Positions 1 to 64,000 of a stretch of 64,000 bases of DNA are shown here, piece after piece (position 1 is the stretch's first letter; each line of letters starts with the position of its first letter). The DNA comes from Pseudolysinimonas yzui. GTDB taxonomy: Bacteria; Actinomycetota; Actinomycetes; Actinomycetales; Microbacteriaceae. Made by a program: the position numbers and the translations under genes. The notes under the pieces were generated by a model that saw nothing but the letters and a program-made list of their open reading frames with translations, was not told the origin of the DNA and ran no database searches. The stretch spans positions 579,237 through 643,236 of the forward strand of contig NZ_BNAI01000001.1 in assembly GCF_014653215.1 (NCBI RefSeq), written 5' to 3'.

Positions 1-1
1 A

Positions 2-571
2 CTCAGTGCGCGCCACGCCGAGATCGTCACGCTGCTCGCCTGGCATCGCACCGGTCTGGGCGTCGAACGGCTGAGCGAGCTGCTCTACGGCCGTGAGGAT
101 GCCGTCGTCACCCTGCGCGCGGAGATGGTGCGGCTGCGGCGGGAGCTTCCCGCCGACCTCGCCCCGCTCTCTCGGCCCTACCGGTTGCCGCGCGCCATCG
201 ACCTCGACGCCCGCCGGGTGCTCGACTTCCTCGATCGCGGCGCGCACAAGGTCGCGCTCGGGTCGTACCTCGGCCCCGTCCTGCCCGGATCCGACGCACC
301 CGGCATCGTCGCCATCCGCGAAGAGCTCCGGGCGACTCTGCGCGAAGCGATGGTCGCCGACGCCGCACCCGACGTTCTGCTCGCCTACGCGCGCACCGAC
401 GACGCCGCCTACGACCTCGGGGTGTGGATCGAATGCCTGCGGGTGCTGCCCGCGAAGTCGCCCAAGCGGGCCTCCGTGCTCTCGCGCATCGAACGTCTCG
501 AACGCGAACTCGGACGCGTCGGGCACACCATGCAACCGGATGCAACCTCCGCGCAACCTCCGCGCTCCTAG
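2..571 (+). CDS. C-terminal part of a GAF/winged-helix transcriptional regulator (5' end outside window)
   Basis: The frame is open from base 2 and ends at TAG 569-571, giving about 189 residues without a start. The visible part begins with a winged-helix-like segment ([20 protein letters not shown], then LSELLYG and [15 protein letters not shown]). A helical region follows with [18 protein letters not shown] and an Arg/Glu-rich tail. This looks like the DNA-binding end of the GAF-domain regulators that often sit directly upstream of actinobacterial aldehyde dehydrogenase genes, and the next gene is one. It is therefore the likely local regulator of that pair. The GAF domain itself is not in the window, so the family call rests on the C-terminus and context only. 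Confidence 0.6.
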
Positions 572-630
572 CGTCGACGCACGGGCCTCAGCCGAGGCCG
601 ATCGACAGCGACGTCGCAAGGAGAGAGACG

Positions 631-2154
631 ATGACCGTCTACGCCCCGCCCGGAACCCCGGACTCCAAGATCACCTTCAAACCCCGATACGAGCACTGGA
701 TCGGGGGCACCTGGGTCAAGCCGAAAGGCGGCCAGTACTTCGAAGACATCTCGCCGGTGAACGGCAAGCCGTTCGCCGAGGTCGCGCGCGGCACCGCCGA
801 GGACATCGAGGCCGCGCTCGACGCCGCCGAGAAGGCGGCGCCCGCCTGGGGCAAGACCTCGACGACCGAGCGCGCTGCGATCCTCAACAGGATCGCGGAT
901 GTCATCGACGCGAACCTCGAACTGCTCGCCGTGGCCGAGACCTGGGACAACGGCAAGCCGATCCGCGAGCCGCTGAACGCCGACCTGCCGCTGGCATCCG
1001 ACCACTTCCGGTACTTCGCGAGCCTCGTGCGGGCGCAGGAGGGCACGTTCACCCAGCTCGACGACGACACCGTCGCGTACCACTTCCACGAACCGCTCGG
1101 CGTCGTCGGGCAGATCATCCCGTGGAACTTCCCGCTGCTCATGGCGGTCTGGAAGCTGGCGCCGGCCCTCGCCGCGGGCAACACCGTCGTGCTCAAGCCG
1201 GCCGAGCAGACCCCGGTGTCGATCCTCGTGCTCATCGAGCTGATCGGCGACATCCTGCCGCCCGGCGTCGTCAACGTCGTCAACGGCTTCGGCGTCGAGG
1301 CGGGCAAGCCGCTCGCCTCGAGCAACCGCATCCGCAAGATCGCCTTCACCGGCGAGACGACGACGGGTCGGCTCATCCTGCAGTACGCGGCGGCGAACAT
1401 CATCCCCGCGACCCTCGAACTCGGCGGCAAGAGCCCCAACATCTTCTTCAAGGATGTCGCCGACGCCGACGACGCGTACTACAGCAAGGCGCTCGAAGGG
1501 TTCACGCTGTTCGCGTTCAACAGCGGCGAGGTGTGCACCTGCCCCTCCCGGTCGCTCATCCAGGAAGACATCTACGACCAGTTCTTCCAGGACGCCCTGG
1601 TGCGCACGAAGCGGGCCAAGCAGGGCAACCCGCTCGACACCGAGACGCAGGTCGGGGCGCAGGCGTCGAACGACCAGCTCGAGAAGATCCTCAGCTACAT
1701 CGACATCGGGGTGAAGGAGGGCGCGACGATCGCGGCCGGCGGGGGCCGCGTCGACCTCGGCGGCGACCTCTCGGGCGGCTACTACGTCGAACCGACGATC
1801 TTCGAGGGCCGCAACGACATGCGGCTGTTCCAGGAGGAGATCTTCGGTCCGGTCGTCGCCGTCACCACGTTCAAGGACTACGACGAGGCCATCCGCATCG
1901 CCAACGACACCCTGTACGGGCTCGGCGCCGGCGTGTGGAGTCGCAACGGCAACACCGCCTACCGGGCCGGCCGCGACATCCAGGCGGGGCGGGTGTGGAT
2001 CAACAACTACCACGCCTATCCGGCCGGCGCGGCGTTCGGCGGCTACAAGTCGAGCGGCATCGGCCGCGAGAACAGCTCGCTCGCGCTCGACCACTACCAG
2101 CAGACGAAGAACCTCCTCGTCTCGTACTCCGAGAACCCGCTGGGCTTCTTCTGA
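631..2154 (+). CDS. NAD-dependent aldehyde dehydrogenase (AldB/ExaC-like)
   Basis: A 507-residue protein, normal length for the aldehyde dehydrogenase superfamily, oxidising aldehydes to acids with NAD(P) in the cytosol. The cofactor-binding segment [20 protein letters not shown], the Glu motif LELGGKSPN and the catalytic Cys context [12 protein letters not shown] are all present. The GEVCTCPSR form is typical of AldB/ExaC-type acetaldehyde and short-chain aldehyde dehydrogenases. ATG 631 was chosen because AAGGAGAG lies just upstream (618-625). It sits 59 bases after a probable regulator and 94 bases before a DUF779 gene, a common actinobacterial trio. The exact substrate cannot be read from the sequence. 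Confidence 0.93.
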
Positions 2155-2186
2155 GAACCTGCGGCGCTCCGGCGTCGCACATCGAC

Positions 2187-2227
2187 GGACGGCCGGCGGG
2201 CGGCGAGCAACATCTCGCCGGCCGTCC
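2187..2227 (+). terminator. Hairpin between aldehyde dehydrogenase and DUF779 genes
   Basis: A perfect 12-bp stem (2187-2198 with 2216-2227, core GACGGCCGGCG/CGCCGGCCGTC) with a 17-base loop lies in the 94-base gap between two same-strand genes. There is no T tract, as is common in high-GC genomes. It may be a partial terminator or an mRNA-processing/stability element that lowers expression of the downstream gene. Confidence 0.5.
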
Positions 2228-2248
2228 CACCCACCGAGGGAGGCATCC

Positions 2249-2659
2249 ATGGTTCTGCACTCGGCCATCACCCGCCCGGGCGAGACCCGCTCACGGGTCG
2301 CGCTCAGCGAGTTCGCCCTCGATCTGCTGCGCTCGCTGTGGCGCACCCACGGGCCGCTCATGTTCCACCAGTCGGGTGGGTGCTGCGACGGCAGCTCGCC
2401 GATGTGCTACCCCGCGGATGAGTTCGTCACCTCCGACGCCGACGTACTGCTGGGGGTCTTCGACATCGCCCTCTCGGGCGAACCGACGCGCGCGGTGTCG
2501 TTCTGGATGTCGGCGCAGCAGTTCGAGTACTGGAGCCACACGCATCTCACGATCGATGTCGTGCCGGGGCGAGGGTCGGGATTCTCGGTCGAAGCGCCGA
2601 CGGGCGTGCGGTTTCTCATCCGCTCCGAGCTGATGGACGCCCGCGAACCGTTCGCGTGA
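2249..2659 (+). CDS. DUF779 family protein
   Basis: A 136-residue protein with the family hallmark MFHQSGGCCDGSSPMCYP (about residues 33-50): a Cys pair and a later Cys that look like a metal or thiol site. Family members are nearly always found beside aldehyde dehydrogenase genes, as here, and their biochemical role is not established. ATG 2249 follows GAGGGAGGC, a strong ribosome binding site. It is probably co-expressed with the upstream dehydrogenase, subject to the hairpin in between. No signal peptide or membrane segment is seen. Confidence 0.85.
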   Translation: MVLHSAITRPGETRSRVALSEFALDLLRSLWRTHGPLMFHQSGGCCDGSSPMCYPADEFVTSDADVLLGVFDIALSGEPTRAVSFWMSAQQFEYWSHTHLTIDVVPGRGSGFSVEAPTGVRFLIRSELMDAREPFA

Positions 2660-2690
2660 CGGTGGTGTCTGCCGCCCCCGGCAGACTGGA

Positions 2691-4328
2691 GTGGTGTACA
2701 TCGCCCTGCGCTCGACCTCGCGCGGGGTGGTGGCGACGGAGCTCTCCGACGACGGCGATCTCGTTCTCGAGACGGTCGTCGCCGAGGCCGACCTTGCGGC
2801 CTGGGTCGCGGCACGGGAACCCGAACGGCCGCGCTGGGTGTGGGGCGACACCTCGCGGTGGTATCCGCAGCTGCTCGCCGCGGGCGTGCGGGTCGACCGC
2901 TGCGTCGACCTCCGGCTGTGCCACACGATCCTGCGCAACTCGGCGGCTGCGGCATCCTCGGCCCTCGCGACCGCCGCCCGTGACTCCTGGGACGCCCCAC
3001 CGCCCGCCCGAGCTGCCACGACATCCGATGCGCTCTTCGACCTCGAGGGCCCGGCCGACGATGCCGACCCGATCGCGGAGTGGCGGCGGCAGCGGGATGC
3101 CGTGGCCGGCGCCGCCGACCACGGTCGGCTCGGGCTGCTGCTCGCCGCCGAGAGCGTCGGGGCACTCGTCGCGGCCGAGATGCGCTTCGCCGGGTTGCCG
3201 TGGAGCGTCGAGGAGCACGACCGGGTGCTCACCGAGATCCTCGGCCCGCGCATCCCCGGGGGCCGGCCGGCCCGGCTCGACGCCCTCGCCGACCGCTTGC
3301 GCGAGCTGCTCGACGCGCCCGCCCTCAACCCCGACTCGCAGCAGGACCTGCTGAAAGCGCTGCAGAACGCCGGATTCCGGGTCGAGTCGACCAGCAAATG
3401 GGAGATCCGCGAGATCGACCACCCCGCGGTCGAGCCGTTGCTGGAGTACAAGTCGTTGTCGCGGCTGCTGAGCGCGAATGGCTGGCACTGGCTCGAGGAG
3501 TGGGTGCGCGACGGGCGCTTCCGCCCGGTGTACGTGCCCGGGGGCGTCGTGACCGGGCGCTGGGCATCGGACGGCGGGGGAGCGCTGCAGCTGCCGAAAC
3601 AGGTGCGCTCGGCCGTCGTGCCCGACCCGGGATGGAGATTCGTCGTCGCCGACGCGTCGCAACTCGAACCGCGGGTGCTCGCCGCGATGTCGGGCGATCG
3701 GGCGATGGCGAAGGCGGGCCAGGCGAGCGACATGTACCAGGGCATGGTCGACACCGGTGCTGTCGAGACCCGCGAACAGGCGAAGTACGGGATGCTCGGC
3801 GCGATCTACGGGGGAACGACCGGCGAGAGCGGGCGGATGCGGCCGCGCATCGAGAAGGCGTTCCCGGCGGCGATGGCGTTCGTCGAAGCCGCCGCGCGGG
3901 CGGGGGAGCACGGCGATGTCGTCTCCACCTGGCTCGGGCGGTCGTCGCCGCCCGGCGAGGGGCTCGGGTACGACGAGACCGCATCCGAGGTGCAGAAACG
4001 CCGCACGCAACAGCGCGCCGCCGCGTGGGGGCGCTTCACCCGCAACTTCGTCGTACAGGGGACGGCGGCCGAGTGGGCGCTGTGCTGGATGGGGTCGCTG
4101 CGGCGGCGGCTGTGGAGTCTCGGTGGCGGGTCGTTGGTCGAGAAGCCGCACCTGGTGTTCTTCCTGCACGACGAGTTGATCGTGCACACGCCGGCTGGGC
4201 TGGCGGAGGAAGTCGCTGCGGCGATGCGCGAATCGGCGGCCGAAGCGGGGCGGCTGCTGTTCGGGGGAGTGCCGGTGGAGTTCGCGGTGTCGGTCGCGAT
4301 CGTCGACCGGTACTCGGATGCCAAATAG
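2691..4328 (+). CDS. PolA-type DNA polymerase (bifunctional 3'-5' exonuclease/DNA polymerase family)
   Basis: A 545-residue family A polymerase, shorter than full PolA (about 880) because no 5' nuclease domain is present. Polymerase motifs appear in order: motif A VVADASQLEPRVLAAMSGD, motif B KYGMLGAIYGGTTGESGRM and motif C FFLHDELIVHTP. The N-terminal ~200 residues sit where a 3'-5' exonuclease domain would be, but I cannot find a clear DxE...D set, so proofreading activity is uncertain. It starts with tandem GTG codons (2691, 2694). It lies 31 bases after DUF779 and ends 1 base before a strong stem-loop. In actinobacteria this is a second polymerase alongside PolA and DnaE, with a probable repair role. 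Confidence 0.85.
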   Translation: MVYIALRSTSRGVVATELSDDGDLVLETVVAEADLAAWVAAREPERPRWVWGDTSRWYPQLLAAGVRVDRCVDLRLCHTILRNSAAAASSALATAARDSWDAPPPARAATTSDALFDLEGPADDADPIAEWRRQRDAVAGAADHGRLGLLLAAESVGALVAAEMRFAGLPWSVEEHDRVLTEILGPRIPGGRPARLDALADRLRELLDAPALNPDSQQDLLKALQNAGFRVESTSKWEIREIDHPAVEPLLEYKSLSRLLSANGWHWLEEWVRDGRFRPVYVPGGVVTGRWASDGGGALQLPKQVRSAVVPDPGWRFVVADASQLEPRVLAAMSGDRAMAKAGQASDMYQGMVDTGAVETREQAKYGMLGAIYGGTTGESGRMRPRIEKAFPAAMAFVEAAARAGEHGDVVSTWLGRSSPPGEGLGYDETASEVQKRRTQQRAAAWGRFTRNFVVQGTAAEWALCWMGSLRRRLWSLGGGSLVEKPHLVFFLHDELIVHTPAGLAEEVAAAMRESAAEAGRLLFGGVPVEFAVSVAIVDRYSDAK

Positions 4329-4329
4329 C

Positions 4330-4367
4330 GGATTGCCGAATCACATGCTTGTGATTCCGGGCAATCC
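4330..4367 (+). terminator. 16-bp stem-loop after polymerase gene, overlapping a candidate promoter
   Basis: GGATTGCC GAATCACA (4330-4345) pairs with TGTGATTC (4350-4357) and, after a 2-base bulge, GGCAATCC (4360-4367), around a TGCT loop. It begins 2 bases after the polymerase stop, so termination is the simplest reading. Its right arm also contains the putative -35 of the next gene. Confidence 0.6.
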
Positions 4368-4378
4368 TCGGGCATAAT
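4349..4378 (+). promoter_or_regulatory. Candidate promoter for the DUF3145 gene
   Basis: TTGTGA (4349-4354) and CATAAT (4373-4378) are separated by 18 bases and resemble -35 and -10 boxes of the primary sigma factor. They lie about 70 bases upstream of the DUF3145 start. The -35 lies inside the stem-loop at 4330-4367. Confidence 0.45.
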
Positions 4379-4448
4379 CGCCCTTGAGTCATATCTCGCC
4401 ATTCAGCAGGTCGATGGGGAAGTCGCATCCTGACGAATGGAGAGAGAA

Positions 4449-4961
4449 GTGGCTGCTGTGCAATCGAAGATCGCACGCGGAGTGGTCTACATCCACTCCG
4501 CGCCCAGCGCGTTGCGCCCCCACGTCGAGTGGGCGGCTGGCCGCGCTCTCGGGCGCGCCGTCAACTTCGACTGGCGTGACCAGCCCGTTCTCAAGGGCGC
4601 GTTCCGCACGGAGTACTTCTGGGAAGGCGATCGTGGCACCGGCGCCGCTCTGGCATCCGCCCTGCGTGGCTGGGAGCACCTGCGCTACGAAGTCACCGAG
4701 GACGCCGGCCTCGGCACCGACGGCGGCCGCTGGATGCACACCCCCGACCTCGGCATCTTCTACGCGCAGACCGACACCGTCGGCAACATGGTCGTTCCCG
4801 AAGACCGGGTGCGTGCGGCCATGGAGTCAGCCGGGTCGGACGCCTTCGAACTGCACCGCGAACTGCGCCTCGCCCTCGGGCAGGCCTGGGACGACGAACT
4901 CGAGTCGTTCCGGCTCGCCTCCGAAGAGTCGCCGGTCATCTGGCTCCACAAGGTGGGCTGA
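4449..4961 (+). CDS. DUF3145 domain protein
   Basis: A protein of about 170 residues matching the actinobacterial DUF3145 family, recognised from RGVVYIHSAPSALRPHVEW, the segment WDDELESFRLASE and the C-terminus VIWLHKVG. The function is unknown and no catalytic motif is evident. GTG 4449 is preferred because GGAG (4439-4442) sits 6 bases before it. The in-frame ATG at 4437 would place the ribosome binding site inside the gene. The stop at 4959-4961 is followed one base later by the ATG of a 56-residue ORF, which suggests coupling. Confidence 0.85.
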   Translation: MAAVQSKIARGVVYIHSAPSALRPHVEWAAGRALGRAVNFDWRDQPVLKGAFRTEYFWEGDRGTGAALASALRGWEHLRYEVTEDAGLGTDGGRWMHTPDLGIFYAQTDTVGNMVVPEDRVRAAMESAGSDAFELHRELRLALGQAWDDELESFRLASEESPVIWLHKVG

Positions 4962-4962
4962 G

Positions 4963-5133
4963 ATGCGCGAGTCGGCCGGCATGCGCACCCCCGTGACCAC
5001 CCACATCCTCCACGAGGAGGTCGCCGAGATCCTGACGGCCGACGTCATCCTCGACACCTCCGCCCTCGCCCCCCTCGGTGCCGAGGGTGAAGGGGAGTGC
5101 GCCGCGCACGACGGCTGCCTCCCCATCCGCTGA
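4963..5133 (+). CDS. Candidate small 56-residue protein, function unknown
   Basis: ATG 4963 begins one base after the DUF3145 stop, with AAGGTGGG about 6 bases upstream as a plausible ribosome binding site. The product is acidic, with an HILHEEVAEILTADVILDTS helix-like core and a tail GECAAHDGCLPIR carrying two Cys six residues apart. I recognise no family. The tight coupling and the strong hairpin that follows (5161-5224) support it being a real last gene of the transcript. Conservation is not testable here. A second start at ATG 4981 would give 50 residues. Confidence 0.45.
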   Translation: MRESAGMRTPVTTHILHEEVAEILTADVILDTSALAPLGAEGEGECAAHDGCLPIR

Positions 5134-5160
5134 GATCCCCACAACTCCAGACCCCCCAAT

Positions 5161-5224
5161 CGGCTGTTTGCCCGAGAACGGGCTCATTCGCCCCCGCGAG
5201 ACCCCGTTCTTGGGCAAACAGTCG
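5161..5224 (+). repeat. Long near-perfect inverted repeat (hairpin) between two genes
   Basis: The arm at 5164-5182 (CTGTTTGCCCGAGAACGGG) pairs with 5203-5221 (CCCGTTCTTGGGCAAACAG) over 19 bp with a single G-T pair. Outer extensions at 5161-5163 pair with 5222-5224. The loop is about 15-20 bases and there is no T run. It could be the terminator of the DUF3145 transcript or a copy of an interspersed palindromic element; no second copy was noticed in this window. Confidence 0.75.
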
Positions 5225-5268
5225 TCCAACTTCCGCCAGGATGGACCCACTCGAGTCAGGGAGAGTCC

Positions 5269-5745
5269 GTGCGCTGGAAGCCGTTTCGCATCACCGAGGT
5301 CTGGGCGAAGGTCGCCTACGTGCTCGTCGCCTGGATACTGGTCCCGGCCTTGGTGCGGTGGTCGCTCGAACAGATGCGCCTTCCCGACGTCGCGGTTCTG
5401 ACCGTCGATCTGGTGCTCGGTTTCGTCGTCGTCGGGGTGGGCTGCCGCGCGTTCCGGGCGCGCGGTGAAGCCGTTGAGCCCCCGCGCGTCTGGTGGCGTG
5501 CGACAGGCAGACCCGCCATGGGGTTTGTGCTCTTCGCGTTCTTCGCGCTCGCCTTGGTGGGTTTTTTCTTCCCCTATCCCGATCCCGTCGACCCCCTTGC
5601 GTGGTGGTACCTCGCCTCGAGCGCGCCGATCGCGGTGTTCTACCTGCACTCGTCGATCCGGCTCTCGCGGGGGGACGCCCCGGTGCCGCCGCGGTCGCGC
5701 AAGAACGACGACCTTCGGCTGATCGACAGGCGGCAGCGCCTCTGA
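5269..5745 (+). CDS. Small membrane protein, function unknown
   Basis: A 158-residue protein with about four hydrophobic segments: VAYVLVAWILVPALV near residue 15, VLTVDLVLGFVVVGVG near 43, MGFVLFAFFALALVGFFF near 84 and WWYLASSAPIAVFYL near 110. The C-terminus is basic (RSRKNDDLRLIDRRQRL), so both ends are probably cytoplasmic. GTG 5269 follows AGGGAGAG. I recognise no family. It lies downstream of the long inverted repeat and is convergent with fabF, from which a bidirectional hairpin separates it. Confidence 0.65.
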   Translation: MRWKPFRITEVWAKVAYVLVAWILVPALVRWSLEQMRLPDVAVLTVDLVLGFVVVGVGCRAFRARGEAVEPPRVWWRATGRPAMGFVLFAFFALALVGFFFPYPDPVDPLAWWYLASSAPIAVFYLHSSIRLSRGDAPVPPRSRKNDDLRLIDRRQRL

Positions 5746-5754
5746 CCCGGCTCC

Positions 5755-5818
5755 AACTCTGGCCCAGGAACCCCGGTATCCACGGGAGTGCAGACGCCGG
5801 GGCTCCCCGGGAAGAGTT
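5755..5818. terminator. Bidirectional hairpin between convergent genes
   Basis: AACTCT and CCCCGG (5755-5776) are mirrored by CCGGGG and AGAGTT (5797-5818), giving a long imperfect stem around a 20-base loop. It lies in the 81-base gap between the membrane protein gene and fabF, which converge, so it can serve both transcripts. Confidence 0.6.
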
Positions 5819-5826
5819 GCGAGCGG

Positions 5827-7068
5827 TCAGCCCTCGTAGGAGCGGATCGCGACGACGGCGTTGTGGCCGCCGAAGCCGAACGAGTTGGTGATCGCGAGCT
5901 GCGGGCCGTCGCCGAGGGCGTGCGGAGCCGTGGGAACGAACAACGGGATCTCGGGATCCTGGTTGTCGAGGTTGATCGTCGGCGGCGCCGTGCGGCTCTG
6001 CACCGCGAGCACCGTGATGAGCGCCTCGAGGGCTCCTGTGCCGCCGAGGAGGTGCCCGTGAGCGCCCTTCGTGGCCGACACCGGGATCTCGTGCACGCGG
6101 TCGCCGAAGACGGCGAGCAGCGCCTTGTACTCGGCGATGTCGCCGACCGGGGTGCTGGTGGCGTGCGCGTTGATGTGGGTGACGTCATCCACCGTCGCAC
6201 CGGCCTGGGCGAGGGCGGCGAACACCGCACGCGCGGCGCCGCGACCTTCGGGGTCGGGAGCGGTGATGTGGTACGAGTCGCTCGTCACGCCGCCGCCGGC
6301 GATCTCGGCGTAGATCTTCGCGCCGCGCGCCTGGGCGTGCTCGAGAGTCTCGAGCACGAGCGTCGCGGCGCCTTCACCCATCACGAAGCCGTCGCGGTCG
6401 CGGTCGTAGGGACGCGACGCCTTCGTCGGCTCGTCGTTGCGCCGCGAGAGCGCCTGCATCGACGAGAACGAGGCGAGGGTGATGGGGTGCACGCACGACT
6501 CGGTGCCGCCGGCGAGGATGATGTCGGCGTAGCCCTGCTGCAGGTGGTCGTAGGCGTTCGCGATGGCTTCGGTGCTCGAGGCGCACGCCGACACGTCGGT
6601 ACGGGCGAAGGCGCGGGCATCCAGATCCATCGACACGGCAGCGGATGCCGCATTCGGCATGAGCATCGGCACCGTCATGGGCAGAACGCGACGCGACCCC
6701 TTCTCGCGGAGGGTGTCCCAGGCGTCCAGCAGCGTCCAGAGGCCGCCGATGCCGGTGGAGTACTCGACGCCGATGCGGGTCTTGTCGATGTCGGGGGCGC
6801 CGGCATCGGCCCACGCCTCCCGGGCGGAGATGAGGGCGAACTGGCTCGACGGGTCGAGGCGCTTGGTCTCGACGCGTTCGAGCACCTCCGACGGCCGCAC
6901 CTTCGCCTCCATGGCGAAGGTGACCGGCAGGTCGTACATGCTCGCCCACTCGTAATCGAGCGAGTTGGCACCCGACTCTCCGGCGAGGAGGGCGGTCCAG
7001 GTGTCCGGGGCGGTCCCACCGAGAGGGGTGGATGCGCCGATACCGGTGACGACGATTCGCTTGGTCAT
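5827..7068 (-). CDS. fabF: 3-oxoacyl-ACP synthase II (KAS II)
   Basis: A 413-residue condensing enzyme that elongates acyl-ACP with malonyl-ACP in type II fatty acid synthesis. The active-site Cys lies in VSACASSTEAIANAY, the two His in NAHATSTPVGD and GAHGHLLGGTGALEA, and the motif DRDGFVMGEGAA is intact. It is the last gene of fabD-fabH-acpP-fabF on the minus strand, 55 bases after acpP. Length and motifs are normal for FabF. It is probably under FasR control together with the rest of the operon. Confidence 0.96.
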   Translation of the reverse strand: MTKRIVVTGIGASTPLGGTAPDTWTALLAGESGANSLDYEWASMYDLPVTFAMEAKVRPSEVLERVETKRLDPSSQFALISAREAWADAGAPDIDKTRIGVEYSTGIGGLWTLLDAWDTLREKGSRRVLPMTVPMLMPNAASAAVSMDLDARAFARTDVSACASSTEAIANAYDHLQQGYADIILAGGTESCVHPITLASFSSMQALSRRNDEPTKASRPYDRDRDGFVMGEGAATLVLETLEHAQARGAKIYAEIAGGGVTSDSYHITAPDPEGRGAARAVFAALAQAGATVDDVTHINAHATSTPVGDIAEYKALLAVFGDRVHEIPVSATKGAHGHLLGGTGALEALITVLAVQSRTAPPTINLDNQDPEIPLFVPTAPHALGDGPQLAITNSFGFGGHNAVVAIRSYEG

Positions 7069-7123
7069 TCGATTTCCCGTGTTTCGTAAGACAGGGCGGG
7101 GGCCTGAGCCCCCACCCGGATGA

Positions 7124-7372
7124 CTAACCCTGGGCGTTGACGATGAAGGTGACGGCGTCGCCGACGGTGACGAGGTTCTTGACCTCTTCGTCGGGGATCT
7201 TCACGTCGAACTTCTCTTCGGCGTTGACGACGATCGTCATCATCGAGATGGAGTCGATGTCGAGGTCGTCGGTGAACGACTTGTCGAGCTCCACGCTGTC
7301 GGTCGCGATGCCGGTCTCGTCGTTGATGAGCTCGGCGAGGCCCGCGAGGACCTCTTCGGTGGACAGTGCCAT
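7124..7372 (-). CDS. acpP: Acyl carrier protein
   Basis: An 82-residue acidic four-helix carrier protein starting MALSTEEVLAG. The phosphopantetheine Ser lies in DDLDIDSISMM. The usual DSL is DSI here, a mild substitution at the attachment motif that should not prevent modification. It carries the growing acyl chain between FabD, FabH and FabF, whose genes flank it. AAGGAGAAGC lies just upstream of ATG 7372, a very strong ribosome binding site consistent with the high abundance of ACP. Confidence 0.96.
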   Translation of the reverse strand: MALSTEEVLAGLAELINDETGIATDSVELDKSFTDDLDIDSISMMTIVVNAEEKFDVKIPDEEVKNLVTVGDAVTFIVNAQG

Positions 7373-7436
7373 GGTGCTTCTCCTTGGGGTATCAGGTGAG
7401 GTGGATCGGAAGTTCGAATGACCGGAGTCGAGTCTA

Positions 7437-8435
7437 TTAGGGCAGCCGCACGACCTGAGCGCCGTAGACGAGACCCGCACCGAAGCCGATCTGCAGCGCG
7501 AGCCCGCCGCTGAGCTCCGGATGCTCTTCGAGCAGCCGGTGGGTCGCGAGCGGAATGGATGCTGCCGAGGTGTTGCCGGTGGTCTCGATGTCGCGCCCGA
7601 TGACCACCTTCTCGGGGAGCTTCAGCTGCTTCGCGAGTTCGTCGATGATGCGCATGTTCGCCTGGTGGGGGATGAAGGCCGCGAGGTCATCCGGGGTCAC
7701 GCCCGCGGCATCCAGCGCCTGCTTGGCGACCTTCGCCATCTCCCAGACGGCCCAGCGGAAGACGGTCTGACCGTCTTGCCGCATCGTCGGCCACGGCTTC
7801 TCGCCGTCGAGGTACTCCTCGAAGGTGGCGTTCATACCGACGGCATCCCATTTCGAACCGTCGGATCCCCAGACCGTCGGCGAGATGCCGGGCTCGTCGG
7901 CCGGGCCGACGATCGCGGCACCCGCGCCGTCGCCGAGCAGGAACGAGATCGACCGGTCTTCGGGATGCACGTACTGCGAGAGCTTCTCGGCGCCGACGAC
8001 GAGCACGTACTCGGCGGCACCGCTGCGGATGAGGGCGTCGGCCTGCGCGATCGCGTAGGTGTAGCCGGCGCACGCGGCACTGACGTCGTAGGCGGGGGCG
8101 GGAGTCGCGCCGACCTTGTCGGCGAGCAGTGCCGCCATCGACGGGGTCACGGCGACGTTGCTGATCGTGGAGACGATCACGGCACCGATCTGGTCGGCAC
8201 GGATGCCGGCCTTCGCGATGGCTTCCTTCGACGCGGTCTCGGCGAGGTCGATCGCGTTCACGCCTTTGCTCGCGCGCTTGCGGGTGACGATGCCGGTGCG
8301 CTGGCGGATCCACTCGTCGCTCGAGTCGATCGGGCCGACCAGGTCGTCGTTGGGCACCGTCAGGTCGCCGCGGGCGGCGCCGAACGACAGGATGCGGGTG
8401 TACTTCGGGCCTTCGGCCTGCTTCAGGGTCGTCAT
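7437..8435 (-). CDS. fabH: 3-oxoacyl-ACP synthase III (KAS III)
   Basis: A 332-residue initiating condensing enzyme that joins an acyl-CoA primer to malonyl-ACP. The catalytic Cys lies in SAACAGYTYA, His in PHQANMRIID and Asn in TGNTSAASIPL. Its start overlaps the fabD stop by one base (TGATG), so the two are translationally coupled. In actinobacteria with branched fatty acids this enzyme usually prefers branched primers, but specificity cannot be read from the sequence. Confidence 0.96.
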   Translation of the reverse strand: MTTLKQAEGPKYTRILSFGAARGDLTVPNDDLVGPIDSSDEWIRQRTGIVTRKRASKGVNAIDLAETASKEAIAKAGIRADQIGAVIVSTISNVAVTPSMAALLADKVGATPAPAYDVSAACAGYTYAIAQADALIRSGAAEYVLVVGAEKLSQYVHPEDRSISFLLGDGAGAAIVGPADEPGISPTVWGSDGSKWDAVGMNATFEEYLDGEKPWPTMRQDGQTVFRWAVWEMAKVAKQALDAAGVTPDDLAAFIPHQANMRIIDELAKQLKLPEKVVIGRDIETTGNTSAASIPLATHRLLEEHPELSGGLALQIGFGAGLVYGAQVVRLP

Positions 8436-9349
8436 CAGCTGTTCTCGATCAGGGCGATGGCCGCCGGGAGGTCGTCGGGGGTCTTCACCGCGACGGTGGG
8501 GAGGCCTTTCAGGCCGCGCTTGGCGAGACCGACGAGAGCGCCGGCCGGGGCGAGTTCGACGAGGCCGGTCACGCCGGCCTTCTCGAACGCCGCCATGCAG
8601 AGGTCCCAGCGCACCGGGTTCGCGACCTGGCCGACGAGCAAGTCGACGAAGGCCGCCCCGGATGCCACGGTCGAGCCGTCCTTGTTGGTCCAGACGGTCA
8701 CGGCGGGGTCGTTCACGGTCACCCCGGCAGCGGCCGCGCGCAGGCGCTCGACGGCGGGCTGCATGTACCGGGTGTGGAAGGCTCCGGCGACCTGCAGCGG
8801 GATGACCCGTGCGCCCGTGGGCGGGTTCCCGGCGAGCTGGGCGAGGGCGGCGAGGTCGCCCGCGACGACGAGCTGGCCGCCGCCGTTGTAGTTCGCGGGG
8901 GAGAGGCCGAGATCATCCAGCTTCGCCAGCAGTTCGCTCTCGTCACCGCCGATGACGGCGCTCATGCCGGTCGCCTCGAGCGCCGCGGCCTCGGCCATCG
9001 CGGTGCCGCGTTCGCGCACCAGGGCGAGGGCGTCGGCTTCGCTGAGGATGCCGGCGGCGGCCGCCGCGGCGAACTCGCCGACCGAGTGTCCGGCGACGCC
9101 GGCGAGCCGGTCGCGGTGCCCGGCGAGGGCGCCGAAGGCGAGCAGCGAGGCGGCGACGATGAGCGGCTGGGCGACCGCGGTGTCGCGGATCGTGTCGGCG
9201 TCCGAGACGGTGCCGTGCGCCACCAGGTCGAGGCCCGCGGCGTCGGCCAGGGCACCGAGGTGTTCGGCGAATCGGGGCTCGGCGAGCCAGGGTTCGAGGA
9301 ATCCGGGGGTCTGCGACCCCTGGCCGGGGGCAACGACGACGACACTCAC
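8435..9349 (-). CDS. fabD: Malonyl-CoA:ACP transacylase
   Basis: A 304-residue acyltransferase that loads malonate onto ACP. The GQGSQTPGF oxyanion motif lies near the N-terminus, and the catalytic Ser in AGHSVGEFAAAAAAGI with His further on in AGAFHTRYM. It is the first gene of the fab operon and is read from GTG 9349. In most relatives the PucR-type regulator gene (here fasR at 16.7-17.9 kb) lies directly upstream. Here a 7-kb sugar operon stands between them. Confidence 0.95.
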   Translation of the reverse strand: MSVVVVAPGQGSQTPGFLEPWLAEPRFAEHLGALADAAGLDLVAHGTVSDADTIRDTAVAQPLIVAASLLAFGALAGHRDRLAGVAGHSVGEFAAAAAAGILSEADALALVRERGTAMAEAAALEATGMSAVIGGDESELLAKLDDLGLSPANYNGGGQLVVAGDLAALAQLAGNPPTGARVIPLQVAGAFHTRYMQPAVERLRAAAAGVTVNDPAVTVWTNKDGSTVASGAAFVDLLVGQVANPVRWDLCMAAFEKAGVTGLVELAPAGALVGLAKRGLKGLPTVAVKTPDDLPAAIALIENS

Positions 9350-9422
9350 GAGACACCATCCTGCCGGAAATGCGCCGGTCTGCCGTGCGACGGCCCGACA
9401 GGCGCGGCTTTCGGATCTTGGT

Positions 9423-9449
9423 GGTTCTCTACAGAGGAATCCGAGAACC
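9423..9449. promoter_or_regulatory. Dyad upstream of fabD, possible regulator site
   Basis: GGTTCTC (9423-9429) and GAGAACC (9443-9449) form a perfect 7-bp dyad with a 13-base spacer, about 75 bases upstream of fabD, in the only promoter-sized gap before the fab operon (9350-9467). A FasR-type operator is one possibility. A terminator stem for the convergent-side manA transcript is another. Confidence 0.35.
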
Positions 9450-9467
9450 GATGGGGGAAAGGCCGCG

Positions 9468-10442
9468 TCAGGGGGCAGGCGGGCGCGCGACCAGCAGTTC
9501 CCCGGTGCCGCGCACCGTCACCGTTCCATCGGATGCGGGCAGCAGCAGTGTCGAGCCTTTCGCCGCCGCCTCGCGGCCGATCTCGAGCGCGCCGCTCGTC
9601 ACGACGAGGATCGCGAAGCCGGGTGCGACGTCGGCTTCGCCGTCAACGACAATCCGCTCGAGACGGAAGTAGGGGTCGGCCGCGGCGGGGAACACCGACC
9701 CCGAGGCCGGCGCGGGATGCACCAGACCCCGCAGTTCGTCGATGCTGCGGGCGGTGCGGGTGACGGCGCGCAACGCGGCGTCGAACCCCAGGCCGAGGTG
9801 GCCGGACCGGGTTCCATCGATCGCGAACCCCTGCCACTCGAGCAGGATGGAGAGGTCTTCGGGTTGCTGCAGCTCCAGCAGCAGCACCCCGGCTCCGATC
9901 GCGTGCAGTTCCCCGGGAGGCACCCACACGACATCGCCGGGGCTCACCGTCACCTCGTGCAGCAGCCCGAGCAACGCGGCGACGTCCTGGTCGGCGACGA
10001 GTGCCGCCAGCTCGCCCGCATCGACGTCGCGGGTCAGTCCGACGTGCACCGTGCCGCCGCTGAGGATGTACCAGGCCTCGGCCTTGCCGTGCGCGTGGCC
10101 GAGGTGCCGGGCGGCGAAGTCGTCGTCGGGGTGGGCGTGCACCGGCAGGCGCTGTCCGGCGTCGAGCAGTTTCACCAGCAGCCGCAGGTCGGCGCCCCAG
10201 CGGCCGACGTGCGCGTGGCCGAGCCAGCCGACCGGATCCGACTCGACGGCGTCGCGCAACAACCGGCCGTCGGGAAGCCGGGAGAGCCCGAGGCTCGGGT
10301 CGCCGAAGATCGTCGTCGTCGACCCGATCCAGTCCTCGGGTTCCCGTTCGCCGGCCGGGGGTTCGTTCCGGAAGGCCGTGATGCGCGCACCGCCCCGGTA
10401 GAAGCGTTCGGGCGGCCGGTTCGACGGCAGGCGCACGGTCAC
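9468..10442 (-). CDS. manA: Class I mannose-6-phosphate isomerase (ManA-like)
   Basis: A 324-residue zinc-dependent sugar-phosphate isomerase, normally interconverting mannose-6-P and fructose-6-P. The metal-site segment VHAHPDDDF is followed by HGKAEAWYIL and GELHAIGAGVLLLELQQPED, matching the class I cupin core. Its start overlaps the kinase stop by 4 bases (GTGA), and it is the last gene of the sugar operon. Given its context it may act on a related aldose- or ketose-phosphate rather than mannose-6-P. Confidence 0.85.
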   Translation of the reverse strand: MTVRLPSNRPPERFYRGGARITAFRNEPPAGEREPEDWIGSTTTIFGDPSLGLSRLPDGRLLRDAVESDPVGWLGHAHVGRWGADLRLLVKLLDAGQRLPVHAHPDDDFAARHLGHAHGKAEAWYILSGGTVHVGLTRDVDAGELAALVADQDVAALLGLLHEVTVSPGDVVWVPPGELHAIGAGVLLLELQQPEDLSILLEWQGFAIDGTRSGHLGLGFDAALRAVTRTARSIDELRGLVHPAPASGSVFPAAADPYFRLERIVVDGEADVAPGFAILVVTSGALEIGREAAAKGSTLLLPASDGTVTVRGTGELLVARPPAP

Positions 10443-11629
10443 GCGGCAGGGCGCTTCCGGTCGACGGCGGCGAGGAATCCGCCGACGAAGGTGTCGCCGA
10501 GGCCGATCGTCGTCGGGGTGGCGGTCTCGATGATGTACCCGGGGACGCCGACGGCGGGGAGCTCACGCTCGACGTGCGCGACGACATCCGCTCCGCCGCC
10601 GTGGCGCGGAAGGGCCGCGGTCGCGACGAAGTCCGCCGCGGTGTGACCATCGCCGAGCCGGTAACGCGTCGCCGCCATCTGCACGGCGCTGTCGAGGGCG
10701 CCGCGGTGCCGCCCGGACTCCGGGCCGACCGCGATCGCCCAGTACCGGGTGTGCACGACCAGAGCCGGGGCCGGGATGAGGGCGTGCGCCGCACGCAGCG
10801 CCTGCTCGACATCGACGGGGTCGAGCAGATCGACCCGCCGCCCGACGTACTCCTGCAGCTCGTCTTCGTTCATGCTGTAGACGTCGATGCGGGGCAGCAG
10901 TCGCTCGCGGGCGATGTGCGCGAATTCGCGCCGGTAGAAGCCGGCGTCCTCGTAGAACAGCAGGGCGTCGGCGGGCAGGCTGCGCAGGGCCGCCTCGAGG
11001 CTGTCGAGGCGACGCTCGAGCAGATCGCCGTCGGTCATCGTGTTGAAACCCGAGACGAGGAAGACGTCGGCCTTCGCCAGCGCCGCCGGAAGCTCGTCGC
11101 TCAGCAGCATCTCGCGATTCGGCGGGTCGTTCGCGAAGATCAGCCGGTTGGGCTGCGGGGCGACGAGTTCGGCATCCCGCAGCCGCACCCGCGCGCCCGC
11201 CGGGAACTGCACGATCACGTGCGGGTCGAGCGTGTCGCGCGTGGCGCTCGAGATGTAGCGGGTGGAAGCCGGCAGCAGACGCCGCACGTTGTCGTCGATG
11301 CTCACCAGATGCTGCACGCTCGGGATGCCGAGGCTGTCGAGCGCGATCCCCGCCCGCACCCCGGTGCCGCCGAGGGTGACCGCGGTCTCGAAGCGGGCGG
11401 CGAAGCGTTCGACGATCGCCGAGGACTCCACGAACCGCTCGCCCCCCGAACCGGTCGCCAGAAAGGCGAGGATCACCGCGACGAGCGAACGCTCGTCGAC
11501 GATCGGCGTCGCGGTCGACAGGTCGTCACGGCCGAGCCCGTACTCGCGAGCGAGTCGTTCCAGCTCGGCCGCGTCCCAGCGGATCTCGAAATCGACGGTG
11601 CCGCCGAGTCCGAGCACGATGTCGCCCAC
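10439..11629 (-). CDS. ADP-dependent phosphofructokinase/glucokinase family kinase
   Basis: A 396-residue ribokinase-fold protein resembling the ADP-dependent PFK/GK family best known from archaea. Features include SGFNTMTD near residue 190, SMNEDELQEYVG, VVHTRYWAIAVG and the catalytic GLGDTFVGGF near the C-terminus. The family transfers phosphate from ADP to glucose or fructose-6-P. Its position between a class II aldolase and a ManA-like isomerase suggests it makes a hexose bisphosphate that the aldolase cleaves. It overlaps manA by 4 bases. Nucleotide and sugar specificity cannot be settled by reading, and family assignment rests on motif pattern. Confidence 0.75.
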   Translation of the reverse strand: MGDIVLGLGGTVDFEIRWDAAELERLAREYGLGRDDLSTATPIVDERSLVAVILAFLATGSGGERFVESSAIVERFAARFETAVTLGGTGVRAGIALDSLGIPSVQHLVSIDDNVRRLLPASTRYISSATRDTLDPHVIVQFPAGARVRLRDAELVAPQPNRLIFANDPPNREMLLSDELPAALAKADVFLVSGFNTMTDGDLLERRLDSLEAALRSLPADALLFYEDAGFYRREFAHIARERLLPRIDVYSMNEDELQEYVGRRVDLLDPVDVEQALRAAHALIPAPALVVHTRYWAIAVGPESGRHRGALDSAVQMAATRYRLGDGHTAADFVATAALPRHGGGADVVAHVERELPAVGVPGYIIETATPTTIGLGDTFVGGFLAAVDRKRPAA

Positions 11630-11658
11630 GACGCCGATCGTCCCCTATTCCGACCGGT

Positions 11659-12522
11659 TCAGTACAGCGGAGCCTTGCCGGCCGCGCCGAACAGGTCGAT
11701 CTTCTCGGCCGCCGTCACCTTCATCGCCGCGATCGCCTCCGGCTGGATCGCGTTCGGCTCCCGGAGCCGCTTGTCGGTGCCGAGGATCTCGCGCATGCGG
11801 TCGTGGTACGAGACCTTGATGTCGCTGGAGATGTTGATCTTGTTGATGCCGAGCGTCACCGCACGGCTCAGCTCGGCGTCCGGGTTGCCCGATCCGCCGT
11901 GCAGCACCAGCGGGATGCCGACGGCCGCCTTGATCTGCTCGAGCAGGTCGTGGCGCAGCTCCGGGTTCTTGTCCGCCGGGTACAGCCCGTGCGAGGTGCC
12001 GATGGCGATCGCGAGGCTGTCGACGCCGGTCTCCTGAACGAAGCGCACGGCATCCGCCGGGTCGGTGTAGATGATCTCGGCGGCACCCGACTCGCCGTAG
12101 CTGTCGTTCGCGCCGATCGTGCCGAGTTCGCCTTCGACCTGGATGCCGACCGCGTGTGCCGCCTCGACGACCTTGCGGGTGAGGGCGACGTTCTCGTCGA
12201 ACGGCTTGAGCGAGGCATCGATCATCACCGAGGTGAAACCGGCGTGGATCGCCTGGATCATCTGCTCGAAGCTGCCGCCGTGATCCCAGTGGATCGCGAC
12301 GGGGACGCTCGAACGGTGCGCCCGCGAGCGGATCGCGGCGATCAGGTCGGTCGTGACGTGGCGGACCTCATCGGGGTGGATGGCGACGATGACCGGAGCG
12401 GCCTTCTCCTCGCTGATGTCCATGACCCCGGTGAACATCGCCCAGTCGCTGATGTTGAAGGCCGGGATCGCGAAGTTGTTCGCGTTGGCGACATCAAGGA
12501 TGGATTTTCCGGTGTAGAGCAC
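11659..12522 (-). CDS. Class II (zinc) fructose/tagatose-bisphosphate aldolase family protein
   Basis: A 287-residue (beta/alpha)8 aldolase that cleaves ketose-bisphosphates into two triose phosphates. Asp80 and zinc-ligand His81 lie in HWDHGGSFEQ. Other motifs are VEGELGTIG, GTSHGLYP, LVLHGGSGNP and KINISSD. The length fits the GatY/KbaY/FbaA group. GTG 12522 was chosen because AGGAG lies about 7 bases upstream; longer in-frame starts run into the permease gene. It sits between the second permease and the kinase gene. A housekeeping FBP aldolase is expected elsewhere, so this copy is probably specialised for the imported sugar. Confidence 0.88.
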   Translation of the reverse strand: MLYTGKSILDVANANNFAIPAFNISDWAMFTGVMDISEEKAAPVIVAIHPDEVRHVTTDLIAAIRSRAHRSSVPVAIHWDHGGSFEQMIQAIHAGFTSVMIDASLKPFDENVALTRKVVEAAHAVGIQVEGELGTIGANDSYGESGAAEIIYTDPADAVRFVQETGVDSLAIAIGTSHGLYPADKNPELRHDLLEQIKAAVGIPLVLHGGSGNPDAELSRAVTLGINKINISSDIKVSYHDRMREILGTDKRLREPNAIQPEAIAAMKVTAAEKIDLFGAAGKAPLY

Positions 12523-12554
12523 TGCTGGTTCTCCTGTTCGGTGGTGGTTTCGGA

Positions 12555-13421
12555 TCAGCTCTTGACCGCACCGGCGGTGAGGCCGCCGATGAAGAAGCGC
12601 TGGAAGAAGAGGAAGAGAACGAGAACAGGGATCGAGCCGAGGATGCTCATCGCCATCATTTCGTTCCACTCATATGAGTGCTGACCCATGAGCAGCTGGA
12701 TGCCGATGGGCACCGTGCGCATGTCGGTCGTCTTGGTCAGGGTGAGCGCGAACAGGTACTCGTTCCACGCGATCATGAAGGTGTAGACCCCGACCGACAC
12801 GATCCCGGGAACCGAGATCGGCACGAGGATGCGCCACAGTGCGGTCCACGATCCGGCGCCATCCATGCGCACGGCTTCGTCGAGCTCGCGGGGGATGGTG
12901 TTGAAGTAGCCGGTCATCATGATGATCGCGTAGGGCAGCGTGAACACCATGTAGGTGAGGATCAGGCCCGGGTAGGTGTTGAACAGCCCGAGGGTCACGA
13001 CGAGCCCGAAGTAGGGCACCAGCAGCGTGATCGGGGGCACCGCCTGCACGGTGACGATGATCACGTTGAGCGGCTTCTTGAACGGGAAGTCGTACCGGCT
13101 GAAGGCGTAGGCGGCGAGGATCGCCACGAACAGGGTCGCGATCGTGACCGCGCCCGAGACGACGTAGCTGTTGATGAAGAAGCGGATCTTCTCCGGGTCG
13201 CCGAAGATCGCACCGTAGGCCTCGAACGAGAACCCCTCGGTGATGAGCCGCGGCGGGAACTCGAAGATCAGGGTGTTCGGCTTGAACGAGCTCGACAGCA
13301 TCCACAGCACCGGTGCGGCGGCGAAGGTGGCGCCGGCGAGGAGGCCGAGCAGCAGGCCGATGCGCTGCACGAGGCGGCGCGAACTCCGGGAGAGCCGCGG
13401 GGTGCGGGTGACGGTGGTCAT
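12555..13421 (-). CDS. Carbohydrate ABC transporter permease (MalG-type)
   Basis: A 288-residue inner-membrane permease with about six transmembrane helices. The cytoplasmic-loop motif is RELDEAVRMDGAGSWTALWR, the EAA loop that contacts the ATPase. It pairs with the upstream MalF-type permease and the solute-binding protein in one importer. No ATPase gene lies in the operon; actinobacterial sugar importers often share a general ATPase (MsiK type) encoded elsewhere. It starts 3 bases after the stop of the upstream permease. Confidence 0.93.
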   Translation of the reverse strand: MTTVTRTPRLSRSSRRLVQRIGLLLGLLAGATFAAAPVLWMLSSSFKPNTLIFEFPPRLITEGFSFEAYGAIFGDPEKIRFFINSYVVSGAVTIATLFVAILAAYAFSRYDFPFKKPLNVIIVTVQAVPPITLLVPYFGLVVTLGLFNTYPGLILTYMVFTLPYAIIMMTGYFNTIPRELDEAVRMDGAGSWTALWRILVPISVPGIVSVGVYTFMIAWNEYLFALTLTKTTDMRTVPIGIQLLMGQHSYEWNEMMAMSILGSIPVLVLFLFFQRFFIGGLTAGAVKS

Positions 13422-13424
13422 GAC

Positions 13425-14333
13425 TCAGTCCCTCGCTCGCTGGTGACGGACATAGAAGATGGCGAGCACCATCGACAGCAGCAGCACGAGCACGGCGCTC
13501 GTCGAGGCGAGGGCGAACTCGTACTTCGCGAACGCGAGCTTGTAGGTGTAGGTGCTGAGCACCTCGGTGGCGATGATCGGGCCGCCGCCCGTCGTCATCC
13601 AGATCAGCGCGAACTGCTGCGAGGTCCAGATGAAGTCGAGCAAGGCCATCGAGATGATGATCGGTTTCAGCTGCGGCACGGTGACGTTCCAGAAGCGCTG
13701 CAGCGGGCCGGCGCCGTCGACCCGGGCGGCCTCGTTGAGGTCGGCGGGGATGCCCTGGAGCCCGGCGAGCAGGCTGATCATGAAGAACGGATAGCCCGAC
13801 CAGATGTTGATGAAGGTGACCGAGCCGAGGGCGAGCGCCGGGTCGGCGAGCCACTCGGTGTCGCCCGTGGTGATTCCGACGGCGGCGAGCAGGTAGTTGG
13901 CGACCCCGTTGGGGTTCAGCAGCATGCGCCAGAGAACGGCGACGATCGCGGCGGTGAACAGCCACGGCAGGATGAACAGCCCGCGGAAGAGCGAGATGAT
14001 GCGCGGCCCGAGCAGCGTCGAGTTGAGCATCATCGCGAACGCCAGGCCGATGACGAGGTGGGCGACGACGCTGGCCGTCACGAAGATGAAGGTGTTGGCG
14101 ATCGCCGTGTGGAAGACCCCGTCGGTCAGCACCTCGACGTAGTTGTCGAAGCCGACGACCTCGGGGTTCTTGTTGAGGATGACGTTGTCGAGGAAGGAGT
14201 AGCCGATCACCATGACGATCGGCACGAGCATCAGCACGATGAGCAGTGCCGATGTCGGGGCGACGTAGGCGTACGGCTCGACGCGACGGCTGAGGCTCAC
14301 GCGCGACCGGCGGCGGGGGAGCGTTGTGCTCAC
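13425..14333 (-). CDS. Carbohydrate ABC transporter permease (MalF-type)
   Basis: A 302-residue permease with about six membrane segments, from SALLIVLMLVPIVMVIGYSF to STSAVLVLLLSMVLAIFYVR. The EAA loop is DLNEAARVDGAGPLQRFWNV. It is the first permease after the solute-binding protein and forms the channel with the MalG-type partner that starts 3 bases downstream. A strong hairpin (14375-14405) separates it from the binding-protein gene. Confidence 0.93.
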   Translation of the reverse strand: MSTTLPRRRSRVSLSRRVEPYAYVAPTSALLIVLMLVPIVMVIGYSFLDNVILNKNPEVVGFDNYVEVLTDGVFHTAIANTFIFVTASVVAHLVIGLAFAMMLNSTLLGPRIISLFRGLFILPWLFTAAIVAVLWRMLLNPNGVANYLLAAVGITTGDTEWLADPALALGSVTFINIWSGYPFFMISLLAGLQGIPADLNEAARVDGAGPLQRFWNVTVPQLKPIIISMALLDFIWTSQQFALIWMTTGGGPIIATEVLSTYTYKLAFAKYEFALASTSAVLVLLLSMVLAIFYVRHQRARD

Positions 14334-14374
14334 GGCCGGAACCTCCTGTGGTCGAAAGAGTCGGGAAGAGAAGG

Positions 14375-14405
14375 GGGCCGCGCCACGTCCGCCGTGGCGC
14401 GGCCC
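14375..14405 (-). terminator. Intra-operon hairpin after the solute-binding protein gene
   Basis: A perfect 13-bp stem (GGGCCGCGCCACG 14375-14387 with 14393-14405) has a 5-base loop and is followed on the minus strand by CCTTCTCTTCCC. It lies between the binding-protein gene and the permeases. Such hairpins in ABC operons usually protect or terminate part of the transcript, so that binding protein exceeds permease. Confidence 0.75.
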
Positions 14406-14417
14406 GCTACTGATGGG

Positions 14418-15704
14418 TTAGAACTCGGCTGACCAGGACTCTTGCACCGTGGCGAGCATCTCGTCGACCGAGACCTGCCCTTCGAGCAACTTCTGGAACT
14501 CGGTGTCGAACTGACGCATCAGGTCTTCCGCGACGGGCAGGCCGGTGAACTCGTTCGCCGGGTAGCCGCTCTGGTAGATCTCGAAGGCCTTCTCGAACAG
14601 TTCCTTGCCCTCACCGAACTCGGGAGCCGAGTCGACGTTGCCGGGGAACGCGTTGGCGATCGTCGACAGCTCCGAGTTGATCTCGGTGCTCATCAGGAAC
14701 TCGACGAGCTTGAGCGCTTCGGCCTGGTGTTCGCTTCCCTCGGCGACGCCGATGCCCCACGAGGCGTACGGGATGCCGCGGGCACCTTCGTAGCCGTCCT
14801 CGGCCGGGATCGCGGCGATGTCGAAGTTCAGGTCGGGGTTGCTCTCCTGGATGAGGTTGATGTGCGACAGCGAGTCGATCATCATTCCGACGCGGCCGTT
14901 GGTGAACTCCTCGACCTTGTCCTGCTCCTTCATCGTGAAGGCTCCGGGGGCGATGACGCCGTCATTCCAGAGGCCCTGCACGAACTCGACCGTGCTGACG
15001 ACATCGTCGTTGGTGAGGTCGGGAAGGCCGCCGTCGTCGAGCATCGAGCCGCCCGACGCCCAGTTCCACGACATGAGGTCGTTCTGGATGCCGTTGGGCG
15101 CTTCGAGCGACAGCGGGAGCACCCAGCCGCTCGCGGTGCCGAGGTCGGTGATCGCCTGCGCGGCCGCCTCGAACTCGCTGCGGGTGCTGGGCACCTCGGC
15201 GATGCCGGCCTGCGCGAGCAGGTCGGTGTTGACGAACAGCGGGTAGACGAAGTTGACGACCGGGATCATGTAGGTCGCGCCGTCGATCTGGATCTGGCTC
15301 GCCAGCTTGCTGTCATCCATGCCGTTCTCGGCCATGAGAGCGGTGAGGTCGGCGATCGCGCCCTGCTGGGCGAAGTCGCTCACCCAGGCGCCGTCGAGGC
15401 CGACGACATCCGGCATCGTTCCCGACGCGGCGCCGGCGAACAGCTGCTCCTTCGTCGAGGCGTAGGGCCCGCTGATCAGCTCGACGCTGATGCCCGGGTT
15501 CTCTTCCTCGAACTGGTCGATGAGTCCCTGGAACGCGCCCTCGGGCAGTTCCGGGGCCCACCACTGGGCGAACTCGATCGTGACCTCGCCGTCGGCGGAG
15601 CCGCCGCCGGTCGAGCATCCGGCGACCGCCAGGATCGTTGCCGTTGCGGCAACGGTGCCGACGAGCTTGAGGGCGGAGCGACGCCCTCGGGTCGATGTGG
15701 CCAT
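14418..15704 (-). CDS. Sugar ABC transporter solute-binding lipoprotein
   Basis: A 428-residue extracellular binding protein. The N-terminus RRSALKLVGTVAATATILAV leads to lipobox VAGC, so it is exported and lipid-anchored. The mature part follows the family-1 sugar-binding fold (VTIEFAQWWAPELPEGAF, then GLIDQFEEENPGISVELISG). It captures the substrate for the two permeases downstream and is the first gene of the operon. Divergent transcription from the DeoR gene and an operator-like palindrome suggest repression until the sugar-phosphate appears. The ligand is unknown. Confidence 0.93.
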   Translation of the reverse strand: MATSTRGRRSALKLVGTVAATATILAVAGCSTGGGSADGEVTIEFAQWWAPELPEGAFQGLIDQFEEENPGISVELISGPYASTKEQLFAGAASGTMPDVVGLDGAWVSDFAQQGAIADLTALMAENGMDDSKLASQIQIDGATYMIPVVNFVYPLFVNTDLLAQAGIAEVPSTRSEFEAAAQAITDLGTASGWVLPLSLEAPNGIQNDLMSWNWASGGSMLDDGGLPDLTNDDVVSTVEFVQGLWNDGVIAPGAFTMKEQDKVEEFTNGRVGMMIDSLSHINLIQESNPDLNFDIAAIPAEDGYEGARGIPYASWGIGVAEGSEHQAEALKLVEFLMSTEINSELSTIANAFPGNVDSAPEFGEGKELFEKAFEIYQSGYPANEFTGLPVAEDLMRQFDTEFQKLLEGQVSVDEMLATVQESWSAEF

Positions 15705-15742
15705 TGTTTCTCCTCTTCGAGAGTGCTGTTTCGCGCTGGGTT

Positions 15743-15758
15743 TTGCGCGTTAGTGCAA
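15743..15758. promoter_or_regulatory. Imperfect dyad near the sugar operon promoter
   Basis: TTGCGC (15743-15748) and GTGCAA (15753-15758) form a 5-of-6 dyad around GTTA, 39-54 bases upstream of the binding-protein start. The position suits an operator for repression of the operon. Confidence 0.35.
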
Positions 15759-15804
15759 CTTCTGGCGATGTTATGCCCGAATCGATGCGGTGCGCAAGTC
15801 CATT

Positions 15805-15821
15805 GGGCGAAATCTTCGCCC
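15805..15821. promoter_or_regulatory. Perfect palindrome in the DeoR/sugar-operon divergent region
   Basis: GGGCGAA (15805-15811), ATC, TTCGCCC (15815-15821) is a perfect 7-bp dyad with a 3-base centre. It lies 43 bases upstream of the chosen DeoR start and about 100 bases from the binding-protein start, where an autoregulatory operator for a divergent regulator is expected. Confidence 0.5.
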
Positions 15822-15863
15822 GAAAGCGGCAAGAAGATGCAGGAGTGTGCTAGATGTGGGTTC

Positions 15864-16667
15864 GTGAGCGAAAACGGAACCGGGCGAGGCCGGCGTCTGC
15901 CGGCCGGGCGCAAGGCCGACCTCGCGGCGTTCGTCGCCGAATCCGGCCAGGTGACCGTCGCTGCGCTCTCCGAGCACTTCGGCGTGTCGATCGACACCGT
16001 GCGGCGCGACCTCGACCAGCTCGATCGGGAGGGCGTGCTGGTTCGCACGCACGGTGGTGCCGTGAGCATCGAAGGTCCGCGCACCGATCGGGGCCTGGAC
16101 GTGCGCCTGCGGATGCAGATCGCCGAGAAGGAATCGATCGCCAAACTCGCCGCCGGCCTCGTCGCCGACGGCACGGTCATCATGCTCAACGCGGGAACGA
16201 CCACGCTCGCCGTCGCACGGGCGCTGCGCGATCACCGCGAACTCACCATCGCGACCAACAACCTCCGCATCCCCGCCGAGATCTCGCCCAAGGCCATCCG
16301 CGACCTCTACGTCTTCGGCGGCGCCGTGCGCACCATCACCCAGGCGACGACGGGCCCGGTCGCGTTCACGATGAACGCCGGGGGGTCCGAGGTCGACATC
16401 CGGTGCGATCTCGCCCTGATCGCGGTGGGCGCCGTCGCGACCACCGGCTACTCGACGAGCAACCTCGGCGACGCCGCCATGATGGCGGACATGATGCAGC
16501 GGGCCCAGCACACCGCCATCCTCGCCGACTCGTCGAAGATGGGCAGGCGCCTGTTCGCCCAGGTCGCGACCCTGGAGCGCGCCGACTACCTCGTCACCGA
16601 CACCCCGCCCGAGCCCGAACTGGCCGACGCGCTCGCGCAGGCCGGCGTGCAGGTGCTCACGCCGTAG
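15864..16667 (+). CDS. DeoR-family sugar-operon regulator
   Basis: A regulator of about 267 residues. The N-terminal helix-turn-helix is VTVAALSEHFGVSIDTVRRD followed by LDREGVLVRTHGGAV. The C-terminal sugar-phosphate sensing domain has VIMLNAGTTTLAVARAL, IATNNLRI and the tail HTAILADSSKMGRR. Members bind DNA and are released by a sugar-phosphate intermediate. It is divergent from the sugar ABC/aldolase/kinase operon and is its likely repressor. GTG 15864 was taken as the start; ATG 15837 is a possible alternative giving 9 more residues, and neither has a good ribosome binding site. Confidence 0.88.
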   Translation: MSENGTGRGRRLPAGRKADLAAFVAESGQVTVAALSEHFGVSIDTVRRDLDQLDREGVLVRTHGGAVSIEGPRTDRGLDVRLRMQIAEKESIAKLAAGLVADGTVIMLNAGTTTLAVARALRDHRELTIATNNLRIPAEISPKAIRDLYVFGGAVRTITQATTGPVAFTMNAGGSEVDIRCDLALIAVGAVATTGYSTSNLGDAAMMADMMQRAQHTAILADSSKMGRRLFAQVATLERADYLVTDTPPEPELADALAQAGVQVLTP

Positions 16668-16682
16668 CCCCCACGCGGCGGC

Positions 16683-17870
16683 TCAGCGGTCGGCGTTGGC
16701 CTTGGGAGACCCCGCGATGGCGCCGACGACGAGGGCGGCCTGCAGGATGAGGGCCTCGCGGGCGCCGGTCGCGTCGTAGCCGATGACCTCCGAGATGCGC
16801 TTGAGGCGGTAGCGCACCGTGTTCGGATGCACGAACAGCTCGCGCGCGGTCGCCTCGAGGGAGCGGCCGTTGTCGAGGTAGCACCACAGCGTCGTGAGCA
16901 GCTCCGTCGAGTGGTCTTGCAGGGGCCGGTAGATGCGGTTGATGAGCGTCGACCGCGCGAGCGGATCACCCGCGAAGGCGCGCTCGGGGAGCAGATCGTC
17001 GGCGAGGGCCGGCCGCGGGGCGTTGCGCCAGGCCCGAGCGACGGCGAAACCGGCGAGGGCTGCTTTCGCGCTGCGCGCCGCCTCGAGCAGCGACGGCACC
17101 GCGTGGCCGAGCACGAGGTGACCGGCGCCGAAACCCGGTTCGAGTTCCCCGGCGATCTCGAGGAAGGGCCGGGGCTCGGTCGTCGAGTCGGCGTCCAGGG
17201 CGTCGACGCGACCGATGACGATCACGAGGCGGCTGCCCTGCACCCCGATGAGCACGTCGGCCTCGAGATGCCGGGCGGTGCGCCGCAGCATGTCGACGTC
17301 GAGCATCCGGGGAGCGGTGCCGACCAGCACGCTCACCTCGCCGTGCCCGTTCCAGCCGAGCGCCGCGATGCGGCTCGGCAGTTCCGAGTCGTATTCGCCG
17401 GTCAGGATCGAGTCGACGACGAGGGCTTCCAGGCGCGCATCCCACAGGCCCCGGGCCTCGGCGGCGCGGGCGTACACGTCGGCCGCCGCGAAGGCGATCT
17501 CACGGGAGTACAGCAGGATGGCCTCCCGCAGGCTCTCCTCGCTGTCCTTGACCCGCTGCTCGACGACCTCGACGGTCACCCGGATCAGCTGCAGGGTCTG
17601 CTGCAGACTCACCGAACGCAGCAGCTCCCGGGGAGCGGCGCCGAAGACATCCGCCGCGATCCACGGAATCGACTTCGGGTCGTCGTACCAGGAGATGAAA
17701 CTCGTGATGCCCGCCTGCGCGACGAGCCCGACCGCGCTGCGGCGACCCGGGGGCATGTCGCGATACCAGGGCAGCGTCTCTTCGAGGCGTTTCAGGGTCG
17801 CCGTCGACAGCTCACCCGACAGCGTCCGCAGCCAGGCGAGGGTCTGCTGCTTGGTGCGCGCAGGAGCCAT
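16683..17870 (-). CDS. fasR: PucR/CdaR-type regulator, FasR homologue
   Basis: A 395-residue regulator with a C-terminal PucR-type helix-turn-helix, RSLEATARELFVHPNTVRYR then LKRISEVIGYD. The middle is an unresolved regulatory domain (DVLIGVQGSRLVIVIGR). In actinobacteria the gene between aceE and fabD encodes FasR, the activator or regulator of fatty acid synthesis genes. The aceE side is conserved here, while fabD lies 7 kb away beyond the sugar operon. It starts 15 bases downstream of... the aceE stop lies on its 5' side, so the two read in the same direction (minus), with aceE first. The orthology call rests on context plus domain type. Confidence 0.82.
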   Translation of the reverse strand: MAPARTKQQTLAWLRTLSGELSTATLKRLEETLPWYRDMPPGRRSAVGLVAQAGITSFISWYDDPKSIPWIAADVFGAAPRELLRSVSLQQTLQLIRVTVEVVEQRVKDSEESLREAILLYSREIAFAAADVYARAAEARGLWDARLEALVVDSILTGEYDSELPSRIAALGWNGHGEVSVLVGTAPRMLDVDMLRRTARHLEADVLIGVQGSRLVIVIGRVDALDADSTTEPRPFLEIAGELEPGFGAGHLVLGHAVPSLLEAARSAKAALAGFAVARAWRNAPRPALADDLLPERAFAGDPLARSTLINRIYRPLQDHSTELLTTLWCYLDNGRSLEATARELFVHPNTVRYRLKRISEVIGYDATGAREALILQAALVVGAIAGSPKANADR

Positions 17871-17885
17871 TCTCGGTGCTCGCGC

Positions 17886-20612
17886 CTAGCTCTCGCCGCC
17901 GGCCGAACCCGACGTTCCCGCCGCCACGTCGTGCAGCCGGTAACGCTCGATCGCCTGAGCGGGAGCGTCGGGCGCGACGTCGCCGCGGCGCGCGAGCGAC
18001 TGCAGCACGCGCACGACGATCGACGGTCCGTCGATCTTGAAGAACCGGCGCGCGGCCGCCCGGGTATCGCTGAAGCCGAACCCGTCGGCGCCGAGCGTCA
18101 GGTACTCGCCCGGCACGAACGGCCGGATCTGGTCCTGCACGGCGTGCATGAAGTCGGAGACCCCGACGAACGGCCCCTCGGCGCCCTGCAGCTTCTGCCA
18201 GAGGTAGGGGATCTGCGGCGCTTCCTGCGGGTGCAGGAAGTTGTGCTCGTCGGCGGCCAGGCCGTCGCGACGCAACTCGGTCCACGACGTGACGCTCCAG
18301 ACATCCGCCGCCACGTTCCAGTCGCGGGCGAGGAGCTCCTGCGCCTCGAGGGCCCACGGGATGCCGACACCGGAGGCGAGGATCTGCGCCTTCGGCCCGA
18401 AACCTTCCGCGGCCTTGAGCTTGTAGATGCCCTTGACGATGCCCTCGACGTCGACGTTCTCCGGCTCCGCGGGCTGCTGCATCGGCTCGTTGTAGACGGT
18501 GATGTAGTACATGACGTTCGGGTCGGGGTGGTTGCCTCCGTACATCCGGTCGAGGCCGTCGCGCACGATGTGCCCGAGCTCGTAGCCGTACGCCGGGTCG
18601 TACGAGACGACCGCGGGGTTCGTCGACGACAGCAGGTGCGAGTGGCCGTCAGCGTGCTGAAGGCCCTCGCCGGTGAGCGTCGTGCGCCCGGCCGTGGCGC
18701 CCATGATGAACCCGCGGGCCATCTGGTCGCCCGCCGCCCACATCGCGTCGCCGGTGCGCTGGAAGCCGAACATCGAGTAGAAGACGTAGACCGGGATGAG
18801 CGGCTCGCCCTGCGTCGCGTAGGAGGTGCCGGCCGCGGTGAAGGCGGCGAATGCGCCGGCCTCGTTGATGCCGGTGTGCAGGATCTGACCCTGAGGGCTC
18901 TCCTTGTAGGCGAGCAGCAGCTCCCGGTCGACCGACGTGTAGTGCTGGCCGTTCGGGTTGTAGATCTTCGCCGTCGGGAAGTAGGCGTCCATGCCGAACG
19001 TGCGCGCCTCATCCGGAATGATCGGCACGACCCGCTGACCGATCCCCTTGTCGCGCAGCATGTCCTTGAGCAACCGGGCGAAGGCCATCGTCGTGGCGAC
19101 CTGCTGCTTGCCGGAGCCCTTCTTCATGTCTTCGTAGACGTCGGCGCCGGGCAGCGTGATCTGGGTGTACTTCGAGCGGCGTTCCGGCAGGTAGCCGCCG
19201 AGGGCGCGACGGCGCTCCTGCAGGTACTCGATCGCCGGGTCGCCGGCTCCCGGGTGGTAGAACGGCGGCTGGTACGGGTCGGCCTCGAGCTGCGCGTCGG
19301 TGATCGGGATGCGCATCTCGTCACGGAACTGCTTGAGGTTGTCGAGCGTGAGCTTCTTCATCTGGTGGGTCGCGTTGCGGCCCTCGAACGACGGCCCGAG
19401 GCCGTAGCCCTTGACGGTCTTCGCGAGGATGACGGTCGGCTGGCCCTTGTGCTCGGTCGCGGCCTTGAACGCGGCGTAGACCTTGCGGTAGTCGTGGCCG
19501 CCGCGCTTGAGGTTCCAGAGCTGGTCGTCGGTGAGGTCCTTGACCAGTTCCGCCGTCACCGGGTCGCGGCCGAAGAAGTTCTCGCGCACGTAGGCGCCCG
19601 ACTCCGCCTTGTAGGTCTGGTAGTCGCCGTCCGGCGTGACGTTCATCAGGTTGACGAGCGCGCCCGTCGTGTCCTTCGCGAGCAGGGCATCCCACTCGCG
19701 GCCCCAGACGACCTTGATGACGTTCCAGCCGGCGCCGCGGAAGAACGACTCCAGCTCCTGGATGATCTTGCCGTTGCCGCGCACCGGACCGTCGAGGCGC
19801 TGCAGGTTGCAGTTGATGACGAACGTCAGGTTGTCGAGCTTGTCGTTCGCGGCCCACTGGAGCGCGCCACGGCTCTCGACCTCATCCATCTCGCCGTCGC
19901 CGAGGAACGCCCAGACGTGCTGGTCGGAGGCGTCCTTGATGCCGCGGTTGGTGAGGTAGCGGTTCGCCTGCGCCTGGTGGATGGCGTTGATCGGGCCGAG
20001 GCCCATCGAGACGGTCGGGAACTCCCAGAACTCGGGCATCAGCCGCGGGTGCGGATACGACGAGATGCCGTTCGGCGCCTGCGACTTCTCCTGACGGAAG
20101 GCGGAGAGCTGCTGCTCGCTCATCCGGCCCTCGAGGTAGGCGCGGGCGTACATGCCGGGGGAGGCGTGGCCCTGGTAGAAGATCTGGTCGCCGCCGCCCG
20201 GGTGGTCCTTGCCGCGGAAGAACCAGTTGTGGCCGACTTCGTAGAGGGCCGCCGACGAGGCGTAGGTCGAGATGTGCCCGCCGACCGCGATGCCGGGGCG
20301 CTGCGCGCGGTGCACGGTGATCGCGGCGTTCCAGCGGATCCACGCGCGGTAGCGGCGCTCCACCTCCTCGTCACCGGGGAAGGCGGGCTCGTTCTCGGGC
20401 GCGATCGTGTTGATGTAGTCCGTCGTCGGCACCATCGGCACGCCGAGCTGCAGGTCCTTGGAGCGCTTGAGGAGGCTCAGCATGACGTCGCGCCCGCGCC
20501 CGCGACCCTTGGCGCTGACGAGGGCGTCGAGCGACTCCTGCCATTCGGCCGTTTCGTCCGGGTCCTGGTCGATGTGATCGACCGAGTAGGGGTCCTGGTC
20601 GTGGATGGGCAC
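17886..20612 (-). CDS. aceE: Pyruvate dehydrogenase E1 component, homodimeric type
   Basis: A 908-residue thiamine-diphosphate enzyme that decarboxylates pyruvate and acetylates the lipoyl group of the E2. The ThDP motif [16 protein letters not shown] leads to [16 protein letters not shown], and [20 protein letters not shown] lies near residue 110. The length matches actinobacterial AceE. GTG 20612 was chosen because GAGGT lies 5 bases upstream and relatives start at this point. The E2 and E3 are supplied from elsewhere, probably the sucB-type E2 and lpd at 54-57 kb. The gene runs towards fasR, and ahpE is divergent. Confidence 0.96.
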
Positions 20613-20739
20613 CGGTGACCTCGCATGGTGTGTCGACGCTGGTAAAGCGTTCAGGTGGCTTGAGGATGCGATCTCGTGGACCGCCGCGCCGAAGCGCCGT
20701 TCCACTCTAGTTGTCCCGGCCGTTCGGTAATCCGAGGCG

Positions 20740-20745
20740 TATGAT
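20740..20745 (+). promoter_or_regulatory. Candidate -10 box for the peroxiredoxin gene
   Basis: TATGAT (20740-20745) lies 56 bases upstream of the peroxiredoxin ATG in the divergent aceE/ahpE gap. No -35 box with standard spacing is visible; TTGTCC at 20711 is 23 bases away. Confidence 0.3.
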
Positions 20746-20800
20746 CGTGCGCTGGACCACCGGATCCCACATGCGGTGGTGAAAGGAAGCACGAGCAGCT

Positions 20801-21274
20801 ATGGCTCTCGAGAACGACACTCAGGCACCCGACTTCGACCTCGCCAACCAGTTCGGTGAACGGGTACGGCTCAGCGATTTTCGCGGGGTGAAGCCGGTGG
20901 CACTGGTCTTCTTCCCCCTCGCGTTCTCGGGAGTGTGCACCGGCGAACTGTGCGCGCTGCGCGACAACCTCGACCTCTTCACCGACCACGAGGTGGAGCT
21001 GCTGGGCATCTCCGTCGACTCGAAGGCCACCCTGCGAGCCTTCGCCGAGCAGGAGGGTTACGACTTCCAGCTGCTCGCCGACTTCTGGCCGCACGGCGCC
21101 GTCGCCAAGGAGTACGGGGTCTTCCTCGAGGAGAAGGGCTTCGCGAATCGCGCGACCTTCGTGATCGACGTCAAGGGCGTCATCCGCGCCTCGTTCATCA
21201 CCGCCCCCGGCGAGCCGCGCTCGATCGAGGAATACCGCTCCGCGCTCGACGAGGTCCGCCCGCTCACCGTCTGA
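20801..21274 (+). CDS. ahpE: AhpE-type one-Cys peroxiredoxin
   Basis: A 157-residue thioredoxin-fold peroxidase that reduces peroxides and peroxynitrite. The active-site motif is P39-LAF-S43-GV-C46, with Ser in place of the more usual Thr and peroxidatic Cys46. Cys51 follows closely. The 1-Cys AhpE subgroup of actinobacteria has this length and this N-terminal pattern. GAAAGGAAGC precedes ATG 20801. It is divergent from aceE, the same neighbourhood as ahpE in Mycobacterium, which supports the name. Confidence 0.9.
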   Translation: MALENDTQAPDFDLANQFGERVRLSDFRGVKPVALVFFPLAFSGVCTGELCALRDNLDLFTDHEVELLGISVDSKATLRAFAEQEGYDFQLLADFWPHGAVAKEYGVFLEEKGFANRATFVIDVKGVIRASFITAPGEPRSIEEYRSALDEVRPLTV

Positions 21275-21299
21275 CCCCCCGGTTGCGGAGGCCCTCCCG

Positions 21300-23213
21300 C
21301 TACGGGACGGTGACCAGGGCGCTCACGTAGTCGTTGTTGCCGCCGAAGTCGACGACCCAGAGTTCGACGACGAGCTGCGTGCCCGAGGGCAACGGGTCGA
21401 CGAAGTACTGCAGGTTCGCGAGTTCGGCCGACAGCTCGACGCCGTTGGGGGACGCCCACGCGGATTGGCCGGTCGCCGGGTCGTAGTTCTGCACGAGGGG
21501 CACGATGACTCCGCCCGGTTGCACCGCGAGTTCGCCATACGTGCTCGTGTCGGGGTTGTAGGAGTAATAGGTCTCCGAGAGGATCGAGCCGGTCGAGGCG
21601 TCGAGCCCGAGTTCCAGAAGGGCGTTGATCGGGGTGCCGCTGCCGGGTTCGTAGTACTCGAGCGGCACGCTGACGCTCGCCGTGCCGGCGTTCTCGTCCT
21701 GCGAGAAAGCCAGGTACGCGAGCGACGTGGCGCTTCCGTCATCCAGCGACAGGTAGCCGAGGTTGTAGAACGCGCTCGCCACCCCCGAGCCGTCGGTGGA
21801 GACCTGCGCGGGACGCTCGCCGATGTAGCTGATCGTGCCGTCGCCGTTGAGGATGCCGTAGTAGAGGAAGGCTTCCGAGATGTTGGCTTCGGCGCCCGCC
21901 CCGAACTGACCGGACACGTAGAGCCCGCCGTCGGCGAATTGCACGATCGCATCGTTGGAGATGAAGTCCGGCAGGTCGCCGGAGTCGATCTGCCCGCCCT
22001 CGGCGTAGTAGGTCGTCAGGAAGTCGGCCCAGCCGGTGCTCTCCGCGACGGCGGCGTAGTCGGCGTTGTAGAACTCGCCGTTCGGCGGGAAGTAGATCGA
22101 CAGGCCGGTCGCGCCGCGCGTGGCCTGGCCGTCGACCTTGTCGAGCACGACGTCGTTGACGGCGCGCACCACGGCATCCGCCTCGTCGGCGACGTCGAGG
22201 GCGTCGACGCTGATCTCACCGGCCAGGATGCCGAGGTCCTTCATGTGGGTGTCGTAGCGCGGGTCGGGGTTGGTGCCGAAGCCGAGCGTCTGGGCGAGCG
22301 TGCGGCCCACGGACGGCGCGACATCGGCGACGCGCTCGGTGAGTGCCGCCGCGAACTCGGCGACCGCCGTGTCGACGGCCGCGAAGTTCTCGAGGTCGAT
22401 GAGCGAGAGGGTGATCTCGTTCTCGGTGCCCGAGGCGAGGGCCTGGTTGCCGAATCCATCGATGATCGCCGAGCCGAGTTCATCGGGCGTCGCACCGCGG
22501 TACGCCGCCTCGAGGGACGTGTAGTCCCAGCCGTGGCCGGGCTCGAGCTCCTGGGAGGCCACGAGGCGGTCGGCGTGCGGTGCCATCGTCGAGGCGACCT
22601 CGTAGGTGGCCATGAGGCACGCGTCGAAGCCGAGCAGGGCGAGCTTGTCGACGCCGGCTTCTTCGAGGCCCGCCCCGATCGCCTGGTCGAGCTCGGCGAG
22701 CGTGAGGGAGTCGTAGTCGTGCGACTCGTCGCCGCCGACGCCCGGCCAGGAGGCGCCGTGGTCGGAGATGATCAGGGCGTAGTTGGCCGCCGGGTAGGCC
22801 TTGATGCTCTCGCTGATGAAGGCCGCGAGCACGTCGGGGTCACCGGTGTTGAGCGGGCCGTAGTCCGCGAGCTCGGTCGCCCCGCCCTTCTCGATCTCGA
22901 GCAGCTTCGCGCCGGTCCAGTCGGGGATGCCGAGCACCGACGTGTCGGTGTAGCCCTCCGCCCGGTCGACGAGCGAGATGAGGTTGAACCCGGGCTGCGA
23001 GCCGACGACGCCCATCTCTTCGACGTCGTCCATCATGAACGGCTCGAGGTTGGTGTCGGCGATCTCGTAGGTGAGCACCGTCCAGCTGTCGGGCGCCTGG
23101 ATGCCGCCGGGCGTGCCGACGCAGGCCGTGAGGCCGGCGGCCGCGAGAACGCCCGCGCCGAGCGTTGACAGGACGCGCGACAACCGGGTCTGAGTCAACC
23201 GTGAGCGCGCCAT
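21300..23213 (-). CDS. Clostripain-family (C11) cysteine protease-like lipoprotein
   Basis: A 637-residue secreted lipoprotein: an Arg-rich N-terminus, a hydrophobic stretch VLSTLGAGVLAAAG and lipobox LTAC. The catalytic dyad of clan CD, family C11 is visible as His in ALIISDHGASWPG and Cys in LLGFDACLMATYEVA. The last ~200 residues form a beta-rich, Gly/Tyr-rich region resembling a wall-facing binding domain. It probably acts outside the membrane, cleaving after basic residues if it behaves like clostripain. ATG 23213 has GAAAGAGG just upstream. It is convergent with ahpE and 38 bases downstream of the ion channel gene on the same strand. Confidence 0.82.
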   Translation of the reverse strand: MARSRLTQTRLSRVLSTLGAGVLAAAGLTACVGTPGGIQAPDSWTVLTYEIADTNLEPFMMDDVEEMGVVGSQPGFNLISLVDRAEGYTDTSVLGIPDWTGAKLLEIEKGGATELADYGPLNTGDPDVLAAFISESIKAYPAANYALIISDHGASWPGVGGDESHDYDSLTLAELDQAIGAGLEEAGVDKLALLGFDACLMATYEVASTMAPHADRLVASQELEPGHGWDYTSLEAAYRGATPDELGSAIIDGFGNQALASGTENEITLSLIDLENFAAVDTAVAEFAAALTERVADVAPSVGRTLAQTLGFGTNPDPRYDTHMKDLGILAGEISVDALDVADEADAVVRAVNDVVLDKVDGQATRGATGLSIYFPPNGEFYNADYAAVAESTGWADFLTTYYAEGGQIDSGDLPDFISNDAIVQFADGGLYVSGQFGAGAEANISEAFLYYGILNGDGTISYIGERPAQVSTDGSGVASAFYNLGYLSLDDGSATSLAYLAFSQDENAGTASVSVPLEYYEPGSGTPINALLELGLDASTGSILSETYYSYNPDTSTYGELAVQPGGVIVPLVQNYDPATGQSAWASPNGVELSAELANLQYFVDPLPSGTQLVVELWVVDFGGNNDYVSALVTVP

Positions 23214-23251
23214 CCGTCTGCCTCTTTCGTCCAATGTTGGGTGATGCTCGC

Positions 23252-24073
23252 TCAGGATACTGGTCGGTCGGGCTGGCTGCGGGTCGAAGCTGCCTCCAAT
23301 CGGGAGACCTGTTCCCGGAGTGCCGCGAGCTCGTCGAGGATGCGCTCGTCGAGGGCCTTGTCCTCCTCGATCGCCTCGTCGATGTCGGCGATCTTCATGC
23401 GGTCCATCGCCTCGACGACGACGGCGATCAGCAGGTTCAGCACGATGAGGGATGCCGCGATCGTGAACACGATGAAGAAGCCCCAGATCCACGGGGCGTC
23501 GAAGGCCATCGGTGCCACGAAGTCGGGCCAGCCGTCGCCGAACATGATGCGGAAGAGCGACGCGCCCGACACCCAGAGGTCGCCGAAGTGGGCGGGGTTC
23601 TGCGCCCCGAACAAGGTGGTCGCCGCGACCGAGAAGACATAGATCAGCATGAACAGCAACGCGCCGATCGAGGCGATCCCCGGCATGGATGCGCCGAGCG
23701 CCGTCACCACGAGCCGCATCGACCGCACCGCCGACAGCAGCCGCAGCACGCGCAGCAGTCGCAACACGCGCAGGACGCCGGCTTCGCTGCCCGCCGGGAT
23801 GAGCGCGACGACGACGACGAAGAGGTCGAAGAGGTTCCACCCGTTGCGGAAGAACGACAAGCCGTGGGCGAAGATCCGCAGCGTGATCTCGACGACGAAG
23901 ATGCCGATGATGACGGCGTTGACGGCGCCCAGCACCTCGCCGATGGCATCCATGACCGCCGGGTAGGTCTCGAGCCCGAGGATGACGGCGTTGAGGACAA
24001 TGAGGGTGATGATGAAGCGCTGGAACGGCTTCGACTCGACAAGGGTGCGGACGCGTTCGCGAGCGGCTCTCAT
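23252..24073 (-). CDS. Voltage-gated-type cation channel subunit (bacterial ion transporter)
   Basis: A 273-residue six-helix channel subunit expected to tetramerise. S4 shows Arg every third residue (RVLRLLRVLRLLSAVRSMRL). The pore loop is SLFRIMFGDGWPDFV, before S6 IVFTIAASLIVLNLLIAVVV. The C-terminal tail EDKALDERILDELAALREQV looks like a short coiled coil. Bacterial sodium channels usually have LESW in the filter; here it is GDGW, which may shift selectivity. The size and topology are those of the NaChBac/NavAb group. The regulator and partner are unknown. Confidence 0.85.
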   Translation of the reverse strand: MRAARERVRTLVESKPFQRFIITLIVLNAVILGLETYPAVMDAIGEVLGAVNAVIIGIFVVEITLRIFAHGLSFFRNGWNLFDLFVVVVALIPAGSEAGVLRVLRLLRVLRLLSAVRSMRLVVTALGASMPGIASIGALLFMLIYVFSVAATTLFGAQNPAHFGDLWVSGASLFRIMFGDGWPDFVAPMAFDAPWIWGFFIVFTIAASLIVLNLLIAVVVEAMDRMKIADIDEAIEEDKALDERILDELAALREQVSRLEAASTRSQPDRPVS

Positions 24074-24113
24074 GCCGACACCTTAGAGCGACCGGTAGCA
24101 TCGAGCGCGTCGC

Positions 24114-24186
24114 GGGCTCTTAGCTCAGTTGGTAGAGCGCCTCGTTTACACCGAGGATGCCGGGGGTTCGAGTCCCTCAGGGCCCA
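24114..24186 (+). tRNA. tRNA-Val (anticodon TAC)
   Basis: A complete 73-base cloverleaf. The acceptor GGGCTCT (24114-24120) pairs with AGGGCCC (24179-24185) with one G-U pair. The anticodon stem CCTCG/CGAGG encloses TTTACAC, placing TAC at 24147-24149. The T-arm is GGGGG-TTCGAGT-CCCTC. The discriminator is A and CCA is not encoded. Its 3' half overlaps, on the opposite strand, the end of kdpE. Confidence 0.96.
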
Positions 24187-24889
24187 CTCCGCCACTCGGA
24201 CCCGTGCTGCCCATCCCCTCCGGCGTGAAGCGGTAGCCCATCCCCGCTTCGGTGACCAGGTAGCGGGGGGCCGACGGCTCCGGTTCGAGCTTCTTGCGCA
24301 GTTGCGAGAGGTAGAGCCGCAGATACCCCGTGTCGGAGGTGTACTGCGGCCCCCACACCTCGGTCAGCAGGGTCTCGCGGGTCACGAGCCGCCCCGGATG
24401 CCGCAGCAGCACCTCGAGCAGCCGCCACTCCGTCGGGGTGAGCCGTACCGTCGCGCCCGCCCGGGTGACGATCCGCGCGGCGAGATCGACGGTGACGTCG
24501 CCGAAGGTGACGGCCGGCTCGTCGGCGGTCGGCGTCAGGCGGCGCGACAGGGCGCGGATGCGGGCGAGCAGCTCGTCGGCGGCGAAGGGCTTCGTGACGT
24601 AGTCGTCGGCGCCGGCGTCGAGCGCTTCGACCTTGTCCCACGACTCGGTGCGTCCCGAGACGACCAGGATCGGCACCGTCGTCCAGCCCCGCAACGCCTG
24701 GATGACGTCGATCCCCGACAGGCCCGGCATGCCGAGGTCGAGTACGACGAGTTCGGGATGCGTTCTGGCCGCCGCGTCGAGAGCGGCCTGTCCGTCGGCG
24801 GCGGTGGTGACGTCGTAGCCGCGCGCCCCGAGCGTGATGCGCAGCGCCCGCAGGATCTGCGGGTCGTCGTCGGCGATGAGGATTCTCAC
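24146..24889 (-). CDS. kdpE: KdpE response regulator, 3' end overlapping tRNA-Val
   Basis: A 247-residue OmpR-type regulator. The receiver carries acidic DDD at residues 7-9, the phosphoacceptor Asp in LVVLDLGMPG, and Lys in VTKPFAADELL. The winged helix ends in LVTEAGMGYRFTPEG. It activates kdpFABC under potassium limitation when phosphorylated by KdpD. The frame then continues about 20 residues past the normal end into the antisense strand of tRNA-Val (GPEGLEPPASSV) and stops at TAA within the anticodon loop. GTG 24889 overlaps the kdpD stop by 4 bases. The tail is probably non-functional read-in. Confidence 0.92.
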   Translation of the reverse strand: MRILIADDDPQILRALRITLGARGYDVTTAADGQAALDAAARTHPELVVLDLGMPGLSGIDVIQALRGWTTVPILVVSGRTESWDKVEALDAGADDYVTKPFAADELLARIRALSRRLTPTADEPAVTFGDVTVDLAARIVTRAGATVRLTPTEWRLLEVLLRHPGRLVTRETLLTEVWGPQYTSDTGYLRLYLSQLRKKLEPEPSAPRYLVTEAGMGYRFTPEGMGSTGPSGGVGPEGLEPPASSV

Positions 24890-27396
24890 CGGGCCTCCGC
24901 CGTGGCCGTGGCCGTGGTCACCGTCGCGGCCGGGAGCTCGACGACCATCGTCAGGCCGCCGCCCGGGGTGTCCTCCGCCTCCAGGGTGCCGCCCATCGCC
25001 TCGGTGAAACCTTTGGAGAGGGCAAGGCCCAGACCGATGCCGGCGGAGTTGTCGGTATCGCCGAGACGCTGGAAGGGCACGAACACATCATCGCGGCGTT
25101 CCGCCGGGATGCCGGGGCCGGCGTCGATCACCCGCAACTGCACCCGATCGCCGTGCTCGCTCGTCGCGATGAGCGGCGGCGACCCTTCCGGAGCGAATCG
25201 CAGGGCGTTGGCGACCAGATTGACGACGACCCGCTGCAGCAGCACCGCGTCGGCGCGCACATCGCGAACCGGTTGCAGGTCGAGCGCGATCCGGCCGGGC
25301 GGCAGGGCCAGCTCGTCGATCGCGCCGCCGACGACGCTGTCGAGGCCGACGTCGTCGAGCGTGACGCCGAGCACCCCGGCCTGGAGCCGGGTGACGTCGA
25401 GCAGGTCGGCGACGAGCGCCCCGAGTGCGGCGAGGCTCTCGTCGGCGGTTGCGAGCAACTCTTCGCGATCGGCTTCGTCGAGGCTGACGTCGTCGCTGCG
25501 CAGCGACGTGACGGCGGTCGTCGCCGAGGCGAGCGGACGGCGCAGGTCGTGACCCACCGCCGCGAGCAGCGCACTGCGCAGCTTGTCGGCCTCGGCGAGC
25601 GGCTGCGCATCGGCGGCCTCCGCCCGAAGCCGGCCCTGTTCGAGCGCCGTGGTGAGTTGGGAGACGAACGCACCGAGGATGCGGCGGTCGGTCGGCGTGA
25701 GCGGCCGGCCGCGCAGGTAGACGCTCGCGTGGCGTCCGAGCGGCACCGTGGTCTCCTGGTCGTCGTCGGCGGCGATCTCGGGCTCGCGCGCCGCTGCCAC
25801 GATCTCGCCGTCTTGACGCAGCAGCACGCTCGTCATCCCGAACGACTCGCGCAGTCGGGTGACGAGCGCCTGCACCGCGTCCTCGCCGCTCAGAACGCTT
25901 CCCGCGACGGCGATGAGCACCTCGGCTTCGGCCGCCGATCGGGTCGCCGCCCGAAGGCGCCGCGCCGCCTGGTCGACCACGACGCTCACCAGGACGGCGA
26001 CGACGACGAAGATGACCAGGGCGAGCGCGTGCAGCGGGTTGGCGATCGTGACCGTGTAGAGCGGGTCGACGAAGAAGTAGTTCAACAGCATTCCCGCCGC
26101 GACGGCGGCCAGCAGGGCGGGCCAGATGCCTCCGACGAGTGCGACGACCACGACGAGCAGCTGGAAGGCGAGCACGTCGCTCGTGATCGACTCCTCGCTG
26201 CGCAGCGAATGCAGCAGCCAGGTCAGCAGCGGCAGCCCCACGATCGCGAGGGCGAAGCCGGCGAGCCGACGGCGCCACGAGAGCGCGACGCCGAGCGACG
26301 GCAGCGTGCTGCGACCGGCGTGCGCGTGCGACACGATGTGCACATCGATATCGCCGGAGAGCCGGATGACGGTTCCCGACGTGCCGACGCCTCCGAAGAA
26401 GGCCTCGAGGCGGCTGCGCCGGCTCACCCCGATCACCAGCTGCGTGGCATCCACGCTCTTCGCGAACTCGACGAGCGCTTCCGGCACCCGGTCGGAGACC
26501 ACCTGATGGAAGGTGCCGCCGAGGGTCTCGACGAGGGTGCGTTGCCCCGCGAGGATCCCCGGTTCCGGATCGGCGAGCCCGTCCGGACGCGTGACATGGA
26601 CGGCGTAGAGCTCGCCCCCGCTCGAGCGGGCCGCGATGCGCGCACCGCGGCGCAGCAGGGTGTCGCCCTCCGGCCCGCCGGTCAGTGCGACGACGATGCG
26701 CTCGCGAGCCTCCCAGGGCGCCTTGATGCCCTGCTCGGCCCGGTACTTCTTGAGCGCCGAGTCCACCTCGTCGGCCAGCCAGAGCAGCGCGAGTTCACGC
26801 AGGGCCGTGAGGTTGCCGAGCCGGAAGTAGTTGCTCAGCGCCGCGTCGATGCGTGACGCCGGGTACACCACGCCCTCCGCCAGGCGGGTGCGCAATGCCT
26901 GCGGGGCGAGGTCGACCAGCTCGACCTGATCCGCGTCACGCAGGACGGCGTCCGGGATGGTCTCGCGCTGGGTGATCCCGGTGATGCGCTCCACAACGTC
27001 GCCCAGCGACTCGATGTGCTGGATGTTCACCGTCGAGATGACGTCGATGCCGGCATCCAGGATCGCCGCGACGTCCTGCCAGCGTTTCGCGTGCGCGGAG
27101 CCGGGTGCGTTGGTGTGGGCGAGTTCGTCGACGAGCGCGAGCTGCGGCTTTCGCGCCAGCACGGCGTCGAGATCGAGGTCGTCGAGGGTGACGCCGCGGT
27201 GGTCGACGGTGCGGCGGGGCAGCACCTCGAGGCCCTCCAGCAACGCCGACGTCGCGGCCCGGCCGTGGTGTTCGACGACCGCGACGACGACGTCGCGCCC
27301 TTCGGCTTTCAGGCGACGGCCTTCCTCCAGCATCGTGAAGGTCTTGCCGACGCCCGGAGCTGCGCCCAGCAGCACGCGCAACCGGCCCCTCGCCAT
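24886..27396 (-). CDS. kdpD: KdpD potassium-sensing histidine kinase
   Basis: An 836-residue membrane sensor kinase. The N-terminal KdpD domain has Walker A GAAPGVGKT and Walker B LALVDELAH. A UspA-like domain follows near 220-360, then four membrane helices near 375-480. A GAF-like segment precedes the kinase core, with H-box VGHDLRRPLAS and ATP-binding DAGPGIP and GIGLGLALSKG. It phosphorylates KdpE. ATG 27396 lies 4 bases after kdpC; an upstream GTG at 27432 would overlap kdpC, so the start is not certain. It overlaps kdpE by 4 bases. Confidence 0.94.
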   Translation of the reverse strand: MARGRLRVLLGAAPGVGKTFTMLEEGRRLKAEGRDVVVAVVEHHGRAATSALLEGLEVLPRRTVDHRGVTLDDLDLDAVLARKPQLALVDELAHTNAPGSAHAKRWQDVAAILDAGIDVISTVNIQHIESLGDVVERITGITQRETIPDAVLRDADQVELVDLAPQALRTRLAEGVVYPASRIDAALSNYFRLGNLTALRELALLWLADEVDSALKKYRAEQGIKAPWEARERIVVALTGGPEGDTLLRRGARIAARSSGGELYAVHVTRPDGLADPEPGILAGQRTLVETLGGTFHQVVSDRVPEALVEFAKSVDATQLVIGVSRRSRLEAFFGGVGTSGTVIRLSGDIDVHIVSHAHAGRSTLPSLGVALSWRRRLAGFALAIVGLPLLTWLLHSLRSEESITSDVLAFQLLVVVVALVGGIWPALLAAVAAGMLLNYFFVDPLYTVTIANPLHALALVIFVVVAVLVSVVVDQAARRLRAATRSAAEAEVLIAVAGSVLSGEDAVQALVTRLRESFGMTSVLLRQDGEIVAAAREPEIAADDDQETTVPLGRHASVYLRGRPLTPTDRRILGAFVSQLTTALEQGRLRAEAADAQPLAEADKLRSALLAAVGHDLRRPLASATTAVTSLRSDDVSLDEADREELLATADESLAALGALVADLLDVTRLQAGVLGVTLDDVGLDSVVGGAIDELALPPGRIALDLQPVRDVRADAVLLQRVVVNLVANALRFAPEGSPPLIATSEHGDRVQLRVIDAGPGIPAERRDDVFVPFQRLGDTDNSAGIGLGLALSKGFTEAMGGTLEAEDTPGGGLTMVVELPAATVTTATATAEAR

Positions 27397-27400
27397 GAGG

Positions 27401-28048
27401 TCAGTCTGCCCCGTCGAGTTGTGCCGAACCACCCAGCCGGCTCAGGGCGATGTTGAGTTCGAGCACGTTCACCGTCGGCTCGCCCAGGAAGCCGAGGTCG
27501 CGGCCCTGGATGTGCGCCTCGACGAGCTCGCGCACGAGCGCCTTGTCGAGTCCCCGGGCCTCCGCGACCCGGGCCACCTGCAGCAACGCGTAGGCCGGCG
27601 AGATGTGCGGGTCGAGACCCGAGGCCGACGCGGTGAGCGCGTCGACCGGGATCTCGTCGGGATCGACCCTTTCGAGCTCGGCGATCGCGAGACGGCGTTC
27701 CTCGATCGCCGCGATGAGGTCGGCGTTCTCGGGCCCGTAGTTCGACCCGCTCGACGCCGCCGCGTCGTAGCCCGCACCCGCCGCCGACGGCCGGGACTGG
27801 AACCACTCCGGCAGGGGGCTGCCCTCGTCGTCGGTGAACGACTGGCCGATGAGCGACGACCCGACGACCTCGTCGTCGACGCGCACGAGGGAACCGTTCG
27901 CCTGTGCGGGGAAGAGCAGCTGGCCGAGGCCGAGCACGACGAGCGGGTAGCCGACGCCGAGTGCGACGGTGAAGATCAGGAGGGCGCGCAGGGCGGTCCA
28001 GGTCTGTGCCGCCCAGGGGCGGCGGAAAGGGGCGGGGGTGCGAGCCAT
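27401..28048 (-). CDS. kdpC: KdpC subunit of the K+-transporting ATPase
   Basis: A 215-residue protein with one N-terminal membrane helix (ALLIFTVALGVGYPLVVLGL) and an extracytoplasmic domain. Family features are SLIGQSFTDD, WFQSRPSAA, SGSNYGPENADL, DALTASASGLDPHISP and GEPTVNVLELN. It is an accessory subunit needed for assembly and activity of KdpB. It lies 26 bases after kdpB and just before kdpD. Confidence 0.97.
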   Translation of the reverse strand: MARTPAPFRRPWAAQTWTALRALLIFTVALGVGYPLVVLGLGQLLFPAQANGSLVRVDDEVVGSSLIGQSFTDDEGSPLPEWFQSRPSAAGAGYDAAASSGSNYGPENADLIAAIEERRLAIAELERVDPDEIPVDALTASASGLDPHISPAYALLQVARVAEARGLDKALVRELVEAHIQGRDLGFLGEPTVNVLELNIALSRLGGSAQLDGAD

Positions 28049-28074
28049 GGGGTTCTCCTTGACCGGACGAGACT

Positions 28075-30141
28075 CTAGAAGCCGGGGATGAGGCTCACGA
28101 CGAGGTCGATGAGCTTGATGCCGATGAACGGTGCGATGAGGCCCCCGAGGCCGTAGATCAGCAGGTTGCGGCTGAGGATCTTCGACGCCGAAAGCGGGCG
28201 GTAGCGCACGCCACGGAGCGCGAGCGGGATGAGCGCGACGATGACCAGCGCGTTGAACACGATCGCCGACAGGATCGCCGAGGCCGGCGAGTGCAGCTGC
28301 ATCACGTTGAGCACGGCCAGGCCGGGGAACGAGGTCACGAACATCGCCGGGATGATCGCGAAGTACTTCGCGATGTCGTTGGCGATCGAGAAGGTCGTGA
28401 GCGACCCGCGGGTGATCAGCAACTGCTTGCCGATCCGCACGATGTCGATGAGCTTCGTCGGGTCGGAATCGAGGTCGACCATGTTGCCGGCCTCCTTCGC
28501 GGCCGACGTTCCGGTGTTCATGGCGACCCCGACATCCGCCTGGGCCAACGCGGGGGCGTCGTTGGTGCCGTCACCGGTCATCGCGACCAGCCGCCCGCCC
28601 TCCTGCTCGCGGCGGATGAGCGCCATCTTGTCTTCCGGCGTGGCCTCCGCGAGGAAGTCGTCGACCCCCGCCTCGGCGGCGATCGCCTTCGCGGTGAGCG
28701 GGTTGTCGCCCGTGATCATCACCGTGCGGATGCCCATCGCCCGCAGCTCGGCGAACCGGGCGGGGAGGCCGGTCTTGACGACGTCCTTGAGATGGATGAC
28801 GCCGAGCACCCGCGATTCCGCCCCGGTCTTCTCGGCGACGACCAGGGGCGTTCCGCCGGACTGCGAGATGCCCGTCACGATCGCCTCGAGCCCGGCGGGT
28901 GACTGCCCCGTCCATTCGGCGATCATCGAACCGGCGCCCTTGCGCACCTGACGGCCGTCCGCGAGATCGAGCCCCGACATCCGGGTCTGCGCCGTGAACG
29001 GGATGTCGACCGCCCCGGTGGGGATCTCGACCGCGCCGCCGGCCAGGGTCACCACCGAGGAGCCCTCCGGGGTGGGGTCGGCGAGCGAGGCCAGGCGTGC
29101 CACCTCGCGCAACTCGTCGGCGCTCACGCCGGGGAGCGGCACGAACTCGGACGCCTGACGGTTGCCGTAGGTGATGGTTCCCGTCTTGTCGAGCAGCAGG
29201 GTGGTGACATCGCCCGCGGCCTCGACGGCGCGGCCCGACATCGCGAGCACGTTGCGTTGCACCAGTCGGTCCATGCCGGCGATGCCGATCGCCGACAACA
29301 GGGCGCCGATCGTCGTCGGGATGAGGCACACCAGGAGCGCCACGAGCACGACGATGCTCGACGGGTCGCCCGCGTACGACGACATCGGGCCGAGGGTCAG
29401 CACCACCACCAGGAACACGATCGTGAGGCTGGACAGCAGGATGCCGAGCGCCAGCTCGTTCGGCGTCTTCTGCCGGGCGGCGCCTTCGACGAGACGGATC
29501 ATCCGGTCGACGAAGGTCTCGCCCGGCTTCGACGTGATGCGCACCACGATGCGGTCCGACAGCACCCGGGTGCCGCCGGTGACGGCGCTGCGGTCGCCGC
29601 CGTGTTCGCGCACCACCGGGGCGGACTCGCCGGTGATCGCCGACTCGTCGACGCTCGCGATGCCCGCCACGATGTCGCCGTCGCCCGGGATGATCTCGCC
29701 CGCCGTCACCACGACGACGTCACCGAGCCGGAGGTCGGCCGACGAGAGCTCCTCGAGCGGCACGCCGACCGCATCCGAGCCCTCGACGTAGTTCGCGACC
29801 CGGTGCGCCGGCGTGCTCGTGCGGGTGGCTCGCAGCGTCGAGGCCTGGGCCTTGCCTCGGCCCTCGGCGACCGCCTCCGCGAGGTTCGCGAAGATCACGG
29901 TGACCCAGAGCCACACCGCGATCGCTGCGCTGAAGCCGGGGGCGAGCGCCTCTTCGGAGCCGAGGAACGGTTCGGCGATCGCGATCGCCGTCGTCAGGGC
30001 GGCGCCGACCTCGACGAGCAGCATGACGGGGTTGCGCCACAGCTGCCGCGGGTCGAGTTTGTGCAGGGCTCCGGGTACGGCGGCGAGCAGCTGCGACGGG
30101 GAGAAAGCCGTGGCCGGCTTATCGGTGGTCAGGGTGGACAT
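28075..30141 (-). CDS. kdpB: KdpB, catalytic P-type ATPase subunit
   Basis: A 688-residue type IA P-type ATPase that powers high-affinity potassium uptake. The phosphorylation motif [10 protein letters not shown], the hinge [20 protein letters not shown] and the ion-path motif [13 protein letters not shown] are present, with membrane segments at both ends. It starts 3 bases after kdpA. Length and motifs are standard. Confidence 0.97.
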
Positions 30142-30144
30142 GGT

Positions 30145-31836
30145 TCAGGACAGCCCTTCCGCCAGGGGACCCAGCGCGAGTACGGGGAAGTAGGTGAGCG
30201 CCGACACGACGACGACCGTGCCGACATGCAGCCCGACGAACTGCGGGCGATGGGTGGGCAACGTGCCCGCCGTGACCGGGAGCCTGTCCTGCGCGGCGAG
30301 CGAACCCGCGAGCGCGAGCACGAACACGATCGGCAGGAAGCGGCCGAGCAGCATCGCGACCCCCAGCGCGGTGTTGAACCACGGGGTGTTCGCGGTGAGC
30401 CCGGCGAACGCGGACCCGTTGTTGTTCGCCGCCGAGGTGAACGCGTAGAGCACCTCGCTGAAACCGTGGAGCCCGGGATTCCAGATCGAGGTCGACTCGA
30501 CGTCGGCGCGCACCGCGGGAATCGCGAACGACAGGGCCGTGCCGAGCAGCACGAGAGTCGGGGTGGTGAGGATGAACAGCGACACCAACTTGATCTCCCG
30601 CGGCCCGATCTTCTTGCCGAGGTACTCGGGGGTGCGCCCGACCATCAGGCCGGCGACGAACACCGCGATGATCGCGAGCACGAGCATCCCGTAGAGGCCG
30701 GATCCGACCCCGCCGGGCGCGACTTCGCCGAGCATCATGTTCACCAGCGCGACCCCGCCGCCGAGCGAGGTGTAGCTGTCGTGCATCGAGTTGACCGAGC
30801 CGGTCGAGGTCAGGGTCGTCGAGGCGGCATAGAGGGTCGACCCGGGGATGCCGAACCGCACCTCCTTGCCTTCCAGCGCTCCGCCGGCGAGCTCCGGCGC
30901 GGTACCCGCGCCCTGCAGTTCGGCGGCCGTCATCGCGACGACCAGCACCAGGTAGAGCACCGCCATCGCCGCGACGACGGCGTAACCCTGGCGGCGGTCG
31001 CCGACCATCCGCCCGAAGGTCGCCGGCAGCGAGAACGGGATCGCGAGGAACACGAACACCTCGAACAGGCTCGTCCACGCCGTGGGGTTCTCGAACGGGT
31101 GCGACGAGTTGGCGTTGAAGAAGCCGCCGCCGTTCGTGCCGAACAGCTTGATCGCCTCCTGGCTCGCCACCGGGCCGCCGGGCAGGTTCTGCGTGCCTCC
31201 GGCGAGCGTCTGCACCTCCTGGAATCCGGCGAGGTTCTGGATGACGCCACCCGCGACCAGCACGATCGCGATGACGATCGACAGCGGCAGCAGAACGCGC
31301 AGCGTGATCCGGGTCAGGTCGACCCAGAAGTTGCCGATCGTGCCCGACTTCCGCGCGGCGAGCGCCCGGATCAGGGCCACCGCGACCGCGATGCCGACGG
31401 CCGCGGACAGGAAGTTCTGCACCGCCAGCCCGACCAGTTGCACCGTGTAGCCGAAGGTCACGTCGGGGGAGTACGACTGCCAGTTCGTGTTGGTGACGAA
31501 CGAGATGGCCGTGTTGAAAGCGAGATGTTCGCTCGCGGCAGGCATCCCGAGCGAGTACGGCAGGAACTCCTGCAGCCGCTGCAGCGCATAGACCGCGAGG
31601 ATGCCGAGCGCCGAGAACACGAGCACCGAACGCAGGTAGGCGGGCCAGCTCTGCTCCGACGACCCGTCGACCCCGATCAGGCGGTACAAGCCGCGCTCGA
31701 CCCGCAGCTCCTTCGTCGTCGTGACGGTGTGCGCGAGGTAGTCGCCGAGCGGGCGGTGCACGACCGTGAGCAGAACCGCGAGGGTCGCCAGCTGGGCGAC
31801 GAAGTAGAGCCACTCCATCGACGTCGATGCGGCCAT
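30145..31836 (-). CDS. kdpA: KdpA, potassium-binding channel-like subunit
   Basis: A 563-residue membrane protein with about ten helices. The four selectivity-filter regions are recognisable: [48 protein letters not shown] and [14 protein letters not shown]. It binds and passes K+ to the KdpB-driven pathway. ATG 31836 overlaps the kdpF stop (TGATG). A second in-frame ATG at 31818 (MEWLYF) is possible. Confidence 0.97.
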
Positions 31837-31925
31837 CAGAATCGTTCCGGTTTCAGCAGGGCCGCGATGAGGTAGCCGACGGCCGCAAGGGCGAGGGCGG
31901 CGGCGATGATCTCGAAGGCGGTCAC
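31836..31925 (-). CDS. kdpF: KdpF, single-helix stabilising subunit
   Basis: A 29-residue peptide, one membrane helix ([20 protein letters not shown]) ending in the typical KdpF tail LLKPERF. It stabilises the KdpABC complex in the membrane. GTG 31925 overlaps the stop of a 27-residue ORF upstream by 4 bases, and its own TGA overlaps the kdpA ATG, so all three are coupled. Confidence 0.93.
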
Positions 31926-32005
31926 AGTCGCTCCACCCCCTTCGCGACGGCGGCGACCAGCGCGACGAGCGCGAGGATGCCGGCGATGAACACGACGTCG
32001 AGCAC
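31922..32005 (-). CDS. 27-residue membrane peptide upstream of kdpF
   Basis: GTG 32005 is preceded by GAGGGAGAAC, a strong ribosome binding site. The peptide has one hydrophobic helix ([18 protein letters not shown]) and a short basic end KGVERL. Its TGA overlaps the kdpF GTG. It is the first ORF of the kdp transcript. Similar tiny helices before kdpF are, as I recall, seen in other actinobacterial kdp operons, but the role is unknown. It could be a second small complex subunit or a translation leader that couples ribosome loading. Confidence 0.7.
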
Positions 32006-32062
32006 GGTGCGTTCTCCCTCGATCGGGTGGGTGGTGACGGTCGAGTCAACGCCCGGACCTGG

Positions 32063-32128
32063 GGCGTGAGGCCGGTCCTTACGAAACCCTCACGGCGGGA
32101 ACGCCGATCCGGGCGGATCCCTCACGCC
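32063..32128. promoter_or_regulatory. Three CTCACGSC boxes upstream of the kdp operon
   Basis: GGCGTGAG (32063-32070), CTCACGGC (32089-32096) and CTCACGCC (32121-32128) lie between the divergent kdp operon and the EamA gene. The last two are direct repeats 32 bases (about three helical turns) apart, and the first is inverted. This spacing fits cooperative binding of a regulator, KdpE being the obvious candidate. Confidence 0.4.
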
Positions 32129-32142
32129 GCTATCGTCGTGGG

Positions 32143-33072
32143 GTGACGGGCGCGCGCAACTCCGGTTTCTCAGCTGCCGGGGTCGTCGCGCTGGTGCTCG
32201 CCTGCCTGCTCTGGGGAACGACCGGCACGACGGCGACCCTGATGCCCGACGACGTCAGCCCGCTGGCGATCGGTGCCGCGACGATGGGGATCGGCGGCGT
32301 GCTGCTCCTCGTCACGGCGCCCCGGATGTCGCGCGGTGTGCTGCGCGACCCCGTCGGTCGACGCTGGGCGACGATCGGGGCGATCGGCGTCGCGGTCTAT
32401 CCGCTCGCCTTCTACACCGGCATGGATCTGGTGGGGGTCGCGGTGGGCAACGTCGTCGCCCTCGGCTCCGGCCCGGTGTTCGCCGCGCTCATCGAGTGGC
32501 TGATCGAGCGGCAGCGACTCTCGACGCGCTGGCTCGTCTCCACAGCGCTCGCCGTCATCGGGATCACCCTGCTCGCACTCGGCCGTCAGGAGGGAGGCGC
32601 TGCGGGGGGATCCGCCGCGGTCGCGGCCCTGGGGGTCGGCCTCGGGTTGCTGGCCGGTTTCGCCTACGCCCTGTACACCTATGCGTCGTCGCGGGCGATT
32701 CGCGCCGGACACCCGTCGCGAGGCGTGATGGGCGGGATGTTCGGCCTGGGTGCCGTGCCGCTGCTCCTGGTGTTGCTCGTCGTCGGCGGTCCGCTGCTGC
32801 AGTCGTGGACGTCGGTCGGGCTCGTCGGGTATCTCGTGCTCGGCCCGATGTTCGTCGCCTACCTGCTGTTCGGGATCGGGCTGCGGTCGGTGCGCAGTTC
32901 GACGGCCACGACGATCACGCTGCTCGAGCCGGTGTTCGCCACGGTGCTCGCGGTGCTCGTCGTGGGAGAGCGACTTTCCGTCGTCGGCTGGGCCGGGTTC
33001 GCGCTCGTGCTGATCGGACTCGCCGTGCTGGTTTCGGCTCGTCGCGGCGCTCGCGCGATCCCCCCGGCCTAG
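32143..33072 (+). CDS. EamA/DMT-family transporter
   Basis: A 309-residue drug/metabolite-transporter-type membrane protein with about ten helices in two repeats. The first starts VVALVLACLLWGTTGTTATL and the second LGLLAGFAYALYTYASSRAI. The conserved ALLEP-like motif appears as TLLEPVFATVLAVLVVGERL near the C-terminus. It is a probable exporter or permease of small metabolites; the substrate is unknown. GTG 32143 is divergent from the kdp operon, and the NCS1 permease gene follows 9 bases after its stop. Confidence 0.88.
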   Translation: MTGARNSGFSAAGVVALVLACLLWGTTGTTATLMPDDVSPLAIGAATMGIGGVLLLVTAPRMSRGVLRDPVGRRWATIGAIGVAVYPLAFYTGMDLVGVAVGNVVALGSGPVFAALIEWLIERQRLSTRWLVSTALAVIGITLLALGRQEGGAAGGSAAVAALGVGLGLLAGFAYALYTYASSRAIRAGHPSRGVMGGMFGLGAVPLLLVLLVVGGPLLQSWTSVGLVGYLVLGPMFVAYLLFGIGLRSVRSSTATTITLLEPVFATVLAVLVVGERLSVVGWAGFALVLIGLAVLVSARRGARAIPPA

Positions 33073-33081
33073 AATCCGAGC

Positions 33082-35790
33082 ATGACCGACGTACCGCAGG
33101 GGGACGCCGAATCGGGGGACAACCCCGACCCCTATGTGCCTTCAGGGATCCGTCGGTCGACGTACACGCCGCCCGGGTCGGACACCGAGGGCGCCGATTT
33201 CGACGACGACGCACTGGCCGCGGCGATGGCGGCCGAGGTCGCCGCGTACACCTCCCCGGTTTCGATCATCCCCCCGGTGGCGGATCCGCTTCCACCGATC
33301 CCGTCGGCTGAGGAGCCCGCCCCGGTCCCGCCTGTCGAGCGTGCCGGGTGGGGTGAACCGGCTGAAGCGGTCGAACCGGTCGAACCGGTGGTGACGGTCG
33401 AGGCGGAGGCGTCGCCGAACGAGGAGCCGAGCATCGCCGAGCCGGTGATCGAGACATCGCTGAGTCCCACCCTGGAGGCGATCGAACGGCTCGAAAGCGA
33501 GCTGCGGCGTCGAGCGGAGGAGGCGCGCGTCGTCGCGGCACCGCCCCCGACCGCGCCGGAAGGTTCGCCGTATCCCGATGCTCCGCTCTTCCCGGCGCCC
33601 CCGACCTTCTTGCGGCCGGCACCGCCCGAGGGGTTCGAGGCACCGGTCGAGCCCGCAACGGTCGAGCCTGCCCCGGTCGAGGCAGCCCCGGTCGAGCCTG
33701 CCCCGGTCGAGCCTGCCCCGGTCGAGCCCGCCCCGGTTGAGGCAGCACCCGTGGAGCCGGCCCCGGTGGAGCCTGCACCCGTGGAGCCTGCCCCGGCCGA
33801 GCCGCCGGCCTGGGGTGCCGCAGCCTTCGGGGGATCCGCGCCGCCGCCACTGGTGGAACCTCCGTTCATCGCGCCGCCTCCGCTCGTCGAACCTCCCGGT
33901 TTTGCGGCCGCTCCCACCACAGCGGCCGTCGACCTGCCCCCGCCCGCCAGTCCGGCGGTCGACCTGCCTCCGCCGGCAACACCGGATTTCGCGCATCTGC
34001 CGCCGCCGATCGGCTTGGAGCCCGCGCCGATTCCGCCCTACGATCCGACGACCGACGTCGCGCCGCGGCTCGGCGATCTCGCCCCGCCGCCCGCCGACTT
34101 CGAGGCCCTGCTCGGCGCGCCGACCGGCAGCATCCCCGCTCCCCATCCCGATGACCTCGGGCCGGGGGAGCCGGTCGCGGCCGCGTACGAGGATGACGAC
34201 GTCGACGATGTCGATCGTGCCTTCGGAACGGGGGCGATCGCCGTCGATTCCACGGGGTCGGTGCACGTCGTCGCCCCGCCGTCGGAGCCGATCCCGACCG
34301 TGCGTCTCGCCGACGACGAGCACGCGCTGGTCGACGAGGAACCCCAGTCGCATCCGGCACTCCTCGTCGAGTCCGCCGGAACGGAACCGACCGCGCTCGA
34401 TCTGCGGGCGGGGCGCGCCGCCCGGCTGTTCTGGCTGTGGTTCGCGACGAACTCGTCGATCGTGTCGCTGTCGCTCGGTGCCGTGCTGTTCGGGCTCGGA
34501 ATGAGCCTGCGGCAGGCGCTCGTCGCGATCCTCATCGGGGTCGCCCTGTCGTTCCTGCCGCTCGGTTTGGTGACCCTCGCCGGCAAGTGGAGCGGTCAGC
34601 CGACGATGGTCGTGTCGCGGGCGACCTTCGGCGTCGTCGGCAACGGACTGCCCGCCGTGATCGCCCTCGTCTCCCGGGTCTTCTGGGGAGGCGCGCTGCT
34701 GTGGATTCTCGCCACCGGGGTCGCCCGTGTTCTCGTCGATGCCGGGCTCGACGCGGGTCTCGGCGAACTGGTCTGGACCCTCGTCGGGCTCGGCGCCGGC
34801 TTCGCGCTCGCCTTCGTCGTCGCGATCTTCGGCTACGGCCTCATCGCGCGGGTGCAGCTGGTGCTGAGCATCGTCACCGCACTTCTGGTGATCGGGGTCG
34901 TCGTGCTCACCTTCCCGCGGCTCGACCTGACCGCGGCGCAGGGCATCGACGACGGACCGTGGACGCTGCTCGTCACCGGCGTCGTGCTGGTGTTCAGTTT
35001 CGTCGGACTCGCCTGGGTGCACTCCAGCGCCGACGTCGCGCGCTACCAGCGCACCGAGAGCGACGGCGGCTCGACGATGCTCTGGGCGACGTTCGGGGCG
35101 ACGCTGCCGGCCTTCATCCTCATCGCCTGGGGTGCCCTGCTCGCCGCATCCGACCCGCTCATCGCCGACGGACTGGTGACCAACCCGCTGTACACGATCG
35201 CGGCGCTCCTGCCGCTGTGGTACCCGGCGCCGCTCATCGCCGCCCTCGCGCTCGGCCTGCTCTCCGGCGTCGTGCTGACGGTCTACTCGGGAGGGTTCGC
35301 GCTGCAGTCGCTGGGCGTACGCGCCCGCCGGTCGGTGACGACGGCGATCGCCGGACTCCTCGTGCTCGCAGCTGCGGCGGCGCTGGTGTTCCTCGCCGGC
35401 GACGCGCGCGCGCTCATCCGCGACATCGCGACCACGATCGCGGTGCCGGTGGCGGTATGGGCGGGCATCTTCGGGGCGGAGGTCATGATCCGCCGCCAGG
35501 GGTTCGACGCGGAATCGCTGCTACGCCGCGGAGGCATCTACCCCGCGGTGCGCTGGGTCAACCTGGCCGGCCTCGTCGTCATCAGCGTCATCGGATTCGG
35601 GCTGACCTCCGCCGTGCTCCCCGGCCTCGACTGGCAGGGCTACCTGCTCCCGTTCCTCGGGTTGGCGGGTGACGATCCGCTGCTGACGAGCGACGTGGGC
35701 GTTCTCGTCGCCCTCGTGCTCGGCCTGCTGCTCCCGCTGGTCAGCGCGGTGCCGGCGATCCGTCGTCAAGAACGTGCGCTCGTAGACTGA
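33082..35790 (+). CDS. NCS1-type (cytosine permease-like) transporter with long disordered N-terminal domain
   Basis: A 902-residue protein. Residues about 450-895 form a 12-helix NCS1/cytosine-permease-like transporter: FWLWFATNSSIVSLSLGAVL, then WSGQPTMVVSRATFGVVGN and WVHSSADVARYQR. Residues 1 to about 430 are an acidic, Pro/Ala-rich region with no fold that I recognise, including ten 5-residue VEPAP-type repeats. NCS1 proteins are normally 400-500 residues, so the extension doubles the length. It probably lies in the cytoplasm. The substrate is uncertain. ATG 33082 follows the EamA gene closely. Confidence 0.8.
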   Translation: MTDVPQGDAESGDNPDPYVPSGIRRSTYTPPGSDTEGADFDDDALAAAMAAEVAAYTSPVSIIPPVADPLPPIPSAEEPAPVPPVERAGWGEPAEAVEPVEPVVTVEAEASPNEEPSIAEPVIETSLSPTLEAIERLESELRRRAEEARVVAAPPPTAPEGSPYPDAPLFPAPPTFLRPAPPEGFEAPVEPATVEPAPVEAAPVEPAPVEPAPVEPAPVEAAPVEPAPVEPAPVEPAPAEPPAWGAAAFGGSAPPPLVEPPFIAPPPLVEPPGFAAAPTTAAVDLPPPASPAVDLPPPATPDFAHLPPPIGLEPAPIPPYDPTTDVAPRLGDLAPPPADFEALLGAPTGSIPAPHPDDLGPGEPVAAAYEDDDVDDVDRAFGTGAIAVDSTGSVHVVAPPSEPIPTVRLADDEHALVDEEPQSHPALLVESAGTEPTALDLRAGRAARLFWLWFATNSSIVSLSLGAVLFGLGMSLRQALVAILIGVALSFLPLGLVTLAGKWSGQPTMVVSRATFGVVGNGLPAVIALVSRVFWGGALLWILATGVARVLVDAGLDAGLGELVWTLVGLGAGFALAFVVAIFGYGLIARVQLVLSIVTALLVIGVVVLTFPRLDLTAAQGIDDGPWTLLVTGVVLVFSFVGLAWVHSSADVARYQRTESDGGSTMLWATFGATLPAFILIAWGALLAASDPLIADGLVTNPLYTIAALLPLWYPAPLIAALALGLLSGVVLTVYSGGFALQSLGVRARRSVTTAIAGLLVLAAAAALVFLAGDARALIRDIATTIAVPVAVWAGIFGAEVMIRRQGFDAESLLRRGGIYPAVRWVNLAGLVVISVIGFGLTSAVLPGLDWQGYLLPFLGLAGDDPLLTSDVGVLVALVLGLLLPLVSAVPAIRRQERALVD
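33646..33795 (+). repeat. Ten tandem 15-bp repeats encoding V-E-P/A-A-P
   Basis: Units of the form GTCGAGCCTGCCCCG run in frame for 150 bases inside the NCS1 permease gene, with third-position variants such as GTTGAGGCAGCACCC and GTGGAGCCTGCACCC. Copy number is likely to vary between strains by slippage. Confidence 0.9.
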
Positions 35791-35794
35791 ACGG

Positions 35795-36613
35795 ATGACA
35801 GCCACCCTCGCCGACGTCGAGACGTGCGTCGAGGCGTTGTGGCCGATCGCCGGCGCGGAACCTTGGGATGCCGTGGGCCTGCTGTCGGGGGATCCCGCGA
35901 GCGAGGTGCGCCGCATCCATCTCGCGGTCGATGCGGTGCTCGACACCGTCGACGAGGCGATCGACGCCCGGGCCGACCTGCTCATCGTGCACCACCCGCT
36001 GCTGCTGCGCGGCGTGACGACCGTCGCCGAGACCCGCTACAAGGGGGCGGTGCTGGCCCGGCTGATCCGGGCCGGCTGCGCTCTGATCGCAGCGCACACC
36101 AATGCGGATGTCGTCACCTCGGGCACCTCGGCGGTGATGGCCGAACGGCTCGGCCTGCGCGACCTGCACCCGCTGGTGCCCTCGCCGACGAACCCCGCGC
36201 ACGGCATCGGCCGGGTCGGTGACCTGACCGAGCCGACGACGCTCGGCCGGCTCGCGCGGGGGCTCTCCGACATCCTTCCGGCCACCGCTCAGGGCATCCG
36301 GGTCGCGGGGGAGTACGACCGCCCGGTCACCCGGGTGGCCCTGTGCGCCGGCGCCGGCGACGCCTACCTGGCTCTGCCCGACGTGCTCACCGCCGACGTG
36401 TACATCACGAGCGACCTGCGCCACCACCCGGCGTCGGAGGCGCGCGAGAACGCACGGGTGGCGAGCGGGCCCGCGCTCATCGACGTGTCGCACTGGGCGA
36501 GCGAATGGCTCTGGCTCGAGGTGGCGGCGGCTCAGCTGCGGGATGCGTTGCCGGGAGTCGAGGTGACGGTGAGCGACCTGCGCACCGACCCGTGGGACTT
36601 CGCCATAGTCTGA
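35795..36613 (+). CDS. Nif3-like dinuclear metal-centre protein
   Basis: A 272-residue protein of the NIF3/YbgI family, toroidal hexamers with a two-metal site. Metal-ligand motifs are LLIVHHPLLLRG near residue 67, AAHTNADVVTSG near 103 and IDVSHWASEWLWLE near the C-terminus. The biochemical role of the family is unsettled; a GTP cyclohydrolase-like or metal-chaperone function has been proposed. ATG 35795 starts 4 bases after the permease stop. It forms a run with the zinc-ribbon-family and RNase H-like genes, the same order as in Mycobacterium. Confidence 0.92.
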   Translation: MTATLADVETCVEALWPIAGAEPWDAVGLLSGDPASEVRRIHLAVDAVLDTVDEAIDARADLLIVHHPLLLRGVTTVAETRYKGAVLARLIRAGCALIAAHTNADVVTSGTSAVMAERLGLRDLHPLVPSPTNPAHGIGRVGDLTEPTTLGRLARGLSDILPATAQGIRVAGEYDRPVTRVALCAGAGDAYLALPDVLTADVYITSDLRHHPASEARENARVASGPALIDVSHWASEWLWLEVAAAQLRDALPGVEVTVSDLRTDPWDFAIV

Positions 36614-36657
36614 TGAACCCGGCTTGACCTGATGAGTGTGACGAAGATGAGGAACGC

Positions 36658-37398
36658 ATGGGCCTGAAGGCCGCCCCCGAAGATCAGGCGCTGCTGTTGG
36701 AGCTGCAGGAACTCGACACGAAGCTGCGGCAGCTCGCGCGGCGCTCCGAGAAACTCCCCGAGCGCGAGGTCGTCGACACCCTCACCGGGAAGAAGACCGA
36801 ACTGGAGCGCACCCGGGCCGAGCAGTCCGGTGCCGTCGAAGACGTGCGGCTCGAACTGAAGCGCACGGAGTCCGATGTCGAGGTCGTTCAGGCGCGCATC
36901 ACCCGTGACGCCGAACGGCTGCGCACGAGCACGTCGGTGAAAGACGTCGCCGCGCTCGAGCAGGAGCTCGAATCCCTGGGGCGCCGCAAGAGCGATCTCG
37001 AAGACATCGAACTCGCGGTGATGGAGACCCTCGAGGAACGCGAAGCCGCCCTCGCCGGCACGGAGGCCGAACTCGCGGCCCTGTCGACCGAGATCTCCGA
37101 AGCCACGGCCGCGCGTGACGCCGCACTCGCCGAGATCGAGGGGGAGCGAACCCACGCGGCCGCGAATCGGCAGACGGTCGCGGCGAAGGTGCCCGCCGAC
37201 CTGCTCGCGCTCTATGAGAAGCAGCGGGAGCGCTACGGTACGGGCGCCTCGCACCTGCGCGGCGGAGTGTCGAGTGCGAGCGGGGTGGCCCTCGCCGCGA
37301 CCGACATGACGAAGATCCGCGCTGCTGCGCCCGACGACGTCATCCTCTGCCCGGACTCCAGCGCCATCCTCGTCCGCACCGCGGAGTCGGGACTGTGA
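36658..37398 (+). CDS. Coiled-coil protein of the C4 zinc-ribbon family with lost zinc ligands
   Basis: A 246-residue protein, a long coiled coil (about residues 10-175: QDALLLELQELDTKLRQLA-type heptads through LEQELESLGRRKSDLEDIEL) followed by what is normally a C4 zinc ribbon. The ribbon signature is degraded. The first CxxC is RGGV (201-204), and the second is Cys231-PD-Ser234. Only one of four Cys remains, while the flanking IRAAAPDDVILCP...ILVRT is intact. Relatives (the Rv2229c type) bind zinc, but this one probably cannot. It overlaps the RNase H-like gene by 4 bases. Confidence 0.85.
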   Translation: MGLKAAPEDQALLLELQELDTKLRQLARRSEKLPEREVVDTLTGKKTELERTRAEQSGAVEDVRLELKRTESDVEVVQARITRDAERLRTSTSVKDVAALEQELESLGRRKSDLEDIELAVMETLEEREAALAGTEAELAALSTEISEATAARDAALAEIEGERTHAAANRQTVAAKVPADLLALYEKQRERYGTGASHLRGGVSSASGVALAATDMTKIRAAAPDDVILCPDSSAILVRTAESGL

Positions 37399-37829
37399 CG
37401 AGGCGGCTCATCGTGGAGGCCGACGGCGGATCGCGCGGCAACCCGGGGATCGCCGCCGGAGGCTCGGTCGTGATCGACGAAGCCACCGGTGAGGTGCTCG
37501 CCGAACTCGGGGTCTACGTCGGGGTGGCCACCAACAACGTCGCGGAGTACTCGGGGATGATCGCCGGCGTCACTCGCGCCCTCGCAATCGACCCGAACGC
37601 CGAACTGCGCATCCGGCTCGACTCGAAACTCGTGGTCGAGCAGATGAGCGGCCGGTGGAAGATCAAGCACCCCGACATGGCCGACCTCGCCGCCGAGGCG
37701 CGCGACCTCCTCATGGGCACGCCGGTCGGATTCGAGTGGATCCCGCGTGCCGAGAACGCCCGTGCCGACCGGCTGGCGAACGAGGCGATGGACAAGAGGC
37801 TGTCGTTCGCGCGGCCCGCGGTACCCTGA
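37395..37829 (+). CDS. RNase HI-like protein
   Basis: A 144-residue RNase H fold domain. The acidic catalytic residues are visible in IVEADGGSRGNPG (first Asp), NNVAEYSGM (Glu), IRLDSKLVVEQM (Asp) and PRAENARADRLAN (last Asp). It probably cleaves RNA in RNA-DNA hybrids. In Mycobacterium the equivalent protein carries an extra phosphatase domain; here there is only the RNase H part. GTG 37395 overlaps the upstream stop (GTGA). Confidence 0.9.
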   Translation: MTRRLIVEADGGSRGNPGIAAGGSVVIDEATGEVLAELGVYVGVATNNVAEYSGMIAGVTRALAIDPNAELRIRLDSKLVVEQMSGRWKIKHPDMADLAAEARDLLMGTPVGFEWIPRAENARADRLANEAMDKRLSFARPAVP

Positions 37830-37834
37830 GAAGG

Positions 37835-38227
37835 CAAACGGGCCGGCCAGACGGTCGCGTCATCCTGCTTCGGCAGGGTGCCGAGGAACGTCCGGGCACC
37901 ACAGGGCAGGGCGGTGGGTAACACCCACCCGGAGTGATCCGCGAGAAAGTGCAACAGAGAGCAGACCGCCTGCTTGACCGAACCTTTCGAGGGGCGTGCA
38001 AGTCGGTAAGGGTGAAACGGTGGTGTAAGAGACCACCAGGGGCCCGAGTGATCGGGCTCGCTGGGTAAACCTCGTCCGGTGCAAGGTCAGACAGGGAACG
38101 CTTGACGGGGCCCCCCGAGTTCCCGGGTAGACCGCTAGAGGGCTGCGGCAACGTAGTCCCGAGAGAGATGGCCGTCACCCTGCTGCAAAGCAGGGGACAG
38201 AACCCGGCGTATCGGCCGACCCGTTTG
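37835..38227 (+). ncRNA. rnpB: RNase P RNA (type A)
   Basis: The P1 helix is CAAACGGGCCGGCC (37835-37848) with GGCCGACCCGTTTG (38214-38227). The conserved core CCACAGGGCAGGG then GGTAACACCC appears near 37900, and the 3' core ACAGAACCCGGCGTAT near 38200. The total of about 393 bases is normal for actinobacteria. The first conserved block reads GAGGAACGTCC where many bacteria have GAGGAAAGTCC. It processes tRNA 5' ends. It follows the RNase H-like gene by 5 bases and is convergent with cspA. Confidence 0.95.
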
Positions 38228-38249
38228 CACCCCCGACCGGTACTCACAC

Positions 38250-38291
38250 GCGGAAAACACGAACGCGCCGCCCCAACGGGACGACGCGTTC
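38250..38291 (-). terminator. Intrinsic terminator of cspA
   Basis: GAACGCGCCG (38261-38270) pairs with CGACGCGTTC (38282-38291) with one mismatch around an 11-base loop. On the minus strand it is followed by GTGTTTTCC, a T-rich tail. This ends cspA transcription, towards rnpB. Confidence 0.75.
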
Positions 38292-38305
38292 GAAAAGGAG
38301 CGGGA

Positions 38306-38509
38306 TCAGGCGATCTTGATGCTCGCGGCCTGCGGGCCCTTGGGACCCTGTGCGACCTCGAACGTGACCTTCTGTCCCTCTTCGAGGGACCGGTAGCCCG
38401 ACGCCTCGATCGCGGAGTAGTGGGCGAACAGATCCTGCGATCCGTCGTCCGGGACGATAAAGCCGAAACCCTTTTCGGCGTTGAACCACTTCACGGTTCC
38501 ACTGGGCAT
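38306..38509 (-). CDS. cspA: Cold shock protein
   Basis: A 67-residue CspA-type beta barrel. The RNA-binding motifs [18 protein letters not shown] and DLFAHYSAI are present. It binds single-stranded RNA/DNA and melts mRNA structure. ATG 38509 starts MPSGTVKWF. The upstream minus-strand region (38510-38610) forms an unusually long leader of about 100 bases, as is usual for cold-inducible mRNAs, although I see no defined element. It ends at an intrinsic terminator. Confidence 0.95.
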
Positions 38510-38682
38510 TGCGTACTGCTTTCTGGCGCAAGACTCCGTCGATCGGAGCAACTGTGGATTGACGGTAGCGGACGACCGCCGCATTTGTCTCCCCCCGCGC
38601 ACAGAACTTCATACAACTGAAATATGGCGAAACCCGCCGTCAACGTGCCGATTCGCCGACGAGAACGGCTGTGCAGGCCCCG

Positions 38683-39441
38683 TCAGAGCAACCGGGCGGC
38701 CAGCCAGGCGGCACCGAGGATGCCGGCGTTGTTGCGCAGCTCGGCGGGCACGATCGGGGTGTGCAACTTGAGCAGGGGCAGAAACTGGTCGGACTCCTTC
38801 GAGACCCCGCCACCGACGACGAACAGCGTCGGCGAGAACAGCATCTCGAGGGTCTCGTAGTAGCGCTGCAGGTGCTTCGCCCAACGGGTCCAACTCAGGC
38901 GGCCCCGTTCCTTCGCGGCGAACGAGGCACGTCGCTCCGCGTCTCGCCCGTCGATCTCAAGGTGCCCGAGTTCGGTGTTGGGGATGAGAACGCCGTCGAA
39001 CAGCAGGGCGCTGCCGATGCCCGTGCCGAGCGTCGTCATGATGACGAGACCGCGGATGCCGCGAGCGGCCCCGAAATGCAGCTCGGCGACGCCCGCGGCA
39101 TCCGCGTCGTTGACGAAGACGATGTCGCGGCCCAGGGTCTGCTCGAACAACGCTTCTGCGGGCAGTCCGATCCAGCGCTTCGAGACGTTGGCGGCCGACA
39201 TGGTGCGACCGCCGATGACCACGGCGGGGAAACAGACTCCGACCGGCACTTTGCCCGTGCTGTCGCCGAGCTGCTCGACGATCGCCGCCACCTCGGCGAC
39301 GATGTCCGCCGGTTCGCCGCCGGCGGGCGTCGCCACCTTGATCCGTTCGCTCACCAGCTCACCGGTCGTGACGTCGACGAGGGCACCCTTGATGCCGGTG
39401 CCGCCGATGTCGATTCCGATCGCGAGGCTCGTGGTCGCCAT
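38683..39441 (-). CDS. ppgK: Polyphosphate glucokinase (ROK family)
   Basis: A 252-residue glucokinase that uses polyphosphate, and usually also ATP, to phosphorylate glucose. The N-terminal phosphate motif is IGIDIGGTGIKGALVD, then KRWIGLP, VNDADAAGVAEL, TTLGTGIGSALL and ELGHLEIDGRDAE. The size and motifs are typical of actinobacterial PpgK. ATG 39441 is used because AGGA-type sites precede it. ATG 39459 (six residues longer) overlaps the map stop by ATGA and is a real alternative. Confidence 0.92.
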   Translation of the reverse strand: MATTSLAIGIDIGGTGIKGALVDVTTGELVSERIKVATPAGGEPADIVAEVAAIVEQLGDSTGKVPVGVCFPAVVIGGRTMSAANVSKRWIGLPAEALFEQTLGRDIVFVNDADAAGVAELHFGAARGIRGLVIMTTLGTGIGSALLFDGVLIPNTELGHLEIDGRDAERRASFAAKERGRLSWTRWAKHLQRYYETLEMLFSPTLFVVGGGVSKESDQFLPLLKLHTPIVPAELRNNAGILGAAWLAARLL

Positions 39442-39455
39442 TCCTGCATCCTGCC

Positions 39456-40340
39456 TCATGGCAGTGTCAGGATCTCGGAGCCGCGCTCGGTCACCACGAT
39501 CGTGTGCTCGAACTGTGCCGTGAGCCGACGGTCGCGGGTGACCACGGTCCATCCGTCATCCCACTCGTCGGCTTCGATCGTGCCGGGGCTCTCGGGCGTG
39601 CCGATCGTCAGCATCGGTTCGATCGTGAACACCATCCCCGGTTCGATCACGGTGGCGTGGTCGGGTGCCGCGTCGTAGTGCGGCACGACGAGCCCGGAGT
39701 GGAATGCCTCGCCCACGCCGTGCCCGGTGTAGTCACGAATGACGCCGTACCCGAAGCGTTTCGCGTAGCTCTCGATCGCGCGTCCGATGACGTTGATCTC
39801 GCGGCCGGGAGCGACGGAGCGGATTCCGCGGGACAGCGCCTCGCGGGTGCGCTCGATCAGGTCGCCGGCTTCGGCCGCGATCTCGCCCACGCCGAATGCC
39901 GCGCACAGGTCGCCGTGCATCCCGTCCTTGAATGCGGTGATGTCGACTTTGACGATGTCGCCGTCCTGCAGAACGGTGTCGTCGGGGATGCCGTGGCAGA
40001 TCGCCTCGTTGACCGAGGTGCAGATCGACTTCGGAAAGCCGCGGTAGCCGAGAGCGGACGGGTAGGCGTCGTGGGCCAGGAGGAACTCATGGCCGATCGC
40101 ATCCAGCTCGTCGGTCGTGACGCCCGGCCGGATGGCCGCTGCGACCGCATCGACGGCCTGAGCGGCGATGCGTCCTGCCGCGCGGATGCGGGCGATCTGT
40201 TCGGCGTCGTAGCGGTCGTCGCCGGTGTACGGGCGCGGCCCGGGGCGACCGACGTACTCGGGGCGAGGGATGCGGTCCGGCACCCGGCGGGAGGCTCCGA
40301 CCCGGCCCGGAATCAGGTTTCCGAGGTCGTCGCGAGGCAT
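39456..40340 (-). CDS. map: Methionine aminopeptidase, type I with N-terminal extension
   Basis: A 294-residue metalloenzyme that removes N-terminal Met. The N-terminal ~45 residues PRDDLGNLIPGRVGASRRVP form the Pro-rich extension seen in actinobacterial MAP, followed by the pita-bread fold. Metal and substrate motifs are ICHGIPDD, VKVDITAF, GHGVGEAFHSGL and EPGMVFTIEPM. It overlaps the longer alternative start of ppgK. The small 56-residue gene diverges 31 bases upstream. Confidence 0.95.
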   Translation of the reverse strand: MPRDDLGNLIPGRVGASRRVPDRIPRPEYVGRPGPRPYTGDDRYDAEQIARIRAAGRIAAQAVDAVAAAIRPGVTTDELDAIGHEFLLAHDAYPSALGYRGFPKSICTSVNEAICHGIPDDTVLQDGDIVKVDITAFKDGMHGDLCAAFGVGEIAAEAGDLIERTREALSRGIRSVAPGREINVIGRAIESYAKRFGYGVIRDYTGHGVGEAFHSGLVVPHYDAAPDHATVIEPGMVFTIEPMLTIGTPESPGTIEADEWDDGWTVVTRDRRLTAQFEHTIVVTERGSEILTLP

Positions 40341-40371
40341 GATTCGAGACTACCGAGCGTAGGCTCGCGGC

Positions 40372-40542
40372 ATGAGCGAGTGGTGGTACAACCACAAGAC
40401 CGGCGAGGTCGAAGAGGGGCCGCAGTCTCTCGGATCCGATCGCGACGGGCCGTATGCGACCCGGGAGGACGCGGCTCGCGCTCCGGAGATCGCGCGGGAA
40501 CGTGCGCGCGCGTGGGCGGCCGAAGACGAGGCCGACGGCTAG
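40372..40542 (+). CDS. Small conserved actinobacterial protein (56 residues)
   Basis: It starts MSEWWYNHKTGEVEEGPQ and continues with GSDRDGPYATREDAARAPEI and a helical, acidic end. The pattern (aromatic N-terminus, HKTGEVEEGP, DRxGPYATRE) matches short actinobacterial proteins usually annotated as hypothetical and often placed next to map. It may be cytoplasmic; no motif suggests a catalytic role. It diverges from map and its TAG shares the CTAG at 40539-40542 with the DUF72 stop on the other strand. Confidence 0.8.
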   Translation: MSEWWYNHKTGEVEEGPQSLGSDRDGPYATREDAARAPEIARERARAWAAEDEADG

Positions 40543-41273
40543 CTGCCGAGTGCCCTGAGCAGTGCTTCGGCGTCTCGCGGCGAGTGCAGCTTGTTCTCGG
40601 TGAGGCAATACACGTAGGTGTCACGGCCCGCAGAGAGCTGTGCGCGGGTCCACTCAGCCCAGCGCGCGATGCCCGCTTCGTCGTAGCCGTCGGGGTAGCG
40701 CTCGACATCGCCGTGCAGTCGCGCGTAGGCGAAGTCTGCCGTCGGCCAGTCGAGCACCGGCCACCCGTTCGCGGTGTCACCGACGACGACCGCGACGCCC
40801 GCCGCTTCGGCCTGTGCGTGGAAACGCGGGTCGTCGAACGAGGGGTGCCGCACCTCGACCGCGAAGCGCATCGGATGCCGGCGCAACGCAGCGAGGAAGG
40901 CGCCGACGGCATCCTCGTCGTACGGGAGGTTTTCGGGGAGCTGCCACAGGATCGGGCCGAGTCTGCTCCCCAGGTCGCGCACCCCTGAGTCGAGGAAGCG
41001 GTCGATCGACTCGGCGGGATCACGGAGCCGCTTCACGACGGTGAGGTAGCGATGGGCCTTCACCGAGAACACGAAACCGTCGGGCACGGCGTCGCGCCAG
41101 GCGAGCCAGGATGCCGGCTTGGGGGTGGCGTAGAACGACGAGTTGATCTCGATCGACGTGACGCGACTCGCAGCGTGTGCGAGCTCGTCGGACTGCTTCA
41201 GACCCACCGGATAGAACGTTCCGCGCCAGGGCGGGTAGACCCACCCCGCCATCCCGACGACCGCGCGTGGCAC
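40539..41273 (-). CDS. DUF72 (YecE-like) protein
   Basis: A 244-residue TIM-barrel-like protein. Family features are VVGMAGWVYPPWRGTFYP, then VTSIEINSSFYATPKPASW, LGPILWQLPENLPYDE and FAVEVRHPSFDDP. The function is unknown. GTG 41273 lies 4 bases after the panB stop. Its TAG is the antisense of the small protein's TAG: the shared palindrome CTAG holds both stops. Confidence 0.9.
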   Translation of the reverse strand: MPRAVVGMAGWVYPPWRGTFYPVGLKQSDELAHAASRVTSIEINSSFYATPKPASWLAWRDAVPDGFVFSVKAHRYLTVVKRLRDPAESIDRFLDSGVRDLGSRLGPILWQLPENLPYDEDAVGAFLAALRRHPMRFAVEVRHPSFDDPRFHAQAEAAGVAVVVGDTANGWPVLDWPTADFAYARLHGDVERYPDGYDEAGIARWAEWTRAQLSAGRDTYVYCLTENKLHSPRDAEALLRALGS

Positions 41274-41277
41274 CAGG

Positions 41278-42099
41278 TCAGTCGTCGTCGTAGGAGTGTT
41301 CGGGTGCCGGGTATGCACCTGAGGCGACGTCGGCCGCCCACGTGGTCGCGGCATCCCCGAGTACCTGGGCGAGGTTCGCGTACTGCTTGACGAACTTCGG
41401 GATGCGTCCGGTCGTGAGGCCCGCCCAGTCGGTCCAGACCAGCAGCTGGCCGTCGCAGTGCGGCCCGGCGCCGACGCTGATCGTGGGGATCGAGACCTCC
41501 TCGGTCACCCGTTTCGCCGCCGCGTTCGGCACCATCTCGAGCACGACGGCGAACGCGCCCGCCGCCTCGACGGCCTTCGCGTCGGCGAGCAGCGCCTCGA
41601 CGCCGGACTCGCCGCGACCCTGGATGACGTGGCCGCCGAGTTGGTGTTCGCTCTGCGGGGTGAATCCGATGTGGGCCATGACCGGGATGCCGGCCGACAC
41701 GATGCGCCGGATCTGCTCGGCACTGCGCACGCCGCCCTCGAGCTTCACCGCGTGCGCGCCGGTCTCTTTCATGAACCGGAAGGCCGTGTGCAGGGCCTCG
41801 TCGGCGGAGGTCTCGTACGACCCGAACGGCATGTCGGCGACCACGAACGCGCGCTTGACGGCGCTCGCGACCCCGCGGGTGAGCGGGATGAGGTCATCCA
41901 GTGTCACCGGCACGGTGGTGTCGTAGCCGAGCACGTTGTTGCCGGCGGAGTCTCCGACCAGCAGGAAGTCGATGCCCGCCTTGTCGAAGATCGCCGCGGT
42001 CAGCATGTCGTACGACGTGAGGCCGGTGATCTTGATGCCCTGCTGCTTCGCGTTGTGGAAGTGCCGGGTGCGTACGCGTTTGACGACCTCGTCTGCCAT
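41278..42099 (-). CDS. panB: 3-methyl-2-oxobutanoate hydroxymethyltransferase
   Basis: A 273-residue (beta/alpha)8 enzyme of pantothenate synthesis that adds a hydroxymethyl group from methylene-THF to ketoisovalerate. Motifs are LTSYDMLTAAIFDKAGIDFL, LVGDSAGNNVLGYDTTVPV, VVADMPFGSYE, VKLEGG and HIGFTPQSEHQLGG. The Mg-ligand acidic residues are in place. The DUF72 gene follows immediately, possibly coupled. Confidence 0.95.
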   Translation of the reverse strand: MADEVVKRVRTRHFHNAKQQGIKITGLTSYDMLTAAIFDKAGIDFLLVGDSAGNNVLGYDTTVPVTLDDLIPLTRGVASAVKRAFVVADMPFGSYETSADEALHTAFRFMKETGAHAVKLEGGVRSAEQIRRIVSAGIPVMAHIGFTPQSEHQLGGHVIQGRGESGVEALLADAKAVEAAGAFAVVLEMVPNAAAKRVTEEVSIPTISVGAGPHCDGQLLVWTDWAGLTTGRIPKFVKQYANLAQVLGDAATTWAADVASGAYPAPEHSYDDD

Positions 42100-42124
42100 G
42101 AGTCCAGGCTAGTCGGGGCGGGGG

Positions 42125-43858
42125 CTAGCCCGCGGGGCGTGAGGTGATCGGCAGGCGGCGGTCGCGACCGAAGGCCATGCCCGAGACCTTCGGGCCGATG
42201 GCGCCCTGGCGACGCTTCCATTCGGCACGATCGACCAGCTTCGCGACGTACTCCACGGTCACTCGCTCGTAGCCTTCGGCAATGATGTCCTCGCGACCGA
42301 GCCGTCGACTGACGTAACGCTCGAGGATCTCGTCGAGCAGGTCGTAGGGCGGCAGCGTGTCCTGATCGGTCTGATCGGGTCGCAGTTCGGCGCTCGGGGG
42401 CTTGGTGATCGAGTTCTGCGGGATCGGCGGGGTCTCGCCGCGGGCGACCGCGTACTCGTTGCGCCAGCGCGCGAGCTCCCAGACCAGCGTCTTCGGTACG
42501 TCCTTGATCGGGGCGAATCCGCCCGCGGTGTCGCCGTAGATCGTCGAGTAGCCGACCGAGACCTCGGTCTTGTTGCCGTTGGTCAGCGCGAGGTGGCCGT
42601 TGCGGTTGGACTCCGCCATCCAGAGCAGCCCGCGCACGCGCGCCTGCACGTTCTCGGCGGGCACGCCGGTGAGCCCGAGCTGGTTCTCGATCACCGCGAC
42701 GATGTCGCCGATCGGCTCGACCGAGTAGTGGATGCCGAGACGTTGGGCGAGGTCGGCGGCGTCGTCGACCGAGCCTTCGGAGCTGTATCGGCTCGGCATC
42801 GAGATGCCGTACACCCGGTCGGCACCGATCGCATCCGCGGCGATCGTGGCGCACACGCTCGAGTCGATGCCGCCCGAGACGCCCAGCACGACCGACGGGA
42901 AGCCGTTCTTCTCGACGTAGTCGCGCAGACCCAGCACGAGAGCGTTCCACAGCTGTTCGCGGTCGTCGGGCAGTTCTGCGATGTCTCGCGCGAGGTCGCC
43001 GGCTTCGTCACCGCGGGCGTCGACCTCCACGCGCAGAACGGCCGGAGGCGCCTCGTGGTCGGCCTCGGCCGGCGCCGGGTCGACGTCGACGACGAGGAGG
43101 TGCTCGCGGAACTGCGGTGCGCGACCCAGGATGGTGCCCTGCCCGTCGACGACGACCGAGTCGCCGTCGAAGACGAGATCGTCCTGCCCGCCGACGAGGT
43201 TGACGTAGGCGACGATCGTGTCGGTCTCGACCGCGCGGCGGGTCACGAGGGGCAGCCGCACCTCGTCTTTGTCGCGCTCGTAGGGGGACGCGTTGAGCAC
43301 GAGCAGCAGCCCGGCGTCGGCGTCGAGCACGCGGCCGACCGGCCCGCCGTCACGCCACAGGTCCTCGCAGATGATGACCGCGACATCCACGCCCTTCATG
43401 CGCAGCACGAGCAGCTCGTCGCCGGGGATGAAGACCCGGTACTCGTCGAAGACCGAGTAGTTGGGCAGGTGGTGCTTGGCGTAACGCGCCCGGATGGCAC
43501 CGCCCTGGATGACGGAGGCGCAGTTCTGCGCGATCGCCGTCGGGGCGTTCGAGGTGCCGAGCAGTCGCGGTTCGAACGGCCCGTCGGGGTGGCCGACCAC
43601 GACGACGAGGTCGCCCAGACCTTCGGCGGCGAGCCGCACGGCGAGCGCATCGACGGCGGCTCGGGCGGCGCGCAGAAAGCTGGGCTGCGCGGCGAGGTCT
43701 TCGATCGGGTAGCCGCTGAGCGCCATCTCGCCGGTCAGCAGCAGGTCGGCACCGGCATCCCAGGCTTCCCGCGCGGCGGCGACGATCTTGTCGGAGTTGC
43801 CGGCGAAATCCCCGACGATGGGATTGGACTGGGCGAGCGCCAATCGCAGACGAGGCAT
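42125..43858 (-). CDS. nadE: Glutamine-dependent NAD+ synthase
   Basis: A 577-residue two-domain enzyme converting deamido-NAD to NAD. The N-terminal nitrilase-type glutaminase triad is Glu in TGEMALSGYP, Lys in YAKHHLPNYSVFDE and Cys in AVIICEDLWRDG. The C-terminal synthetase has the PP-loop VLGVSGGIDSSVCATI and AESNRNGHLALTNGNKTE. It is about 20% shorter than the mycobacterial form, which is normal outside mycobacteria. It diverges from glnA2. Confidence 0.95.
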   Translation of the reverse strand: MPRLRLALAQSNPIVGDFAGNSDKIVAAAREAWDAGADLLLTGEMALSGYPIEDLAAQPSFLRAARAAVDALAVRLAAEGLGDLVVVVGHPDGPFEPRLLGTSNAPTAIAQNCASVIQGGAIRARYAKHHLPNYSVFDEYRVFIPGDELLVLRMKGVDVAVIICEDLWRDGGPVGRVLDADAGLLLVLNASPYERDKDEVRLPLVTRRAVETDTIVAYVNLVGGQDDLVFDGDSVVVDGQGTILGRAPQFREHLLVVDVDPAPAEADHEAPPAVLRVEVDARGDEAGDLARDIAELPDDREQLWNALVLGLRDYVEKNGFPSVVLGVSGGIDSSVCATIAADAIGADRVYGISMPSRYSSEGSVDDAADLAQRLGIHYSVEPIGDIVAVIENQLGLTGVPAENVQARVRGLLWMAESNRNGHLALTNGNKTEVSVGYSTIYGDTAGGFAPIKDVPKTLVWELARWRNEYAVARGETPPIPQNSITKPPSAELRPDQTDQDTLPPYDLLDEILERYVSRRLGREDIIAEGYERVTVEYVAKLVDRAEWKRRQGAIGPKVSGMAFGRDRRLPITSRPAG

Positions 43859-43929
43859 GTTGCTAGCCTAATGACGGTCGAGGATCGGCCGTTCCCCGTC
43901 GACAGTGAGGCCGCTCACGAGAGGACACC

Positions 43930-45267
43930 GTGGATAAGCAGCGCGACTTCGTTCTTCGCACCATCGAGGAGCGCAGCGTCAAGTTCGTACGCCTGTGGTT
44001 CACGGATGTGGTGGGCACCCTGAAGTCGGTCGCGCTCGCGCCCGCTGAGGTCGAGGGCGCCTTCAACGAAGGCGTCGGATTCGACGGCTCGGCGATCGAA
44101 GGCCTGACCCGCACCAACGAGGCCGACGTGCTCGCGCATCCCGATCCGTCGACCTTCCAGATCCTCCCGTGGCGCGGTGAGATCGACCCGACGGCGCGCA
44201 TGTTCTGCGACATCACCACGCCCGACGGGCAGCCGGCCGTCGCCGACCCGCGCAACGTGCTCAAGCGTGCCCTCGCGGCGGCAGCCGACCGCGGCTTCAC
44301 CTTCTACACGCACCCCGAGATCGAGTTCTACCTGCTCAAGTCGAGCAAGGTCGAGAACGGCGTGCCCGTGCCCGTCGACTCGGCGGGCTACTTCGACAAC
44401 GTGCCCGGCGGCACCGCGAACGACTTCCGCCGTCGCTCGGTGCGGATGCTCGAGGACCTCGGCATCTCGGTCGAGTTCAGCCACCACGAAGCGGGCCCGG
44501 GGCAGAACGAGATCGACCTGCGCTATGCCGACGCGCTGACCACGGCCGACAACATCATGACCTTCCGCACCGTCGTCAAAGAGGTCGCGATCGAGCAGGG
44601 CGTCTACGCGACGTTCATGCCGAAGCCGCTCACCGCCCACCCCGGGTCGGGGATGCACACGCACATGTCGCTCTTCGAGGGCGACACGAACGCCTTCTTC
44701 GACGCCTCGGGGCAGTACCAGCTCTCGACGATCGGCAAGCAGTTCGTCGCCGGGCTGCTGCGCCACGCCCCCGAGATCACCGCCGTCACCAACCAGTTCG
44801 TCAACTCGTACAAGCGGCTCTGGGGCGGCGACGAGGCCCCCAGCTACGTCACCTGGGGGCACAACAACCGCTCGGCGCTCGTGCGCGTGCCGCTCTACAA
44901 GCCCGGCAAGGGCCAGAGCGCCCGGGTCGAGTACCGCGCGATCGACTCCGCCGCGAACCCGTACCTGTCGTATGCGCTGCTGCTGGCCGCCGGACTCAAG
45001 GGCATCGAGAACGGCTACGAGCTGCCCGCCGAGGCAGAAGGCGATGTCTGGAGCATGACCCCCGCTGAACGCAAGGCGCTCGGCTACGGCAGCCTGCCGA
45101 CATCCCTCGACCACGCGCTCACCCTCATGGAGGACAGCGAGCTGGTGGCCGAGACGCTCGGCGAGCAGGTGTTCGAGTACGTGCTCGCCAACAAGCGACG
45201 CGAGTGGGCCGGCTACCGCGCCCAGGTCACGCCGTTCGAGCTCGAGAGCAACCTCGAGATCCTCTAG
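43930..45267 (+). CDS. glnA2: Glutamine synthetase type I, GlnA2-like
   Basis: A 445-residue glutamine synthetase homologue. The fold is recognised from VGFDGSAIEGLTRTNEAD, HPEIEFYLL, ANDFRRRSVRML and GSGMHTHMSLF. The adenylylation loop of GlnA (DLYELPPEE) is replaced by VWSMTPAERKALGYG, so GlnE cannot modify it. The catalytic loops remain, but GlnA2-type proteins may use other amines. GTG 43930 follows GAGAGGAC. It is followed by glnE after 28 bases, as in Mycobacterium. Confidence 0.92.
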   Translation: MDKQRDFVLRTIEERSVKFVRLWFTDVVGTLKSVALAPAEVEGAFNEGVGFDGSAIEGLTRTNEADVLAHPDPSTFQILPWRGEIDPTARMFCDITTPDGQPAVADPRNVLKRALAAAADRGFTFYTHPEIEFYLLKSSKVENGVPVPVDSAGYFDNVPGGTANDFRRRSVRMLEDLGISVEFSHHEAGPGQNEIDLRYADALTTADNIMTFRTVVKEVAIEQGVYATFMPKPLTAHPGSGMHTHMSLFEGDTNAFFDASGQYQLSTIGKQFVAGLLRHAPEITAVTNQFVNSYKRLWGGDEAPSYVTWGHNNRSALVRVPLYKPGKGQSARVEYRAIDSAANPYLSYALLLAAGLKGIENGYELPAEAEGDVWSMTPAERKALGYGSLPTSLDHALTLMEDSELVAETLGEQVFEYVLANKRREWAGYRAQVTPFELESNLEIL

Positions 45268-45295
45268 AGCTCACGCTTCCGGGGGAAGCAGCACC

Positions 45296-48196
45296 ATGAC
45301 GCGGACGACGACGACGCTGACCGAGCTGGCGAGGCTCGGCTTCGCCGACCTCGGGGCGGCCCACGAAGCCCTCGCGGCCATGCCCGACGCCCTCGCCCCG
45401 ACGTTCGCCCTCGCCGCCGATCCGGATCAGGCGCTGCGGTTGATGGGCGCGCTGCGGTCGACGGCGCCGAAAGCGGTGGATGCCGTCCTGCGCGATGCCG
45501 GGGCGACCGAGAGGCTCATCCGGCTGTTGGGGGCGTCGGCGGGCCTCGCGACCTTCCTCGAACGGCATCCGGAGTGCCTCGCGGTGTTCAGCGAACCGCT
45601 CACCGCCCCCGCCGAGCCGGAGGTCGTCGGTGCGGCGCTCCTCGCCGCCGTGGAGGGCGCGAGCGGCGAGGCGGCCTGGAACGCGCTGCGCACCGCGTAT
45701 CGCGCGGAACTCGTACGCCTCGCGGCCTGGGATCTCGAACAGCCCGACGGCGCGCAGGTCGTCGACCGGGTTGCGGCGGGGCTCGCCGACCTCGCCGGGG
45801 CCGCCCTCGACGCGGCACTCGCGCTCGCCCGCCGATCCACTCGCTTCCCGCCCGAGGAGGCCGCGGCAACGCCGCTCGCGATCATCGGGATGGGCAAGTC
45901 GGGCGCACGCGAACTCAACTACCTGAGCGACGTCGACGTCATCTTCGTCACCGACGGCGGCGACCGCGAGGTCGAGATCGCGACGGCGCTCGCCCGCGAG
46001 GCGATGCGCGCCATCGCGGAACTCGCGGTCGAGCCGCCGCTGTGGGAGGTGGATGCCAACCTCCGCCCCGAGGGCAAAGACGGCGCGCTGGTGCGCACCC
46101 TCGAGTCCCACCTCGCGTACTACGAACGCTGGGCGAAGTCGTGGGAGTTCCAGGCCCTGCTCAAGGCGCGCCCGCTGGCCGGCGACCTCGAACTGGGGGA
46201 GCGGTACGTGCAGGGCGTCGCGCCGCTCGTCTGGTCGAGCGCGTCGCGCGAGAACTTCGTGGAGTCGGTGCAAGGGATGCGGGAGCGGGTCACCGCGCAC
46301 ATCCCGCCCGACGAGGTCGACATCCAGCTGAAGCTCGGCCCCGGCGGCCTGCGCGACGTCGAGTTCACCATCCAGCTGCTGCAGCTGGTGCACGGGCAGG
46401 CCGATCCGGCCGTGCGCCAGCGCTCCACCCTCGACGCGCTCCTGGCTCTGGCCGAGAACGGCTACATCGGCCGGGTCGAGGCCTCCGGATTCGCGCGCGA
46501 CTACCGGTTCCTGCGGCTGCTGGAGCACCGCATCCAGCTCTCCCGGATGCGACGCACCCACCTCATGCCGCGGGAGGAGGGGCAGCTGCGCGTGCTCGCC
46601 CGCGCGTCGGGGCTCGCCACGACGGCCGACGGGATCGTCGAGGAGTGGCAGAAGGTCAAGCACGAGGTGCGCACCCTGCACGAGCGGCTCTTCTACCGCC
46701 CGCTGCTCTCCGCCGTCGCGGCGCTGCCCGACGACGGCTACGCGCTCACCAGCGCCCAGGCCGAGGCGCGGCTCGCGGCGATCGGCTTCCGCGATCCCCG
46801 GGGTGCGTTGCACCACATCGCCGCGCTCACCTCCGGGGTCTCCCGCCGGGCGCAGATCCAGCGCAACCTGCTGCCCGTGATGCTGCAGTGGTTCTCGGAG
46901 GGCGCCGACCCCGACGGGGGGCTGCTGGCGTTCCGGCGGCTCTCCGACGACCTGGGGGAGGCGTACTGGTTCCTGCGGATGCTGCGCGACTCGTCGGGAG
47001 CCGCCCGGCGCCTCACCGAGGTGCTGTCCGGCTCGAAGTTCGTCGGCGTCCTGCTCGAGCGCATCCCCGAGTCGGTCGTCTGGCTCGAGACCGACGGCGA
47101 ACTCGCTCCGCGGTCGCCGGCGCTGCTGCTCGAGGAGGCGGCCGCGACCGTCGCCCGCCACTGGGATGACCAGGCCGCCGCCGCCGTCGCCTTGCGCACC
47201 GCCCGCCGACGCGAGGTGCTGCGACTCGCCCTCGGCGCCATCCTCGGGGTCATCACCGTCGAGGAACTCGGTCGGGGCCTCAGCGACATCACGACGGCGC
47301 TGCTCACCGGGGTACTCGCCCTCGTGCACCGCTACGGTGACGGCATCGAGTTCGGCATCGTCGCGATGGGTCGCTACGGCGGGGCGGAACTCGGCTTCGG
47401 CAGCGACGCCGACGTGATGTACGTCTACCGGGCGGCCGGAGTCGACGACGACGAGGCGCAGCGTCGTGCCGAGCACATCGTGCACGAACTGGCGCGCCTC
47501 ACCGAAGACCTGCGCCTGCCGCTCGACCTCGACCTCGGGCTGCGCCCCGAAGGCAAGAACGGCGCGATCGTGCGCTCGCTCGATTCGTATCGGGCCTACT
47601 ACGCACGCTGGTCGCTCACCTGGGAGGCGCAGGCGTTGCTGCGGGCGCGCGGCGTCGTCGGCGACCCGCAGGTGCTCGAGGCCTTCGAGCAGCTCGCCGA
47701 CGAGATCAGGTACCCGGTCGAGATCTCGCCCGCGGATGTGCGGGAGGTGCGCCGCATCAAGGCGCGGGTCGAATCCGAGCGGCTGCCGCAAGGCGCCGAT
47801 CCGGCACGGCACCTCAAGCTCGGGCGCGGGTCGCTGTCGGATGTCGAGTGGTTCGTGCAACTGCTGCAGCTGCAGCACGGCGCCTCGGTGCCGGGGTTGC
47901 AGACCACCTCGACGTTGTCGGCGCTCGCGGCCGCCGTGGCCGCCAAGCTGGTGCCCGCCGAGGATGCCGAGAAGCTGCGCGCCGCGTGGTTGATCGCGTC
48001 GCGCGCCCGCTCGGCGATGACGCTGTGGAGCGCGAAGACGACCGACGTGCTGCCCACCGATCGCCAGCAACTGGAAGGTGTCGCGCGGCTGCTGGAGTAC
48101 CCGCCCGGCAGCGCATCCCGGCTCGAAGAGGACTACCTGCGCACGACCCGGCTCGCCCGCCAGGTGTTCGAGAAGCGGTTCTACGGCGACGGGTGA
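45296..48196 (+). CDS. glnE: Bifunctional glutamine synthetase adenylyltransferase/deadenylase
   Basis: A 966-residue protein with two nucleotidyltransferase domains. The first has GMGKSGARELNYLSDVDVIF and then LRPEGKDGALVRTLES, and the second has MGRYGGAELGFGSDADVMYV and then LRPEGKNGAIVRSLDS, each with the G-S...D-x-D type motif. It adenylylates Tyr of GlnA when nitrogen is sufficient and reverses the modification when it is limiting. It lies between glnA2 (upstream) and glnA (convergent). Confidence 0.96.
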   Translation: MTRTTTTLTELARLGFADLGAAHEALAAMPDALAPTFALAADPDQALRLMGALRSTAPKAVDAVLRDAGATERLIRLLGASAGLATFLERHPECLAVFSEPLTAPAEPEVVGAALLAAVEGASGEAAWNALRTAYRAELVRLAAWDLEQPDGAQVVDRVAAGLADLAGAALDAALALARRSTRFPPEEAAATPLAIIGMGKSGARELNYLSDVDVIFVTDGGDREVEIATALAREAMRAIAELAVEPPLWEVDANLRPEGKDGALVRTLESHLAYYERWAKSWEFQALLKARPLAGDLELGERYVQGVAPLVWSSASRENFVESVQGMRERVTAHIPPDEVDIQLKLGPGGLRDVEFTIQLLQLVHGQADPAVRQRSTLDALLALAENGYIGRVEASGFARDYRFLRLLEHRIQLSRMRRTHLMPREEGQLRVLARASGLATTADGIVEEWQKVKHEVRTLHERLFYRPLLSAVAALPDDGYALTSAQAEARLAAIGFRDPRGALHHIAALTSGVSRRAQIQRNLLPVMLQWFSEGADPDGGLLAFRRLSDDLGEAYWFLRMLRDSSGAARRLTEVLSGSKFVGVLLERIPESVVWLETDGELAPRSPALLLEEAAATVARHWDDQAAAAVALRTARRREVLRLALGAILGVITVEELGRGLSDITTALLTGVLALVHRYGDGIEFGIVAMGRYGGAELGFGSDADVMYVYRAAGVDDDEAQRRAEHIVHELARLTEDLRLPLDLDLGLRPEGKNGAIVRSLDSYRAYYARWSLTWEAQALLRARGVVGDPQVLEAFEQLADEIRYPVEISPADVREVRRIKARVESERLPQGADPARHLKLGRGSLSDVEWFVQLLQLQHGASVPGLQTTSTLSALAAAVAAKLVPAEDAEKLRAAWLIASRARSAMTLWSAKTTDVLPTDRQQLEGVARLLEYPPGSASRLEEDYLRTTRLARQVFEKRFYGDG

Positions 48197-48198
48197 GG

Positions 48199-48228
48199 CG
48201 CGGAGCATCAGTCGCCGGATGCTCCGCG
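48199..48228 (+). terminator. Terminator hairpin after glnE
   Basis: CGCGGAGCAT (48199-48208) pairs perfectly with ATGCTCCGCG (48219-48228), a 10-bp stem with a 10-base loop, 2 bases after the glnE stop. It is followed by GTTTGCTTCC. Confidence 0.8.
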
Positions 48229-48305
48229 GTTTGCTTCCTACACCGCCGGATTCGCGCGGAGCAACGGGCACATGGCGGAGTAACACGAACCAGGAGCAAC
48301 GCGAA

Positions 48306-48333
48306 GGGCCGCGCTCCCGAAGGAACGCGGCCC
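48306..48333 (-). terminator. Terminator hairpin after glnA
   Basis: GGGCCGCG (48306-48313) pairs with CGCGGCCC (48326-48333) around a 12-base loop. On the minus strand it is followed by TTCGCGTTGCTCC. It lies 17 bases beyond the glnA stop. Confidence 0.7.
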
Positions 48334-48350
48334 GTGCGTACAGCTGAGGA

Positions 48351-49787
48351 TCAGACCCCGAAGTACAGCTCGTACTCGAAGGGGTGCGGCCGCTGCGCGA
48401 AGGGGAGAAGCTCCTTCTCGCGCTTGTAGTCGATCCACGTGTCGATGAGGTCCTGCGTGAACACGCCACCCTCGAGGAGGAAGTCGTGGTCGGCCTCCAA
48501 CTCGCGGAGAGCCTCGTCGAGCGAACCCGGAAGCTGCGGGATGTTCTGCGCCTCCTCGGGCGGGAGCTCGTAGAGGTCCTTGTCGACGGGCTCGTGCGGC
48601 TCGATCTTGTTCTTGATCCCGTCGAGGCCGGCCATCAGCTGGGCGGCGAAGGCGAGGTACGGGTTGCCGGAGGCGTCGGGCGCGCGGTACTCGATGCGCT
48701 TGGCCTTCGGGTTGGTGCCCGTGATCGGGATGCGGATCGACGCCGAGCGGTTACCGGCCGAGTACACCAGGTTGACCGGGGCCTCGAAGCCGGGGATGAG
48801 CCGGTGGTAGGAGTTGACGGTCGGGTTGGTGAACGCGGCGATCGCGCGGGCGTGCTTGAGGATGCCGCCGATGTACCAGCGGGCGATGTCGGAGAGTCCG
48901 CCGTAGCCCTTCTCGTCGTAGAACAGCGGCTTGCCGTCGTTCCACAGCGACTGGTGGGTGTGCATGCCCGAACCGTTGTCGCCCATGAGCGGCTTCGGCA
49001 TGAAGGTCGCGACCTTGCCCCACTCGAGCGCCGTGTTCTTGACGATGTACTTGAACTTCAGGATGTCGTCGGCGGCGTGCACCATCGTGTCGAACTTGTA
49101 GTTGATCTCGCCCTGACCGGCGGTGCCGACCTCGTGGTGCGAGCGCTCGACCTCGAGGCCCACCTCGATGAGCTTCAGCACGATGTCGTCGCGCAGGTCG
49201 GCGTGCTGGTCGACCGGGGTGACGGGGAAGTAGCCGCCCTTGTACGGGGTCTTGTTGGCGAGGTTGCCGCCCTCTTCGTCGCGGCCCGAGTTCCAGGCTG
49301 CTTCGGAGGAGTCGACCTCGTAGTACGACTTGTTCTGCTTCACCTCGTACTTGACGTCGTCGAAGATGAAGAACTCGGCCTCGGGGGCGAAGAACGCGGT
49401 GTCGGCGATGCCGGTCGAGGCGAGGTACTTCTCGGCCTTCTTGGCGACCTGACGCGGGTCGCGCGAGTAGATCTCGCCGTTCCGCGGGTTGTAGATGTCG
49501 AAGATGATGACGAGGGTGCGCTCGGTACGGAACGGGTCGACGAACGCCGTCGAGATGTCCGGGATGAGCTGCAGGTCGGATTCGTGAATCGACTGGAAGC
49601 CGCGGATCGACGAACCGTCGAACAGCTGGCCCACCGAGAAGAACTCCTCATCGACGGTCGAGGCCGGGATGTTGAAGTGCTGCTGGATTCCAGGAAGGTC
49701 GGTGAAGCGGATGTCGAGGAATTTGACATCCGTGTCCTTGATGAACTTCAGCACCTCAGACGAGTCGCTGAACAGAGGGGTGGACAT
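48351..49787 (-). CDS. glnA: Glutamine synthetase type I, main adenylylatable enzyme
   Basis: A 478-residue cytoplasmic dodecameric enzyme. Motifs are [70 protein letters not shown] and [10 protein letters not shown]. Tyr406 in DLYELPPEE is the adenylylation site targeted by GlnE. GGAG lies just before ATG 49787. A GlnR-type operator lies 85-111 bases upstream. It is the only enzyme here with full features of housekeeping ammonium assimilation. Confidence 0.97.
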
Positions 49788-49871
49788 AGGAGTTACTCCA
49801 GAGGGCCGTGGAACGCATGGGCTGCGGGGTGCAGCCTCCGTCTGAGGCTAGGGGAGGGCCATTTCCCGAGG

Positions 49872-49898
49872 GTGACCGAATTGTTTCGGGGATGTTAC
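49872..49898 (-). promoter_or_regulatory. GlnR-type operator upstream of glnA
   Basis: On the minus strand it reads GTAAC, 6 bases, GAAAC, 6 bases, GTCAC. This matches the actinobacterial GlnR pattern GTnAC-n6-GaAAC in two overlapping units. It lies 85-111 bases from the glnA ATG, so nitrogen-limitation control of glnA by GlnR is likely. A weak -10-like TAGCCT is nearby (minus strand, about 49850). Confidence 0.8.
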
Positions 49899-49926
49899 GG
49901 CGGTGCGCGACCCTAGGCTGGATGCC

Positions 49927-50340
49927 GTGAGCACGCCGGTCGATCAACGTTGGCCCGGCGAGCGCCTGGGGCTTCCCGAGTCGGGCCCGCGCTCGATCGC
50001 CCGACCGGCACGCCGGATCGCCGCGCTGGCGATCGACTGGGCCCTCGCATCCGTCATCTCGCTCGTGTTCTTCTCGACCGGCCCGTGGCAGACGAACGGA
50101 TTCGTCACCCTCGGGCTGTTCGCCGGCATCCAGCTGCTGTTCCTGCTCCTGCTGAATGGCGGCGTCGGGCACCTGCTGCTCGGGATGCGCGTCGTGCCCC
50201 TCGATCCCGGACGCCTGGCGCCGTGGCGGGCTCTCGTGCGCACCCTGCTGGTGTGCCTGTTCGTTCCCGCCGTGATCTGGGATGCCGACCAGCGCGGTCT
50301 GCACGACCGGGCTGCCGGCACCCTTCTGGTGCGGGTGTAG
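49927..50340 (+). CDS. RDD-family membrane protein
   Basis: A 137-residue protein with about three membrane segments: RIAALAIDWALASVISLVFF, FVTLGLFAGIQLLFLLLLN and LVRTLLVCLFVPAVIW. The RDD-type motif appears as ADQRGLHDRAAGTLLV near the end. A short N-terminal tail WPGERLGLPESGPRSIARPA is typical of the actinobacterial protein beside glnA. GTG 49927 is preferred over ATG 49903. It may be a transporter component or a membrane scaffold; the function is unknown. Confidence 0.85.
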   Translation: MSTPVDQRWPGERLGLPESGPRSIARPARRIAALAIDWALASVISLVFFSTGPWQTNGFVTLGLFAGIQLLFLLLLNGGVGHLLLGMRVVPLDPGRLAPWRALVRTLLVCLFVPAVIWDADQRGLHDRAAGTLLVRV

Positions 50341-50350
50341 CGGAAGACCT

Positions 50351-51055
50351 CTAGCGAGGGCGCGGTGCCCGCACGCGCTGCGGGTCGATGCCCTTCGGGA
50401 TGGGGAGGCCGTTCTTGCCGAGCGACTGCAGTCGGTTCGACACCGCCTGGATCTCCGACTTGTTGAGCGCCCGCTTGTATTTGGCGAGTGTCGGCACGAT
50501 GCGGTGCAGCGAGGTCGCCTCGGGGTCGTGGGCGTCGACGTAGATCAGGTGCACCGGCACCTCGGGCAGGATGCGGCGCACGTTCGCACGCTCCTTGTCG
50601 AGCATCGGCTGGGTGCGGGTGCGCGGTCCCTCGCCGATGAGCACGACGCCTCCCTTGCCGACGGCGCGGTAGACGGCATCCTGGGTCTTGTTGAAGTTGA
50701 TCGGGATCTCGTTGCCCGTCCACGAGCGGCGCAGCGAGCTCTTGAGCACCGCCCCGACCGCTCCGGCCTGACCTTCGATCTGCGAGAACGCGGCCTTCTC
50801 GGCGCGCCGGCCGAGCACGATGAGGCTGAGCAGCACTCCCGCCAGAACGCCGGCGACGATGTACAGGATCCACAGCACCGGGTTTCCGGCGCCGAAGATC
50901 ACCGCCAGCACGATGCCCGCGCCGATGGGCGCGAGGAAGGCGAGCAGGAGGTACAGGACGATCGTGCCGTCGTAGCGGCGGGTCATCTGGAAGACCTGCC
51001 ACATCTGCTTCAGACGGCCGGGTTCCTTTGCCGGAGCGGGGGTGGGGCGTGCCAT
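50351..51055 (-). CDS. DUF4191 membrane protein
   Basis: A 234-residue protein with two membrane helices in its first third (TIVLYLLLAFLAPIGAGIVL and VLWILYIVAGVLAGVLLSLI) and a cytoplasmic rest. Family features are GNEIPINFNKTQDAVYRAVG and RNRLQS-type helices near the end. It is the counterpart of Rv2219 in Mycobacterium, always close to lipA/glnA. The function is unknown. ATG 51055 begins MARPTPAPAKEPGRLKQ. Confidence 0.88.
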   Translation of the reverse strand: MARPTPAPAKEPGRLKQMWQVFQMTRRYDGTIVLYLLLAFLAPIGAGIVLAVIFGAGNPVLWILYIVAGVLAGVLLSLIVLGRRAEKAAFSQIEGQAGAVGAVLKSSLRRSWTGNEIPINFNKTQDAVYRAVGKGGVVLIGEGPRTRTQPMLDKERANVRRILPEVPVHLIYVDAHDPEATSLHRIVPTLAKYKRALNKSEIQAVSNRLQSLGKNGLPIPKGIDPQRVRAPRPR

Positions 51056-51075
51056 GTGATCAACGATAGAGGCAG

Positions 51076-52089
51076 TTACGACACCGCTTGCGCGAAGCCC
51101 AGTTCGGCGTCGGCGAGGTGCTGGAGGTGCTGCGGGATGTCGCGCCCCTTCGCCATCATCGAACGCGCCCACAGGCGCCCGGCACGGTACGACGAGCGCA
51201 CCAGCGGCCCGGCGAGAACCCCGAGGAACCCGATCGCTTCGGCCTCCTCTTTCATCTCGACGAACTCGGCCGGGTTGACCCAGCGGTCGACCGGCAGGTG
51301 CCGCGCCGAGGGCCGCAGGTACTGGGTGATCGTGATGATGTCGGTTCCGGCGTCGTGCAGGTCGTGCAGCGCCTGGCTGACCTCCTCGCGGGTCTCGCCC
51401 ATTCCGAGGATGAGGTTCGACTTCGTGATGAGGCCCGCCGCGCGCGCCTGGGTGAGCACGTCGAGGCTCTTCTCGTAGCGGAACGCGGGACGGATGCGCT
51501 TGAAGATGCGCGGGACCGTCTCGACGTTGTGGGCGAACACCTCGGGGCGGCTCGAGAACACCTCGCCGAGCAGATCGGGGTTGCCCGAGAAGTCGGTCGC
51601 CAGGATCTCGACACCGGTGCCGGGGTTGGCGGCATGGATGGCGCGCACCGTCTCGGCGTGCAGCCAGGCGCCCTCGTCCGGCAGATCATCCCGGGCGACA
51701 CCCGTGACGGTCGCGTAGCGCAGGCCCATGCGGGTCACCGATTCCGCGACGCGCCGCGGCTCGTCGGTGTCGTAGTCGGCGGGCTTGCCGGTGTCGATCT
51801 GGCAGAAGTCGCAGCGCCGGGTGCACTGGCTGCCTCCGATGAGGAACGTCGCCTCTTTGTCTTCCCAGCACTCGTAGATGTTCGGACAGCCGGCCTCCTG
51901 GCACACCGTGTGCAGCCCCTCGTCTTTCACGAGGCTGTGCAGCGCGGTGTACTCCGGGCCCATCTTGGCGCGCGTCTTGATCCACTCGGGCTTGCGCTCG
52001 ATCGGGGTTTCGGCGTTGCGCACCTCGAGGCGCAGCAACTTGCGGCCGCCCGACCCCAAGGACTCAGTGCCGAGCTGGATGGCGCTCAT
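51076..52089 (-). CDS. lipA: Lipoyl synthase
   Basis: A 337-residue radical-SAM enzyme that inserts two sulphurs into octanoyl groups on lipoyl domains. The auxiliary cluster Cys are in [12 protein letters not shown] and the SAM-cluster Cys in CTRRCDFC; the C-terminal RSSYRA motif is present. ATG 52089 overlaps the lipB stop by 4 bases (ATGA). Length is normal. Confidence 0.97.
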
Positions 52090-52754
52090 GCCGAGACTCC
52101 CACGGGGGTCGCGGCGAGCGAGGGGGCGAGGTGGGTGAGGAAGTGCTTCTCGATCAACGGCACGACGTCCTCCGGGGTGATTTCGCGGCCGAGTTCGCGG
52201 GTGATGCTCGTGACGCCGGCGTCGAAGATTCCGCAGGCGACGATCGCGCGGTAGGCGTCGAACGAGTTCGAGCAGTTGAGGGCGAACCCGTGCATGGTGA
52301 CCCCGTCGGCGACCCGGATGCCGATCGCGGCGATCTTGTCGCCCGCCCGGCGGTTCGCATCCACCAGCCACACCCCGCTGCGACCCTCGACGCGCACCCC
52401 CGGGATGCCGAACTCGGCAAGCACGTCGATCAGCATCCCCTCGAGCCGCCGCACGTAGGCGACGACGTCGATCGGATCGGCAAGCTTGACGATCGCGTAG
52501 CCGACGAGTTGTCCGGGTCCGTGCCAGGTGATCTTGCCGCCACGGTCGACGTCGATGACGGGAGTGCCGTCGGACGGACGTTCGTGGGCTTCGGTGCGCT
52601 TCCCCGCGGTGTAGACCGAGGGGTGCTCCAGAAGGAGGACGGTGTCTGGCGCCCTGCCGCTCGCGACGTCGGCGTGCACGGCACGCTGCATCTCAAGGGC
52701 AGTGGAATACGGCACGGAGTTGGCGCTTAGCCCCGTGACGACGTAGTCGACCAC
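52086..52754 (-). CDS. lipB: Octanoyltransferase
   Basis: A 222-residue transferase that moves octanoate from ACP to lipoyl domains. Motifs are [54 protein letters not shown] (catalytic Lys region) and [14 protein letters not shown] (catalytic Cys). It overlaps lipA by 4 bases and diverges from the pseudokinase gene across 108 bases. Confidence 0.96.
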
Positions 52755-52862
52755 GGCACGAGCCTACCCGCGCGGGTCCTCCACCGCCGGTCGCCGGCCG
52801 TGGCGTGCACAAACTCGAGCGCACGGCGGCCAGGCGCATGCCGGGGAGTCGACCATCGACGG

Positions 52863-54203
52863 GTGGAGGATGTCGCCGGCTACCGGGTGTTGCGCTCCGC
52901 CGGACGCGGCGATCGGGCCCTTTTGCTGCTCGGCTTCGACGAGGGCCGCACGGTCGTGCTCAAGATCACGCCCGCCGACGACCCCGGCACCGCGGTCGAG
53001 ATCAAGGCGCTCTCTCGTGCGGCGGGAGACCACGTCGTCGGCCTCGACGACGTCGCGACCGACGGGGCCGAGACGGTGCTCGTGCTCGAACGGCTGCCGA
53101 ACGGCACCCTCGCCGAGCTGCTCGAACGACGCAGCGGGCTGGATGCCGGAGAGGCGGTGACGATCCTCGCGCCCATCGCGGCGACGGTCGACCGCATCCA
53201 TGCCCTCGGCGTCGCCCACGGCGGCCTCTCGCTCGGCGCGATCTGCTTTCGCGACGACGGGGCGCCGACTCTCACCGGATTCGGCGGCGCGGAGTTCTTT
53301 CCGGCGGAGACGCCCGAGGTCGTGCGGGAGACGGTGGCGGGCGTCGGCGCCGATCGCGCCTCACTTGCCGCCATCGCGGAGGTCGTGCTGGGGCGGGTCG
53401 TCGGGCCGGGGGCTCAGGGTGCGCGGGGCCTCGCCGCCGGGCTCGCCTCGACGGCGCCGGGTGACCTCGCCGATCGGCTCTTCGCGCTCGCGAGCGCGAC
53501 ACCGGTGCGGTTCACCGACGACGCCGACGTCGTCGCGGTGCGGATGGGGGAGCCGCAGCAACCGGAGCACGTCGACGACGCACCGCCTGCCGGCCTCCCG
53601 GCCTGGCTGACGGCGTTGCTGCCGGAGTGGCTGCGGGAGCGTCTCGCCGAGCCCGCCGCGCGCGTGCTTGCGGTCTGGTCGGCCTGGGACCCGCGGCGCC
53701 GACGCGTCGTGCTGGGGGCGTTCGCGGGTGGGCTGGGCCTGGTCGGTGCGCTCGCGCTCGTGCCGGCGGCGCCCGTCGCCTCATCGGTCGCGGAACCGAC
53801 CCCCACGCCGCTCGAGACGTCGGAAGCGGAGCCGTCGCTCCCCGATGATCCGGTCGAAGCCGCTGTCGTGCTGCTGGAGCACCGGGAACGCTGTCTGCGC
53901 GATCTCTCGGTGCTCTGCCTCGACGAGGTCGTGCAACCCGATTCGGCGGCGTACGCCGACGATGTGGCGCTCATCCGCGGCGTTCAGGCGGGCGGCGAGT
54001 ACCCCGACGCGGAGATCCTCGTCGGTAACCCTGTGCTCGTCGAGCGACTGGGTGACGCGGCCCTGCTCGACCTGCCACCCGGAAGCGCACCCGCATCGGT
54101 GCTGCTGATGCGAACGCAGAACGGCTGGCGCATCAGGCAGTACGTGAACGACGAGTACCTGGATGCGCCAGCCGTTTCGGATGACGTCGGTGTGCCGGAC
54201 TAG
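52863..54203 (+). CDS. Membrane-anchored Ser/Thr pseudokinase
   Basis: A 446-residue protein. Residues about 5-215 have the shape of a bacterial Ser/Thr kinase: beta-3 Lys34 in VVLKIT and alpha-C Glu46. The catalytic loop reads HGG (119-121) in place of HRD, and the DFG motif is GFG (139-141). The Mg-binding Asp and catalytic Asp are both missing, so it is probably catalytically dead. A single transmembrane helix lies at about 282-303, followed by an extracytoplasmic domain. It may sense or scaffold. GTG 52863 is preferred. Its TAG shares CTAG with the E2 gene stop. Confidence 0.75.
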
Positions 54204-55657
54204 ATGCCGAGCTTGCCGGCGAAGTCGCCGCTCTCGAGGCGGGCCTTGACCGCGCCGAGGAAGCGGGCGGCGTCGGCACCGTCGACGATGCGGTGGTCGT
54301 ACGACAGCGCGAGGTACACGGTCGACCGGATCGCGATCGCGTCGAGCCCCTCGTCCGTCACGACGACGGGCTTCTTCACGACGATGCCCGTTCCGAGGAT
54401 CGCGGACTGCGGCAGGAACACGATGGGCGTGTCGAACAGCGCGCCACGGGATCCGGTGTTGGTCACCGTGAAGGTGCCGCCGGAGAGCTCGTCGGGCGTG
54501 AGCTTGTTGCTGCGGGTGCGATCCGCCTTGTCGGCGATCTCGACCGCGAGCTGCGCGATGTTGAGATCGCTGGCGTTGCGCACCACGGGGGTGAGCAGGC
54601 CGCGCTCGGTGTCGACGGCGATGCTCACGTTCTCGTGATCCGGGTAGACGATGTTGTCTCCGTCGACCGTCGCGTTGATGATCGGGTACGCCTTGAGCGC
54701 CTCAGCGGCGGCGAGAACGAAGAACGGCAGGAAGCTGAGCTTCTGGCCGGTCTTGGCCTGGAACGCCGCCTTCACCTCGTCACGGTAGTTCGCGACCCTG
54801 GTGACGTCGACCTCGACGACGGTCGTGAGCTGGGCGAGGGTCTGCATCGACACGACGGCGCGCTCGGCGACGACCTTGCGCAGGCGCGACATCGGAACCG
54901 TGGTGCCGCGCAGCGGCGACACCTCGAGCACCGGTGCAGCGGTCGGCGTCGGTGCGACCGTCGACACGGCGGGGGCGCCCGCGGCGAGTACATCCTGCTT
55001 GCGGATGCGTCCGCCGACACCGGTGCCGGTCACGGTCGCCAGGTCGATGCCCTTGTCGTTGGCGAGCTTGCGCACGATCGGGGTGACGTAGCCGGCGTGC
55101 GCGTTCGCGCCGGCCGAGACGGGTGCGGTCGCGGGGGCCGGAGCGGCAACGGGTGCCGGAGCGGCAGCGGGAGCCGCCGCGGGAGCAGGTGTCGCCACGG
55201 GAGCGGGTGCTGCCGCGGGTGCCGGCGGCGCAGCGGGTGCCTGCACCGGCTCGGGAGCAGGTGCCGGAGCTGCCGCGGGTGCCGGGGTGGGCTCGGGCGC
55301 GGCGACCGGTTCAGGTGCCGGTGCGGGCTCAGGTGCCGGAGCGGGCTCGGGCGCGGCGACGGGCTCCGGAGCCGGGGCTGCTGCCGGCGCGGGAGCCTCA
55401 GCCGGAGCGGCAGCACCCGATCCATCGCCGATCGTGACCAGGACGGCGCCGACCTCGACGGTCTCGTCTTCCTGCACGAGGATCTGCTCGATCACGCCCG
55501 CGACGGGCGACGGGATCTCGGTGTCGACCTTGTCGGTCGAGACTTCGAGCAGCGGCTCGTCGACCTCGACGCGGTCGCCGACCTTCTTCAGCCAGCGGGT
55601 GACGGTGCCTTCCGTGACGCTCTCGCCGAGTGCCGGGAGGGTGACCGATTCGCTCAT
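54200..55657 (-). CDS. sucB: Dihydrolipoamide acyltransferase (E2), single lipoyl domain
   Basis: A 485-residue E2. The N-terminal lipoyl domain has Lys in [15 protein letters not shown] (residue about 43), then a long Pro/Ala linker (about residues 85-185). A peripheral-subunit-binding domain [19 protein letters not shown] and the catalytic domain follow, ending with the His-Asp motif [13 protein letters not shown]. It accepts acyl groups from E1 partners such as AceE or a 2-oxoglutarate E1. It is 57 bases downstream of lpd. The Pro/Ala linker is highly repetitive and may vary in length. Confidence 0.9.
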
Positions 55658-55714
55658 CAGGGGTGCTCCTTCGAAGCCTGTGTGGATAGCTTAGCTGCGC
55701 GTGATTTGCGCGGG

Positions 55715-57088
55715 TCAGATGCCGTGCAGCGGCTTGCCCGCGATGGCGAGGAATGCCTCACCGAGGGCTTCGTTCTGCGTCGGGTGCGCGTGGATGTAGG
55801 GGGCGATGTCTTCGGGGTACGCCTCCCAGTTCACTGCGAGCTGCGCCTCGCCGATGAGCTCCCCGACGCGGGCACCGATCATGTGCACGCCGAGCACGGG
55901 GCCGTCCTTCTGACGCACGACCTTGACGTTGCCCGAGGTGCCGATGATGTGGCTCTTGCCGTTGCCGGCGAGGTTGTAGTCATAGGTGGCGATGGCATCC
56001 GCGCCGAACTTCTCGACCGCCTTCGCCTCGGTGAGGCCGATCGACGCGACCTCGGGGTCGGAGTAGGTGACCTTGGGGATGTTGACGTCGTCGACGACGA
56101 TCGGGTTCAGGCCCGCGATCTCCTCGGCGACGAAGATGCCCTGCTGGAAGCCGCGGTGCGCGAGCTGCAGACCCGGAACGATGTCGCCGACCGCCCAGAC
56201 GCCGGGGATGTTGGTGCGCAGTCGCTCGTCGGTGAGGACGAAGCCGCGATCCATCGTCACGCCGACCTCTTCGAATCCGAGGTTCGCCGTGGCGGGGCCG
56301 CGACCGACGGCGACGAGCAGCAGCTCGGCTTCGACGGTCTCGCCGTTCTCGAGCGAGACGACGACGCCCGACTCGTTCTGGGTGACGCCGGCGAAGCGCA
56401 CCCCGGTCTTGAACTCGATGCCGCGCTTGCGGAACGCCCGCTCGAATGCCTTCGAGATCGCGATGTCCTCGTTGGGAACGAGGTTCGGAAGCGCCTCGAT
56501 GATGGTGACCTCGGTGCCGAACGAGCGCCACACGCTCGAGAACTCGACGCCGATGACGCCGCCGCCGAGCACGGCGACCTTCTTCGGCACGAAGTCGAGG
56601 GCGAGCGCCTGCTCGGAGGTGATGACGCGCCCGCCGATCTCGAGGCCGGGCAGCGAACGCGAGTACGACCCGGTCGCGAGGATGACGTTCTTTCCGGTGA
56701 CGGTCACGTCGCCGACCTGAACGCTCGTGGGGGAGGTGAGGCGCCCCTCGCCTTCGATCGTGGTGATGCCGCGCGCCTTGATGAGGCCCTGGAGGCCCTT
56801 CCACTTGCTCGCGACGACTTCTTCGCGGTAGGTCGTGACGCCGGCGATGTCGATGCCGCCGAACGTCGCGGACACGCCGTACTTGGCGGACTCGCGCGTG
56901 ACATCCGCCACCTCAGCGGCGTGCAACAACGCCTTGGTGGGGATGCAGCCGACGTGCAGACAGGTGCCGCCGACCTTCCCCTTTTCGATCAGTCCGACCG
57001 TGAGGCCCAACTGGCTGGCGCGCAGCGCGGCGGCGTAGCCACCGCTTCCTGCACCCAGAACGACAAGGTCGAAGTTCTGCTCGGACAC
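55715..57088 (-). CDS. lpdA: Dihydrolipoyl dehydrogenase (E3)
   Basis: A 457-residue flavoenzyme that reoxidises dihydrolipoamide with NAD. FAD motif VLGAGSGGYAAALRA, redox disulphide GGTCLHVGCIPTK, NAD motif VLGGGVIGVEFSSVW and the C-terminal His-Glu pair HAHPTQNEALGEA are present. GTG 57088 begins MSEQNFDLVV. It is paired with the E2 gene downstream. Confidence 0.97.
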   Translation of the reverse strand: MSEQNFDLVVLGAGSGGYAAALRASQLGLTVGLIEKGKVGGTCLHVGCIPTKALLHAAEVADVTRESAKYGVSATFGGIDIAGVTTYREEVVASKWKGLQGLIKARGITTIEGEGRLTSPTSVQVGDVTVTGKNVILATGSYSRSLPGLEIGGRVITSEQALALDFVPKKVAVLGGGVIGVEFSSVWRSFGTEVTIIEALPNLVPNEDIAISKAFERAFRKRGIEFKTGVRFAGVTQNESGVVVSLENGETVEAELLLVAVGRGPATANLGFEEVGVTMDRGFVLTDERLRTNIPGVWAVGDIVPGLQLAHRGFQQGIFVAEEIAGLNPIVVDDVNIPKVTYSDPEVASIGLTEAKAVEKFGADAIATYDYNLAGNGKSHIIGTSGNVKVVRQKDGPVLGVHMIGARVGELIGEAQLAVNWEAYPEDIAPYIHAHPTQNEALGEAFLAIAGKPLHGI

Positions 57089-57151
57089 CCGGCGACTCCC
57101 TATATGCGTGCGATTGCGGGCCAGTACAGAGGGTGGCGTGTGGCCCAGAAG

Positions 57152-57169
57152 GGCAAGGTGTTCCTTGCC
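57152..57169 (-). terminator. Short terminator-like hairpin after pepA
   Basis: GGCAAGG (57152-57158), TGTT, CCTTGCC (57163-57169) form a perfect 7-bp stem. On the minus strand it is followed by CTTCTGG. It lies 13 bases beyond the pepA stop, before lpd. Confidence 0.6.
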
Positions 57170-57181
57170 AGATAGACCCTA

Positions 57182-58687
57182 CTACGACGCGGAAAAGTCT
57201 TCCGCGAAGCGCAGCAGCGTGCGCACCGTCGTGCCGGTCGGACCCTTGCCGATCCCGCCGTGCGGGCTGCCCGGGTTGTTCGCGACGCCCGCGATATCGA
57301 GGTGCGCCCACGGGATGCTGCGCTTTTCGGCCCCTTCGCCGGTGCTGCCGACGAAGGCCCTGAGGAAGTGCGCGGCGATGAGCATGCCACCGGCGGTGTT
57401 GCCCGGCTTCGCGTTGGCGATGTCGGCGACGTCGCTGTCGAGCAGCGAGCGCAGCTCGGGGGGCATCGGCATCGGCCAGAGCACCTCGCCGACCGCCGCC
57501 CCCGCGGCGACGACCTTCTGCACCATCTCGTCGTCGCCCATCACCGGGGTATACCGCTCGCCCATCGCGACGCGCGCGGCGCCGGTGAGGGTCGCGACAT
57601 CGACGATGGCATCCGGTTCTTCTTCGCTCGCGGCGACGAGCCCGTCGGCGAGCACCAGGCGCCCTTCGGCGTCGGTGTTGAGCACCTCGACGGTCGTGCC
57701 GCCGCGCATCCGCAGCACGTCGTTGGGCCGCGCGGCTGAGCCGGAGGGCATGTTCTCGGCGATGCACAGCCAGGCGGTGAGCCGCACGGGAAGGGCGAGT
57801 CTCGCGGCGGCGACGACCACGGCGAGCGCGGTGACCGCGCCGGTCATGTCGTACTTCATGCCGACCATTCCCGCGGGGGGCTTGAGCGACAGGCCCCCCG
57901 AGTCGAAGGTGATGCCCTTGCCGACGAGGGCGAGGTGGCGGGTGGCCTCCGCGGGGGAGTAGCGCACGACGACGAGTCGCGGCGGCCGCACCGATCCGCG
58001 CCCCACCGCCAGGATTCCGCCGTAGCCGCCGGCTTCGAGCTCGGTCTCGTCGAGCACCTCGACCTCGAGCGGCAACCCCTGTGCCGCGTCGACGGCCGCG
58101 GCGGCGAGCGTCTCGGGGTAGAGGTCGGACGGTGGGGTGTTCACGAGGTCGCGCACGGTGTGGATGGCGGTGGCGACGGTCGTGGCTCGATCGACGAGCG
58201 GCTGGGCGTCGTCGGCGACGTCGGCAGGCAGGTGCACGACGATGTCGTCGGCGGGGGTCTTGGTCGTGCCGATCGTCGTCACCCGGTAGCCGGTGTAGGC
58301 GTAGGCGCCGATCGCGGCACCCTCGAGCACGGCGAGGGCTTCCGCGCCGCTCGTCACGGGCAGCGCGATCGCGAGGCGTTCGATGCCGGTGAGCTGGCGG
58401 GCGGCCGATCCGGCGGCATACCGCAACGAGTCGATCGTGATCTCGCCGGAACCGAGGCCGATGAGGGCGATGGATGCGGTGGTGCCGTCGAGCGCGGGAA
58501 GGCGGCGGAGCTCGTCGACGCCGCCGGTCGCCGCGACCTCGGTGAGGGCACGCGTGACGGCCGGGAATGCCTCGCCGTCGACCGCGAGTCGAGGGCCGTC
58601 GGCGGTCTTGCGCACCCCGAGCACGAGCACCTCCGCCGCGGTGCTCGTCGGATCGGAGGAGGAGATCGAAAGCACCGGTACGGCCAT
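57182..58687 (-). CDS. pepA: Leucyl aminopeptidase (M17)
   Basis: A 501-residue two-metal aminopeptidase that removes N-terminal residues from peptides. Metal and active-site motifs are VGKGITFDSGGLSLKP, MKYDMTGA, NTDAEGRLVLADGL (the family signature) and DVATLTGA. It is typically hexameric and cytoplasmic. It reads towards lpd and diverges from the PAC2 gene. Confidence 0.96.
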   Translation of the reverse strand: MAVPVLSISSSDPTSTAAEVLVLGVRKTADGPRLAVDGEAFPAVTRALTEVAATGGVDELRRLPALDGTTASIALIGLGSGEITIDSLRYAAGSAARQLTGIERLAIALPVTSGAEALAVLEGAAIGAYAYTGYRVTTIGTTKTPADDIVVHLPADVADDAQPLVDRATTVATAIHTVRDLVNTPPSDLYPETLAAAAVDAAQGLPLEVEVLDETELEAGGYGGILAVGRGSVRPPRLVVVRYSPAEATRHLALVGKGITFDSGGLSLKPPAGMVGMKYDMTGAVTALAVVVAAARLALPVRLTAWLCIAENMPSGSAARPNDVLRMRGGTTVEVLNTDAEGRLVLADGLVAASEEEPDAIVDVATLTGAARVAMGERYTPVMGDDEMVQKVVAAGAAVGEVLWPMPMPPELRSLLDSDVADIANAKPGNTAGGMLIAAHFLRAFVGSTGEGAEKRSIPWAHLDIAGVANNPGSPHGGIGKGPTGTTVRTLLRFAEDFSAS

Positions 58688-58778
58688 CGGGCCATGCTAA
58701 CCGCGTGTTCGCTCACGGCTTGACCGGCGACTCGTGGTTCTCCAGCAGGAGCGCAGACCCCGGAAATAGAATGTGGAC

Positions 58779-59690
58779 ATGCGAGATCCGGGCGGGCTGT
58801 ACGACCTGTCGGTCGAGGTCGGCCAGGTGCCCCGCGGTCTGCATCTCGTCGCGGGGCTCACCGGCTTCGCCGATGCGGGCGGCGCGGTCAGCCAGGTGAG
58901 TCAGTACCTGCTCGACAACCTCGAGATGAGCGAGGTGGTCGCCTTCGACACCGACGCGCTCCTGGACTACCGGGCGCGGCGCCCGATGATGTTCTTCGAT
59001 CAGGATCACCTGAGCGAGTACAAGCCGGCGAAGCTCTCGCTGTATCTGGCTCGTGACGAGATGGGGCAGCAGTTCCTCTTCCTCACCGGGTTCGAGCCCG
59101 ACTTCCAGTGGGAGCGGTTCACGGCTGCGGTGGTTCAGCTCGTCGAGAAGTACGGCGTCAAAGACACCACGTGGGTGCACGCGATCGCGATGCCCACCCC
59201 GCATACCCGCCCGATCGGGGTGACGGTGAGCGGCAACCGGCTCGACCTGATCGATTCGCTGTCGGTCTGGAAGCCGCGCACGCAGGTGCCGTCGAATGCG
59301 CTGCACCTGCTGGAGTACCGGCTGCAACAGCTCGGACACCCGACCGCGGGCTTCGTGCTGCTCATCCCGCACTACCTCTCCGACACCGAGTTCCCGCAAG
59401 CGGCCGTGACCGCGCTCGAGAGCATCAGCGCCGCCACCGGGCTGATCTTCCCGACCGACCGGCTGCGCGAGGAGAACCGCGACTTCCTGGCGAAGGTCGA
59501 TGACCAGGTGCACGGCAACCAGGAGCTCGAGCGCCTCGTCGGGGCCCTCGAGGAGCGGCACGACAGCTATATGGAAGAGAACCCGATGCCGTCGCCGCTG
59601 ATGGATTCCAGCGGCGAACTGCCGACCGCGGACACGATCGCCGCCGAGCTGGAGAAGTTCCTCGCGAATCGCCGCGACGACGATCGCTGA
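58779..59690 (+). CDS. PAC2-family protein
   Basis: A protein of about 303 residues in the PAC2 family (homologues of a eukaryotic proteasome-assembly chaperone, widespread in actinobacteria). Recognised from LHLVAGLTGFADAGGAVSQV, DTDALLDYRARRPMMFFDQD and AIAMPTPHTRPIGVTVSGN. The C-terminal ~50 residues are acidic and helical. The function in bacteria is not established; no proteasome genes are in view. ATG 58779 gives MRDPGGLYDL; the GTG at 58773 adds two residues. It precedes the sigma factor gene. Confidence 0.85.
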   Translation: MRDPGGLYDLSVEVGQVPRGLHLVAGLTGFADAGGAVSQVSQYLLDNLEMSEVVAFDTDALLDYRARRPMMFFDQDHLSEYKPAKLSLYLARDEMGQQFLFLTGFEPDFQWERFTAAVVQLVEKYGVKDTTWVHAIAMPTPHTRPIGVTVSGNRLDLIDSLSVWKPRTQVPSNALHLLEYRLQQLGHPTAGFVLLIPHYLSDTEFPQAAVTALESISAATGLIFPTDRLREENRDFLAKVDDQVHGNQELERLVGALEERHDSYMEENPMPSPLMDSSGELPTADTIAAELEKFLANRRDDDR

Positions 59691-59771
59691 GCTCCCGTAG
59701 CCCACGGTGGCGCCGGTGTGCAAGCCGGAGTTGCCGGAGTGTGCGAGAATGATCCTTCAAGACCCGGTCGG

Positions 59772-59803
59772 GTCCCCGAAGGTTTCCAAGGAAACGCGGG
59801 GGA
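59772..59803 (+). promoter_or_regulatory. Structured leader of the sigma factor gene
   Basis: GTCCCC (59772-59777) pairs with GGGGAC (59798-59803), and GTTTCC (59782-59787) with GGAAAC (59790-59795), in one stem-loop with a two-base apical loop AA. A further GACCCG/CGGGTC stem precedes it at 59761-59774. The leader from 59691 to 59867 is otherwise non-coding. A terminator for the PAC2 gene is another reading. Confidence 0.4.
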
Positions 59804-59867
59804 CTTGACAAGGGTCTTAGTAATGCCCGGAATTGCCGGCCCGAACGGGTCGCGGAAGGGAACCCGG

Positions 59868-61340
59868 ATGGCCCCCCGATCCACCACGAAGACCGCGGAC
59901 TCCACGTCGCCTGCGAAGGATGCCGCGCCCGCTGAGGTGAAGGCCGCGAAGAAGACGGCGGCCACCGCACCGGTGAAGGCCGCTGCCGCCAAGCCGGCGG
60001 CCAAGACCGCCGCGACCACGACTGCTGCGACCAAGACTGCTGCCGCCAAGACCGGTGCCGCGAAGTCCGCTGCTGCGAAGACTCCCGCCACCAAGGCGCC
60101 CGCGAAGGCTTCGACGGCGAAGGCATCGCGCGCCAAGGCGGCACCCGCCGGTGAGACCGACGTCGACGAAGACATCGACGACATCGAGATCGACCCGACC
60201 GACGTCGAAGAGATCGTCATCGATGACGACGTCGTCGTCGACGACGAGGTCGAGGTCGAGAAGCCGGCCGCCGTCGAGGTCGTCGCCGACGACGACGCCG
60301 CCGAGAGCGACGACGACGAAGACGACGACGACAAGCCCATCGAGGTGCTTCCCACCGGGGCCCTTCGCCTGTCGATGACCGACGACGAGGACGACATCCC
60401 CGTCTACTCGGCCGCGATCACCGGGGCGACGGCCGACCCGGTCAAGGACTACCTCAAGCAGATCGGCAAGGTGGCGCTGCTCAACGCCGCCGAAGAGGTC
60501 GAGCTCGCGATGCGCATCGAGGCGGGCCTGTTCGCCGAAGAGAAGCTCTCGCAGATGGCCGACACCGAGAAGCGCAGCCAGCTGGGGCGCGAACTCGCCT
60601 GGGTCGCCCGCGACGGCCAGCGCGCGAAGAGCCACCTGCTCGGCGCCAACCTGCGCCTCGTCGTCTCGCTCGCGAAGCGGTACACCGGTCGTGGCATGCA
60701 GTTCCTCGACCTCATCCAGGAGGGCAACCTGGGCCTCATCCGTGCGGTCGAGAAGTTCGACTACACCAAGGGCTTCAAGTTCTCGACGTACGCGACGTGG
60801 TGGATCCGTCAGGCGATCACCCGCGCGATGGCCGACCAGGCCCGCACCATTCGCATCCCGGTGCACATGGTCGAGGTCATCAACAAGCTCGCCCGCGTGC
60901 AGCGCCAGATGCTGCAAGACCTGGGCCGCGAACCCACTCCGGAAGAGCTCAGCCGCGAACTCGACATGACCCCCGAGAAGGTCATCGAGGTGCAGAAGTA
61001 CGGCCGGGAGCCGATCTCGCTGCACACCCCGCTCGGCGAAGACGGCGACAGCGAGTTCGGCGACCTCATCGAGGACACCGAAGCGGTCGTTCCGGCCGAC
61101 GCGGTGGGCTTCACGATGCTGCAGAAGCAGCTCGAGTCGCTGCTCGATTCGCTCTCCGAGCGCGAGGCGGGCGTCATCCGCATGCGGTTCGGTCTGGGCG
61201 ACGGGATGCCGAAGACGCTCGACCAGATCGGTGACACCTTCGGCGTGACGCGGGAACGCATCCGCCAGATCGAGTCCAAGACGATGGCGAAGCTGCGCCA
61301 CCCGAGCCGCTCGCAGTCGCTGCGCGACTACCTCGAGTAG
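59868..61340 (+). CDS. sigA: Primary RNA polymerase sigma factor (RpoD/SigA/HrdB type)
   Basis: A protein of about 490 residues. The N-terminus to about residue 85 is a Lys/Ala-rich, histone-like tail, followed by a very acidic Asp/Glu-rich stretch to about 150. The sigma core then follows: region 1.2 [16 protein letters not shown], region 2 [20 protein letters not shown] and [16 protein letters not shown], region 3 [18 protein letters not shown] and region 4 [17 protein letters not shown] with LRDYLE at the end. ATG 59868 follows GGAAGGGAA; an in-frame ATG at 59823 would add 15 residues. Confidence 0.96.
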
Positions 61341-61348
61341 GCCGCGGT

Positions 61349-62065
61349 TTGGACGTCCCCTACGACGAGAACCGGGTGCGGCCTCGTGAGGTCGAAGTCG
61401 ACGGTGTGCGGTACGAGCGCATCCCGATCAAGACGCACGTGGTGCTGCCCGGGGAGCCGCTCCACCCGGTGATCGAGAAGTACGCCCTCGAGCTGCTGCA
61501 GGACGGCGACTGGCTGTTCATGACCGAGAAGATGGTCGCCGGCTCGCAGGGCCGCGCCTACCCGGTCGCGGAGACGAAGGCCCGGCCCCTCGCGGTGTGG
61601 CTCAGCAAGCGCGTCGTGCGCACCCCGTGGGGCATCGGCCTCGGCATCCCCGAGACGATGGAGTGGGCGATCCGCGAGGTCGGCACGCCGCGCATCCTGT
61701 TCGCCGCCGCCGTCTCGGTGATCACCAAGCGCTTCGGGCGCACCGGCGACTTCTACCGGATCGCCGGCACCAAGGCGCGCGGCATCGACGGCCCCGGCTA
61801 CCCGACGATCCCGCCGTACGACGAGATGGTCGTGCTGACCGCCGCGAAGCCGAAGCAGACCTCGCAGCAGGTCGGCGACATGCTGGCGCAGCACGGCAAG
61901 CGCGTCGAGGTCTTCCTCGTCGACATCAACGACATCGGCGGCAACGTGCTCGGTTCAACGACCGATCGCGCGACCGAGCTGCTCGTGGCGCGCATCCTCA
62001 AGGACAACCCGATCGGCCAGGGCCACGAGTCCACCCCGCTCGGCATCATCCGCCGCGCTACCTGA
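61349..62065 (+). CDS. CofE-like (coenzyme F420-0:L-glutamate ligase family) protein
   Basis: A protein of about 238 residues resembling the F420-0:gamma-glutamyl ligase fold. Segments are ERIPIKTHVVLPGEPL, EKMVAGSQGRAYPVAE, IDGPGYPTIPPYDEMVVLTA and DINDIGGNVLGST. No other F420 biosynthesis gene lies in the window, so whether it makes F420 is open. TTG 61349 starts 8 bases after the sigA stop; GTG 61375 is an alternative. It is probably co-transcribed with sigA and ends before a palindromic repeat. Confidence 0.7.
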   Translation: MDVPYDENRVRPREVEVDGVRYERIPIKTHVVLPGEPLHPVIEKYALELLQDGDWLFMTEKMVAGSQGRAYPVAETKARPLAVWLSKRVVRTPWGIGLGIPETMEWAIREVGTPRILFAAAVSVITKRFGRTGDFYRIAGTKARGIDGPGYPTIPPYDEMVVLTAAKPKQTSQQVGDMLAQHGKRVEVFLVDINDIGGNVLGSTTDRATELLVARILKDNPIGQGHESTPLGIIRRAT

Positions 62066-62079
62066 CCACCCCGCCCACC

Positions 62080-62122
62080 TCGGTGGTTGAGTAGCCGCCG
62101 CAGGCGGCGTGTCGAAACCACG
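62080..62122. repeat. Palindromic interspersed element (GTGGTTGAGTAG...CGAAACCAC type)
   Basis: GTGGTT (62083-62088) pairs with AACCAC (62116-62121), and GCCGCC (62094-62099) pairs with GGCGGC (62103-62108) around GCA, with short internal loops. GTTGAGTAG...GTGTCGAAAC is a pattern that I have seen repeatedly in intergenic regions of Microbacteriaceae chromosomes. Here it lies between the CofE-like and alanine racemase genes, which converge, and may also terminate both. Confidence 0.7.
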
Positions 62123-62130
62123 CCCGCGGG

Positions 62131-63192
62131 CTACTCGTTCAGGTAGATCCGCGGGATGCGGGTGGATGCCCGCGCGAGGATCTCGTCCCCGATCGTGCCG
62201 GCCCAGCCGGCCCATTCTTCGGCGGTCGGCTCGCCCTGGTCGCCGGGGCCGAAGACGATCGCCTCGTCACCCACCGACGCCGTGGCCGCGACCTCGATCG
62301 TGTCGATCCCGACCGCTGTGACGCTGACGCGACGCCCCCCGAGCAGCACCTCCGCGCCGGATCCCGACGGCCCGAGCACACTCGGCGGGACGCCGTCGGC
62401 GCTGCCCAGGTCGAGTGCGACCGTGCCGCCGTCCGCGGCGATGACCGAGGCACGCATCGTCATCGGGGCGCGCATCCCGAGGCCGCGGGCGTCGACATCG
62501 TCGAAGGGGGAGACCCCGTAGGCGGCGATGCCGAACCGCACGAGGTCGAATCGGGCCTCGGGCATGCGGATGCCGGCCGAGGATGCCGCGAGGTGCAGCA
62601 GCGGACGGTCGGGGCCCTCCATCGGCACTCCGATGCCCGCGGCGACGGCGACGGCGGCCTGGAACTCGGCGAGGGCGGCGGCGTCGTCGGCGGGGGAGGC
62701 GTCGGCGAGGTGCGACCAGAGCCCGGCGAGCCGCACCTGGCCGCGTTCCTGGTAAGCGAGGGCCTCTCCGACGAGGGCAGGCCAGTCCTCCGGGCTCGCG
62801 CCGTTGCGATGCAGCCCGGTGTCGATCTTGAGGTGCACCGCTGCGGGACGGCCGGCGCCGGCTTCGCCGATGCGCCGCAACTCGACGAGCGATGACACGC
62901 CGAGGTCGACGTCCGCCTCGATCGCCGCTCGGAAGTCGGTGTCCCGGCCGTGCAGCCAGGCGAAGAGCTGGGCGTCGATGCCCGCGTCGCGCAAGGCCAG
63001 CGCCGCGGGCGCGTCGAGCACGGCGAGCGAATCGGCGCCCGACTGAAGTGCCGCGCGGGCGATCGGCAGCATCCCGTGGCCGTAGCCGTCGGCCTTGACC
63101 GCGAGCATCGTGCGCGCGGGGGCGGCGATCGTGGCGAGAGCGCGCACGTTCTGCCGGAACGCCTCGAGGTCGATCTCGATGCGCGCGCTCAC
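62131..63192 (-). CDS. alr: Alanine racemase-like protein with PLP lysine, lacking the catalytic tyrosine motif
   Basis: A 353-residue fold type III PLP protein. The PLP lysine is present (Lys33 in AVKADGYGHG, Tyr37), as are Lys122/Arg129 in LKIDTGLHR, Arg219 in LVRFGIAAYG, and Tyr350 in RIPRIY near the end. The C-terminal domain lacks the SYGxTY motif carrying the catalytic Tyr; the region reads SVIAADGGTVALDLG. The MDQ motif is IDT. GTG 63192 overlaps the stop of the neighbouring racemase-like gene by 4 bases. Together they may form one active enzyme making D-alanine for the cell wall. Confidence 0.85.
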   Translation of the reverse strand: MSARIEIDLEAFRQNVRALATIAAPARTMLAVKADGYGHGMLPIARAALQSGADSLAVLDAPAALALRDAGIDAQLFAWLHGRDTDFRAAIEADVDLGVSSLVELRRIGEAGAGRPAAVHLKIDTGLHRNGASPEDWPALVGEALAYQERGQVRLAGLWSHLADASPADDAAALAEFQAAVAVAAGIGVPMEGPDRPLLHLAASSAGIRMPEARFDLVRFGIAAYGVSPFDDVDARGLGMRAPMTMRASVIAADGGTVALDLGSADGVPPSVLGPSGSGAEVLLGGRRVSVTAVGIDTIEVAATASVGDEAIVFGPGDQGEPTAEEWAGWAGTIGDEILARASTRIPRIYLNE

Positions 63193-63854
63193 CGGGGGCT
63201 CCGTTCGACGCGGGATGCGATTCCGGCGGTGAGCGCGAGCGGGTCGCGCTCGGTCCAACCGGCCCACTGGAGTGCCGACGGTTCGCCGCGTGCGGGATCG
63301 CCGAACAGCACCGCGTCGGCGCCCAGTTCGATCGCAGCATCCCCGACGTCGAGCACGAACTGGTCCATTGCGATCCGCCCGACGAGGGGGAAGGTCGCCC
63401 CTCCGACGCTCACCTGGGCGCGATTCGACGCGAGCCGCGGCACCCCGTCGGCGTAACCGAGTGCGACGAGGGCGAGCGTCGTCGGCCGGGGGGCGCGATA
63501 GGTGTACCCGTAGGAGACGCCGGCGTCGACCGGAACCCGTTTGAGCGCGACGACCTCGCCGATGAGCGACAGCACGGGTTGCCCGTCACCGACGAGACCG
63601 TACGCGCGCGCGTCCGCACCCGACGCCTCGTGATCGAGACGCACCGTGCCGGCAGCGAAGCCCGCCGCGATGGCGACACCGGCATCCCGTTCGTTGCTGA
63701 CGACGATCTCGCGCACGCCTGCTTCGAGCGCCGCGGGAGCGATCAGCTCGAGGCCGTGGCCAAACGCGTCGGCGCGGGCATCCAGAACGTCGCCGGGGCC
63801 ATTGGCGACGAACGCGTCGAGGTCGATGAGAGCTCGACGGCGGATCCCAGGCAC
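63189..63854 (-). CDS. Shortened alanine racemase-like protein with catalytic tyrosine, lacking PLP lysine and half the barrel
   Basis: A 221-residue paralogue. The N-terminal strand reads DARADAFGHG, with Arg27 in place of the PLP Lys and Phe31 in place of Tyr. About 120 residues of the barrel are missing. The C-terminal domain is intact: SYGYTYRAPRPTT (Tyr115, the catalytic position), ALGYADGVPR and GRIAMDQFVLDV. It lacks the C-terminal Tyr. GTG 63854 is chosen after a short gap; the gene overlaps alr by GTGA. Its missing parts match what alr keeps, so it probably supplies the second half of a composite active site. Confidence 0.8.
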   Translation of the reverse strand: MPGIRRRALIDLDAFVANGPGDVLDARADAFGHGLELIAPAALEAGVREIVVSNERDAGVAIAAGFAAGTVRLDHEASGADARAYGLVGDGQPVLSLIGEVVALKRVPVDAGVSYGYTYRAPRPTTLALVALGYADGVPRLASNRAQVSVGGATFPLVGRIAMDQFVLDVGDAAIELGADAVLFGDPARGEPSALQWAGWTERDPLALTAGIASRVERSPR

Positions 63855-63881
63855 CCGCCCATCCAAGCACCTGGAACGACG

Positions 63882-63905
63882 AAGGCCCCGGCGAACCGGG
63901 GCCTT
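63882..63905 (-). terminator. Strong terminator hairpin
   Basis: AAGGCCCCGG (63882-63891) pairs perfectly with CCGGGGCCTT (63896-63905) around a 4-base loop. It lies 15-38 bases beyond the stop of the partial gene at the window edge, minus strand, and upstream of the racemase pair, so the pair probably has its own promoter within about 30 bases. Confidence 0.85.
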
Positions 63906-63919
63906 CGGGAACAAGTCGT

Positions 63920-64000
63920 CTAGTCGGTGACGGGTGCCAGCAGGCGGCTCGACTCGTCGTGCCAGTCGAGAGCGATGGGCTGCACCTTCTCTTTGAACTC
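63920..64000 (-). CDS. C-terminal fragment of an unidentified protein (continues past the window)
   Basis: Only the last 26 residues are visible: it reads EFKEKVQPIALDWHDESS and ends RLLAPVTD before TAG. It is open to the window edge. I do not recognise the family from so little. The strong hairpin just after its stop supports it being a real gene end. It is upstream of the racemase pair on the same strand. Confidence 0.5.
   Translation of the reverse strand, partial: EFKEKVQPIALDWHDESSRLLAPVTD

Follow-up and report, generated by a model that had tools for sequence, protein, structure and literature searches.

A gene pair carrying complementary halves of the alanine racemase active site, a probable heterodimeric racemase of Microbacteriaceae

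Two overlapping genes of Pseudolysinimonas yzui, located in the window (the whole stretch of 64,000 nucleotides that was analysed), very probably encode different subunits of one enzyme, a PLP-dependent amino-acid racemase from the alanine racemase (Alr) family, whose only active site would be a composite of both chains, as judged from the sequences of these chains and of their relatives. The long and the short protein are Alr paralogues: in the long one the loop with the catalytic Tyr is deleted and the MDQ motif is lost, while the short one has kept Tyr265', Arg290' and Met312'. The pair is not a chance occurrence, as 72 different longs and 75 different shorts show this pattern and purifying selection acts on both genes in the genera compared.

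Alr is a textbook case of a homodimer whose active sites are shared between the subunits, and in serine palmitoyltransferase, which belongs to another fold type than Alr, the LCB1 subunit has no PLP lysine. According to the sources, Alr/DadX (PF01168 + PF00842; TIGR00492) is a PLP-dependent homodimer of fold type III (PMC3245724), serine palmitoyltransferase LCB1/LCB2 is a PLP heterodimer (PMC3794620), and AdoMetDC and deoxyhypusine synthase of trypanosomatids are activated by a dead paralogue, or prozyme (PMC3663545, PMC5201418). The Alr/DadX homodimer has two sites, whereas in the pair described here the roles would be distributed over two chains, or over two halves of one chain, with one workable site. 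The pair resembles LCB1/LCB2 in being a putative PLP heterodimer where one paralogue is devoid of the PLP Lys, but LCB1, the dead subunit, is not reduced to half a barrel, unlike the short. It also resembles the prozyme systems, being a likely heteromer of an impaired enzyme and a catalytically dead paralogue (the Lys is present in none of the 75 shorts). However, prozymes are eukaryotic, have other folds and are described as acting by allosteric activation, whereas the pairs considered here are bacterial, arose more than once and have fused variants, and the short would donate catalytic residues directly. Homodimeric Alr and activation by a dead paralogue are already known; among the open-access titles and abstract openings listed, none concerns a split or heterodimeric Alr.

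Nature seems to have run a complementation experiment twice, by duplicating the gene, stripping opposite halves from the copies and sometimes fusing them to a one-site chain. The pair would be a testable case of an obligate heteromer arising after duplication, a process modelled in theory (PMC11066126), for an enzyme that is a target of D-cycloserine (PMC10288493). In Microbacteriaceae, two neighbouring Alr-like genes may have to be re-annotated as components of a single enzyme.

The gene pair at the sigA–parE locus of P. yzui

Residues of Alr are numbered according to PMC3245724. Both genes are on the minus strand, the short upstream and the long downstream, and they are flanked by a cofE-like gene (adjoining sigA) and parE. 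The features, in the coordinates of the window, are as follows.

63189-63854, minus strand: gene of the short subunit, 221 aa, from GTG at 63854 to TGA at 63189; barrel remnant and complete Alr C-domain
62131-63192, minus strand: gene of the long subunit, 353 aa, from GTG at 63192 to the stop at 62131; complete Alr barrel
63189-63192, minus strand: GTGA stop/start overlap of the short and long genes
63510-63512, minus strand: codon of Tyr115 of the short in SYGYTY, the equivalent of Tyr265' (sequence and alignment)
63366-63368, minus strand: codon of Met163 of the short in MDQ, the equivalent of Met312' (sequence and alignment)
63774-63776, minus strand: codon of Arg27 of the short, which replaces the PLP Lys39 (sequence and alignment)
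63094-63096, minus strand: codon of Lys33 of the long, the equivalent of the PLP Lys39 (sequence)

The GTGA overlap in both frames, and the positions of Lys33, Tyr37 and Tyr350 in the long and of Arg27, Tyr115 and MDQ in the short, agree by sequence and alignment with the preliminary description of this DNA. The cofE-like gene (61349-62065, plus strand), the product of which is F420:glutamyl-ligase-like, is convergent with the pair, and it recurs near pairs of the same kind (type I, see below) at several loci.

In comparison with Pfam profiles, the long matches Ala_racemase_N with 185.8 bits and the C-domain with 49.9 bits, the latter match starting only at profile position 35. The short matches positions 1-125 of 127 of the C-domain (111.5 bits), and no N-domain match was obtained for it at E 0.001. 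Hence the long has both Pfam domains of the Alr fold above the gathering score, and the short does not. With TIGR00492 both proteins score below the cut-off of 168 bits (long, 159.3; short, 89.2), the intact Alr of the same genome reaching 284.7. Neither chain combines the PLP Lys and the catalytic Tyr on one polypeptide; only the pair taken jointly has the two.

The short of P. yzui was modelled with AF2 using 29 relatives (pLDDT 90.9, pTM 0.87; the model begins 6 residues upstream of the GTG). All 227 residues of the model align to the whole Alr chain of S. coelicolor (Z 22.4, 2.6 Å, 40% identity). In this model the short resembles a miniature Alr that has lost most of its barrel but kept the C-domain in full, which is what docking as a partner would require. 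The natural fusion of the two halves in genome G135 (see below) was modelled from an alignment of nine natural fusions only (pLDDT 77.8, pTM 0.81), and the long half of the model is recognized as Alr with Z up to 24.9. In the top rows of the Foldseek comparison, approximately 613-626 columns of the fusion align to one Alr chain at an rmsd of approximately 18-22 Å. We read this as the N-domain of the long and the C-domain of the short lying in trans in the predicted structure, which falls short of proof. A third alignment (A3: the fusion with separate shorts and longs) was left out of folding, because the shorts were apparently placed on the long half, where all the invariant columns are.

The proposed arrangement is as follows. 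The long would provide the barrel, with PLP on Lys33, and the substrate-carboxylate Arg, and would bind the substrate. The short would dock at the place of the second Alr monomer and would reach into the pocket of the long with Tyr115 as the second base, with the GYADG/PR arm, with the entryway Arg of its C-domain, and with the Met of the MDQ motif. The mirror-image site would be dead, since the Lys and half of the barrel are missing from the short. Both the physical heterodimer and its racemase activity are what we infer from these features.

Complementary loss of active-site residues

The census comprised 72 longs, 75 shorts and 32 intact copies. Near-identical copies were removed by discarding identical 100-residue cores, which reduced 254 units to 181, and two C-only fragments were then omitted; loci obtained later, including the pair of genome G015, are outside these counts. 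K129, R136, H166, S204 and R219 are named in the usual Alr numbering. As longs were defined by missing Tyr265 and shorts by missing mid-barrel, the Tyr265 column in longs and the mid-barrel columns in shorts are circular; the K39 column of shorts and the M312 and R290 columns of longs are free of this circularity.

Every long (72/72) has K39, Y43, K129, R136, H166 and R219. M312 is present in none of the 72 and R290 in one, and Asp is retained in the D313 column in 57. At the Tyr265 position, the column that defined the class, 70 longs have a gap and the other two have Gly. Vice versa, Y265, R290 and M312 are present in all 75 shorts, where K129 and H166 are never found and K39 is replaced throughout (by R in 63, S in 6, T in 5 and D in 1). 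All 32 intact copies carry K39, R136, R219, Y265, R290 and M312.

The loss was also set against an external list. A crystal-structure paper assigns the active-site segments of Alr to monomer A or monomer B (PMC3245724), and we mapped nine of the twelve published segments, leaving out 61-65, 82-86 and 101-105. In longs the A segments retain the consensus at 0.77-0.97, the four barrel A segments among them at 0.86-0.97; the same four fall to 0.00-0.17 in shorts, where segment 37-43 is at 0.49. The B segments are at 0.85-0.99 in shorts, and two of them are strongly depleted in longs: 263-266 (0.01 in longs vs 0.99 in shorts) and 309-314 (0.18 vs 0.85). Segment 283-287 (GYADG) is partially lost in longs (0.72), and the C-terminal segment 351-358 is retained in longs and shorts alike.

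In each of the 32 intact copies and each of the 75 shorts, the stretch with the catalytic Tyr is 36 residues long. Its median is 17 in type I longs (range 8-36; in some the stretch has its full length and the Tyr is still gone) and 21 in type II longs (range 16-25). For the barrel stretch, intact copies have a median of approximately 203 residues and longs one of 202-206, against 66 for shorts.

A substitute catalytic Tyr in the long, which the preliminary description had named as an observation that would speak against a heterodimer, was looked for and rejected: no new Tyr column at 50% or above occurs in the catalytic-loop region of longs. The Tyr columns at this level are reference positions 38, 217 and 361 in type I longs, and the same three with 275 and 347 in type II longs, all outside the missing loop.

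Pairs, fusions and evidence for two origins in Microbacteriaceae

The pair architecture is conserved within Microbacteriaceae, where at least 22 of 85 genus codes have it. When 249 genomes of the family were searched with the short protein of P. yzui and the loci were read, 19 genus codes were found to have shorts (in g53 a contig end interrupts the long at the first locus). A DNA pattern for the motif D-x-R-A-D-A-[YF]-G-H of the short was found in 22 of the 249 genomes and 15 of the 85 genera, with no occurrence of the reversed control; this count is a lower bound, as the short of P. yzui itself was missed. Four new loci detected by the pattern are all short-long pairs and contribute g16, g76 and g80, which brings the number of genus codes to 22.

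A scan of named records gave 43 loci. By record title, the carriers include Leifsonia aquatica DSM 20146, L. poae, L. shinshuensis, Diaminobutyricibacter tongyongensis, Salinibacterium soli, Pseudoclavibacter helvolus, P. terrae, Protaetiibacter mangrovi, Homoserinibacter gongjuensis and Gulosibacter chungangensis, the named carriers of type I pairs including Leifsonia, Diaminobutyricibacter, Pseudoclavibacter and Homoserinibacter. Outside Microbacteriaceae, in a sample of 198 genomes of the order, no short-like frame (approximately 350 aa or less, matching the start of the short profile) was seen among the matches listed. One record titled as an Acidobacteria bacterium MAG (JABBOD010000021.1, locus L081) contains a type I pair with the same score as locus L016 of the Microbacteriaceae genome G065; its title is probably wrong.

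Among the 75 shorts, 74 are paired with a long on the same strand, in overlapping frames (n = 69) or in the same frame (n = 5), and the one unpaired short terminates 68 bases before its stretch runs out. The stop/start overlap has the form xTGA in 64 of the 69 separate pairs. Both genes evolve under purifying selection, with pN/pS of 0.10-0.24 in 19 pairwise comparisons within Leifsonia and Pseudoclavibacter.

The pairs fall into two types. Type I pairs, to which the pair of P. yzui belongs, occupy the sigA–parE locus with the short first; type II pairs occupy the glmS–tsaE locus, the seat of the ordinary alr, with the long first. Each type has given rise to fusions, all in genus code g73 (Pseudoclavibacter): a type I fusion in the order short-long is a single frame of 832 aa in genome G233, and type II fusions in the order long-short occur in nine genomes, G233 among them. 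Thus, natural single-ORF fusions span both gene orders. Together with the complementary residues and the adjacency of the genes, they speak strongly for the probable obligate heterodimer with one composite site that the preliminary description had suggested.

Several individual loci deviate from the common pattern. A worn type I pair lies beside parE (L255:3226-5146) in G015, a strongly reduced genome (a single contig, 927,303 bases long); its short has SYC for SYG and MDY for MDQ, and its long keeps the Lys and has Asn at Y43. In Homoserinibacter gongjuensis (L089) the long matches the reference only to position 261, and its C-domain may be truncated or frame-shifted. In one MAG (L096:2581-3694) the long is in two frames (98 and 93 bits), possibly owing to an assembly frameshift.

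In several genus codes the glmS–tsaE locus contains two intact genes in tandem, alr1-alr2 (loci L028, L030, L032, L033, L038, L040, L055-L057 and L241). Genome G258 of genus code g77 has such a tandem, and the seven other members of g77 examined have type II pairs. The tandem is likely the ancestral state of type II pairs.

A quick tree of longs was built from 34 of the 64 type I longs, 7 of the 8 type II longs and 33 intact copies. Type I longs form a single clade (99, starred), which joins alr2 (100, starred). Type II longs form a single clade (97, starred) outside the group of type I and alr2, among alr1 copies (88, not starred). When all sampled longs were forced into one clade, the constraint was rejected (p-AU 5e-5), and with it a single origin of the sampled longs. 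Given the separate clades and this test, the partner-side residues were therefore lost from full-length Alr at least twice, and two origins of the complementary pairing are supported by the sequences. The complementary loss by duplication and reciprocal degeneration, as the preliminary description had it, is strongly supported by the census, the A/B segments and the tree.

The tree of shorts is poorly resolved. The type II shorts of g77 cluster with alr2 (98, starred), those of g73 fall elsewhere, and type I shorts are long-branched and unplaced. The type II shorts of g73 and the type I shorts could not be placed because they evolve too fast.

Genomes with and without an intact Alr, and alternative readings

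The preliminary description had suggested that the pair could be an essential cell-wall enzyme. For P. yzui this part is not supported, and one half of the condition named there as refuting it is observed, since a full-length canonical Alr is present in the same genome (G000:C4:139274-140335, L001:1051-2157) in the setting glmS-alr-tsaE-tsaB, with the Lys, the SYG Tyr and MDQ; at its C-terminus it has PRxF, that is, Phe at the Tyr354 position. Thus, the P. yzui genome does not depend on the pair for possessing an Alr, an essential role is unsupported for the pair in this species, and, because the intact Alr is present, the pair would be a second racemase, the product of which need not be D-Ala.

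Other genomes differ in this respect. In g77, seven of the eight genomes have two pairs and no intact Alr (by PF00842). In g73, a canonical Alr is found in none of the ten genomes. Six of them (G135, G233, G249, G250, G252 and G254; completeness of G252, 83%, of G254, 90%) have only halves or fusions, and the other four (G072, G187, G251 and G253) additionally have a divergent third full-length Alr-like gene. These third genes are at L138, L139, L254 and G253:C1:291495-292580; those at L138 and L139 keep the Lys and have VGYE for SYG and GMNC for MDQ. In total, there are 11 genomes, each at least 97% complete, in which no candidate of the Alr fold other than pairs or fusions was found, the N-domain profile PF01168 having been applied to 8 of the 12 genomes in the first set. 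One of them is G135 (2.1 Mb, 99% complete), the single Alr gene of which is the 617-aa fusion.

We searched for the D-Ala-D-Ala ligase (Ddl) and D-amino-acid transaminase in nine of these 11 sole-pair genomes (all but G249 and G250), in G254 and in the P. yzui genome. A strong ligase match (PF07478, 208-226 bits) was present in 11 of 11; only strong matches were counted as Ddl, as PF07478 matches all 14 control genomes, archaea included. A transaminase above the curated cut-off was found in 0 of 11. Weaker transaminase matches occurred in 10 of 11, with a sub-threshold class IV aminotransferase reaching 64 bits in g77, and in G135 there was no transaminase match, even a weak one. Besides the main Ddl, all 11 genomes encode another ATP-grasp ligase that is Ddl-like with a weaker match of about 130-154 bits (e.g. 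G000:C5:32896-33483), possibly a cross-bridge or D-Ala-D-X ligase.

An essential Alr role is thus plausible for the type II pair or fusion in the sole-pair genomes, and in some genomes Alr itself seems to have given way to a pair or fusion of separate origin. Of the co-occurrence of the two genes and the absence of a full-length alr that the preliminary description had proposed to survey in the family, the former was observed for 74 of 75 shorts; the latter was observed in the 11 genomes with only halves or fusions and does not hold in P. yzui, which has a full alr.

Within the heterodimer reading, it may be asked whether the type I pair is a racemase for an amino acid other than alanine. Such a substrate is a serious possibility, if somewhat short of an even chance. 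The type I pair coexists with an intact Alr, the seven g77 genomes keep two different pairs, and in the two smaller genomes, G135 and G254, type II is retained and no type I was seen, all of which speaks for such a substrate; at the same time, Alr isozyme pairs both making D-Ala are common among bacteria. The type I pair also offers a specific candidate for a second racemase of D-amino acids. Genera such as Leifsonia, Diaminobutyricibacter, Pseudoclavibacter and Homoserinibacter have D-diamino acids in the peptidoglycan cross-bridge, and no enzyme is known to make them. From this cell-wall chemistry and the list of carriers comes a more specific and rather unlikely proposal, that the type I pair makes the D-diamino acid of the group B cross-bridge of Microbacteriaceae, the type II pair or fusion being the only Alr in some genera. 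If this were true, an essential homodimer would have become a one-site heterodimer on two occasions, and later a single chain.

It is very unlikely that the long acts as a homodimer with a different one-base PLP chemistry and that the short is a regulator or chaperone and contributes no catalytic residues. Other chemistries do occur among PLP enzymes of fold III, and longs have kept the complete barrel and the PLP pocket; however, the trans-acting Tyr265, Arg290 and Met312 are present in 75 of 75 shorts, the catalytic-Tyr stretch has been shortened specifically in longs (medians 17 and 21 in types I and II vs 36 in intact copies and shorts), and Ddl is still present in the genomes lacking an intact Alr (in all nine that were examined out of the 11). 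A heterodimer with one composite site accommodates these observations better.

Finally, that the genes are decaying duplicates, pseudogenes or nearly so and harmless beside an intact Alr, is the least probable reading: P. yzui does have an intact Alr and each half by itself is devoid of some catalytic residues, but this reading is contradicted by the existence of genomes where no intact Alr was found, by the adjacency, overlap and fusions of the genes, by the retention of the complementary residues over 75 shorts and 72 longs, and by the low pN/pS (0.10-0.24) of both genes in all 19 comparisons.
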